From positions 1 through 41,638 of the forward strand of contig DYLS01000037.1 of assembly GCA_020721965.1 (NCBI GenBank): 41,638 bases of DNA, given 5' to 3'. The translations under genes and the position numbers were made by a program. The notes below the pieces were generated by a model. That model was not told the DNA's origin. It saw only the letters and a list, made by a program, of their open reading frames with translations, and made no database searches. This stretch comes from Blastopirellula marina. Lineage in GTDB: Bacteria > Planctomycetota > Planctomycetia > Pirellulales > Thermoguttaceae. Of this stretch, positions 1 to 41,638 are shown piece by piece (within the stretch, counting starts at the first letter, position 1; each line of letters opens with the position of its first letter).

Positions 1-410
1 TCGCCATCGCTTTTGTCGGAATAATCGGCAAACTCTGCCAACAACTTGCCTGAAAATCGAAAAGGCGAGGTGTTATTCCTTATTTCGCCGGATTCAGGCA
101 TCATGAGGGGGACGGCGCAGCATCGGCACCGCCGATCGGGCCTGCTCGATGCGTTGCAAAGCAGTACCCCGCCCTGGCCGGACGCCGTGGCCGAGCCGAC
201 CAACGCATCGCCCGCCAATAGGCCTCTAGCCTCCCTGGCAGGAGCGGCGTAACGGCGCGGAAAGATCGGCCCGTCACAAAGAGGACGGCAATGGAAGCTC
301 GGCTCGTGCAAAGGGACCTGCGGTCATGGGGCGCCGCGGTCTGGAGACCGATGGCCTGGTTGCTGGGCGGTTTGAAGAATTCTCAGGCCTCTTGAGGAGG
401 AACGGCGGCC
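1..410. other. Left edge, no gene recognised
   Basis: No convincing gene is visible. One plus-strand frame is open from the window edge to a TGA at 51-53 and reads AIAFVGIIGKLCQQLA, which could be the last residues of a protein entering from the left, but this is too short to judge. The rest is upstream sequence of the sulfatase-like gene, ending in its ribosome binding site GAGGAGG at 394-400. Confidence 0.4.
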
Positions 411-2075
411 ATGCGGAGCGCGATTGTGATCGTTGTGGATGGGCTGCGTCCAGAATACCTTGGCCCCTACGGTAAGTCGTGGGTGAACACCCCTAATCTC
501 AACCGCGTTGCGGCTCAAGGTGTTGTCTTCGATCGTTGCTTGGCGGCAACTCAAGACTGTTCGACGCTGTTTCGTTCGCTACTGACAGGAAGCTATCCCA
601 GGTCGCCTGCCGCAAACCCCGATGGCAATCGGGCCGATGGTCAATCGGCGGGCGAGTTTGCGGGGAACGAAGAGGCGGCCCCGCTGATTCAGATGGTGCG
701 GAGCCAAGGCGGCACCAGCCTATTCATGACGGATGATCCCCGGCTATCACGAGATCCGGTCGCAGGCTGCTTCGACGTGGTGAAGTGGCTCCCTGGCAGA
801 GCGATGGACGACGCTCGTGGCGTGAATTCATGGGAAGACGTCCTGGGGGCACTGCCTCCAAGAGCTTGCTCAGATTGGGCGGACACCTGGACCGCTGGAT
901 TCTTTTCTCAGCTCTCCGACGTGGTAACAAATTTAGGGGGTCGGCCATTCCTGCTGTGGTGTCACCTGGCGGGTTTCGCCAGAGTCTGGGACTGCCCCAT
1001 GGAGTTTAGAGAACACTACCAGGAAGAGGGGGATCCGCCACCGTGGAATGGCATATCTTATCCGCGACACTATTTCCCGCCCGGTTCAGATCCCGACGCC
1101 TGGCTCCCGTTCGTGCAAGCCTATGCCGCCCAGGTTACCATCCTGGATTTATGCCTCGGGGGCCTACTTCAGGCACTCTCGCTTTCGGGGTTGGAGGACG
1201 AGAGTGTTTTGGCATTGACCGGGTTCGGCGGTTATCCCCTGGCGGAGCACGGCTGGCTAGGCATGTGGAAGATGCCGCCGAGGAACGAGCGGGTCGGCTG
1301 TCCTCTTTTGATCCGACTTCCCTCACGAATGGGTGCCGCAAGCCGCAGCCAAGCCCTTTGCTATCCTCACGATTTGGCGCCCAGCTTGCTGGGCGCCATT
1401 TTGGATGGGAATGTCCAGCCGATACCGGGAGCGGGTACCACCAAATACACCTTTTCGGTTAGTGCAGCAACCCCACTTAAGCATGGAGATGTTCAAGAAT
1501 CGGGGCCTCATCTCCCTAAAGAGTCTGATCACGAGCCTGATCCGGGGGAGGCTGGGGTACCAATGTGCGAGCTAACGGACGGGCATAGCTTGATGCCGAT
1601 AATCCAAGGGGCAACGGAGACCGTGCGCGATCGGCTGTTCTGCGTTCGTGACGACCCGGCAACCGTGGCCATTCACACAGAGGTTTGGTCCGCTATCGTC
1701 GATTTGACGGCGGTCGGCCATTCGTGGTCTGGCCAATTAAGGGGCCGCCCCGATACCTCTGGGCAGCAAGAGAACAGCCCGTTTGAGGATTCTTTTTCAT
1801 CAGTCGAGGCGACCTCGGGCGCATCTCTGGGCACCACGCAGGGGCTGAAAGTTGCAACGACGGCGGGGGGGATAACGGATGTAGCGGCCATTCGGCGGGT
1901 CGTGGAGTTGTATGTTAAACCCGATGACCGCTGGGAGATGAACAATGTGGCGGACCGCTGTCCCGACGTGGCAAAGGCGGCAATCCATCAGGCCAAGGCC
2001 TTTGCGGCCTGGCAGCGAGGGCATATCTCCGGGCTTCCGTCGCTGGATCGCGTGTTGGCAGAACGCCTGGTCTGA
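411..2075 (+). CDS. Sulfatase-fold (alkaline phosphatase superfamily) protein with a degenerate active site
   Basis: The 554-residue product has the sulfatase fold signature. The N-terminal strand carries an acidic metal ligand (VVDGLRPEYLGPYG, Asp10), followed by TPNLNRVAAQGVVFDRC, LLTG at 57-60, and a later block LAEHGWLGMWK near 277-287 that leads into RVGCPLLIRLP. The start at ATG 411 follows a strong GAGGAGG seven to ten bases upstream. The active site is unusual. The CxPxR sulfatase motif reads CSTLFR (Cys50), with the proline missing and the arginine one place late. The metal-binding TSDHG motif reads TGFGG (270-274), with Asp and His gone. No signal peptide is evident. The family hydrolyses sulfate or phosphonate esters. 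This member may be inactive or have a changed chemistry, so a substrate cannot be given. It stands alone on its strand. Confidence 0.8.
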   Translation: MRSAIVIVVDGLRPEYLGPYGKSWVNTPNLNRVAAQGVVFDRCLAATQDCSTLFRSLLTGSYPRSPAANPDGNRADGQSAGEFAGNEEAAPLIQMVRSQGGTSLFMTDDPRLSRDPVAGCFDVVKWLPGRAMDDARGVNSWEDVLGALPPRACSDWADTWTAGFFSQLSDVVTNLGGRPFLLWCHLAGFARVWDCPMEFREHYQEEGDPPPWNGISYPRHYFPPGSDPDAWLPFVQAYAAQVTILDLCLGGLLQALSLSGLEDESVLALTGFGGYPLAEHGWLGMWKMPPRNERVGCPLLIRLPSRMGAASRSQALCYPHDLAPSLLGAILDGNVQPIPGAGTTKYTFSVSAATPLKHGDVQESGPHLPKESDHEPDPGEAGVPMCELTDGHSLMPIIQGATETVRDRLFCVRDDPATVAIHTEVWSAIVDLTAVGHSWSGQLRGRPDTSGQQENSPFEDSFSSVEATSGASLGTTQGLKVATTAGGITDVAAIRRVVELYVKPDDRWEMNNVADRCPDVAKAAIHQAKAFAAWQRGHISGLPSLDRVLAERLV

Positions 2076-2163
2076 TGCCGTTTGGGGAATATCTGGCGTT
2101 GATAGTTTTCCCTCGCTGGGACGGGATACCGCAGCGTATCGCAGCAGATTCCGTCGGGGATAC

Positions 2164-2562
2164 TCAGTCGTCCTCGGGTGGCAAGGCCAGGTAACCGCCA
2201 CGGGAGGGACTTGACCGCCGTCGCGGCGTGGAGCGGCCGTACTTTGCCGCATGTTCAGCCGCCACAACCAAAAGGAAACGATAGGCCACGAGCAATACGG
2301 ACGCCCCCGTGATGGCCGCCACCATACCCAAGGGGCTGATCGGTTGAAACGGCTCAAACTGCCCAACCGCCTTAAGGATAAACGGGCCGATTGTGGCTCC
2401 AAGGACACCAATCAACAGCACCCCCCATGGGCCTTTCGGTTCCTCACCGGGGAAGATGGCGCAGGTGACCAATCCGACCAATATTCCAAAGCCGATCCAA
2501 ATGAGGACCCAATAAATCCAAAATTGGATGGATTCGGGGAATTGAATCTGGAGGAAGACCAT
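2164..2562 (-). CDS. GlsB/YeaQ/YmgE-like small membrane protein
   Basis: The 132-residue protein has three likely membrane segments: a hydrophobic N-terminus (FWIYWVLIWIGFGILVGLV), a glycine-rich second segment (WGVLLIGVLGATIGPFI) and a third near residues 78-100 (GMVAAITGASVLLVAYRFLL). The order GLV...IFPG...GxxxIGVLGATIG resembles the transglycosylase-associated/YeaQ family of small stress-linked inner-membrane proteins. It is longer than the usual 80-90 residues because of the third segment and a basic, polar C-terminal tail. The ATG at 2562 lacks a strong ribosome binding site. It converges with the sulfatase-like gene, leaving an 88-bp gap. The family role is poorly defined, so only membrane location is safe. 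Confidence 0.65.
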   Translation of the reverse strand: MVFLQIQFPESIQFWIYWVLIWIGFGILVGLVTCAIFPGEEPKGPWGVLLIGVLGATIGPFILKAVGQFEPFQPISPLGMVAAITGASVLLVAYRFLLVVAAEHAAKYGRSTPRRRSSPSRGGYLALPPEDD

Positions 2563-2860
2563 GGCGGTCGTTTCGCAGCATACAAAATCGGCGACTTGGG
2601 TGTTGTCTAGCGGTTCCAGCGTCTAACACGGCCTGCCAGAGGAGGGGAATTGCCGGTTGGGTGGGGGGACCGGATTTCCGAGTTCGCGGGGCTGCACTTT
2701 CAATGATCTGCGATTCCCGTGATTTACCTTGAGAAAAGGAATCGGCTACGATGCCTCGCCCGGTCCATCCAAACTCTCAAGAAAAACGCGCGGACGGTCC
2801 GGTCCACCGTGTCCTGACCGTCCGTGCCACGCGATTTTGTGAAGGCCTTCTGCGATCTGG

Positions 2861-3169
2861 CTACTGGGCCTGATTCGGCTGAGCCTGATTCGGCTGGCCT
2901 TGGTTCTGTTGAGCCTGGTTCGGCTGGACCTGATTCTCAGGGGCCTGATTCTCTTGGGCCTGGGCCTCTTTTAGGGCCGCCGCTTCCCGCGCCAGCTTGA
3001 ACTCGGTACCTGGCGCGTAGTATTGAACGTCGTCTTTAAGGTAGTACGGGCTAGGGAGCATCTGGCCCCCTACCTCCACCTGGCAGCCCGTCCCGGCGAA
3101 CAGCGCGCCGAACGCGACCCCTGCCAGCATCCAGATCAGCCCTTTAACGCGGGTCCTCAGGCCGCTCAT
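2861..3169 (-). CDS. Small planctomycete-type lipoprotein with PNQAQ repeat tail
   Basis: This is a 102-residue exported protein. The start is placed at ATG 3169, because AGGAGG at 3176-3181 lies six bases upstream; longer in-frame starts exist but lack this. The signal sequence is basic then hydrophobic (RTRVKGLIWMLAGVAFGALF) and ends in AGTGC, so Cys29 is a probable lipidation site, although the lipobox is not canonical. The mature part carries QMLPSPYYLKDDVQYYAPGTEF followed by KLAREAAALKEA, a conserved pattern I associate with planctomycete lipoproteins of unknown function. The last 35 residues are low-complexity Gln/Asn/Pro repeats of five residues (PNQAQ-like), matching 15-bp repeats in the DNA. 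Function unknown. Confidence 0.75.
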   Translation of the reverse strand: MSGLRTRVKGLIWMLAGVAFGALFAGTGCQVEVGGQMLPSPYYLKDDVQYYAPGTEFKLAREAAALKEAQAQENQAPENQVQPNQAQQNQGQPNQAQPNQAQ

Positions 3170-3559
3170 CGCCAACCTCCTGCTCATCATGTTTTGTATT
3201 GGAATTCTGTACGTCGCGATGTCCCAAACCGTCGGGCGGCACGACGACGCACCAAGCCATGGGAACCCTGCAACCCACAGGATCGTCAAAGTCGTTATCG
3301 TCATTACAGGCCGCGCGACTTTAATTTCATCAATTTCATCGCCCGCCCGTTCGAGACATCGCCCAGCCGTGGGAAATAGTGCCTAGCCGTTGGAAACCCC
3401 GCACTCCCAGACGTAAGATCAAGAGAAGCAGCTCCGACCACTGGCGGACGGCAATCGTTGACGGGTGGGATGGCGCGAAAAAAGAGGTGTTTTCAGAGCC
3501 TTACAGCAAAAACGGTGCTGCTCGTAGCCGCTGACTGCTCGAGGAAACCATAAGATTCT

Positions 3560-3805
3560 GTGGACGACACATCGCGACGCCTCGAATGTTACTTGAACCG
3601 TTACGAGCATAAAGTCGTTTTAGTGAATCCGTCGCTGCATCCGGTCGTTGTGGACCTTGCGGCTCTTGCCCCCGGGGCACGCTTCCGACGGATTCGCGGA
3701 ACGGCCGGACAGGATACGGAAACCAACAATGGACAGCCGGTCGGGCCGACCGTGACACTGCCGCCCTTGGATGCGCTGTTTTTGGAGGAAGCCGTCGATG
3801 GATGA
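3560..3805 (+). pseudogene. Remnant of a glycoside-hydrolase-type C-terminal domain
   Basis: This frame of 81 codons starts at a GTG, with an in-frame TAA just upstream (3551-3553). It contains YEHKVVLVNPSLHPVVVDL, then FRRIRG, NNGQPVG and VTLPPLDALFLEE. This order (own-the-line VNPS, a strand, a dipeptide N-G, then a final LPP-D-LFL strand) resembles the C-terminal beta-sandwich that closes several putative glycoside hydrolases. No catalytic domain is upstream, so it is probably a truncated gene. Its stop overlaps the likely start of the CHAT protein by eight bases, so it may now act as a coupled leader reading frame. It could also be a short real gene. The family assignment is from memory of the pattern. 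Confidence 0.4.
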
Positions 3806-6800
3806 CCACTCGTGGAACGTATGCGTCTCTGACGTTCCCGGTTCAAGCGGCGCGGAGTACCCGCGTCATGCGATTCCAGCTTCGAAGGGAATGCGCATGC
3901 CGCGGCCGACCGTGACCCCAATGGGTTCTTGCCAGGAATACTTCCACCGTAGCGGTATTTTCACCGGGTGGAGACGGTTGCGGGGAACCACCTTCACCAC
4001 GGGTGGCCCGGCGATCTGCTTGCTGTCCCTTGTCCTGTTGTGCGTTGGCCCGGCGCAATGGGCGCTGGCACAATTGGCGGCCGATACCAGAATCCCTCCC
4101 AGGCTGTACTACAGCGGCATCGTGATGTTGCAAGAGGGTCAATTGCGAGATGCCCTGCGAACCTTCGAGAGCTGCTACCGCAGCGCGATTCGGGTGGGGA
4201 CGCAACGCTGGGTCGATTCGATCTGCTATTTGACGATGCAGGGCGAAACATTGTACGCCCTGGGCCGCTTGGATCAGGCGTTGGACAGCTATAACGCGGC
4301 ATTGCAATTATCGCTAGCGTACCCGGATTGGCTGAACTACGTGCAATTCCCGCCACAACTGACGCCCTCCACGCAGGCCGCGTTTCAAAGGATTCCCTGG
4401 CAGGGGCGGACCCGTACCTCGCGATTCGCCAATTATCCCGACGAAATGCTGATATTGCTGGGGAACGTGGAATGGGCCAGGGCCTTTCAGGAAGGCGGCG
4501 TGGCCATGCCCGCCAAATTCAAGCCCATCAACGTCATGGAAATCTTGCGCTGCAATGCCCTGGCGATGCGCCGACGGATGGAACTGCTCGGGCCGTTGAC
4601 CGCCACCGATCCCATGACCAAGGACCTCTTGAACCTGTGGTCGCGCCGGCCGGGGCCGCCCAATCACTGGTCGCAATGCTGGATCGACCTGTTACTGGGT
4701 CTGGCCATGCAGGGCGAGGGGCGACTGGATGAAGCCATTCCCATGCTGACGCGGTCCGCCACCGCGGCAGGGCAGTACGATCATCCGATGACGGCCTATG
4801 CCCTGATCGAATTGGGGCGGCTGGCGCTGAGCCGCGGGGACTTTGCAGCGGCGCGGGGATTTTTCTTCGAGGCCACCTTTCCCGCGGTCGTCTATCCAGA
4901 CGCAGCGGCCTTGGAAGAGGCGTTTCGCTGGGCCGCCCTAGCGAGTTTGCTGGCCGGCACGCAGGCTCCCGATCCGGCCATCACCTCCGCGGTAGCCTGG
5001 GCGAGGGTTAAGCGGCTGCGACATCTTCAAGCCTCTCTGGCACTGTCTGCGGCCGAATTGTTTGCCGCAGGGGGGAATTGGGCGGCGGCCGGACAATCGC
5101 TCGATGAAGCCCAGACCGCCTTCGCGCGGACGGACCTGGCTACGGGGCGTCTGGTCGATCGCTGGAACTTCCTCCGCGCTGTGACGCTGCTGCACGCCGG
5201 AAATCTCAAGGACGGCGAGGCGGCCCTGTCCGCCGCCTTGGCCGGGATGCAGACGCGCTCGCTGTGGCTTTTCCAACTGAGTCGGCTGTCGGAGATTTAT
5301 GCTGCGGGGCGGATCACGATGCGAGGCCCGATCACGCCCAAAACCGCCATGGATTTGTACTGGGTACTCCTCCGCGATCCCAACCGATTGGACTGGGCGG
5401 TGGATCCCTTGGAGTCGCTGACCGTGACGGCCATCCCGCACCCCAAGCTCTTCGAGCAGTGGTTTTTGATCGCCTGGGAAAGGAACGTGATGGACGAGGC
5501 CCTGCTCATCGCGGAAAAGGCCAAACGCCATCGCTTCCAGGCGGCGCTGCCGTTGGGCGGGCGGCTGGATGCCGTGCGGCGCCTGATCGCCGCGCCGGAA
5601 GAGGAGCTTGGCCCCGCCGCACGCGTTGAGCGTACCAATATCCTGGGCAAGTACCCTGCCCTGGCGGCTCTCACCCGTGAATCGCAAGACATGTACCAGC
5701 GGCTCCGCTCGTCGCCATTGCCTCCGTCGGACAATGCGGGATGGCAATCGCTCGGCCAATCCCTCGAACGGTGGGCGGCGGTCGGCGCCCAAACCGAAGC
5801 CGTCCTGCGATCCGTGGCCGTCAGCCGAGATACGGCGGGAGAGCTTTTCCCACCCGTCCTGCCCACGAAAGAGATTCAGCGCCGCTTGCCGCAAGGGACC
5901 GTACTGCTGAGTTTCTTCGCCGTCGGAAACGACCTCTACGGCTTCATGCACACTCAGGATCGTTACGAGGCGTGGCGCATTCGTGGGGGGCTGGCACCCC
6001 TTGTCCGCCAACTTGCCACACTCCTCCAACAACTCGGGCAATACGACGCCAATCGCGAGTTTTCCCTCAAAGAAGCGGCGGACACAACCTGGAAAAATAC
6101 AGCGGAAGCGATCCTCAAGGCCATCAGTAGCGGTTCCAAGGCCGATTTCGCCGCCGACTTCGGCGAGCTGATCATTGTTCCCGACGGGGCCTTATGGTAT
6201 TTGCCCTTCGAGTTGCTACAAGTAAACGTGGACAACCAACGGCTGACGCTGATAGCCAAGCACCCGATCCGCTATAGCCCGACGGCGGGAATCGCGGTGA
6301 CGCCCTCGCCCGGCGCAGGCGTGCAGCCGCGGACGGGCGTCTACTTGGGGCGGCTGTTCCCCCAAGAAGACGCATCGGAGGCCCAAAAACGCTTCGACGG
6401 CTTGGCCCAATCCGTTCCTGGGTGCGTCCCCTTGTCGCCCGCTGGCAACGCCCCTACCGGAGCGATGCTGGCACCGCTCTTCGATCGCCTGGTCGTCCTC
6501 GCGGATTTGGAAAACACGACGGCGCCATTGGGTTGGGCCCCATTGCCGCTGGGTCAGCCATTGGGGAATAGCCTGGCGGATTGGTTGGTCCTGCCGTGGC
6601 CCGCGCCAAGGGTCTTCGTCGCGCCGGGCTTTCACACCGTGGCGGAATCGGCCTTCAAGCGGACCAGCGGTGTTCCCACCGGGCAGGAGATATTTTTGTC
6701 CCTGACAGCGCTCGCTGCATGTGGAACTCGAACCGTGTTGCTCAGCCGATGGCGAACCGGCGGCGAGAGCGCGCTCGCCCTAGTACGCGAGTTTTTGCAG

Positions 6801-7175
6801 GAAGAGAGCGAGAAGGGAGGGGCGGAGGCATATCGTCGGGCCGTCCTCCTGGTGATAAGCTCGCCGCTCGATCCTGCCCAAGAACCGCGCGTGCAAAAGA
6901 AGACCCCTGATCAACCCCTGCACATGGAGAACCCATTCTTTTGGGGGGGCTACCTGTTGGCGGCCCCGGGTGAGATAGCCGAGTCTGGCGGCGAGCCTGC
7001 CGCGGCTCCAGCTCCCGCCGCAGCGCCAGCCCCTGAACCAGAAAAAGCCGCTGAAGCAGAAAAAGCCCCGGAAGCAGAAAAAGCCCCGGAAGCGGAAGAA
7101 GCACCAGAAGCGGAAAAGGCCCCGGAAGGCCAAAATCAACCACCGCCAGCGGGAGAAAAACAGAATCTCAGCTAA
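3798..7175 (+). CDS. TPR-CHAT protein with degenerate CHAT active site
   Basis: The product is about 1125 residues. A hydrophobic export segment near residues 68-90 (LLSLVLLCVGPAQWALA, cleavage after ALA) is followed by TPR-like helices (LYYSGIVMLQEGQLRDAL, ETLYALGRLDQALDSY, ALIELGRLALSRGDFAAA) and, after about residue 690, a CHAT domain: LIIVPDGALWYLPFELL, then LAACGTRTVLLSRWRTGGESA, closing with PFFWGGYLLAAPG. CHAT domains are caspase-like peptidases with a His-Cys dyad. Here the His block (HLATHG) reads VVLADLEN and the Cys block (LSACET) reads VAPGFHT, so both residues appear lost. The tail is Ala/Pro/Glu/Lys with EAEKAP repeats. ATG 3798 has GGAGGAA seven bases upstream; ATG 3897 (after GAAGGGA) is an alternative start. 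Probably an envelope scaffold, not a protease. Confidence 0.8.
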   Translation: MDDHSWNVCVSDVPGSSGAEYPRHAIPASKGMRMPRPTVTPMGSCQEYFHRSGIFTGWRRLRGTTFTTGGPAICLLSLVLLCVGPAQWALAQLAADTRIPPRLYYSGIVMLQEGQLRDALRTFESCYRSAIRVGTQRWVDSICYLTMQGETLYALGRLDQALDSYNAALQLSLAYPDWLNYVQFPPQLTPSTQAAFQRIPWQGRTRTSRFANYPDEMLILLGNVEWARAFQEGGVAMPAKFKPINVMEILRCNALAMRRRMELLGPLTATDPMTKDLLNLWSRRPGPPNHWSQCWIDLLLGLAMQGEGRLDEAIPMLTRSATAAGQYDHPMTAYALIELGRLALSRGDFAAARGFFFEATFPAVVYPDAAALEEAFRWAALASLLAGTQAPDPAITSAVAWARVKRLRHLQASLALSAAELFAAGGNWAAAGQSLDEAQTAFARTDLATGRLVDRWNFLRAVTLLHAGNLKDGEAALSAALAGMQTRSLWLFQLSRLSEIYAAGRITMRGPITPKTAMDLYWVLLRDPNRLDWAVDPLESLTVTAIPHPKLFEQWFLIAWERNVMDEALLIAEKAKRHRFQAALPLGGRLDAVRRLIAAPEEELGPAARVERTNILGKYPALAALTRESQDMYQRLRSSPLPPSDNAGWQSLGQSLERWAAVGAQTEAVLRSVAVSRDTAGELFPPVLPTKEIQRRLPQGTVLLSFFAVGNDLYGFMHTQDRYEAWRIRGGLAPLVRQLATLLQQLGQYDANREFSLKEAADTTWKNTAEAILKAISSGSKADFAADFGELIIVPDGALWYLPFELLQVNVDNQRLTLIAKHPIRYSPTAGIAVTPSPGAGVQPRTGVYLGRLFPQEDASEAQKRFDGLAQSVPGCVPLSPAGNAPTGAMLAPLFDRLVVLADLENTTAPLGWAPLPLGQPLGNSLADWLVLPWPAPRVFVAPGFHTVAESAFKRTSGVPTGQEIFLSLTALAACGTRTVLLSRWRTGGESALALVREFLQEESEKGGAEAYRRAVLLVISSPLDPAQEPRVQKKTPDQPLHMENPFFWGGYLLAAPGEIAESGGEPAAAPAPAAAPAPEPEKAAEAEKAPEAEKAPEAEEAPEAEKAPEGQNQPPPAGEKQNLS

Positions 7176-7179
7176 TACT

Positions 7180-7283
7180 ACAGCGCAGGGTTGTTTGCTT
7201 GGCTCAACATTTTGTGATGCCGGGACATAACGCCCCGCAGCAGATGTCGGGCACACCCTGCAATCAGGCGGACTTTGCGCTGT
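7180..7283 (+). repeat. Dispersed 104-bp element, copy 1
   Basis: It begins ACAGCGCAGGGTTGTTTGC and ends GGCGGACTTTGCGCTGT, with terminal inverted repeats around ACAGCGCA. It matches five other copies in this window, sharing TTGCTTGGCTCAACAT and GCAATCAGGCGGAC. It starts exactly 4 nt after the stop codon of the CHAT gene. Confidence 0.85.
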
Positions 7284-7698
7284 GCTTCGTAACCGTCGGG
7301 AACCGACTCGGGCCAAAGACCAAGTACGCGGACAGCGAATCGGCGTACGTTCTCTCAATCCTCGGGAAGGTACCCTTCCAAGGGCGTTGCAGGTGGAGAG
7401 ACACAAATGCACGCGGTTCACCCCGCCCAGTTCGACAACGATTTCAGCCCCCGGTAGGATGCCTGCCTGCGTCAGGGCCTCTAATCCTGCGAGGCTTTCA
7501 CCCTTTCCTTATTCCGGCTTTGGGAGGTATCATTACAAGACTGCGATCTTTTGTGGATGGGCGAGTTCTCTGTCGGAGGGAAGGAACTCCGCTGGAGTTA
7601 TCGTAGTGAACCCGGCCGCCCTCTCTGGCGTCTAGCAGGTAAGCGACCGCTGTCCTCCCGATCATTTCCCCAATGGATTGCTCCGATTCGGTTTTCTT
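7284..7698. other. Intergenic, no gene recognised
   Basis: The gap between repeat copy 1 and the MFS gene holds only short open frames without recognisable sequence or good ribosome binding sites. It probably carries the promoter of the transporter, but no clear -35/-10 pair stands out. Confidence 0.4.
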
Positions 7699-9279
7699 AT
7701 GATCTCGATCTCTCCTTCATCTCAAGCTGCCCCAGCTCCTGCTCTTTCACCGGTCGCCTGTTGCAACGGGGCATCGCACAAGGGGGAGAACGCCCCGCCC
7801 TTGGAAGGGGATGACGTCATCCCGCCCTCTTGTGAACGCAGAGGGCGAAAGGGGCCACAGCCCGTCGCTCGTGCGGGGCGCGTATACGATTTTTCCTTTT
7901 GGTGCGGTTATGTGTCCAATACGTTGGTTTCGGTCGCTGCTACCCTGTTGTGCCGGTACGCCGATTTCGTCAGCTTTCTCGGGGGGGATGAGTTTCACCT
8001 CGGCTGGATTGTCGGCGTAGGGATGGTCGGCAGCCTGGCCGCTCGATTCCTCGTGGGACGCAGTATCGACCGCTATGGTGCTAAGACGATCTGGATTCTT
8101 ACTACGGTCGGCACCATCGTCGCGTGCCTGGCCCATCTCTGGATTACCGACTATCGTTCACCGTGGATCTACCTGGCCAGAATCGGCTACGTCCTGATGC
8201 TGGCGACAGTATACGGCGCGTCCTTGACGTTGATGTCGGCGCGGGCGCCGCGGGAACGGTTGGCCGAGGTGATCGGTATTTTCGGCTCGGCGGGCTTTGT
8301 CGGCGTGATCTTCGGTGCCTTGCTGGCGGATGGACTGTTCGCAGGTGCGGAGCTGACTCGGGGACTGATGGACGAAATGTTCCTGATTGCCGCCGGATTG
8401 TCCACACTGTCACTTCCTTTGATTTGGGTCGTGCCGGCGGGCAATCGGGCGACGGCCAAGCCTGGACCTACGATGGGTATCCAAGCCCGAGCCAGACGCG
8501 ATCGCAAGGAGCCGATCTTTGCCACCTTGCGCCGCTATGCACCAGGCCCCTTGATCGCCATCGGTATCGTGGCCGGTGCGGCCCTGAATATCCCCCAGAC
8601 GTTCCTGCCGCGTTACGTGGCCGGATTCGAGCACAACGTCATCAGTTCGTTCTTCGTAATGTATGCGGTAACGGCAATTGTGGTCCGTGTGCTGATGTTG
8701 CGCCGATTGCAACGTCTGGGATTGGAACGGATCATCATCGCCGGTATGTGCCTTTTGACCTTGGCGTTTCTGCTGTTTCTGCCCGTTCAGAGGCCGGGTG
8801 AGCTTTTGCTGCCGGGTTTCGTTTTCGGTTTGGGGCACGCCGTGCTATTCCCGGCCATCGTGGGGTTGGGAAGTGCCGCCTTTCCCAAACGGCATCGTGG
8901 CCTGGCCACCACACTGATGTTGGCGGTCTTGGATGCGGGCCTGTTTCTGGGGGCGCCGGTGGTAGGTGGTCTGCTGCGGGCGGCCGAGTACTGCAATCTG
9001 CCACGCTATCCCGCAATGTTCGTCAGTGTGGCCATCGCGATGTCAATCGCTACCGGGGTGTACGCCGGGTACTTGCGGCGCAGAAAGGCCCGGCCGCGGC
9101 GAAGGGTGCTAATCGCAATTGCCCCGGCTTCTGGACGACCGTCGCCGATTGTTCGACCAGCCGACAGCCCAGCGATGGTGCCGGTTCCAGGGATGGCGGC
9201 CGCGGCAAGCTCGGATGTCCCCGGCGGAATGACGCCCTGTCGGGAGCCACGCCCGGAGGCCGTTCCATTGGCCGGCTAG
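7699..9279 (+). CDS. Major facilitator superfamily (MFS) transporter
   Basis: This integral membrane carrier has about twelve hydrophobic segments. The MFS motif between TM2 and TM3 is seen as LVGRSIDRYGAK (G-x-x-x-D-R-x-G), after GWIVGVGMVGSLAARF. A conserved segment GIFGSAGFVGVIFGALLADG is the TM4-TM5 part, and the two halves are linked by a polar loop rich in Arg/Lys. The substrate cannot be read from the sequence. The start is uncertain: ATG 7699 is used here, but the first 60 or so residues are polar and unlike a transporter N-terminus. Conserved sequence begins near VYDFSFWCGYVSNTL, and an in-frame TTG at 7801 behind GGGGGAGAA is an alternative. The last 65 residues are a polar, Pro/Ala-rich cytoplasmic tail. 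It converges on leuS. Confidence 0.8.
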   Translation: MISISPSSQAAPAPALSPVACCNGASHKGENAPPLEGDDVIPPSCERRGRKGPQPVARAGRVYDFSFWCGYVSNTLVSVAATLLCRYADFVSFLGGDEFHLGWIVGVGMVGSLAARFLVGRSIDRYGAKTIWILTTVGTIVACLAHLWITDYRSPWIYLARIGYVLMLATVYGASLTLMSARAPRERLAEVIGIFGSAGFVGVIFGALLADGLFAGAELTRGLMDEMFLIAAGLSTLSLPLIWVVPAGNRATAKPGPTMGIQARARRDRKEPIFATLRRYAPGPLIAIGIVAGAALNIPQTFLPRYVAGFEHNVISSFFVMYAVTAIVVRVLMLRRLQRLGLERIIIAGMCLLTLAFLLFLPVQRPGELLLPGFVFGLGHAVLFPAIVGLGSAAFPKRHRGLATTLMLAVLDAGLFLGAPVVGGLLRAAEYCNLPRYPAMFVSVAIAMSIATGVYAGYLRRRKARPRRRVLIAIAPASGRPSPIVRPADSPAMVPVPGMAAAASSDVPGGMTPCREPRPEAVPLAG

Positions 9280-9340
9280 CCCGCTTGGCTGCAAATGGCG
9301 ATGCTAGATGCTCCGCCCATGCCGCCCGAGGCACGCGAAC

Positions 9341-9532
9341 GTGCTTTCTCTGCACAGAGCTTCTTCCGAATAGCGCTGCTTCCGAATAGCGCTGTTGCTG
9401 AATAGAGCTGCTGGTGAATAGAGCTGCTGCTGAACGAAGCTTTTTCGCAAGGAAGCTTTCTCTGAACGATCCCTTTTCGGAACGGAGATTCCCCGGAACG
9501 AGGCTTCTACGGAATGGAATCTCCGCAGAATG
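9341..9532. repeat. Decayed tandem array, 12 units of 16 bp
   Basis: Twelve consecutive units of exactly 16 bp can be read, for example GCGCTGCTTCCGAATA, GAGCTGCTGGTGAATA, AAGCTTTCTCTGAACG and GAGATTCCCCGGAACG. The GAAYR end of the unit is best conserved. Units diverge towards the right. The array fills most of the gap between the convergent MFS and leuS genes. A 16-bp period does not keep a reading frame. Confidence 0.85.
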
Positions 9533-9632
9533 AGCGGAAGCCGGCTCCAGTCGCGTGGTGCGAGGAGGGGCTGCCAAGTGGGCGGCGGGGGACGCCTCTC
9601 TTGTGCCGAGCCGTGGCAGTTTGGGCCGACCG

Positions 9633-12500
9633 TCACTTCACAACGAAATTGACCATCCGCTTGGGAACGGTCACGACTTTCACGATCCGCTGTCCCTCCA
9701 GCAACGCGGCGATCTTGGGGTCGGCCCGCGCGGCCTCTTCCGTGGCCTTGGCATCGGCTTCGGCCGGTACGACGATCCGGCCGCGCAGCTTGCCGTTGAT
9801 CTGGACAGGAATTTCGATCTCCGATTCCTTGATCCGCTCAGGGTCGAACTGCGGCCAGGGCTGGTACGCCAGGCTTTCCGCGTGGCCGAGAACTTGCCAC
9901 AGTTCCTCGGCCACGTGCGGGGCAAAGGGAGAGAGCAAGAGGACGAACGTTTGCATGGCCGACTTCGGGCGCGTCTCTTGCTTGAGGAAATAGTTGACGC
10001 ACTCCATGAGGCGGGCGATGGCCGTGTTGAACTCCATCCGCGATATATCCCGCGTGACTTCGCAAATGGTGCGGTGGATCGTGCGGGCTTGTTCCCCGAA
10101 AGGCTCCACATCTTGAACCGCCGAGTTCAGCCGCGTCTGCTCCGCCCGTTCATCCACGATCATCCGCCAAACCCGGTCCAAAAAACCGCGCACGCCATGC
10201 ACGCCGTCCATGCTCCACGGCTTGGTGGACTCGAGCGGTCCCATGAACATCTCGTACAGCCGCAGGGAGTCGGCCCCATATTCGCGAACGATGTCGTCGG
10301 GGTTGACGACGTTGCCGCGACTTTTGGACATTTTGTAAGCTCGGGCAGCGACGCGGATTTCCGGCTGATCTTTCAACACGAACGCTTCCCCCCGCTTCTC
10401 CACCTGTTCCGAAGAAAGCTTGACGGCCTTCAGGGGCACGCCAGAGGTCTTGTGCGCGAAGCGGGATTCACCGACCTCCACCGCATCCCCCTCGTCGACC
10501 CAGTGGCCCTCGGCGTCTTGGTAGGCCGTATATTCCATCTCGCCCAGGATCATCCCCTGATTCACCAGCTTTTGGAAGGGTTCGGGTGTGCTGACGAAAC
10601 CGCGATCGAAGAGGACTTTATGCCAGAATCGGGCGTAAAGGAGGTGCAGTACGGCGTGCTCCGCGCCGCCAACATACAGATCGACCGGCGCCCAGGCCTT
10701 TTCCCGTTCAGGATCGACCAGGGCCTTGTCGTTTCGCGGATCGATGAAGCGGAGGTAATACCAGCACGAGCCGGCCCACTGCGGCATGGTGTTGGTTTCT
10801 CGCTTGTAGCGTTTGCCGTCGAGGGTAACGTAGAGCCATTCCGGCGGGGCGTTTTCCAGCGGCGGTTGGGGGGAATCGTGCTTGGCGTCGAAGGCCATAT
10901 CGGCGGGCAAATCGACGGGGAGGTCTTCCGGTCGCAATGCCCGAACCACCCCCGTCGGACGCCCTTGATCGTCCAGTTCGTGGAGCAAGGGGAACGGCTC
11001 GCCCCAGAAGTGTTGGCGGCTGAAGACCCAATCTCGCAGCTTATAGTTGACGGCCCTTCGCCCGATGCCCTCGGATGCGAGATCATCGGTGATCCGCTTT
11101 TTGAATTCCGCGGTGGGCGTGCCATCGTAGTCGCCCGAGTTCATCGCAATCCCTTCCGCGGTGAAGGGCGACTTTCCGGCCAGGACATCGCTTCGGGAGA
11201 CGTCCTCGCGATCGCCCGGATCGACCACGGGGGCAATGGGCAGGTTGAATTGTTTGGCGAACTCGAAGTCGCGGGTATCGTGGGCGGGGACGGCCATGAT
11301 CGCCCCGGTTCCGTAGCTGATGAGCACGTAATCGGCAATCCAGATGGGAATGGCCTGCCCGTTTACTGGATTGATGGCGTAGGCTCCCGTGAAAACGCCG
11401 GTTTTATGACGCGCGAGATCGGTGCGGTCGAGATCGCTCTTGCGGGCGGCCTGCTCACGGTACGCACGAACGGCCTCAGCGCATTCGGGCAGAGTGAGGC
11501 GATCCACGAAGGGGTGCTCGGGGGCCAGCACCATATAGGTGGCCCCGAAGAGGGTATCCGGCCGGGTGGTGTAGATGCGGAGGCAGGATTCGTCCGGCTT
11601 GGAGGGGAAGCCCACCAACTGGCGATCCCGCCGCCAACCCGCATATTCTTTCTCGGACGGCACGCCCAGCCGGGTCCAAAATGTGCCAATGAAGAAGTCG
11701 ACCTCGGCGCCCACGCTGCGGCCGATCCAGTTGCGTTGGAGGAGCTTGACGCTCTCCGGCCAGTCCAGGAGGTCGAGGTCCTTCTCCAGGCGGTCGGCAT
11801 AGGCGGTGATGCGGAGCATCCATTGCCGCAAAGGCATTCGCACGACGGGATGCCCGCCACGTTCACTCACCCCCCCGATCACCTCTTCGTTGGCTAGAAC
11901 CGTACCCAGAGCCGGGCACCAATTGACGGGGACCTCGGATTGATAGGCCAGCCGACGCTCGTCGCGATAGCGTTCCACGGCCGGGCGGCCCTCCGCCTGC
12001 ACCTCCGGCGGAATGGGAAGCTCGGAAATCGGACGCCCCACCCCGGCCTTCGTGTCGAACCAGGTGTCGTAAAGCAGCAGGAAAATGAACTGCGTCCAAC
12101 GGAAGTAGGCGATATCCGTGGTCGCGAACTCGCGGTCCCAGTCATAGCTGAATCCGATCATCTTGAGCTGGCGGCGGAAGTTGGCGATGTTCCGCTCGGT
12201 AGTGATCCGCGGATGGGTGCCCGTCCGCTTGGCGTGTTGCTCGGCGGGAAGGCCAAAGGCATCCCAGCCCATGGAATGCAGCACGCTCCGGCCGTTCATG
12301 CGATAGAAACGGCACATGATGTCCGTGGCCGTGTAGCCCTCGGGATGCCCCACGTGCAGGCCGTCCCCGCTAGGATATGGAAACATATCGAGGACGTACA
12401 TTTTGGGGCTCGTCGGCAATCGCGGCGCCGCGAAGGTCTTGTGATCCTCCCAATACCTCTGCCACTTCGGTTCGATTTCCGCCGGATTGTAACGCGGCAT
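9633..12500 (-). CDS. leuS: Leucyl-tRNA synthetase
   Basis: LeuS charges tRNA-Leu with leucine in the cytoplasm. The 955-residue product is a class I synthetase. The HIGH-type motif reads HVGH at 49-52 within [17 protein letters not shown]. The CP1 editing domain carries [19 protein letters not shown] and [15 protein letters not shown]. The KMSKS motif is intact in [16 protein letters not shown] near 723. The C-terminal part closes with the anticodon-binding and LeuS-specific domain ([11 protein letters not shown]). The length is a little above the usual bacterial 800-880 residues. The start is ATG 12500 ([17 protein letters not shown], the normal family N-terminus), behind GAGGAA on the minus strand; a longer in-frame upstream start lacks family similarity. 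It is a single gene. A tRNA-Leu lies in the same window at 25333-25416. Confidence 0.98.
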
Positions 12501-13131
12501 GTTAGTAATTTCCTCAAAATGCAATGCGGTGAAAGAATCCCATGCGTGTTGCCGTCGCTGCCGCCGTGTCTTCGATGGATTGGGCACACATAGGGCAGCT
12601 CGGGCTGGCACGGCTCACGGCGACATACTCACGGTGTTGTGCCTACGCTGATGCATCTGTGGTTGTGCCCACAGTGTTGTGCCCAGCTCTTCCGCATCGC
12701 CGCGGGGACCTGAGGCGTGTTGGACGGCCGGCTCGCCTCAGCGTTTGTCAGCCTTGGAACGTGCATTTTATGAGCTTTTCAAACGCGTGCTCTCGGGCGA
12801 CGCGGTAAGGGCTACAAAATGCTGATTCTACCCGGCCGGAGGGAAATCGGCCAAGGGCGCGAGTCGGGTTGCAGTCGCCACGAACCGAAAATCCCGGCCC
12901 CACTGCCCGGCTCGGAAAGTGGCTGTCGACGTCCGTGGAAGTGGCCGCAACAAGGCGAAAATCTCCGCGATCCTCCTGGCGTCGCGCAAAAGAAAGCCGT
13001 CGACGCGATGCCGACGGCAAGAGGAAGTGGGATTGCCAAACATCCCGGCACCATTGCCGAGTCAACCGTTGAGCGTCTTCGCGACTCCCTCGTGGATGAC
13101 CAGGAGCGATGGGGAATCGCCGGATTCGGGT
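12501..13131. other. Intergenic region between leuS and ferritin genes
   Basis: No gene is recognised in this 630-bp stretch; its open frames look like chance frames. It contains a small direct repeat near 12636-12692 in which GTTGTGCC occurs three times. The leuS promoter should lie in the left part, but no clear hexamer pair is visible. Confidence 0.4.
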
Positions 13132-13632
13132 TTACTGTGCCCCGAGCTGACGCTTGGCCAATTCGCGGTCCATGATGAACAGCCCGGATGGGCTCTCTCC
13201 CATGACCTTGAGTTGCTGCACCAGTCCATCCACCATGGCCTCCTCTTCGACTTGTTCGGTGACGAACCACTGCAAGAGGGCCTCGGTCGCGGGATCGTTC
13301 GCTTCCCGCGCCAGTTTCACCAGATCGTGAATCCGCCGGGTGATGTACTGCTCATGCTTGAGGGCGTCTTCGAACACCGCCAAGGCATTTGGCCAACTGC
13401 CCGTCGGCTTCTCGATGCCCTTCAACTCGACTGTTCCACGCCGCAGTAAAATGTAGTCGAAGAACTTCAGCGCGTGTACGTTCTCTTCCTGGACCTGAAC
13501 GCGGAACCAGTGGGCAAAGCCCGGCAGGTTCAAATCGGCGCATCGGGCCGCCATGGACAAGTACAGATACGAGGAGTGGTACTCCGCCTGCAACTGGTCG
13601 TTCAACGCTTGCAACATCTTGGGTGTCAACAT
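13132..13632 (-). CDS. ftnA: Bacterial non-haem ferritin
   Basis: Ferritin stores iron as a ferric mineral in a 24-subunit cytoplasmic cage after oxidising Fe(II). The 166-residue length is normal. The ferroxidase ligands expected from E. coli FtnA are present: Glu17 (QAEYHSS), Glu50 and His53 (EENVHAL), Glu94 (KHEQYI), Gln127 and Glu130 (TEQVEEEAM). The central motif ADLNLPGFAHWFRVQ is typical. ATG 13632 is well supported by AAGGAG at 13639-13644. The gene is monocistronic. An inverted repeat 79 bp upstream of the start (13711-13725) could be an operator. There is no haem-binding Met pattern that would indicate bacterioferritin. Confidence 0.96.
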   Translation of the reverse strand: MLTPKMLQALNDQLQAEYHSSYLYLSMAARCADLNLPGFAHWFRVQVQEENVHALKFFDYILLRRGTVELKGIEKPTGSWPNALAVFEDALKHEQYITRRIHDLVKLAREANDPATEALLQWFVTEQVEEEAMVDGLVQQLKVMGESPSGLFIMDRELAKRQLGAQ

Positions 13633-13710
13633 TCGTGTCTCCTTTCGTGGGAAAACGATCCCATGCTACCGTTATTTCTTTCAGGCTTTCGCCTTGACGT
13701 TTATATCAAA

Positions 13711-13725
13711 TCCGACAGAGTCGGA
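13711..13725. promoter_or_regulatory. Inverted repeat upstream of ferritin gene, possible operator
   Basis: TCCGAC, a 3-bp spacer and GTCGGA form a perfect 6-bp inverted repeat 79 bp before the ferritin start. On the minus strand it sits just upstream of a TATAAA-like box (within GATATAAACG), a reasonable place for a regulator site. It does not resemble a Fur box. Confidence 0.25.
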
Positions 13726-14111
13726 GGGAGCTTTCGTAATTGGAAGCGGCTATATTTCAGTGCCCCGACTTTTCTCGTTCAAGCATCCGCCCCAGTCGAG
13801 TTCATAATCCTTCTATGTACCTATTGTTGCGAGAACGGTGGGTAAGACAAGCCCCACTGCAATTCCGCAAACCATGGTGACGAATATACGACCGCTATAA
13901 GACCGCGCAACGCACCGTTCCCTTGCGCCAGGGTTGGGGGAAGCAAAATAGCGAGGCGGTTTGCAATAACAGAGGGGCGATCCTGGTAACGGCACTCGAT
14001 CCAGCTTGGATTTCGCGGAGCTGGCCCCCATCGGGTGCATCCTGTTTAATGTTTATGTTTGCTTGCAAAAATCGGCAAATCACTCATCTGCAGGAAGCCT
14101 TCTCAAACAAG

Positions 14112-14136
14112 AATCCCCCCTGGGACAGGGGGGATT
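14112..14136. repeat. Perfect stem-loop AATCCCCCC / GGGGGGATT
   Basis: AATCCCCCC, a 7-base loop TGGGACA and GGGGGGATT form a perfect 9-bp stem. There is no T-run after either side, so it is not a clear intrinsic terminator. It lies in the 650-bp gene-free stretch (13633-14282) between ferritin and Hsp20; the rest of that stretch shows no recognisable gene. Confidence 0.6.
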
Positions 14137-14224
14137 TGGAACGCGCGCATTGTTGCACCCGATTCGAATCGGACACCTCGGTTCCACGGTGAGGCGGTGC
14201 ATTCTCACCGTCTCGCCGCGACCG

Positions 14225-14259
14225 CACTCCGGGCGGGAGTGCCAAACGGAGTGCCAAAC
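14225..14259. repeat. Stem-loop plus exact 12-bp tandem duplication behind Hsp20
   Basis: GGAGTGCCAAAC occurs twice head to tail (14236-14247 and 14248-14259). The first copy also pairs with CACTCC at 14225-14230 as a short stem. It lies 24 bp beyond the Hsp20 stop on the minus strand. There is no T-tract, so a terminator role is not shown. Confidence 0.5.
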
Positions 14260-14282
14260 TGTGAGGAATCACGCCCCAAGCC

Positions 14283-14666
14283 TCATGCCTTGACGGTGAT
14301 ACGTCGCGCCTTTGCGGATTCGTCCTTCGGCACGGAAATCCGCAGCACGCCATCCTTGTATTCGGCCTGGACCTCGTCGGCCTTCACCGCGGTCGGCAGC
14401 CCTACCGCCCGTTGGAAACGTCCGTATTGCAGCTCCACGCGATGATAGGTCTTACCCGACTCCTCGTGTTCGTGCTTGCGCTCTCCCGTGATCCAGAGCT
14501 GGCCATCCTTAAGCTCGACGGAGAAATCTTCCGGCCGCATGCCGGGAAGATCGACGCTGATCTCATAGGCCTGGTCGGTCTCGGCGAGATTGATGCGCGG
14601 CGCGAACCAAGGCTTCAGCTCGTTTCCGTCATGAGTTCCAAAGAACTCGTCCATCAGATCGTTCAT
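14283..14666 (-). CDS. Small heat-shock protein, Hsp20/alpha-crystallin family
   Basis: This ATP-independent holdase chaperone carries a full alpha-crystallin domain: PRINLAETDQAYEISVDLPGM, then EDFSVELKDGQLWITGERK, YGRFQRAVGLP, and YKDGVLRISVPKDE, where GVLRISVP is the conserved A-x-x-x-n-GvL motif. From ATG 14666 the protein is only 127 residues, but the frame stays open upstream to 14762 and reads NPVRIFDALRKE directly before MNDLMDEFF, which is the normal Hsp20 N-terminal pattern. No ATG, GTG or TTG lies in that extension. An ATA at 14730-14732, with AGGAAAGG ten bases upstream, would give 149 residues, the usual length. So the real start may be non-canonical. The C-terminal IxI tail motif is weak (ARRITVKA). 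Confidence 0.93.
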   Translation of the reverse strand: MNDLMDEFFGTHDGNELKPWFAPRINLAETDQAYEISVDLPGMRPEDFSVELKDGQLWITGERKHEHEESGKTYHRVELQYGRFQRAVGLPTAVKADEVQAEYKDGVLRISVPKDESAKARRITVKA

Positions 14667-14762
14667 TTCCTTTCGAAGGGCATCGAAGATCCGAACCGGA
14701 TTGCCGCTCCAAGGAACTAACGTGCGTGCTATAGCGTCACCGCCTTTCCTGAACCACCACCT

Positions 14763-15318
14763 TCACGAAACTTTAGGAAACGATCCCGCTTTACGTCACT
14801 GCGATGTCCCAGAAGAGGGATCAAAGACATCCCCGCCTTCGGACATTAGGGCCTTATTCGAACCTGTTTCCGAGTCGGGGCGGGCGTCTTCGTTCTCCTT
14901 GCCTGCTCATCGCAACCACTTTCTGCTCCCATTCGCGCAACGGGCGTTCCAATTACCGCAGCGGCAAATAGATGGTGCCGAAAATACGTTACTTCGAATC
15001 GCAAACCTCGATATAATAAGATGTTATAATTTACGTACCCCGCTTATCGGCAACCGTTAGCACGCACGGGGATGAGCCGCGTGAAGCCAGGCTGGGCCGA
15101 ACACGCCTGCCATTCTGGTAGTATTTCAGAAGTGCGCAATCATAGTGATGACTTTTCCTCAATCCCCAAATCTGCCTTGGCTTGTCGGGATCGCGCGAAC
15201 GGTCCACCGGGGTTGCTGCGTGACTTTGTCGGCTAAAAGCGTGAAGCGGCGGAACGAGGAGGGAATCCGAGAAAAACGGGGAACCGAAGCCTGTCGCGTC
15301 CTCACCCGCGTGTTAAGC
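14763..15318. other. Divergent intergenic region between Hsp20 and dxr
   Basis: No gene is recognised here. A short AT-rich patch holds two TATAAT boxes on the plus strand (15012-15017 and 15025-15030). The first has TTACTT 17 bp upstream, a poor -35. They could also mark promoters for an unannotated RNA. No CIRCE element (TTAGCACTC inverted repeat) for Hsp20 control was found. Confidence 0.35.
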
Positions 15319-15348
15319 TTGTTACAATTGGCCACCGTCGCCTAGAAT
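15319..15348 (+). promoter_or_regulatory. Probable sigma-70-type promoter of dxr-rseP
   Basis: TTGTTA (15319-15324), an 18-bp spacer and TAGAAT (15343-15348) match the housekeeping consensus at 4/6 and 5/6 positions. The -10 box lies 38 bp before the dxr start, giving a short leader. Confidence 0.45.
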
Positions 15349-15385
15349 GAGCGGATTGCCTGGCCATGAGGATGGATGAGAAAGC

Positions 15386-16552
15386 ATGACGTTGGACATC
15401 GCAAAAGGCGTGGCGGTGCTGGGGGCGACGGGCAGCATCGGCCGCAGCGCCCTGGAAGTCATTGCCGCTTCGGCGGGGGAGTTGCGTGCCGTCGCCCTGG
15501 TGGCGCGGCGGCAGACCGCGTTGCTATTGGATCAAGCACGGCAGTTTTCCCCCGATTACCTCGTCGTCACGGACCCGCAAGCGGCGGTGCGTCAAGATTG
15601 GTCTGGGCTGCCCAAAGGCGTCAAGCTTTTGATTGGGGAAGAGGGGGTCGAAGAAGCGATTTCCGCGCCGGCCGTTGACATCGTGCTGTCGGCATTCGTG
15701 GGGGCGGTGGGGCTCCGCGGGACGTTGGCGGCCATTCGCGAACGGAAGGCCATCGCATTGGCCAACAAGGAAAGCATGGTGGTTGCCGGGCCGATTGTGA
15801 CCCAATTGGCCCGCGAAAAGCAAGTGCCGATCCTTCCGGTGGATAGCGAGCACTCCGCCATTTTCCAGTGCCTGCAAGCCGGTCGGCGCGAGGAGGTCCG
15901 CCGCATTGTGCTGACGGCCAGCGGTGGGCCGTTTCGGCTTCGCGCGGCAACCGATCTTGCCAAGGTTACTGTGCAGGAGGCGTTGGCGCACCCCACTTGG
16001 AACATGGGCCGCAAAATCACGATCGATTCCGCCACCTTGATGAACAAGGCCTTGGAAATCATCGAGGCCCGCTGGCTGTTCGACATGGAACCGCACCGGA
16101 TCGGCGTGGTGATTCACCCGCAATCCATCGTGCATTCGATGGTAGAATTCAATGATGGCTCGGTTATTGCGCAGTTGAGCCCGCCCGACATGCGCCTGCC
16201 CATCCAATATGCCTTGTATTGGCCGGAGCGCCGGGATGGCGTCGCCCGCCGGCTCGATTGGTCGCAACGGCTGGATTTGCAGTTTGAACCGCCCGATTTT
16301 GACAGATTTGGGGCACTGCGATTGGGTTTGCAAGCGGCTCAAGCGGGAGGCACCGCGGGTACGGTGCTCAACGCCGCCAATGAGGCTGCGGTGGATGCCT
16401 TTTTGAACGGCCGATTGAGATTTGATCAGATTGTCCCCGCCTGCCAAGACGTTTTGGATCGCCATCCGTTCCTCCCCAATCCTTCTTTGGATCGCATACT
16501 GGAATTGGACATTTGGGCCCGTGAGGAGATGAACCGTTGGATTTCGGCCTAA
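15386..16552 (+). CDS. dxr: 1-deoxy-D-xylulose 5-phosphate reductoisomerase
   Basis: Dxr converts DXP to 2-C-methyl-D-erythritol 4-phosphate with NADPH, the committed step of the MEP isoprenoid pathway, in the cytoplasm. The 388 residues include the NADPH-binding loop GATGSIG (13-19), ALANKES (124-130), the metal and substrate site PVDSEHSAIFQ with Asp153, Ser154 and Glu155, LTASGGPFR, AHPTWNMG (His202), and MNKALEIIEARW with Asn220, Lys221 and Glu224. All catalytic positions are present. ATG 15386 follows GAGAAAG. The 3' end overlaps the TTG start of rseP by 16 bp, so the two are translationally coupled, an arrangement common in bacteria. Confidence 0.98.
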   Translation: MTLDIAKGVAVLGATGSIGRSALEVIAASAGELRAVALVARRQTALLLDQARQFSPDYLVVTDPQAAVRQDWSGLPKGVKLLIGEEGVEEAISAPAVDIVLSAFVGAVGLRGTLAAIRERKAIALANKESMVVAGPIVTQLAREKQVPILPVDSEHSAIFQCLQAGRREEVRRIVLTASGGPFRLRAATDLAKVTVQEALAHPTWNMGRKITIDSATLMNKALEIIEARWLFDMEPHRIGVVIHPQSIVHSMVEFNDGSVIAQLSPPDMRLPIQYALYWPERRDGVARRLDWSQRLDLQFEPPDFDRFGALRLGLQAAQAGGTAGTVLNAANEAAVDAFLNGRLRFDQIVPACQDVLDRHPFLPNPSLDRILELDIWAREEMNRWISA

Positions 16553-18759
16553 TTATCACCGCCGTCAGTTTGACCTCCGTGCAGTACGTCCTCATGGTGG
16601 TGATCGGTCTGGGACTGATCATCTTCGTGCATGAGTTGGGGCACTTCTTGGTCGCCAAGATGTGCGGGGTGCGATGCGACAAGTTTTACTTGGGTTTCGA
16701 TTTCTTCGGCCTGCGGATTCTTCGCTTTCGCTGGGGAGAAACCGAATACGGCGTCGGTATTATCCCATTGGGGGGGTACGTGAAGATGCTGGGGCAGGAG
16801 GACAACCCCGCCCAATTACGCGAGGAGTGGGAGAAGGCCAAGGCCGCGGCGCAAGAGTCGGGCAATCCGCGGGGGACGGAAGCGAATCCCGAAGCAGACG
16901 CTCGCGACAACCAGGAGCAGGAGGGGACATCTCCAAATCTCGAGGCCCTGCGCGAGGCCCTGTACGATCCGCGCAGCTACCTGGCCAAGAGCGTCCCACA
17001 ACGGATGGCGATCATTTCGGCTGGCGTCATCATGAATTTGATTTTCGCCTTCATCGCGGCGGTAGTCGCTTATTCCATAGGTGTCGAAGAGACGCCCTGT
17101 GGGGTAGGCGACCTGGCGCCGGGCGAGGGAGCGTGGCGTGCCGGTCTCATGCCGGGAGACCAGATCCTGGCCATCAACGGCAAGCCCGTCGTCCGCTTTC
17201 AAGACTTGCAATATGCGGTTTCGCTGACGGCTCGGGGGCAGCCCGTGGAAATGCGCATCGATCGCCCCGGCGTCGGCGAGCGGAATGTGCGAATCATGCC
17301 GGACCGTATTCGCGTGGTGCCGACGATCGGCGTCACCAACCCGCTGTTACCGGCTGTCAATGATGCTCTGCCGTATTTCCCGGATTCGGCGGCCAGCCGG
17401 GCCCAACCTTCATTGGCCCCCGGAGACCGCATCCTCGCCGTCGATGGCGAGACGGTGGATAGCTACGCCGGCATTCATCGAGCTTTGGCTGTGCGTTGGG
17501 ACCAGCCGGTGCGTTTGCAGGTACGTCGAGCATCGGCCAAGGCCAAGGGAGAGGATGTTGTGCTCGATATTGCCGTGCCGCCGCAATCGGTCCGCGATAT
17601 TGGATTGCAGCCCATGTGGGGGGAGATCTTGGCGGTGCGAGCTGGCTCACCGGCAGAGGCGGCGGGCATCCAACCCGGCGAGACGTTGGTCGATATTGCC
17701 TTTCCCGACGGGCAAGTGTGGGATAGTGACATTCTCCGGCTGCCCGACCGGCTCCAGCGGCTTGCCCCCTCGGAAGGCGCGGTGGATGTCTCGCTGGTGA
17801 TTGCGGCAAAGGGCGATTCGGCGAAAGGGGCGGACGGGATAAGCACGGGCACGGGGCGAGGAACCGCCCCGGGAAAAAACCGCCGAACCGTCGTGGTGCC
17901 GCTCAGGAAAGCAGAAAGCTACGCCGATCTCTACACGCCAGACAGCGGATGGGAGATTCCGCAATTGGGCATCGTCGTCGCCATCCTGCCAAAGGTGGCG
18001 GGAGTCAAGGGCGGCTCTCCGGCTGAGGAAGCGGGAATTCGACCTGGCGACGAGCTGGTGGAAATCCACGTTATACCCCCACCGCAACTCCCCGATCCGC
18101 CTGGCGCGGATGAGCTGCAAGTCCGCGAGTTTTCCGTCCGATTCGAGGCGGCCTCCGGCAACGAAAAGGCCACGTACTCCTTCTTCTGGCGGGAGCTTCA
18201 ACGAACTTTGCCGGGGACCGGTTTGGACATATCGGTCCGGCGCGGGCGCGAAAATGCCCGCCTGATCCGCGGCATCAAGCCACAGGAAATGGCGGTAGAC
18301 GAGTGGACCTTCCCTGATCGTGGAATCGTTTTCCAGGCGGAGACGACAGACCTTCACGCAGAAGGGTTGGTGGAAGCGATCCGCTGGGGGGCGACCGAGA
18401 CGGGGTCCGCCGTGACACTGATTTACCGGATGTTGAATCGCATGGGCCGCGGCGATGTCTCACCCAAGGCCCTGGTCGGACCCATTGGGCTGGTGGGGGC
18501 GGCGTATCGCATCGCCTCGCAAGGGCTTGGCCGATTCCTGCTCTTTCTGGCCCTCCTGAGCGCCAATCTGGCCGTGATCAACTTCTTGCCGATCCCGGTC
18601 CTGGACGGCGGCCACATGGCCTTCTTGCTGTACGAAGGGATTCGAGGCAAGCCGCCCCACGAAGGGGTTTTCGTGGTCCTGTCGTATCTCGGATTGGCAA
18701 TCTTGCTATTTGTGATGCTGTGGGTGTTCGGGCTGGACCTGGGCTTGATCGCCCGCTGA
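16537..18759 (+). CDS. rseP: RseP-type site-2 zinc metalloprotease with extra PDZ modules
   Basis: RseP is an inner-membrane protease that cuts substrates inside the membrane, classically the anti-sigma factor RseA. The zinc site HELGH is at 32-36 in IIFVHELGHFLVAKM. The second ligand motif LPIPVLDGGH lies near 684-694. The gene is unusually long, 740 residues against about 450 in E. coli. A charged loop of about 60 residues follows GQEDNPAQ, and four PDZ-like modules can be read: RAGLMPGDQILAINGKPV, SLAPGDRILAVDGETV, RAGSPAEAAGIQPGETL and GGSPAEEAGIRPGDELVEI. The TTG start at 16537 is chosen because GAGGAG (16523-16528) lies eight bases upstream. The ATG at 16594 is the next option and would trim the first membrane segment. 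Confidence 0.95.
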   Translation: MDFGLIITAVSLTSVQYVLMVVIGLGLIIFVHELGHFLVAKMCGVRCDKFYLGFDFFGLRILRFRWGETEYGVGIIPLGGYVKMLGQEDNPAQLREEWEKAKAAAQESGNPRGTEANPEADARDNQEQEGTSPNLEALREALYDPRSYLAKSVPQRMAIISAGVIMNLIFAFIAAVVAYSIGVEETPCGVGDLAPGEGAWRAGLMPGDQILAINGKPVVRFQDLQYAVSLTARGQPVEMRIDRPGVGERNVRIMPDRIRVVPTIGVTNPLLPAVNDALPYFPDSAASRAQPSLAPGDRILAVDGETVDSYAGIHRALAVRWDQPVRLQVRRASAKAKGEDVVLDIAVPPQSVRDIGLQPMWGEILAVRAGSPAEAAGIQPGETLVDIAFPDGQVWDSDILRLPDRLQRLAPSEGAVDVSLVIAAKGDSAKGADGISTGTGRGTAPGKNRRTVVVPLRKAESYADLYTPDSGWEIPQLGIVVAILPKVAGVKGGSPAEEAGIRPGDELVEIHVIPPPQLPDPPGADELQVREFSVRFEAASGNEKATYSFFWRELQRTLPGTGLDISVRRGRENARLIRGIKPQEMAVDEWTFPDRGIVFQAETTDLHAEGLVEAIRWGATETGSAVTLIYRMLNRMGRGDVSPKALVGPIGLVGAAYRIASQGLGRFLLFLALLSANLAVINFLPIPVLDGGHMAFLLYEGIRGKPPHEGVFVVLSYLGLAILLFVMLWVFGLDLGLIAR

Positions 18760-18795
18760 AAACGGTAACTACTGGACTTTTGCAAAGTGCTCGAT

Positions 18796-18883
18796 CCCTC
18801 TCTGACAGAGGGCTACAAACTGGGGCGATGGGGAATCCAGAGAAACAAGGAAAGCTATTTTCATGGGAAATAGCCTTCGCCCC
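18796..18883 (+). other. Nested inverted repeats downstream of rseP
   Basis: Three stems can be drawn: CCCTCT/AGAGGG (18796-18812), an outer GGGGCGA/TCGCCCC (18822-18828 with 18877-18883) and an inner GCTATTT/AAATAGC (18854-18874). They lie 36-124 bp after the rseP stop. They could be a 3' UTR structure or a small RNA. No poly-T tract follows, so this is not a standard terminator. The rest of 18760-19056 holds no gene. Confidence 0.4.
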
Positions 18884-19056
18884 ACGATCTCCCCAGGGAA
18901 AGGCGGAGCTTGTAACACCAAATTGCAAAGGTGGGGTAACTAAAGTCGGGTAACTATTGAAAACGGCATCTGAAGTGCGGCAGGGCCGTGTCTCGAGAAT
19001 CTTGTCCGGCGGGATGGCGAAAAAGACGCGCATTGCGCCAATCGGCTATTTTTACC

Positions 19057-19160
19057 ACAGCGCAAGGTTGATCGATTGGCTCGAGATCTTGTGGTGATCA
19101 GACATATCGCATCACAAGTTATGCTGGGCACGTGATGCAATCAGGCGGACCTTGCGCTGT
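19057..19160 (+). repeat. Dispersed 104-bp element, copy 2 (perfect terminal inverted repeats)
   Basis: The ends are ACAGCGCAAGGT and ACCTTGCGCTGT, a perfect 12-bp inverted repeat. Inside, TTGGCTC and GCAATCAGGCGGAC match the other copies. It ends exactly 4 nt before the TAA of GTPase A, which is encoded on the minus strand. Confidence 0.9.
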
Positions 19161-19164
19161 AGGA

Positions 19165-20883
19165 TTATTTGTCATCTTGCCGCCAGAACCAATCCAGCAA
19201 TTGAGCCGGTGCATGGCCGATCTGCTTGAAGAGCTTGCCAAGCCGCGTGGTATTCCGGTAACCGTGCAAATGGCGGCGACGGCGGCGGGGGTCGGCCTCG
19301 CGGAGGGCCTGTTGCAACAGCGGTAAGAGGCCGCCGCGGATGTTCCACTGGCGATCTCTCGCGGTGCAGACGCCGCAGACGCGATTCCGGGGGATTTGGA
19401 GGTCTTCGGCCAATGCCTGAAGGAAGGCGGCGATGGCCTTCTCTTTCGGCCGAACCGGATTGTCCGGATCGTAAGGGGGATCCCATTCCGCGAGCGGTCG
19501 TAGCTGATCGATACCGGTGCCCGCCACGATCACGCCCGGTGCGACCTCTTGAGGGTTTTGGGCAAAATGGCGGAGCATTGCGGCGAGAAATTCACGGTCG
19601 GCCTTGCGGCTGGCGTGCCGGGCGGTACAGACCAGCAACAGGACGTCACAGTCGTTGAGTTCCGACAGCAATCTTTGGAAAGCCGATTCCCCCGCGTCGT
19701 CGCCATAGCCCGGCGTGTCCAGGAGATAGACTTCCGGCTGGTTTTCGGTGCCCAGGCCACCATCGAGCGGATCGGTGGCCGTGGTTTCCACGGTTTCGTC
19801 GATTCGCTCGATTTCTTCAGTTCGCTCAGTTTCGTTGATTCGCTTAGTTTCGCCAGTATGCTTGATTTCGCCGGTTTCGTCGGTCATCCGTAGTCGCTGC
19901 GACGGCACACGATAGGCGTGTATCCCCTCCGTGGCGGCAACCGAATCGACAGACGCCTGGGGGGAGCCTATCAAGGCATTGATACAACTGGACTTGCCAG
20001 CCTTCGTTTGCCCGACGACGAGAACACGGTAAGGCTCCCGGCATGTGCTCAGGTACATCTGGCGAAGCGAATCCGCCTGGTCAGCGGTCTTTCGCCCGAC
20101 AATCGAGGTGAATTGGCTCAGCTCCCTCTCTTCGGCGACGATGCGGCCGGAATACAGTTCGATGGCGTAATGGCCCAGCCGGCGGACTGCGTAGCCTTTC
20201 AGGAGGAGGTTCGTCGTCTGCAACGAGGACTGCGTAACGCGGCCAAGGAGGAAAAACCGCAGCTCGCGGAGTAGCGCGGTGCCGGGCGCAAGCGGAATCG
20301 TAACCAATCGGTAGAGGAACCAGCCCCACTGGGAGGTTTGCCACCACTGGGGAATCCGGATCCAATCGGCAACAGTCAAAACATGCGACCCCGGTACCTT
20401 TTGACTGACAATGTTTCGCAGATCGGCGGTCACGAGTTCCACCAGTTTGAGCACGTCGGGGAGCGGCACTTGTAGCACGGCCTGGCGGCTGTCCGCGTGG
20501 TACACGGCGGCCACTGCCTCCAGCAGATTCAGGAGCAGGGCCTTTGCCGTCTCGGCGGAATCCAAGGGGGTTTCGCCCGTCTCCACTTGGCGGGCGATGC
20601 GCTCCACCGCTTGCCGGGCACGTTCATCCAGTGGCGAACTGCCGTACGGAGATGGGAACGCGAACGCTTTGGGTGAGGCGAGGGACGGCCGGGCCAGGTA
20701 CCGAATCGCGGCCCAGGCCGTGGCCGTCAGCACGATCAAGCCAGCGAAATACTGCCACAGGCAACCGTGCTCCCAAAGCCAAATGCCGCCAAACAAGAGG
20801 AGCAGGAGGTAAGGGATGGCGGACACCGCGAAAATCAAAATCCACAGCCATCGAAGGCGTTTCATGGGCCGAGGGCCTTTCAC
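19165..20883 (-). CDS. Membrane-anchored Era-like GTPase (GTPase A)
   Basis: The 572-residue protein has two N-terminal membrane helices (residues about 10-34 and 42-62), a helical middle region, and a C-terminal GTPase domain. The P-loop reads GQTKAGKSS near 290-298 and the G3 motif DTPGYGD near 388-394. The G4 position reads AGTGIDQ near 454, not NKxD, so guanine specificity is not certain. Between G1 and G3, in the switch I/G2 region, sits an insert of about 36 residues made of six-residue Glu/Thr/Arg/Ile repeats (KRINET, ERTEEI, ERIDET). The GTG start at 20883 overlaps the stop of GTPase B by GTGA; ATG 20865 is an alternative. It forms an operon with GTPase B. The substrate process is unknown; membrane remodelling or signalling would fit the architecture. 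Confidence 0.8.
   Translation of the reverse strand: MKGPRPMKRLRWLWILIFAVSAIPYLLLLLFGGIWLWEHGCLWQYFAGLIVLTATAWAAIRYLARPSLASPKAFAFPSPYGSSPLDERARQAVERIARQVETGETPLDSAETAKALLLNLLEAVAAVYHADSRQAVLQVPLPDVLKLVELVTADLRNIVSQKVPGSHVLTVADWIRIPQWWQTSQWGWFLYRLVTIPLAPGTALLRELRFFLLGRVTQSSLQTTNLLLKGYAVRRLGHYAIELYSGRIVAEERELSQFTSIVGRKTADQADSLRQMYLSTCREPYRVLVVGQTKAGKSSCINALIGSPQASVDSVAATEGIHAYRVPSQRLRMTDETGEIKHTGETKRINETERTEEIERIDETVETTATDPLDGGLGTENQPEVYLLDTPGYGDDAGESAFQRLLSELNDCDVLLLVCTARHASRKADREFLAAMLRHFAQNPQEVAPGVIVAGTGIDQLRPLAEWDPPYDPDNPVRPKEKAIAAFLQALAEDLQIPRNRVCGVCTARDRQWNIRGGLLPLLQQALREADPRRRRRHLHGYRNTTRLGKLFKQIGHAPAQLLDWFWRQDDK
19794..19883 (-). repeat. In-frame 18-bp tandem repeat inside GTPase A
   Basis: Five 18-bp units such as TTTCTTCAGTTCGCTCAG and TTTCGTTGATTCGCTTAG (plus-strand reading) encode the six-residue repeats in the switch I region of GTPase A. 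The period keeps the frame. Confidence 0.85.
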
Positions 20884-22058
20884 GATTTTTCACCACTGAA
20901 GCCTTCCTGAATGCGACGGGTCAGCCACTCGCGGGACTGCCGCAACTCCTCGTGGTAAAGGCGTCGCAAGACCTTGGCATCCGGAAGGACGCCGCGGCGG
21001 AGGTCCCCGTAATAGCGGCACATGGCTATTCCCAACGCGTACGTCGATGCCGCAATAAATCCCCCCGATGCGACGGGACCGACCAAGGGAATCAAGCGTG
21101 TCAATTGCCGGGAGAGGTACCGGATCGTAAAGCGGAACCCCAAGGCAGCCGTGATTTCCCAAAGGCGATTCGAGTCCCAGGGTTGATGGTAGATCTTTGC
21201 CAGACTTCGGGCCATCAGCGCGGGAATGCCCAGCACGGTCGGCAAGTCCGCCAGGGGGAAGGGGATTGCGGCGGCCGTCCCTGCCGCAATCGCGTACCAG
21301 ACCACGATAGGATGAGCCTGCCGGAACGAGGCGTCGGCCAATTCGCGGTAAACGTCGGGCGTACCTACGATCGCCTCCCGAAGCCCCCAGGGAACGGCTT
21401 GTTCGATGGCATCCCAAAGGGCCTCCAAACCGTAAAGCACCGGCTGAAAACCGTCTTCGGGCAGCGTGAAGTCCACTGCCGCGAACCATGTTCTGGGTTC
21501 CGGGAACCACGACCGTTGAAACCGTAGTGCCCTCGCCAAGTCCGCCGGAACCGTTGCGGGAAAGGCGTTGCCGGCGAAAGGGTAAGGCTGAATGTGTCGC
21601 GGCTCTCGCCAAGGATAACCTTCGTGCAGGCAAGTCTGCACGACGACGACGGGGACGCCCGGCCGCGTTTCTCTGAGCCGGCTCACGATACAGCGGACGG
21701 TGTCCTGGCCAGTGTCCAGGGCCTTCATGACCACCATCAAGCAGGTGTAATGGACATTGGATAGCACCGGTTCTGAATTGGCGAAGAGTTCGCCGACCTG
21801 GGCAGCGTCTCCCAAGCCCGGCATGTCCACGAATTGGAGAAAACACTCCTCATCCGTGGGGAAGCGGTAAATTCGCGTGCTTTTCGTGCATGGCCGAAAG
21901 CCCTGGCCGATCTCCTCCCGCGATCTTCCCGTGAGCGCGTGAACGATAGAGGTTTTTCCCGATTGAGTTTTTCCCGCTAGATAAAAGGTGAGGATCGGCA
22001 GACGGCTGCGAAGCTCTCGAAGCCTTCGTTCGTATGGGTTGAGTTCCGAGTCCGACAT
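20880..22058 (-). CDS. GTPase with DUF697/YcjF-like membrane tail (GTPase B)
   Basis: The 392-residue product starts at ATG 22058, placed there by GGAG seven bases upstream; a longer frame to 22100 lacks support. The P-loop GKTQSGKT is at 29-36 and G3 DMPGLGD at 78-84. The G4 region reads VVVVQTCLHEG, so the NKxD motif is missing. The C-terminal half has the DUF697 pattern seen in YcjF and relatives: VVWYAIAAGTAAAIPFPLAD, LPTVLGIPALMARSLAKIY, then PLVGPVASGGFIAASTYALG, two hydrophobic hairpins that probably insert in or lie on the membrane. Its stop overlaps the GTPase A start, so the two are co-translated. The pairing recalls the YcjX-YcjF gene pair of proteobacteria, but domain order differs. 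The cellular role is not known. Confidence 0.8.
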   Translation of the reverse strand: MSDSELNPYERRLRELRSRLPILTFYLAGKTQSGKTSIVHALTGRSREEIGQGFRPCTKSTRIYRFPTDEECFLQFVDMPGLGDAAQVGELFANSEPVLSNVHYTCLMVVMKALDTGQDTVRCIVSRLRETRPGVPVVVVQTCLHEGYPWREPRHIQPYPFAGNAFPATVPADLARALRFQRSWFPEPRTWFAAVDFTLPEDGFQPVLYGLEALWDAIEQAVPWGLREAIVGTPDVYRELADASFRQAHPIVVWYAIAAGTAAAIPFPLADLPTVLGIPALMARSLAKIYHQPWDSNRLWEITAALGFRFTIRYLSRQLTRLIPLVGPVASGGFIAASTYALGIAMCRYYGDLRRGVLPDAKVLRRLYHEELRQSREWLTRRIQEGFSGEKS

Positions 22059-22126
22059 GGCCGACGATCTCCAAGCAAAATTGCCGCTGCACGTTCTCAT
22101 CCGGGGATTCGCCCACCGTGTGCTTG

Positions 22127-22206
22127 GAACGAGGGCAAGTATCTAACGTCTTGTACGAAACGAGGGCAAGTACCTGGCGGGTTCCAAGAAACGGGGGCCA
22201 GTCTCC
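22127..22206. repeat. Three degenerate direct repeats, period about 30 bp
   Basis: GAACGAGGGCAAGTATCT, GAAACGAGGGCAAGTACCT and GAAACGGGGGCCAGTCTCC recur at 30-32 bp spacing, directly upstream of GTPase B. The whole gap 22059-22535 shows no recognisable gene. Confidence 0.6.
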
Positions 22207-22535
22207 AGCCTATGAAATACGGCTCCCACGTTTGGAGGTCCGACCAGGTTCCGGCCATTGTCCCGCCAATACCATACGGGACGACGGGCATTACCGTAAC
22301 CGTAATCCATCGCGGCGGCGAAGTGCCAAAGGGTTTTGGATTGCCCGAAACGACGCAGCAAGCGAGTGCAGCAGCAAAGTAGCATCCCATTCGCGCGCGG
22401 GGGGCGAAGTTCCCTGCCGCCATTTCAGCCCTTTTGCAAATGAACGTCTGGCGCGAGGCACTTGGTTTTCGAATCCTCGGGGACTATGCTAGATAGTCGT
22501 TTGCGTGGGGAGCATGATGGGCAGACCTGATAGTC

Positions 22536-22673
22536 CAGTGCAGTTTCGTTTGTTTGGCTCGACATTTTGTAGCGATAGCACCTAACGCCGCACAACATCT
22601 ACTGGATCTACTGGGTATAATCTTCTGGGCATATACTGGGCAAATCAGGCGCTCGGGCAGACTTTGCGCGGTA
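22536..22673 (+). repeat. Dispersed element, copy 3 (expanded)
   Basis: It begins CCAGTGCAGTTTCGTTTG, continues TTTGGCTCGACATTTTGTAG and ends CAGACTTTGCGCGGTAG, matching the other copies. It is about 34 bp longer because the central CTACTGG/TACTGGG part has been duplicated. It lies between GTPase B and the ThuA gene. Confidence 0.7.
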
Positions 22674-22844
22674 GCATCAAAAGGGTCGTTCGCGGTGGTG
22701 GCGGCTGACCCGCCAAATAAGTTACGCTGATATCCCCACGCCGCTGATTCCGAGTCGTCCATGCCTCACCACGCGATGATCGGTCGAAGGCATTTCCCGT
22801 CAAAGGTGTATCCTACCTCGTTCCTGCCACAAGGAGATGTTGTC

Positions 22845-23711
22845 ATGAAGCGTCGTGATTTCCTGGCCTCCGCTGGGGCGGCGGCAGTGCTGTCTGCGTT
22901 CCCCCTTCGCTGGACGAAAGGGGCGTTTGGTCAAGGCCGGAAGATTCTGTATTTTACCCGATCCGCCGGATACGAGCACTCGGTTGTTGCACGCAACGGC
23001 GGCGAACTTTCTTTCTCCGAAAAGATTCTCGTCGAGTGGGGAAAGGAATACGGGGTCGATGTGGTGTGCACGAAGGATGGTCGGGTCTTCGATGACGACC
23101 TGGATCAGTTCGCGGCCATCGCATTGTACGCGACGGGCGATCTGACCAAGCCCGTGCAAGGCCGCAACGAGCCTCCCATGACGGAAAGCGGGCTGAAGCG
23201 GCTCTTGGACGCCGTGGCCGCTGGCAAGGGTGTGGTGGGATTTCACGCCGCCAACGATGCCTTCCACAGTCACGGTAACGAAGTGTCACCCTTCATCCGC
23301 ATGTTGGGAGGCGAGTTCTTGACCCACGGGAAACAACAGGAGGCCACCATGAAGGTGGTTTCGCCCCATTTTCCGGGCATGGAAAAGCTGGGCGAATCCT
23401 TCCGCCTGTTAGAAGAGTGGTATGCCATGAAGAATCTGGCCTCTGACCTGCACGTGATCCTGGTGCAGGAGACCGCGGGGATGGAAGGCGATGCCTATAA
23501 TCGCCCGCCCTATCCCGCTACCTGGGCGCGGATGCACGAAAAGGGGAGGGTCTTTTACACTTCGATGGGACACCGCGAGGATGTTTGGACCAGCGACATC
23601 GTGAAGCAAATCGCCGTCGGCGGTTTCGCCTGGGTTCTGGGAGAAGCGGACTTCGACCCGGTCCCGAACATCGCGCAAGTGACGCCCGGCGCGAATCAAT
23701 TGAAGCGATGA
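22845..23711 (+). CDS. Exported ThuA-domain protein
   Basis: The 288-residue protein begins MKRRDFLASAGAAAVLSAFP, a twin-arginine-type signal, so it is probably exported folded. The body has the ThuA (trehalose utilisation) fold, a class I glutamine-amidotransferase-like domain: KILYFTRSAGYEHSVV at the first strand, GVVGFHAANDAFH at the strand and nucleophile-elbow position, then EWYAMKN and VFYTSMGHREDVW. Such proteins in planctomycetes usually occur near sugar-degradation genes. The exact reaction is not known. ATG 22845 follows AAGGAGAT; the longer frame to 22761 has no such site. The sequence stays open in frame after the TGA stop (23709-23711), see the next entry. The sugar-isomerase-like gene follows about 470 bp downstream on the same strand. 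Confidence 0.88.
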   Translation: MKRRDFLASAGAAAVLSAFPLRWTKGAFGQGRKILYFTRSAGYEHSVVARNGGELSFSEKILVEWGKEYGVDVVCTKDGRVFDDDLDQFAAIALYATGDLTKPVQGRNEPPMTESGLKRLLDAVAAGKGVVGFHAANDAFHSHGNEVSPFIRMLGGEFLTHGKQQEATMKVVSPHFPGMEKLGESFRLLEEWYAMKNLASDLHVILVQETAGMEGDAYNRPPYPATWARMHEKGRVFYTSMGHREDVWTSDIVKQIAVGGFAWVLGEADFDPVPNIAQVTPGANQLKR

Positions 23712-23897
23712 ACCCGGGACAAAAAGCCCGAGAAAGCTAAACAGGCCGAAAAGGCCAAACAGCCCGAGAGGGCCAAACAGGCCGAAAAGGTCGAATATGC
23801 CGAGAAGGCCCAGCAGGACGATCAAGCGGCTGGACTTGAAACCAACCGTAAAATGGGTCCGTCTGGCTTGAATAAAAGCGACGCGGGGGATGCGTAG
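23712..23897 (+). pseudogene. Former C-terminal tail of ThuA protein, behind an in-frame stop
   Basis: Directly after the ThuA TGA the same frame stays open for 61 codons up to TAG at 23895. Its first part reads KPEKAKQ, AEKAKQ, PERAKQ, AEKVEY, AEKAQQ, a six-residue charged repeat encoded by 18-bp units. Tails of this kind occur on other proteins here. A single base change at the TGA would join it to ThuA. It may be a lost tail or a read-through extension. Confidence 0.55.
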
Positions 23898-23989
23898 CCT
23901 GGTCGGTACACGTCCTCCGCGGTTTTTCCGGCGGAAAGCGAAATCGAGAACACGCCGCTAGAAGTGATCGCGTCTCGATCAGTTGATGC

Positions 23990-24089
23990 TGCTGCGCAAA
24001 ATCCGCCAGATGGGAGGATATTGCGCAGTGTTACGTGCCATCACCGCAAGCTCAAGATATTGAGCCAAGCAAACAACCCTGCGATATAG
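23990..24089 (-). repeat. Dispersed element, copy 4
   Basis: Read on the minus strand it starts near ATATCGCAGGGTTGTTTGC, continues TTGGCTCAATATCTTG and ends CTGGCGGATTTTGCGCAGC, matching copies 1 and 2. The inner part is more diverged. It lies 90 bp upstream of the sugar-isomerase-like gene. Confidence 0.75.
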
Positions 24090-24178
24090 TATTAGTCGCC
24101 CGCCTATCTCTTGCGCCAGCGCCGTGTGCCATTCCTTGGGCACTGCGCGGCGGTTTTCCCTCCCGGAGCAATGAAGCT

Positions 24179-25144
24179 ATGGTGGAATGTTCGCGACGCG
24201 GATTCCTGCATTGGAGCTGCGGAGCCGTCGGTGGCTCCTTGGTCGTCAATGGGGCTATCGCCGGTACCACGGTTGCTGTGCCCGACGGTGCAGAGTCGCC
24301 TGGCAAACCGTTTCGGTTTTGCCTCAACACCAGCACTATTCGCGGTTACAAGCTCAGCCTACCGGATGAAATCGACGTTGCGGCCGAAGCGGGATACGAG
24401 GGTATCGAACCCTGGACGCGGGAAGTCGAGCAATATCTGGAAGCCGGCGGCAAGCTGGGCGATCTGCGGAAACGCATCGAGGATCATGGTCTTCGCGTGG
24501 AAGGCGCCATCGGCTTTCCGTCGTGGATGGTGGACGATGAGGAAAAGCGGCGTGCCGGTTTCGATCGCATGAAGCTGGAGATGGACTGGATCGCTCAATT
24601 GGGTGGGAATCGGATCGCTGCGCCGCCGGCGGGGGCCTATGGCCCTCCAAAACTCGATTTGAACGCGGTGGCCGAGCGATACCGCGACCTGCTCGAATTG
24701 GGACGAAAAATGGGCGTGACACCGCAGCTAGAGATTTGGGGCGGATCCGCCAATATGTCCAAGCTCAGCGAGGCGGCTTACGTCATCGTCGAATCGGGAG
24801 ATGCAGACGCTTGCGGCCTCTTCGACGTCTTTCACATCTATCGCGGTGGCTCTGATTTTCGCAGTTTGCGGCACTTCCACGGCGTCTCCCTGCATGTCTT
24901 CCACGTCAACGATTACCCCGCCAACCCTCCGCGCGAGGGCATCCAGGATTCGCACCGCGTCTATCCCGGCGACGGGATCGCGCCGTTCAACTTGATTGTG
25001 GGTGCCTTGCGAGAAATCGGTTTTTGTGGGACGCTCTCGCTGGAACTCTTCAACCCCGACTACTGGAAGGACAATGCCGTGCGTACCGCTCGCACCGGTC
25101 TGGAAAAGATGAAACGGGCGGTGGAAGGGTCTATGGGGGAGTGA
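24179..25144 (+). CDS. Sugar phosphate isomerase/epimerase, xylose-isomerase-like TIM barrel
   Basis: The 321-residue protein has a twin-arginine-like start (CSRRGFLHWSCGAVGGSLVV), suggesting export. It then shows the AP-endonuclease-2/xylose-isomerase-like barrel: EAGYEGIEPW on strand 2, GGNRIAAPP on strand 4, VTPQLEIWG with the metal-ligand Glu, LFDVFHIYRGG, HVFHVNDYP and a final TLSLELFNPDYW with the last Glu ligand. These four acidic/His positions fit the usual divalent-metal site. The natural sugar is unknown. ATG 24179 has GGAG about ten bases upstream. The longer open frame to 24035 runs into repeat copy 4 and is unlikely. Behind the stop, the sequence AAAGGGCAGGCAGT is duplicated within 40 bp. 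Confidence 0.88.
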   Translation: MVECSRRGFLHWSCGAVGGSLVVNGAIAGTTVAVPDGAESPGKPFRFCLNTSTIRGYKLSLPDEIDVAAEAGYEGIEPWTREVEQYLEAGGKLGDLRKRIEDHGLRVEGAIGFPSWMVDDEEKRRAGFDRMKLEMDWIAQLGGNRIAAPPAGAYGPPKLDLNAVAERYRDLLELGRKMGVTPQLEIWGGSANMSKLSEAAYVIVESGDADACGLFDVFHIYRGGSDFRSLRHFHGVSLHVFHVNDYPANPPREGIQDSHRVYPGDGIAPFNLIVGALREIGFCGTLSLELFNPDYWKDNAVRTARTGLEKMKRAVEGSMGE

Positions 25145-25280
25145 AAGGGCAGGCAGTGAAGACATGAAGGGGCAGGCAGTAAGTGCTGCCACCCACTCGG
25201 GAACGGCCGAATTGGGGGATGGAGTCTCTACGGCTTAGGACTCTCTATGGCGTAACCTGGCAAGACCAAGTCGGCGCTGC

Positions 25281-25324
25281 AAAAAACGCAAGGCCCGTGC
25301 CATCCAGAATGGCATAGGCCCTGC
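25281..25324 (-). terminator. Rho-independent terminator of tRNA-Leu
   Basis: On the minus strand a 16-bp stem (GCAGGGCCTATGCCAT pairing with ATGGCACGGGCCTTGC, with a few G-U or mismatched positions) and a TCTGG loop are followed by GTTTTTTG. It lies 9 bp beyond the tRNA 3' end. Confidence 0.85.
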
Positions 25325-25332
25325 GTCAAGAG

Positions 25333-25416
25333 TGCCCTGGAGAGGACTCGAACCTCCAAGGGGTTGCCCCCACATGGTCCTGAGCCATGCGCGTCTGCCA
25401 GTTCCGCCACCAGGGC
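25333..25416 (-). tRNA. tRNA-Leu (anticodon CAG)
   Basis: The 84-nt gene folds as a class II tRNA. The acceptor arms are GCCCTGG and CCAGGGC, the anticodon stem-loop is CATGG-CTCAGGA-CCATG with anticodon CAG, the variable arm is long (TGGGGGCAACCCC), and the T-arm contains GGTTCGAGTCC. The CCA end is not encoded (A then CT), so it depends on the CCA-adding enzyme encoded 410 bp away on the other strand. Confidence 0.97.
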
Positions 25417-25827
25417 TAAGCGTTATTCGCGGCTAAGCGTCATGAATATTGATTTTGGCGGCAGCCGCTGAGCTATGAATGTTAAGCTATGCGGATACCA
25501 GCGGTCCAGGGATTGGGCAACAAGGCGCGACGGAAGACCGGGCAAAGCCAGAGCCAACCACCATTCCTATTTTTAGGTCAATCGTCGGCCGGTTGCAAGG
25601 GCGCCCGGGCAAACCGCTGCCGTCCGCAGCTCAGGCTTCCCCATCGGCCTCCCCGTCGCCGTCGCAAAGTGGGAAAATGGTAGGGGGTGTGGCGGGGTCG
25701 GGTTTTGCAAGATACGAGGCTTGGCGACCGAAAGGGCGCTACATGGCTCGTAGGGAAGCCCACGGCGGACCTTCGTTTATGATGGTCCCGACGCCTGGAC
25801 GTTCTGGGTGGCGTTCGAGGATTTGGT
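25417..25827. other. Intergenic between tRNA-Leu and CCA-adding enzyme
   Basis: No gene is recognised. The divergent promoters of the tRNA and of the CCA-adding enzyme must lie here. The only open frames lack recognisable sequence. Confidence 0.4.
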
Positions 25828-27300
25828 GTGCCCATCGATTCGAAAAAGCAGCGAACATTCGCCGTTGAGGTCGTAGCCCGTTTGAGAGCCGCTGGCCATA
25901 CCGCCTATTGGGCGGGCGGCTGCGTGCGGGACGAATTGCTGGGTCGGCCCCCGGTTGATTTCGACGTGGCGACCGATGCCTCGCCGGATGAGGTTCGCGA
26001 GATATTCGGAAGACGGCGGACGCGTGCGGTCGGGGCGGCCTTTGGAGTGATTCAGGTGCTGGGGCCGCGGGGGGCGGGGCAAGTCGAGGTCGCCACCTTT
26101 CGCTCTGATTTGTCGTATTCCGACGGCCGGCACCCCGACGCGGTTCGCTTTGCTACCCCGCAAGAGGACGCGCTTCGCCGTGATTTCACCATCAACGGCT
26201 TGTTCTACGACCCCATGTCGCGGCAGGTCATCGACTACGTGAACGGGTTGCAGGACCTCCGCGCGGGAATCATCCGCGCCATCGGAGATCCGCGTGTGCG
26301 GTTCGCGGAGGACTACTTGCGGATGGTACGGGCCGTGCGATTTGTGGCCCAATTGCGGTTTCAGCTCGAGGAAGGGACCTTGGCCGCCGTTCGCGTTTTG
26401 GCGGAACGCATCGAATCCGTCAGCCGAGAGCGGATTGCGGCCGAACTGGAAAAGCTGCTTACCGCCGAGGGACGCGGGGAAGCGGCGCAACTGCTTCACG
26501 AGAGCGGCCTGTTGCAACACATCGTGCCGCCGATCGCGCTTCTAGCGCAGACCGATTCGGCCCAATGGGAGAAGAATCTCGCCGTGCTAGCCCGGCTGCA
26601 GAAACCCAACCTGGCGTCCGCTTTGGCAGCGGTAGCCGATAGAGCCATGACGCCCGACGAAGGCCGTCACGTGGCCCGGCGCTTGCGGCTCTCCAATGTA
26701 CAGGGGGAGGAGTTGGCGTGGCTTTTGCAACATCGGGACACGCTCGATCACGCCGCCGAGCAGCCTTGGTCGTGCATTCAGCCGGCTCTGATTTCACCTT
26801 GGGCCGATGATCTGCTGGATTGGGCGGAGGCCCGAGCCGCGGTCGAACGGCGAGACCAGTCGCACCTGAAGTGGTGCCGGGCCAAGCGGCGACTGCCGCC
26901 CCACGAGTTGAACCCTGCCCCATTCCTCCGGGGAGACGATTTGCTGCGATACAAACTCCCAACAGGACCGATTTACCGCCGCCTCCTAGAGGAGGCATGG
27001 CAGGAGCAACTGGACGGGAATCTCGATTCTCGCGAGACCGCGCTTGCCTGGCTGGAACGCCGGGTCGCGGAAGAGATGATGCGGATCACGGCAGAGAGGA
27101 ATGGTGCCGAGCCGATTCCTGCCGGGCCTGGGGAGGAGACCGCTCGATCCGGCCATCGCTCGCACGAGTTGATACCACGGAAAGCGAGTCAGAGCGGGCG
27201 AAGGAAGGCAGGGCGATCGGACGCGTCTGAAACGAATGCCGCCGGACCATCGCCTCTCTCCTCGAACGAACAGGCTCCAAGGCATCCGCTGATCGACTAG
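25828..27300 (+). CDS. cca: CCA tRNA nucleotidyltransferase / poly(A) polymerase family
   Basis: The enzyme adds or repairs the 3' CCA of tRNAs with CTP and ATP. The 490-residue class II protein shows GGCVRDELLG at 30-39 and the catalytic DFDVATD at 44-50, the pair that binds two metals. RRDFTINGLFYDP, DYVNGLQDLRAGIIRAIGDP and YLRMVRAVRF are the following conserved head and neck motifs. The GTG start at 25828 has GAGG about eight bases upstream and fits the family N-terminus. The last 80 or so residues are polar and Arg/Ser/Glu-rich, without family similarity. From sequence alone it cannot be told whether it adds CCA, only A, or both. Both tRNAs in the window lack an encoded CCA, which agrees with this activity. 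Confidence 0.93.
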   Translation: MPIDSKKQRTFAVEVVARLRAAGHTAYWAGGCVRDELLGRPPVDFDVATDASPDEVREIFGRRRTRAVGAAFGVIQVLGPRGAGQVEVATFRSDLSYSDGRHPDAVRFATPQEDALRRDFTINGLFYDPMSRQVIDYVNGLQDLRAGIIRAIGDPRVRFAEDYLRMVRAVRFVAQLRFQLEEGTLAAVRVLAERIESVSRERIAAELEKLLTAEGRGEAAQLLHESGLLQHIVPPIALLAQTDSAQWEKNLAVLARLQKPNLASALAAVADRAMTPDEGRHVARRLRLSNVQGEELAWLLQHRDTLDHAAEQPWSCIQPALISPWADDLLDWAEARAAVERRDQSHLKWCRAKRRLPPHELNPAPFLRGDDLLRYKLPTGPIYRRLLEEAWQEQLDGNLDSRETALAWLERRVAEEMMRITAERNGAEPIPAGPGEETARSGHRSHELIPRKASQSGRRKAGRSDASETNAAGPSPLSSNEQAPRHPLID

Positions 27301-27436
27301 AATAGTGGGATACCTTGACGCGGCAGCGAGACGGTCCTCCACAACGCAAAATGACCCTGGGCTGCAACGCTCCCGAGGCTGCCGCAGCAGAGCCGATCTC
27401 GCCGCGGTCTTGGGGCCATGACGAAGCGGCTCAGTG

Positions 27437-27575
27437 CTACGGCGCAGCGTCCGCCTGATACCGCGGCGCAAAGTTCGCCTAATGGGATCATGGGATGATG
27501 TGCCCAGCTTATGTTGCGAGGCGTTATGTTCCATCAGCACAAGATGCTGAGGCAAGCGAACCATCATGCGTGTAG
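27437..27575 (-). repeat. Dispersed element, copy 5, with a duplicated end
   Basis: The main copy (27462-27575) reads on the minus strand GTTCGCTTGCCTCAGCATC, TTGTGCTGATGGAACATAAC, GCCTCGCAACATAAGCTGGG, ending AGGCGAACTTTGCGCCGCGG. A second short copy of the end (CTACGGCGCAGCGTCCGCCT) lies beside it at 27437-27460. A third, weaker end-like fragment may lie near 27341. The area 27301-27717 contains no recognisable gene. Confidence 0.75.
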
Positions 27576-27621
27576 TTTTATTCAACCGTATCCTGGGGAT
27601 AGTCGTCGCGTGAGACCTCGG

Positions 27622-27708
27622 CAGCGGGACGAGCACTGGGACGAGCGATCAGACCAGCACCGGGATGAGCGGTCGGTTCAACAGTGGGATGAGCGGTCGG
27701 ACGAAAGG
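27622..27708 (+). repeat. Tandem 24-bp repeat, three and a half units
   Basis: Units such as CACCGGGATGAGCGGTCGG plus TTCAA repeat at 24 bp (27634-27657, 27658-27681, 27682-27705), with a half unit before them. One plus frame reads HWDERSDQ, HRDERSVQ, QWDERSDE and ends in TAG just before the next gene. No gene containing it is recognised. Confidence 0.8.
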
Positions 27709-27717
27709 TAGGGGAAT

Positions 27718-27912
27718 ATGCCGGACAAGCAACCAGATCGTCGCGCGAAGCGGAAGTTGGAGAATCTGCGTGAACAATTAAAACAGGTGCAGCAGCGTCT
27801 GGCGGGTGCGTGGCGGCAAACGGACGACCCCCGGGAAATCACCGATTTGGAACGCAAGCAGGCCGAAATCGAGGCCCAAATCGCGCGGTGGAAGCAGCCA
27901 TCGCAAGATTGA
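27718..27912 (+). CDS. Small coiled-coil protein of unknown function
   Basis: The 64-residue, strongly charged protein is almost entirely helical with heptad spacing (LENLREQLKQVQQRLAG and ITDLERKQAEIEAQIARW), suggesting a short antiparallel coiled coil. The ATG follows AGGTAGGGGAAT, a good ribosome binding site. It lies 81 bp upstream of the oxidoreductase gene on the same strand and may be co-transcribed. No family is recognised, and no membrane segment or signal peptide is present. Confidence 0.6.
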   Translation: MPDKQPDRRAKRKLENLREQLKQVQQRLAGAWRQTDDPREITDLERKQAEIEAQIARWKQPSQD

Positions 27913-27993
27913 GGGACCCTGTGGGACTTGCCCAGCGGTAACGGATTCTGACTCCTGCGGCAGCGGGGAATGGTGGCGGTGGAGCATTGAGGA

Positions 27994-29532
27994 ATGGTTG
28001 AGATCGCTCGTTTGAATCGCCTGGAGTCGGCGGGGCAATTGCGCGAAGTCGTACAGGCCCTGGGTTATTCTCTCCCGATCGATGATCAGGTCTTGTCGGC
28101 GGCAGAGGATTCGCCGCTATCGCAAGCCATCGAGATCGGCGGGTTTCACGTCGGGAATCGCTGGTGCATTCACCCCATGGAAGGCTGGGACGGCACGGAT
28201 GACGGCCTGCCGAGCGAGTACACCGTGCGGCGCTGGCAGCATTTCGGAGCATCAGGGGCCAAGCTCATCTGGGGCGGGGAGGCCTTCGCCGTTCGCCGTG
28301 ACGGTCGAGCCAATCCCAATCAGCTCTACCTTGGGCCACAAAGCTTGGAAGCCATGACGGCTTTGCTGGCGAGCCTGCGACAATCGCATCGAGAGAAGTT
28401 CGGCCCGCGGGCGGACGCAGACCTCTTGGTCGGGCTGCAATTGACGCATTCCGGTCGTTTTTGCCGTCCTAACCGCAAGGACCGAACCGAGCCGCGGATC
28501 GTCTATTACCATCCGGTGCTGGATGCCAAGTTCGGAATCGACCCTCACAATGAATCCGTCGTTTTGCAAGACGGCGAGATCGATCGGCTTGTGGAGGATT
28601 TTGTTGCCGCTGCCAAGATGGCGGATCGGGCGGGGTTTCAGTTCGTGGACGTCAAGTCGTGCCACGGGTATCTGGGCCACGAATTCCTGTCGGCATTTGA
28701 CCGTCCTGGTGAATACGGCGGAGACTTGGCGGGACGAACGCGCTTCTTGCGGCATGTCATCCAGGCGATTCGGGATGCCTGCCCGCGAATCATGATCGGC
28801 GTCCGTTTGTCGGCCTTTGATTACCCCCCGTTTCGCCCCGATCCCCGATCGAGCCGGCCGGGGCGCCCAGGGCCAGGTGTCCCACACGAATTCCCGGTAC
28901 CCTATCCTGGCTTTGGATGTCGGCGGGATGCCCCCCTAGAAATCGATTTCACGGAACCCATCGCCCTGCTACGCACGCTCCGGGACGAATGCGGCGTGGC
29001 CTTCGTGAATATCACGGCGGGTTCGCCATACTACAACCCCCACATCCAGCGGCCGGCTTTGTACCCGCCGTCGGATGGTTATCAGCCGCCGGAGGACCCG
29101 CTCGTGGGATGCCTCCGGCAGATCGACGTCGTTCGCCAGTTGAAAGAGGCGGTGCCAGACCTGCCCATGGTCGGCACGGCATACACGTACTTCCAAGAAT
29201 TCCTACCGCACGTGGCGCAGGGCGTCGTCCGGGAGGGGTGGGCCGATTTCGTGGGCGTGGGACGGCAGGTGCTCGCCTACTGGGACTTGCCGGCGGATAC
29301 GTTGGCGGGGCGGCCCCTGCAATACAAACGCCTGTGCCGTACTTTCAGTGATTGCACGACCGGCCCACGCAATGGGCTGGTGAGTGGTTGCTATCCCCTC
29401 GACCCGTACTACAAGGGGCTTCACGAGGCCGCGGCATTGAAGCAGATCAAGGCCAAATCCCGGGAATCCGAGGGCGAAAAAAACGAAACCAGGGCTACGT
29501 CTTCGTCATCAGAGGGCGCTCGTGAATTGTGA
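27994..29532 (+). CDS. NADH:flavin oxidoreductase, Old Yellow Enzyme family
   Basis: This FMN-dependent (beta/alpha)8-barrel enzyme probably reduces an activated C=C bond or a related substrate; the true substrate is unknown. The first barrel strands carry [17 protein letters not shown] (55-71), then [29 protein letters not shown] with the conserved Gln-x-x-H-x-G flavin motif, and [14 protein letters not shown] near 222-235 followed by [13 protein letters not shown], the family signature. [14 protein letters not shown] and [13 protein letters not shown] are later strands. A Cys-rich segment near 447 (C-x5-C-x11-C) recalls the Fe-S site of 2,4-dienoyl-CoA reductases, but spacing differs. The start is ATG 27994, with GGTGGAG nine bases upstream. 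Its 3' end overlaps the exporter gene by 11 bp. Confidence 0.88.
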
Positions 29533-32017
29533 CGGCACGTCTTTCGCGGCTCCTAACCTTCGCCTCCGACTCCATGATCGCTTGGCGTTTTTCCTGGTCC
29601 GGCGACGATGGCTGTTGTTGTCGTTGGGGCTGATCGTTTTCGGGGCGTCCGCAGTCTTTGCCGGGCGCCTTCAATTCGATCGCTCATTGGAGCGATTGTT
29701 TCGGCCCGATGATCCGGACCTCGTAGCCTTGCGGCAAATGCGGCGGATTTTTTCGGCCGGCGACATCATCTTTGTGACCTACCGCGACGGTGGCTTGCTG
29801 GCCAAGGACGCCAGCGGTCTGAAACGTCTCCGCGACATCGTGGCCTCCTTCCGCGCCATCCCCGGCGTGTACGATGTCTGGAGCCTCGATCAGCCCATCG
29901 GGGACGAAATCGTCCATCCCGAATCCGACATGGCCCGGCGGATGCGGCACCTGTTTGAAGGATACACGCACAATCACCGCGGCGATGTTTCGTCGCTCTC
30001 TGTGCTCCTGTTCCCTGGGGGAGCGGGCCAAACTTCCCGAGAGCAGACCGTCGCGGAGATCCGTCGCCTGGCCGCACGCTTGCCGGGGACGATGTTGGCC
30101 GGCGAGCCTGTCCTGACCGCCGAGGGATTCCGCTTCATCGCCGACGACGGCGTCCGCCTGGGTTGGGTTTCCACTGCCTTGCTGGCTGCCGTGATCCTTC
30201 TGGTCACCGGCCGACCGCGTTTCGTGCTCGTCCCGCTCGGCGTAGTTCAGGTCGCCGTGGTCGGCACCCAGGCCTCGCTCGTACTTCTGGAACTGCACGC
30301 CAGTTGGGTCAGCTCCGTCCTGACGGCAGTCATCACAGTGGTGGGCATCGGAACGGTCATGCACGTCCTGGTGCGATTTCAGGAAAAGGCGCGTCTTCTC
30401 GGCGACGAAGAGCAGGCCCTGGTTGCGACGCTGACGGAATTGATCCGCCCCATGTTCTGGGTCCTGGTCACCGACGCGATCGGTTTCGGCGCCCTCAGCA
30501 TCTCCCAGGTGCTGCCGATCCGGGAGTTCGCGGCCATGATGGTGTTGGGGGTCGCCTGGGTGGGCTTGGCCGCAGTGCTGTTGGTCCCTGCATTGGTCCT
30601 GTTTCCAGTACCCCGCTTGCGGCCGGCACGCCTGCGCCCGTTGTATGGGAACAACTCCCGTTGGGGAGGAATCCTGGATCGCGGTTTGCACGGGCTGTTG
30701 CACGGGGCGATCCGGTATCGTGGGATTTCGGGCACGCTCGTCCTGCTGGTCGCGGGCGGCGGATTGCTGGGCTGGAGCCGGCTCCGCGTGGAGACCGATT
30801 TTACCCGCAACTTTCGCCAGCAAAGCGAAGTCGCTCAGGCTTACCGCTTCATCGAAAACGAACTGGGAGGGGCCGGGGTCTGGGATATCTTGTTGCCCGC
30901 CCCAGAGAAGCTCGATTGGCCCTATTTGCAGCGGATCCAGCGTCTCGAGGATCGGCTTCGCCGAGAGGTCGTCGTCTCTTGGGAAGGTAGGCTGACGCCG
31001 GGGCTTACCAAGGTCCTCAGCCTGATCGATGCGGTGGACGCAGCCTCGCCCCAGCCATTGGCGGAGGTCCGCTACGATTGGTTGCGGGAAGGGATGATCG
31101 GACTCGGGATGAATTTGATACGTCACCGCATGCCGAGCCTGTTCGAATCGCTCTACGGATCGGACCCCACCACATCGCCGCCGGAGTTTTGGTACCGCAT
31201 CATGCTCCGCTCGCGCGAACGGGTGCCGACGGAGGTCAAACAGCGGATCGTCGCGGGAGTCCGCCGCATCTGCGCGGAAGAATTTCCCCGCCAGACCGAA
31301 GTCGCGGTCCGCCGCTCGCCTGTGGTCGGTGGATATTATGTGCTGCTCGCCCGGTTGGTCGAAAGTGTGCTAGAGGACCAGGGCAAAAGCCTTGCCCTGG
31401 TGATGGTCGGTATCTTGCTCACGATGCTCGTCATTTCGCGGAGTATCGTCACGGCGCTGCTGTCGCTGCTCGCCAATCTGTTGCCCGTCGCGGCTGTCCT
31501 AGGCGTCCTGGGCTGGCTGGGGATATCCGCCAACATGGGAAGCGCCATGATGGCTGCCGTGTCGCTGGGCCTCTCGGTGGATGGCACGATCCATTACCTC
31601 GCGGTCCGTGATGCAGCCCTGCGGGCAGGTCGCTCTCGCGGCGAATCGCTCCTGGCGGCTCAGACGGTGGTAGGACCAGCGACAATTCTTGCGACCTTGG
31701 CACTGACGCTGGGCTTTGCGACGATGATTCTCAGCGAGTTTATCCCCACCGTGCATTTTGGGGTATTGCTCAGTTTGACGATGCTCGGAGGCATGATTTC
31801 CAACTTGTTCGTTCTGCCGTGGATGCTGATGGTCTTCGATCAGTTTGCCCGCTCCGTTCGCAAGGACGCCGGCTACTGTGGCGAGCTGCGGCAGGGCGGC
31901 GCGAGCGCGTCGGGATCGAATATCTCCGAAGTGCCCGAGCCAGCGGAACCCGCCTGCGAGGGCGGCCAGAAATCCTTGTCTGACCCAGTTCGCTCCGCAG
32001 GCCCGCTCGATCCGTGA
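29522..32017 (+). CDS. RND superfamily (MMPL-type) exporter
   Basis: The 831-residue membrane protein has the duplicated RND layout: TM1 ([19 protein letters not shown]), a periplasmic domain of about 160 residues, five TMs, a second periplasmic domain, and five or six further TMs. The second half keeps the RND aspartate in [20 protein letters not shown] near residue 686. The first half has [12 protein letters not shown], without the Asp. Such proteins export lipids, hopanoids or other hydrophobic compounds using the proton gradient; the cargo here is unknown. The GTG start at 29522 follows GAGGGCGC and overlaps the oxidoreductase, suggesting one operon and perhaps a linked substrate. The last residues ([14 protein letters not shown]) are encoded by the start of the 17-bp tandem array, so the native C-terminus may have been extended. 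Confidence 0.88.
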
Positions 32018-32120
32018 CCCAGTTCGCTCGGCGGTGCAGTTCAATCCGCAGACGTATTAGGATCTGTAACCCCATTCGATCCGCAGACCTGCTCGATTCA
32101 TAACCCCATTCGATGAATCG
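31984..32120. repeat. Decayed tandem array, 8 units of about 17 bp
   Basis: Units such as CCCAGTTCGCTCCGCAG, GCCCGCTCGATCCGTGA, TGCAGTTCAATCCGCAG and ACCCCATTCGATCCGCAG recur every 17 bp (one of 18). TTCGATCCG is the best-kept core. The left two units overlap the last codons of the exporter gene; the rest lie between it and the PP2C gene. Confidence 0.8.
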
Positions 32121-32170
32121 GCCCGGGAGCGCGACGGCCGATCACCGGAAACAGCCGATCCGCGGCCGGG

Positions 32171-33574
32171 TCAGGTGGCACGTCCTTGATCGAAGTCTTG
32201 GTAGAAATTGGTAGGCGGAGTGGGTTTGCGGTTTCCCTGGGATCGGGCGACGTTCATGACGAGAGATATGGCCCGACATTGCTCGGCGATCGCTGTCGCA
32301 TAGTCTCTGCTCGCCGTGGCCTGTTCGGCACGCTGCTGGAACGCCTGGAGGCGATCCCAGGGCATTTGCCACTGTTCGTGACGGGCGGCAGCCTCCAGTT
32401 CCCGCAGAATGTTCTTGAGTTTTTCCGAGAACTCGGGCTGCGGCGCGGTTGAGGCGGAGGTGTACGGCCCCTTTCCCAATCGTGGTCCATACCGCGAACC
32501 GTGGATGGGGCCACTCTTGCCCCGTTTGCCAATCCAGTCAAGGAGGCAGCTCGTGCCCACCAGGAGGAGACCGAATATGAACAATACCAAGTCCAACGGC
32601 GACTTCCGATTTGCTTGGATAATGAACCGAAGAGCGAACCCTAGCGCCGTGAAAAAGACTCCGAGCAGGCCAGTGAAAAAGGGAATCAGGGATCTCCATC
32701 CGGAAGGCTTGACGCTGCCATCCGTATCTCCCCGCTGAGAGCTGCGTGTACCGCGAGTGCTATCGGTCGGTGCCCCGTTTGGGGCCTCGCATTGCGGCGA
32801 CAAGACTTTGACGATGATGAGGGTGATATTGTCTGGGCCGCCTCGAAGATTGGCCAGGTCGATCAGCGCCGGCCCGGCCTCGGATGGCGGCAAGCAGCTC
32901 AAGACTTGCCCCAATTCCGTGTCCGTAACCTGGCCCGACAGCCCGTCGCTACATAAGAGGAACACATCCCCGGCCTCGATCGCGAAAGGCCCCTCCAAGT
33001 CCACCTCGACGGTGGGGTTTGGCCCCAGCGACCGGGTGATAATGTTTTTGGGGACGTAGTCCAAATTGGCGTTGGCGGGGAGATTGCCCAGCGACCGAAG
33101 CTCCCAGACCAGGCTGTGGTCGTACGAGAGCTGCTGGATGCAGTCCTTGCGGCAAAGATAGGTGCGGCTGTCGCCGACTTGCGCGGCATAGGCCCCTTCG
33201 GGGAGAAGGCACAAGGCGCTGACCGTGGTGCCCATCCCCCGAAAGTCTTCACTCGATTTGCCGCGAAGATGGATTTGCCGGTTGGCCTCTTCCACGGCTT
33301 CGCGGAGGGCGTCTGGGGGCGAGAGATCGCGGAGTTTGCGGTAGGCGAGGGGGATCGTCTCGGCGGCAACCCGGCTGGCAAGCTCACCGGCTGCGTGGGC
33401 ACCCATACCATCGGCCACCAAAAACAGATGTCCCCTCGCACGGAACGCCTCCAGGGTCGGGGCGAGGTCCACAGCGAGCGAATCTTGATTATTGAAGCGG
33501 CGCAAACCGACGTCGCTGCCGGCGTAATGCACCAGGCAGTGTTGCCAGATGTTGTCGCGCGACGATGCCGCCAT
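32171..33574 (-). CDS. PP2C-family serine/threonine protein phosphatase with membrane anchor
   Basis: The protein dephosphorylates Ser/Thr residues with Mn2+ or Mg2+, opposing Hanks-type kinases. PP2C motifs appear in order: GLRRFNNQDSL, LFLVADGMGAHAAGELAS, GMGTTVSALCL, QVGDSRTYLCR, DVFLLCSDGLSGQV and RGGPDNITLIIVKV, with all metal-binding Asp residues present. After a linker come two hydrophobic segments (LIPFFTGLLGVFFTALGFAL and LDLVLFIFGLLLVGTSCLL), which anchor it in the membrane. A helical C-terminal domain of about 90 residues follows, with EFSEKLKNILRELEAAARHE and a later EQATASRDYATAIAEQ segment. ATG 33574 gives 467 residues; the longer GTG start at 33622 adds a sequence without family similarity. 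It lies on the same strand as the ParA-like gene. Confidence 0.93.
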   Translation of the reverse strand: MAASSRDNIWQHCLVHYAGSDVGLRRFNNQDSLAVDLAPTLEAFRARGHLFLVADGMGAHAAGELASRVAAETIPLAYRKLRDLSPPDALREAVEEANRQIHLRGKSSEDFRGMGTTVSALCLLPEGAYAAQVGDSRTYLCRKDCIQQLSYDHSLVWELRSLGNLPANANLDYVPKNIITRSLGPNPTVEVDLEGPFAIEAGDVFLLCSDGLSGQVTDTELGQVLSCLPPSEAGPALIDLANLRGGPDNITLIIVKVLSPQCEAPNGAPTDSTRGTRSSQRGDTDGSVKPSGWRSLIPFFTGLLGVFFTALGFALRFIIQANRKSPLDLVLFIFGLLLVGTSCLLDWIGKRGKSGPIHGSRYGPRLGKGPYTSASTAPQPEFSEKLKNILRELEAAARHEQWQMPWDRLQAFQQRAEQATASRDYATAIAEQCRAISLVMNVARSQGNRKPTPPTNFYQDFDQGRAT

Positions 33575-33760
33575 GGGTCCAGCGAATAGGATTCGGGAAC
33601 AAGCGAAGTATTGGTTTAACACCGAGTTCGGCTACCGACACCTATTGTTGCATCGTTGGGAACAGATTCCCAATACACGCCCTGGTTTTCCCGGAACTGC
33701 CGCCCCTGCGGGAGTCCGGCCTCGGTCAGCGAGGCGTGTACGGCAATGCAGTTTTCACCT

Positions 33761-34588
33761 TCAACCCGCCGCCCTTTGCAGCGCGGGAAAATCTGCCTCC
33801 GCGGCCTGTGCAAGCACCTCCTCCGCCAGTTTTCGGTAATCCTCGGCCCCATTGGAGTCGGGCGCGTACGCGAAGATGGACCGACCGAAGCTCGGCGCTT
33901 CCGCCAACCGAATGTTGCGGCGGATGCGAGTTCGGAACATCTTGGCCCGCGACCACGGCTTCTCGACCTCTTGTCGGCGATCGAAAAAGGCATCCACGTC
34001 CTCGCTGACCTCTGCCGCCAGCCGAGTCGTGGCATCGAACATGCAAAGGATGACGCCGGTCAACCGCAGGCGATTGTTCAGTCGCTTGGCCACAAGCTCG
34101 ATGGTTTGCAGGAGCTTGCTCAGACCGTGCAGGGCCAGAAAGTGCGGTTGCAGAGGGATGAAGACCTCCTGAACGGCAGCCAGGGCATTGATGGTCAAGA
34201 TGCCCAACGACGGCGGACAATCGACGATCAGGTAATCGAAATCGGCGCTGTCCTCCGCGAGCTTGTCACGAAGGATCACTTCTCGCCCGACCACGCCGGC
34301 CAATTCAACTTCCGCGGCCGCCAGATCAAGGTGCGATGGTACGATCCAGAGGCCGCCCTCCACCTCGCGACGGACCTCGCGGATCGGGCGATCTCGAACG
34401 AGAACATCGTACACCGACAGCATCTCCAGTTGGGGTTCGATACCGCAGTGCAGCGTGGCATGGGCCTGCGGGTCCATGTCGATCAGACATACCCGACAAC
34501 CCGCCGCGGACAGCGCGGCACTCAGATTGACCGCGGTGGTGGTCTTTCCCACCCCCCCTTTTTGGTTCATGATCGCGATGGTCCGCAT
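33761..34588 (-). CDS. ParA/Soj-like ATPase
   Basis: The 275-residue protein is a deviant Walker-A ATPase of the ParA/MinD superfamily. KGGVGKTT sits at 10-17, followed by LIDMDPQAHAT (Walker A'), and VDCPPSLGILTINAL (Walker B). It also has the LRLTGVILCMFDATTRLA and RTRIRRNIRLAEAPSFGRSI blocks typical of Soj. ParA proteins move or segregate DNA or protein cargo with a ParB-like partner. No parB gene is visible here, so it may be an orphan or act with a partner elsewhere. ATG 34588 follows AGAGGA six bases upstream; the longer frame to 34681 lacks similarity. It is 186 bp upstream of the PP2C gene on the same strand. Confidence 0.92.
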   Translation of the reverse strand: MRTIAIMNQKGGVGKTTTAVNLSAALSAAGCRVCLIDMDPQAHATLHCGIEPQLEMLSVYDVLVRDRPIREVRREVEGGLWIVPSHLDLAAAEVELAGVVGREVILRDKLAEDSADFDYLIVDCPPSLGILTINALAAVQEVFIPLQPHFLALHGLSKLLQTIELVAKRLNNRLRLTGVILCMFDATTRLAAEVSEDVDAFFDRRQEVEKPWSRAKMFRTRIRRNIRLAEAPSFGRSIFAYAPDSNGAEDYRKLAEEVLAQAAEADFPALQRAAG

Positions 34589-35089
34589 CCGTTCGTCCTC
34601 TTTTTCTCCTCGGCTTCTCCTCAGCATCGCTCCGCAACGGGCGTTCCGTCGCCTTGACGGAGAGGCCAGCGAGCTTTGCAAGTCGCATTATAAAGACACT
34701 CACCGCTTGCTCCTATACCAAGTCTCCGCTTGCCCCCAATTGGACAAAGAAATTCCGGGCGATACGGCGAACTCCGCGACTGGGATGGTGGCACACGCCT
34801 GACCCAGGAAGATGCCGGCAAGGCGTCCTCACGGTCGCTTGGGCGCCGCGCTGGGCATTGAGACGTGTCGCCGCGGCCGTCCGCCTACGTCCGCGTCATG
34901 AAAGGTGATAGAATAAGGCAATTGGGGACGACGGCAAGAGTGCGACCCCCTCTGGTGGTGGGTGATTTGGACGCCTTGCCTGTCCTTGATTTCGGGCCAC
35001 CCTTCAGCCAGCCTGGGACGATTTCGCATTGATAAGGAGCGTCCCGTCGGCTGGCAAGGAAAAGTCGCGTCGCGGTTGGGAGAGATTAC
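34589..35089. other. Divergent intergenic between ParA-like and YbaB-like genes
   Basis: No gene is recognised. It must hold the promoters of both genes. A TAGAAT box (within GTGATAGAATAAGG, about 34910) could be a -10 on the plus strand, without a convincing -35. Confidence 0.35.
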
Positions 35090-35464
35090 ATGCTGAAAGA
35101 ACTGTCTTCGCTGGCCGCCCTGCTGCGCAATGCCCAAGAGATCACCGATCGCATGAAGTCGCTGGGCGAACGTCTCTCGCAAGAGAGAATCGCTGGATCC
35201 GCTGGCGGAGGGCTGGTCAAGGTGGTATTGGATGGCACGATGGAGCCGAGGCAGATTTCCATCGACCCGCACCTATTGACATCCGACTCGCACGAGTTGT
35301 TGGAAGAATTGACGCTCGGCGCCTTGCGCGACGCCGTCCGCAAAGCCCGCGACCGCCACGGAGAGCTGCTCCAGGAGTTGAGCGGGGGGCTGAATCTCCC
35401 CATAATGGAAGGAATCAAGGACGTCCTCATGCCGCGGCCGAAGGATGGCGAGGACGCCACCTAG
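35090..35464 (+). CDS. YbaB/EbfC-family nucleoid-associated protein
   Basis: The 124-residue protein has the family order: an N-terminal amphipathic helix (LSSLAALLRNAQEITDRMKSL), a central GGGLVKVVLDGTMEPRQISID, and a C-terminal helix (ELTLGALRDAVRKARDRHGEL). YbaB dimers bind DNA without strict sequence preference and shape the nucleoid. ATG 35090 follows GGGAGA. In many bacteria the gene sits between dnaX and recR; here neither is adjacent, so it is separated from that usual operon. A tRNA-Val lies 207 bp downstream. Confidence 0.9.
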   Translation: MLKELSSLAALLRNAQEITDRMKSLGERLSQERIAGSAGGGLVKVVLDGTMEPRQISIDPHLLTSDSHELLEELTLGALRDAVRKARDRHGELLQELSGGLNLPIMEGIKDVLMPRPKDGEDAT

Positions 35465-35671
35465 CGGGTCTGCCAGAATGGTTGCCGCAATGGGTAGTTA
35501 CGGCGGTACGGTACGTCCGCGAAGTCAATAGCGCAGACGCGGCCAGGAACGGCATGGATCAAGGACGGAATAGAAATCAGCGGGGAAATAGAGAATAGAA
35601 AGCTGATCGGGAATAACAATCTGGAAAAGGCTAGACACAGACGGTTAGAAAGACAAACCGTGGTAAGATTT

Positions 35672-35745
35672 GGGCGATTAGCTCAGTTGGTTAGAGCGCC
35701 ACGCTTACACCGTGGAAGTCGGCGGTTCGAGTCCGTCATCGCCCA
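35672..35745 (+). tRNA. tRNA-Val (anticodon TAC)
   Basis: The 74-nt cloverleaf has acceptor arms GGGCGAT and ATCGCCC with discriminator A. The D-arm is GCTCAGTTGGTTAGAGC, the anticodon stem-loop CCACG-CTTACAC-CGTGG with anticodon TAC, and the T-arm has GGTTCGAGTCC. The following CCT is not a full CCA, so CCA is added after transcription. Confidence 0.97.
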
Positions 35746-35897
35746 CCTTGACATTCGTGCCAGACGCCACGCCCATCGCTGCGCTCTGGACGTGCCACCC
35801 GAGCCGGGGCTGAAGCCTTCCGAAGATCGATGCTCATAGGGTATCCTACTCGGCTGTTGACTGTGGGCTTGCGGAACCGGTCGCCAGCCGCGCGGCA

Positions 35898-36608
35898 TCA
35901 TTTCTTGGATGCTTCCGCCTCTTCCGGTCCTTCTTTATGACCGCCGTTCTTCTCGTCGCCGGCCAAGACCCAGAGGCCACCTTGCTTATCGAACCGCACC
36001 TTCTCGCCGTTGAGTAACTGCTTTTCGTACTTCCGACCCTGTGCATCCGCTTCCTGCCATTTACCGCCGTACCATATCTCTAAACGATGCACGTCCCGCT
36101 TCTGATCGACTGTGAGGCGCGAATCGGGGAAACCATCGGCATTGAGATCGAAATAGCCCTCGATACGGCCGGCGTCGTTTTGGCTCACCAACAATTCGTC
36201 CACACGAACGCCGTTGTTCGCAACAGAATACAAGCAGGAGACGGTAAAATAATCCTCCCCAAATCCGAGCATGATATTCTGTGCCGTTTGAGCTTCGTCA
36301 TGGTCGCCGTCCGGTGGTGCTTGGGATGGTTCTTTTACATCTTCACACGTCAGGAAAAGTGGAAGACCGTATCGAACAAACGCAAACCCTTTGTTGTGAG
36401 GGAAGTCCTTGTTCACGAACACCGCAAAGGGACTCCTCTCGCAATAAACATCCATTCCCAAAGTGTGTTTGTCCTTTTCGCTCGCTGCCATCGATGGACG
36501 CAGCCGATTCAGCCAAGCGAGTACTAGAAGCGCGAGCAGCAACAGGTTGACGCTCAATAGCAACCAATTCGCCATCAAGCGGCGTTGCAGGGCTATTTCT
36601 TTGGACAT
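35898..36608 (-). CDS. Membrane-anchored protein of unknown function with EF-hand-like loop
   Basis: The 236-residue protein has one N-terminal membrane helix (WLLLSVNLLLLALLVLAWL) and an extracytoplasmic body. The motif YFDLNADGFPDSRL matches the DxNxDGxxD calcium-binding loop seen in dockerins and VCBS-type repeats. The C-terminal end is Lys/Glu-rich (GGHKEGPEEAEASKK). No family is recognised. ATG 36608 has AAAGGA seven bases upstream, making it preferable to the longer 36629 start. It directly follows the RHS remnant on the same strand (69 bp gap), the position where RHS systems often encode a cognate immunity protein, but nothing in the sequence proves that role. Confidence 0.7.
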   Translation of the reverse strand: MSKEIALQRRLMANWLLLSVNLLLLALLVLAWLNRLRPSMAASEKDKHTLGMDVYCERSPFAVFVNKDFPHNKGFAFVRYGLPLFLTCEDVKEPSQAPPDGDHDEAQTAQNIMLGFGEDYFTVSCLYSVANNGVRVDELLVSQNDAGRIEGYFDLNADGFPDSRLTVDQKRDVHRLEIWYGGKWQEADAQGRKYEKQLLNGEKVRFDKQGGLWVLAGDEKNGGHKEGPEEAEASKK

Positions 36609-36676
36609 GGGCATTCCTTTCCAAGGCACTCTTGAACATGGTCCTGGAGCTTAGCCACGGCATCATTGTACGCCTT

Positions 36677-37078
36677 TCAGGCCGCGTTAGCTTGCGGGGA
36701 GTTCGGGCCGTAAGTCACCTCTACGGTCAACGCTTTGTTGCGAAGCGTCCCCAAGATCATTGCGTGCGCCATGCCGGGTGCGCACTTCAAAGCACCAGAA
36801 GGTTCAGCGCTAGGGCAGATGCTCGTCTTCGAGGTATCAAACCACTCCTTGAGCCAGTCCCACACGTCGGTAAGCCAATTTGTGCCCTGCGGGTCCATAC
36901 GCATTAGCGAGTTGTTCCCGCCGTAGCGATATAGGTTCTCGTCCCCGCCGCGAAACCCGATCGGGTCTTCGCTCAGCCAGCGGTCGACGGCCGGTCGTAC
37001 CAGCGGTTGAGGTTGTTTTGCAGGCCGGTGTCGGCGTCCAGCGGCCGGGCGGTGAAGAGGAAGAGCGAGTCCAGGGCA
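36677..37078 (-). pseudogene. RHS-repeat core C-terminus, frameshifted remnant
   Basis: The RHS core signature is split between two frames. One frame reads LDSLFLFTARPLDADTGLQN and NLNRWYDR; the other continues DRWLSEDPIGFRGGDENLYR and YGGNNSLMRMDPQGTNWLTD. Joined, this matches the family pattern of ARxLDxxTGLxxNxxRWYDPxxGRWLSEDPIGFxGGD. One missing C near 36990-36996 (minus strand GACCGGCC in place of GACCCGGCC) explains the shift. After the core come about 60 residues of variable tip (KEWFDTSKTSICPSAEPSGA and onward). Upstream the RHS sequence stops at a palindrome (37079-37098). So only the C-terminal tip of a much larger wall protein survives. Confidence 0.8.
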
Positions 37079-37098
37079 CCACCAGCTTACGCTGGTGG
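37079..37098. repeat. Perfect palindrome CCACCAGC / GCTGGTGG at the edge of the RHS remnant
   Basis: Two 8-bp arms flank TTAC. It sits exactly where recognisable RHS coding sequence ends. It looks like the mobile or dispersed small palindromes common in planctomycete genomes (from memory), but only one copy is seen in this window. Confidence 0.6.
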
Positions 37099-37406
37099 CT
37101 GGGGGGAGGCCGAGAGAATCCCACGGATCGCGGGTAACGGGAACCTTCGCTCGAAGGAGGTCGCTACCGCTCGGATCTTGCATAGCGACATGTGCCGCCG
37201 CTGAGGCCCCGCAGGGCTTGCCTGAAAGGGCCTCGCGTTGAGCGTCACCGTTTACGGAACATTCGGGAGGGAACCACGCCGTGTGGACCACAACGTCCTG
37301 TGTTTTCCTTGAACAATCGGCCGCTGCGAGCAGAGCGTTTCTGCTACACGGCTCGTGAAAACGGGGCGTTCTCCGCATTATGCCACATGATGCCACACGG
37401 GAACGT
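37099..37406. other. Gene-free stretch between RHS remnant and next gene
   Basis: The frame of the RHS remnant stays partly open through here on the minus strand and would read ALSGKPCGASAAAHVAMQDP, but nothing in it is recognisable RHS sequence. It may be junk carried with the palindrome or a decayed repeat. Confidence 0.35.
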
Positions 37407-38417
37407 TTACTTGGGAGCATTGCCAAGCAGTTGATAAAAGATGGTCTCCACGGCGTCGGGAGGAATGCCGACGGCTTGCGTGACGCTCGCCGAGCCGGCG
37501 ACAGCGCGGCCGTTCTGAAGATGCAGCCGATTCATCGAGATCCGCAATTGGGCGGGCGGTCTGCTCGTTGCCGCTTCGGGTGTCGGTCCTGGCACGGCGT
37601 TCCAAACACAGCGCAATTCCCCCGAAACAATGGTTTCCTCCAGAATGGGGTCCGGCGCAAAGGGCGTACTAGCGGCAAGGCCGTCGACTCGGCGAACGGT
37701 CATTTGTCCGTTGAATGCCGCCGTCGAAAAGAAGGTGATTTGCGGGTTCTGGCCGCAGGCGGCGCGGCATAATTCGAGGGGTAGATGGCGTCCGGCCGTG
37801 TCCAGTGTCGTTACTACCGCCGTGTGATCGGTTGTCTCACGTGGCACGACGATCTGCAAAGACACCGGTGGCAGGCGGAAATCATCATTCTCAGCAAGCC
37901 AGGTCGCGCGAAAGACTGGCTCGCCCTCCTGAATCGTTCGTTGGGCCAGCAACGCGGTTCCGCACCAGAGGACTTTTCCATCGCGAACGAAGAGGACGCG
38001 ATCCACTTCGATTCGCCAGGGGGTGGCCGGGCCGGGTGCAGATCGCGAACGCAGATGGGCCAACTGTGCGGCTAGCGGCTGAAGGGCTTGTGGAGTCAAA
38101 CGAATCGTGGCCGCCCGGACGTTCCACTGGCCGCTGTGGCGTAGCGAGACGACGACGGTATCGCAATCGGCGTAGCGGTCCTGATTCAGGGCGTCCTGAA
38201 AGGTCAGTCGCGGCCAACGAACGGTGCCGGGGAGGGGATGTTCCAGGGCGGAGAATCCGGCATTGAGCCCTGTTGCGGAGGTGAGCCGATCCCTCCAAGC
38301 GTCGTAATACGACGGTCGCAGGCGAGCCGCGACGACGGCGACGAGCAGCCCGCCAGGCACGAGCCAAGCAGCGATCAGGGCTGCGAGGAAAAGCAGACGC
38401 TTCGTCCCTTCGTGCAT
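37407..38417 (-). CDS. Membrane-anchored protein of unknown function
   Basis: The 336-residue protein has one N-terminal transmembrane helix (RLLFLAALIAAWLVPGGLLVAVV) and a predicted extracytoplasmic body, with many beta-strand-like segments (ATIRLTPQALQPLAAQLAHL, TFFSTAAFNGQMTVRRVDGL). It resembles AsmA/YhdP-like envelope proteins only in general character, so no function is assigned. The start at ATG 38417 is supported by GGAGGCTCGCC upstream. It is on the same strand as aroC, 76 bp after its stop, and may be in one operon. Confidence 0.7.
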   Translation of the reverse strand: MHEGTKRLLFLAALIAAWLVPGGLLVAVVAARLRPSYYDAWRDRLTSATGLNAGFSALEHPLPGTVRWPRLTFQDALNQDRYADCDTVVVSLRHSGQWNVRAATIRLTPQALQPLAAQLAHLRSRSAPGPATPWRIEVDRVLFVRDGKVLWCGTALLAQRTIQEGEPVFRATWLAENDDFRLPPVSLQIVVPRETTDHTAVVTTLDTAGRHLPLELCRAACGQNPQITFFSTAAFNGQMTVRRVDGLAASTPFAPDPILEETIVSGELRCVWNAVPGPTPEAATSRPPAQLRISMNRLHLQNGRAVAGSASVTQAVGIPPDAVETIFYQLLGNAPK

Positions 38418-38493
38418 GGCGAGCCTCCGTGCGTTCCTGAATCGTGGAGCCTGTCCGTCAGGCTGCTAAAAGACCGGCGAGGATGGTGCGAAG

Positions 38494-39633
38494 CTAGCGA
38501 CTTCGCGCCATCTCCTCGAATAGTTCGATACGGCGGCGAATCTCCTCGATATTGTCTTGGCCAAATTTCTCTACCAGGGCAGCAGCGATTTCGAAGGCCA
38601 CTACGTTTTCCACGATGACGCTAGCGGCAGGCACGGCACAGACGTCGCTCCGCTCGTAAGCCGCCGCCCGGGGTTGTTTGCTTGGGAGGTGGACCGACTC
38701 CAAGGGTTTGGCCAGGGTGCTGATCGGCTTCATTGCCGCTCGAATGATGATCGGTTGGGCATTGGTCATACCCGCTTCGAGACCCCCCGCGCGATTGGTC
38801 GGGCGCACGAATCCTAGGCAGCGTTCGTTGGCCCGGGCAGGATCGTAGGTGATCGCATCGTGAGTTTCGGAGCCGAATGTTCGCGCGGCCTGAAAACCGA
38901 GGCCAATCTCGACGCCTTTGATCGCCTGCACGGCCATCACGGCCTGGGCCAGTCGCCCATCGAGTTTATGATCCCATTGGGCATGCGTGCCCAGACCGAA
39001 GGGGGGATTTTCAACGCGAACCTCGACGATGCCGCCCAGCGTATCGCCTTGCTTGCGGCAGGCGTCGATGAGTTCCATGACCTCGGCATCTTTCTCGGGA
39101 TGGAGGCAGTAAAGTGCAGATCGGTCCCGAATGGTCCGGAGTTCCGCGAGACTTCCCTCCCGGGGTGGCAGGTCAATTGGGCCAAGGCTCACGACATAAC
39201 CGAAGACCTCGATGCCTACGGCAGTGAGTAACTGTCTTGCCAAGGCTCCGGCGGCGACCCGACCGACCGTTTCCCGGGCGCTGGCCCGCTCCAGGATGGC
39301 GCGGACCGAGGTCAAGTACTTTATGGAACCACTCAGATCACCGTGCCCGGGCCGAGGGCGATCGAGATCCTCCATCTTTTCGATTTTGTAGTCATGGTTC
39401 TTGACCCACAGGGCGATAGGACTACCCAGAGACAGCCCGCGCCAGGTACCCGACAGAATCTCTACCCGGTCCTGTTCGATTCGCTGCCGCCCGCCGCGAC
39501 CGTAACCGCCTTGGCGGCGCTGAAGCTCGCGATCAATGACATCGGAATCGACGGCGATGCCGCAGGGAAAACCGTCCACGATCGCCAATATCCCTTTGCC
39601 GTGCGACTCGCCTGCCGTCCAATAACGAAGCAT
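38494..39633 (-). CDS. aroC: Chorismate synthase
   Basis: AroC converts 5-enolpyruvylshikimate 3-phosphate to chorismate, using reduced FMN, in the shikimate pathway. The 379-residue protein starts MLRYWTAGESHGKGI with the first AroC signature (GESHG). Next come GGYGRGGRQRIEQDRVEI, RPRPGHGDLSGSIKYL, RASARETVGRVAAGALAR (second signature) and AGGLEAGMTNAQPIIIRAAM (third signature). ATG 39633 fits the family N-terminus; the upstream ribosome binding site is weak (GGAAC), and the longer frame to 39705 lacks family similarity. The active-site His residues (SHG and HGD) are present. Confidence 0.98.
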   Translation of the reverse strand: MLRYWTAGESHGKGILAIVDGFPCGIAVDSDVIDRELQRRQGGYGRGGRQRIEQDRVEILSGTWRGLSLGSPIALWVKNHDYKIEKMEDLDRPRPGHGDLSGSIKYLTSVRAILERASARETVGRVAAGALARQLLTAVGIEVFGYVVSLGPIDLPPREGSLAELRTIRDRSALYCLHPEKDAEVMELIDACRKQGDTLGGIVEVRVENPPFGLGTHAQWDHKLDGRLAQAVMAVQAIKGVEIGLGFQAARTFGSETHDAITYDPARANERCLGFVRPTNRAGGLEAGMTNAQPIIIRAAMKPISTLAKPLESVHLPSKQPRAAAYERSDVCAVPAASVIVENVVAFEIAAALVEKFGQDNIEEIRRRIELFEEMARSR

Positions 39634-40150
39634 ATATGTGTTCCGAAAACGGTAGAAACGGTAGAAAACGTGGTGCGAATGGCAGTTGCCTGCTTGTGTC
39701 CCCAATCGGGCGGGCGACTATGTTTCGTCCAGGCGGTGCCTGTACCTTTACCTATGCGCTAAGGCGTGATCGGGATGCGGCCCCGTGCCCCCTTCGACCT
39801 GCTTGCCAGAACGGTAAACCTCGCCGCGGTAGCCTGAGCGATGTCGGCTACTTCGCGGTGTCCCCGTTCCGGCGACCAGTCGGGAGAGCCTGCCAGCAGC
39901 ACGCGGTGCCAACGTGTTTGGCGACGATTCGGCCCTCCGGTGCTGTCTACGCATTTTATTCAATTCCACGCAAAGGTCCCAGGTCGAAAGTGCCGCTATC
40001 CCACGTCACCCCCTGTCTGCTCGGTGGCGGTACTGTCGGGACACGGGACGCCGGCCTTCGACTTTCAAGGTGGGGCGTGCGTTGCAGCACCTTTTTCGGC
40101 GATGATGCCGCGGTGCAGTCTGCGGTGCAGTCTGTAGCGAAGCCGATACG
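39634..40150. other. Gene-free stretch upstream of aroC
   Basis: No gene is recognised on either strand. The open frames present look like chance. A small direct repeat (TGCAGTCTG twice, about 40114-40134) precedes the 16-bp array. Confidence 0.35.
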
Positions 40151-40246
40151 CCGGATTGGACGCAAGCTCCACACGGTCTAGGCTGCACCTGGCGTAAGCC
40201 GCGCTGGGTGTAGGCTGCACTGAGCGTAAGCTGCACTGAGCGAATA
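40151..40246. repeat. Decayed tandem array, 6 units of 16 bp
   Basis: Units: CCGGATTGGACGCAAG, CTCCACACGGTCTAGG, CTGCACCTGGCGTAAG, CCGCGCTGGGTGTAGG, CTGCACTGAGCGTAAG, CTGCACTGAGCGAATA. The period is exactly 16 bp, as in the array at 9341-9532, but the unit differs. The right-hand units are best conserved. Confidence 0.75.
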
Positions 40247-40300
40247 AACAGGCTCACTCCGAGTGGGAAGCACGTCTACTGGGGGGTATCCCCTGCTGCG

Positions 40301-40404
40301 ACAGTGCAGCATTATTTGCTTGGCTCAACATCTTGGAGTGATTGGGCATATCACTTCGCAAAGTATGCTGCGCGCATCATGCAATCAAGGAGACGTAGCA
40401 GCGT
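40301..40404 (+). repeat. Dispersed 104-bp element, copy 6
   Basis: It begins ACAGTGCAGCATTATTTGC, continues TTGGCTCAACATCTTGGAG and GCATATCACTTCGCAAAGTA, and ends GCAATCAAGGAGACGTAGC then AGCGT. Its length of 104 bp equals copies 1 and 2. It ends exactly 4 nt before the purC stop codon (minus-strand gene). The right end is more diverged. Confidence 0.8.
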
Positions 40405-40408
40405 GGGA

Positions 40409-41293
40409 CTATTCGGGCTGAAATCGCGTTCCGGTGAGTCGCTCGTAGGCCTCGATGTATTTGGCCTGGGTTTTCGCGACGATGTCTTGCGGAAGCTCGG
40501 GCGGCGGGCTGTTTTTGTCCCATCCGACGTGCTCCAGCCAATCGCGAACGAATTGCTTGTCGAATGACATTTGCGGCCGTCCCGGGTCGTACTGTTCCAC
40601 CGGCCAGAAGCGGGAGCTGTCGGGCGTCAAGACCTCGTCGATCAGGATCAGCTTGCCGTCGCGCCAGCCCCATTCGAACTTGGTGTCGGCAATGATGATG
40701 CCGCGTTCGCGGGCAAAATCGGCCCCCCGTTGAAAGATGGCGATACTGCGACGCTTCAATTCCTCGGCCGTGTCCCTGCCGACGGCTTCCACCATCCGCT
40801 CGAACGAGATATTCTCATCGTGGCCCGACTCGGCCTTGGTGGCTGGCGTGAAGATCGGTTCCGGGAGCTCCTGGCTCTCCCTCAAGCCTTGCGGTAATGC
40901 GATACCGCAAACCTTGCCGGTATTGCGGTATTTTTTCCAACCGGAGCCTGACAAATACCCGCGGACGACGCACTCGATGGGAACCACACGTGTCTTCTTG
41001 ACCTTGGCCGTCCGGCCGCGCAACGGTGTCGGATCGACGTTCTCGGGAAGCTCCATCTCATCGACGTTCGTTGTGATGATGTGGTTCGGCTCGTCGAGCA
41101 GGTCGAACCAGAAGGCCGATATTCGGTTCAGGATTTGACCCTTGTAGGGAATGCCGGTCGGCAAGACCCAGTCAAACGCCGAAATACGGTCGGTGCTCAC
41201 CAGCAGCAGAGAATCGCCCAAGTCATAGATATCGCGAACCTTGCCGCGGCGGACGGCCAAGCCCGGGAGCTCCGATTGCAGTAGGGGTTTCAT
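40409..41293 (-). CDS. purC: SAICAR synthetase (phosphoribosylaminoimidazole-succinocarboxamide synthase)
   Basis: PurC joins aspartate to CAIR with ATP in de novo purine synthesis. The 294 residues begin with [20 protein letters not shown], then [20 protein letters not shown] and [16 protein letters not shown]. Also seen are [14 protein letters not shown] and [20 protein letters not shown], then TPDSSRFW and [12 protein letters not shown]. All conserved SAICAR synthetase blocks are there. The length is that of the longer, stand-alone bacterial/eukaryotic type. ATG 41293 has only a weak ribosome binding site (ACAGGA). It is a single gene; its 3' end abuts repeat copy 6. Confidence 0.98.
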
Positions 41294-41315
41294 GCTGTAA
41301 CATCCTGTCCTATTT

Positions 41316-41353
41316 GTCCAAGCGACGCAGCAAGGTCCAAGCGACGCAACAAG
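41316..41353. repeat. Direct 19-bp duplication upstream of purC
   Basis: GTCCAAGCGACGCAGCAAG is followed at once by the same 19 bp with one change (CAACAAG), and then by a partial third copy (AAGTCCAGCAG). It lies 23-60 bp before the purC start, in the leader or promoter. The rest of 41294-41638 shows no gene. Confidence 0.7.
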
Positions 41354-41638
41354 AAGTCCAGCAGTGTCTCTCTTTTTTGTGCGGAAACTGGATTCCGTTA
41401 CGAGTTGGAGTGCCGGGGGCAGTGTGCCTGAGAGACGTGAGCCTGGTACCTGTGGAACCCGAGCTTGTAGCGATAATTATACTTGTTCAGCGGTCAAAGC
41501 AGTATTCAGGGGGACTGTGTGGAGGTTGCCCGTGCGGCCCGAAGCGTCCCACCCGCGTTACAATTAACGGAGGCAACCAAGGCGTTCTTGGCAACGGCGT
41601 GATTGGGACGTCGAGACCGGTTGACGCAATAAGGATCG

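Follow-up and report, generated by a model that had tools for sequence, protein, structure and literature searches.

A pair of putative membrane GTPases in planctomycetes, one of which seldom keeps its GTPase motifs without the other

Two neighbouring genes of the window, the 41,638-nucleotide stretch of Blastopirellula marina DNA that we analysed, encode proteins A and B, which by the tests run appear to form a membrane GTPase pair that falls outside the dynamin, YcjX and DO-GTPase families. Comparison across planctomycetes indicates that the membrane domain of A outlasts B, while the GTPase motifs of A are not kept unchanged in genomes without B. In B itself, the Asp of the G4 motif has been replaced, in a fixed manner, by His. 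As the motifs of A and the presence of B are kept or altered together, these data suggest that A and B work as one machine. With moderate confidence, we propose a single membrane-bound GTPase machine that would act by G-domain pairing, with its output passing through the N-terminal domain of A. The original prediction had described a paired membrane GTPase system, and co-occurrence, gene order and linked change all support this description. It had also called the system not obviously described; indeed, no account of the A-B pair was found in the literature searched (titles and beginnings of abstracts among the matches listed).

Table 1. Position of the two genes and of their features in the window.
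Feature	Coordinates	Strand	Remark
Gene A	19165..20883 (GTG, 572 aa) or 19165..20865 (ATG, 566 aa)	-	Putative membrane-anchored GTPase
A N-terminal helical hairpin, probable membrane anchor	20692..20862	-	From hydropathy and a low-confidence model
A N-terminal domain, ~277 residues including the anchor	20035..20865	-	Kept in genomes without B
A P-loop (G1) GQTKAGKSS	19987..20013	-	
A G3 DTPGYGD	19699..19719	-	
A G4-like TGID	19507..19518	-	T450-D453 counted from ATG 20865
Gene B	20880..22058	-	392-aa GTPase (MMR_HSR1) with DUF697 hydrophobic C-terminal half
B P-loop (G1) GKTQSGKTS	21948..21974	-	
B G3 DMPGLGD	21807..21827	-	
B G4 position	21624..21635	-	T-C-L-H where NKxD is expected
B DUF697 match	21138..21323	-	Hydrophobic helices
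GTGA overlap, B stop / possible GTG start of A	20880..20883	-	Present in the DNA

Both frames are open and share 20-67% identity with their relatives, therefore they represent genes beyond chance. The GTGA overlap reported between the ends of the two genes is there in the DNA, but the homology of A to its relatives begins only at the ATG at 20865, 14 bases past the stop of B, so that a start at the GTG at 20883 is unproven. In 23 of the 26 adjacent pairs of the window's order, no more than 40 bases separate B from the start of A homology. For B, an alternative start is possible at an in-frame ATG at 22100, upstream of 22058.

Protein A is organized as an N-terminal hydrophobic hairpin, a helical stretch reaching approximately residue 277 and then the GTPase domain, whose P-loop and DTPGYGD were confirmed within the coordinates given in the original prediction. 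This domain scores above the Pfam cutoffs for both Dynamin_N (49.6 bits, cutoff 27) and MMR_HSR1 (47.9 bits, cutoff 21.9), and among the linked A proteins Dynamin_N matches 25/25 at E <=0.001 and MMR_HSR1 fits about equally (25/25), while for the N-terminal domain neither Pfam nor NCBIfam gave a match up to E = 1. Concerning the two N-terminal helices attributed to A, hydropathy of the window protein gave one strong segment (residues 7-25), but with a laxer threshold two segments were found in 72 of 87 A proteins, and a model of A (mean pLDDT 44, from a two-row alignment) places helices at residues 2-32 and 36-58. This hairpin probably anchors A at the membrane. It had also been claimed that neither protein possesses a clear G4 motif, which does not hold for A: TGID sits after the fifth strand, and its Asp is kept in 43/43 readable A proteins from genomes with B, in the form of THID, SHID, THVD and similar motifs, or of NKxD itself in two genomes (G519 and G669).

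For B, on the contrary, the absence of a G4 motif was confirmed, as were the P-loop, the DMPGLGD and the DUF697-like tail. B scores 26.4 bits for MMR_HSR1 (cutoff 21.9) and 29.9 bits for DUF697 (PF05128, cutoff 27.7), the latter being matched by 26 of 28 B relatives at E <=0.001. P-loop and G3 are kept in all 46 B proteins read, with a G3 of the DTRG form in 44 of them. The G4 column reads TxxH in 45/45 readable planctomycete B proteins (46 examined), with an invariant His and a Thr three residues before it, and the [TS]xxD of canonical-G4 DUF697 GTPases was not found. As two distant DUF697 GTPases, aligned here without gaps, have TQVDE and SQCDE at this position, the TxxH represents a fixed Asp-to-His replacement. 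Three B proteins of Vibrio also lack the Asp and carry TxxL or TxxS (TAVL; TFCS), thus the loss of the Asp is common to both groups and the His is planctomycete. A model of B (mean pLDDT 50, from a two-row alignment) places the G4 motif at the end of a strand (residues 137-143); both structure models support only the order of the secondary structure elements. Fold searches with these poor models mostly retrieved generic GTPase domains and, for B, ranked GBPs first; in the 50 rows listed the TM-scores to the query did not exceed 0.33, and these searches were given no weight.

We looked for the pair in other genomes, a check suggested in the original prediction, and found it again in the window's taxonomic order, in another family (f21) and on Vibrio megaplasmids. 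Full-length B was found in 11 of 60 relatives and in 28 of 296 genomes of the order, where the best 6 candidates per genome were scored for B and the best 4 for A; the remaining 96 of the 124 B-matching genomes gave partial matches, those listed corresponding to the DUF697 part or the G part alone. A lies directly downstream of B on the same strand in 26 of the 28 genomes, the two exceptions being G020, with the genes on different contigs, and G065, whose contig ends inside B. In three genomes (G022, G030 and G033) every candidate was compared with the window B, and none matched. In a survey of 392 genomes of the phylum, the window's class was the only one to yield full-length B and A (thresholds of 1e-10 for B and 1e-25 for A, with the best 4 and 3 candidates per genome scored, respectively). 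Among named relatives, the closest is a contig from the metagenome assembly of a Thermogutta sp., with 68% identity for B; this contig was also the only find of a pattern-based search through 84,980 species genomes that used the window B.

Family f21 (120 genomes) provided the clearest numbers, with B in 45 genomes, A in 44, both in 41 and neither in 72 (Fisher p 8e-24, ignoring relatedness). The two genes are adjacent in 20 of the 41 genomes, on the same contig 0.4-3.9 Mb apart in 6 and on different contigs in 15; in 14 of these 15, judging by the coordinates, the contig is long enough to have contained the partner (G716 could not be judged). As 21 of the 41 pairs are not side by side, the co-retention of A and B goes beyond linkage. 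Four f21 genomes have B alone: three are 62, 75 and 82% complete, and in the fourth (G690, 95% complete) B lies at the end of its contig, on the side where A is expected. The contig ends at the expected position of A in both B-only genomes that are at least 90% complete (G690 and G065). A alone was found in three f21 genomes, namely G617, with an altered G domain, G694, in which A is cut by the contig end, and G762, which is 88% complete. Family f22 (45 genomes) has A in 43 genomes and B in only one, G795, where the pair is adjacent and A is intact.

Outside planctomycetes, we searched 72,556 plasmid records with Vibrio B and Vibrio A as references. Results showed full-length relatives of B and of A in the same 5 records, all of them Vibrio megaplasmids. 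In Vibrio sp. THAF190c the two genes are directly adjacent, A after B, with overlapping open frames, while in the four other records the genes lie ~11-12 kb apart on one strand; ten proteins encoded between them in one record had no Pfam match. The three Vibrio A proteins read all possess the P-loop, the DxxG and the G4 Asp. Among the plasmid records we also noticed a Rossellomorea DUF697 GTPase that covers 82% of B with 26% identity, and 14 further records matching the G part of A alone. A phage element was considered and discarded, as phage records gave no match and none of 59 pattern-matched stretches of viral contigs encodes a relative.

We asked whether the GTPase motifs of A depend on the presence of B, reading them in 84 planctomycete A proteins. 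Where the genome has B, 41 of 43 A proteins show P-loop, G3 DxxG and G4 Asp together, against 1 of 41 where B is lacking (Fisher 4e-20, ignoring relatedness). Taken one by one, the P-loop is present in 43/43 against 22/41, the G3 in 41/43 against 2/41 and the G4 Asp in 43/43 against 23/41. The commonest change is a Glu in place of the G3 Asp (26 of the 41 without B), and some A proteins have no motif left. As many of the A proteins without B still possess the P-loop or the G4 Asp, the domain is altered and not always dead. The exceptions are few: G141 and G144 have B and an A with ELPA at G3, and G762, whose three congeners have B, is the B-absent genome with complete motifs. In f22, the A of the sole B bearer is the only one with complete motifs, and none of the 29 other A proteins read is intact. 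In two genomes of the order (G191 and G277) A is a fused double copy, with the stretch of P-loop and G3 unmatched by the A profile. These two fused proteins, the A proteins of G021, G085 and G694 (cut by contig ends) and those of Vibrio are left out of the 84. Motifs were read in 19 of the 44 A-bearing genomes of f21 and in 30 of the 43 of f22, the rest being only counted, and in the order for all 39 A matches down to G277, plus G001. We counted as having B both G020, where it is unlinked, and G001, where the two genes sit on separate short contigs; G762 was counted as lacking it.

To account for relatedness, we considered a tree of the N-terminal domain of A only, in which each of the two traits undergoes 7 changes (6 and 7 if G762 is left out). 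Among independent pairs on supported branches, about 4 of 5 were concordant (4/4 without G762) and none opposite, a sample too small to reach significance; the tree has good support for 32 of its 83 inner branches and contains some long rows. In an earlier, 41-row tree, where G020 was scored as lacking a linked B, a few random pairings produced one opposite pair. The distances between B proteins showed partial correlations of 0.61 with the N-terminal part of A and of 0.58 with its GTPase part; the mirror-tree comparison did not single out the GTPase part.

Together, these observations lead us to infer direct contact between A and B, G-domain pairing and a location at the membrane, with the GTPase domains of both proteins forming one heteromeric unit there. 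A would be anchored through its N-terminal hairpin and B attached via the hydrophobic helices of DUF697; the nucleotide-bound GTPase domains would associate, by precedent across their nucleotide sites, and this association would make the domain of A, and probably that of B, switch or hydrolyse, the modified G4 of B being suited to pairing with A. The output may then be handed to the N-terminal domain of A at the membrane. Which process the pair serves is a guess, assembly or stress-related remodelling of the cytoplasmic membrane being the most likely. GTPase pairs that activate each other are known among bacterial dynamins, IRGs, septins and the chloroplast import machinery. For the C. jejuni dynamin pair, GTP turnover is reported to require heterotypic G-domain pairing and to become negligible when either P-loop is mutated (PMC6104087).

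A stronger form of this proposal is possible but tentative: an undescribed obligate two-subunit membrane GTPase of planctomycetes and Vibrio megaplasmids, in which B gave up the Asp that reads guanine and the GTPase pair is repeatedly lost while the membrane domain of A remains. B would then read another base, read guanine by other residues or complete the site of its partner, and the membrane domain of A would persist with no normal nucleotide switch, as fused double copies in one of the lineages. The several lineages without B, whose A proteins have GTPase motifs altered or gone and still carry the membrane domain, separate the switch from the output domain. Planctomycete membranes are poorly understood, and the pair offers a testable case there; the fixed His that replaces the guanine-reading Asp in B is a second testable point.

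The joint loss of B and of the A motifs is also compatible with two proteins of one pathway, and the main rival to the proposed machine is that B regulates A in one direction only (as an activator, an exchange factor or an assembly factor), or the reverse, with no symmetric G-domain pairing. We judge this rather unlikely, even if the same co-loss data speak for it: losing B would free the GTPase domain of A to change or decay, G141 and G144 keep B despite the altered G3 of A, and with such an unusual G4 B need not be a normal switch. On the other hand, the P-loop and G3 that all B proteins read have kept would be unneeded in a pure scaffold. It is also conceivable, with a still smaller probability, that A and B take part in one and the same process with no physical contact and are lost together for that reason. 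The f21 genomes with non-adjacent genes, the distance separating them in 4 of 5 Vibrio records and the similar tracking of both A parts by B distances agree with such an indirect relationship, but A can persist without B with only its GTPase motifs changed, which argues for a more specific link, and the short gap in most adjacent pairs of the order also speaks against it.

A true bacterial dynamin pair, tethering or fusing membranes, appears improbable, although the original prediction had likened the system to bacterial dynamins and part of the likeness stands. The G domain of A matches Dynamin_N above the cutoff, as do the linked A proteins, and dynamin-like genes are usually paired in operons (PMC6104087). 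Cj-DLP1/2 in particular are two membrane GTPases encoded by genes that are often neighbours, and their heterotypic G-domain pairing is the mechanism that we propose for A and B (PMC6104087). However, the similarity is one of principle and not of architecture. In A the anchor and the helical domain precede the G domain and 113 residues follow G4, so that the dynamin-like layout (G domain, then neck/trunk bundles and membrane paddle) was not found; MMR_HSR1 fits A about as well as Dynamin_N, and in the PDB the A profile finds its best sequence matches in the GTPases Der and MnmE. B is no dynamin, having a DUF697 tail and no G4 Asp, and only 1 of 28 members of its family matches Dynamin_N at E <=0.001. 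A relationship with double-GTPase (DO-GTPase) conflict systems is more doubtful still and in our opinion very improbable. Such systems have a DO-GTPase domain with Glu in Walker B and an associated GAP1 gene. Paralogous GTPase pairs are known there (PMC7159879) and one A relative matches DO-GTPase2, but this is 1 of 25 A proteins, the family is absent from the 10 families matched by B relatives, the G3 of B and of 41/43 A proteins with B has Asp and not Glu, and besides A and B no gene is common to more than 3 of the 32 loci with both.

We also tested whether the pair belongs to other known families. YcjX-YcjF is a two-gene membrane set composed of a P-loop protein and a DUF697 protein, and the kinship to YcjX suggested earlier was not borne out: no YcjX family is among the Pfam matches of A or B up to E = 1, GTPase domains are present in both A and B, and DUF697 of B is, as we take it, the only feature shared with YcjF. 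B shares its tail and aligns with other DUF697 GTPases (YcjF-like proteins, the slr1306 family, Rossellomorea and Streptomyces plasmid proteins), but the two distant ones differ from it at G4, no A was found in their loci, and membership of B in the slr1306 family was rejected (17.7 against a cutoff of 490). LeoA/LeoBC of PADLOC matched over the P-loop region only (best E 3.2e-8 for B and 1.4e-4 for A), and a PspM match of one A relative was weak (14.6 bits, cutoff 80). Profile searches, proposed at the outset as a check, therefore gave matches at the level of domains (Dynamin_N, MMR_HSR1, DUF697) but no membership in the YcjX, LeoA, DO-GTPase or slr1306 families. Among PDB sequences, the top matches of the B profile are IRG (E 1.6e-5) and GBP (~0.003), GTPases that act by self-association; these matches are weak and mostly restricted to the G domain, IRG and GBP are eukaryotic and without DUF697, and Der, Toc33 and HflX match at E-values similar to GBP.

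The surroundings of A and B point to no consistent function. Besides the pair itself, 24 gene clusters were seen in 2 or 3 of the 32 loci with both genes, and no third gene is conserved in more than 3 of them. In the window, the direct neighbours of the pair are presumably housekeeping genes. In seven f22 genomes, A without B lies between small genes that we assume to be of membrane type, which we regard as a hint and give no weight as evidence. Finally, two or three window genes at 2164-7175, 12-17 kb below A, have relatives 2-7 kb below A in G002, a genome of the same genus.

We looked at the gene neighbourhood of A where B is missing, as in most genomes of the planctomycete family f22. In seven f22 genomes (loci including L164, L167, L179 and L183), A without B was flanked by small conserved proteins, which we take to be of membrane type, and a presumed response regulator lies close to A in most of them. 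These neighbours could hint at an envelope-stress role for the N-terminal domain of A.

This domain is also found duplicated. At four loci of genus g139 (L190, L191, L192 and L216), an extra copy is fused ahead of A in open frames of 865-911 aa, and two genomes of the window's order (G191 and G277) encode fused, double A proteins in which the P-loop was not recognised. Several genomes of the order, G134, G207 and G273 among them, carry two adjoining proteins of ~450-550 aa, each with a match to the DUF697 portion of B; together these apparently represent a paired DUF697 set distinct from A-B.

On the Vibrio parahaemolyticus megaplasmids L224 and L225, A is separated from B by a block of opposite-strand genes, whose order is unchanged between these 2 records. 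Eight genes of this block gave no Pfam match, and one further gene is annotated as an RNA 2'-phosphotransferase.

In A of the window, an acidic stretch of 59 residues, containing an 18-base tandem repeat, is located between the P-loop and G3; most of this stretch is missing from the close relative L046.

Tandem repeats in the window
Position	Unit (bases)	Copies	Matches	Location
2861-2963	15 to 18 (and multiples), short array
7028-7128	15 to 18 (and multiples), short array
19793-19852	18	3.3		gene A
22128-22202	31	2.4	77%	immediately upstream of gene B
23720-23821	15 to 18 (and multiples), short array

Finally, the genes at 2164-7175 of the window, one of which encodes ~1134 aa, have relatives close to the A-B pair in G002, a genome of the same genus (L050, 12792-17194), with the same relative orientation.
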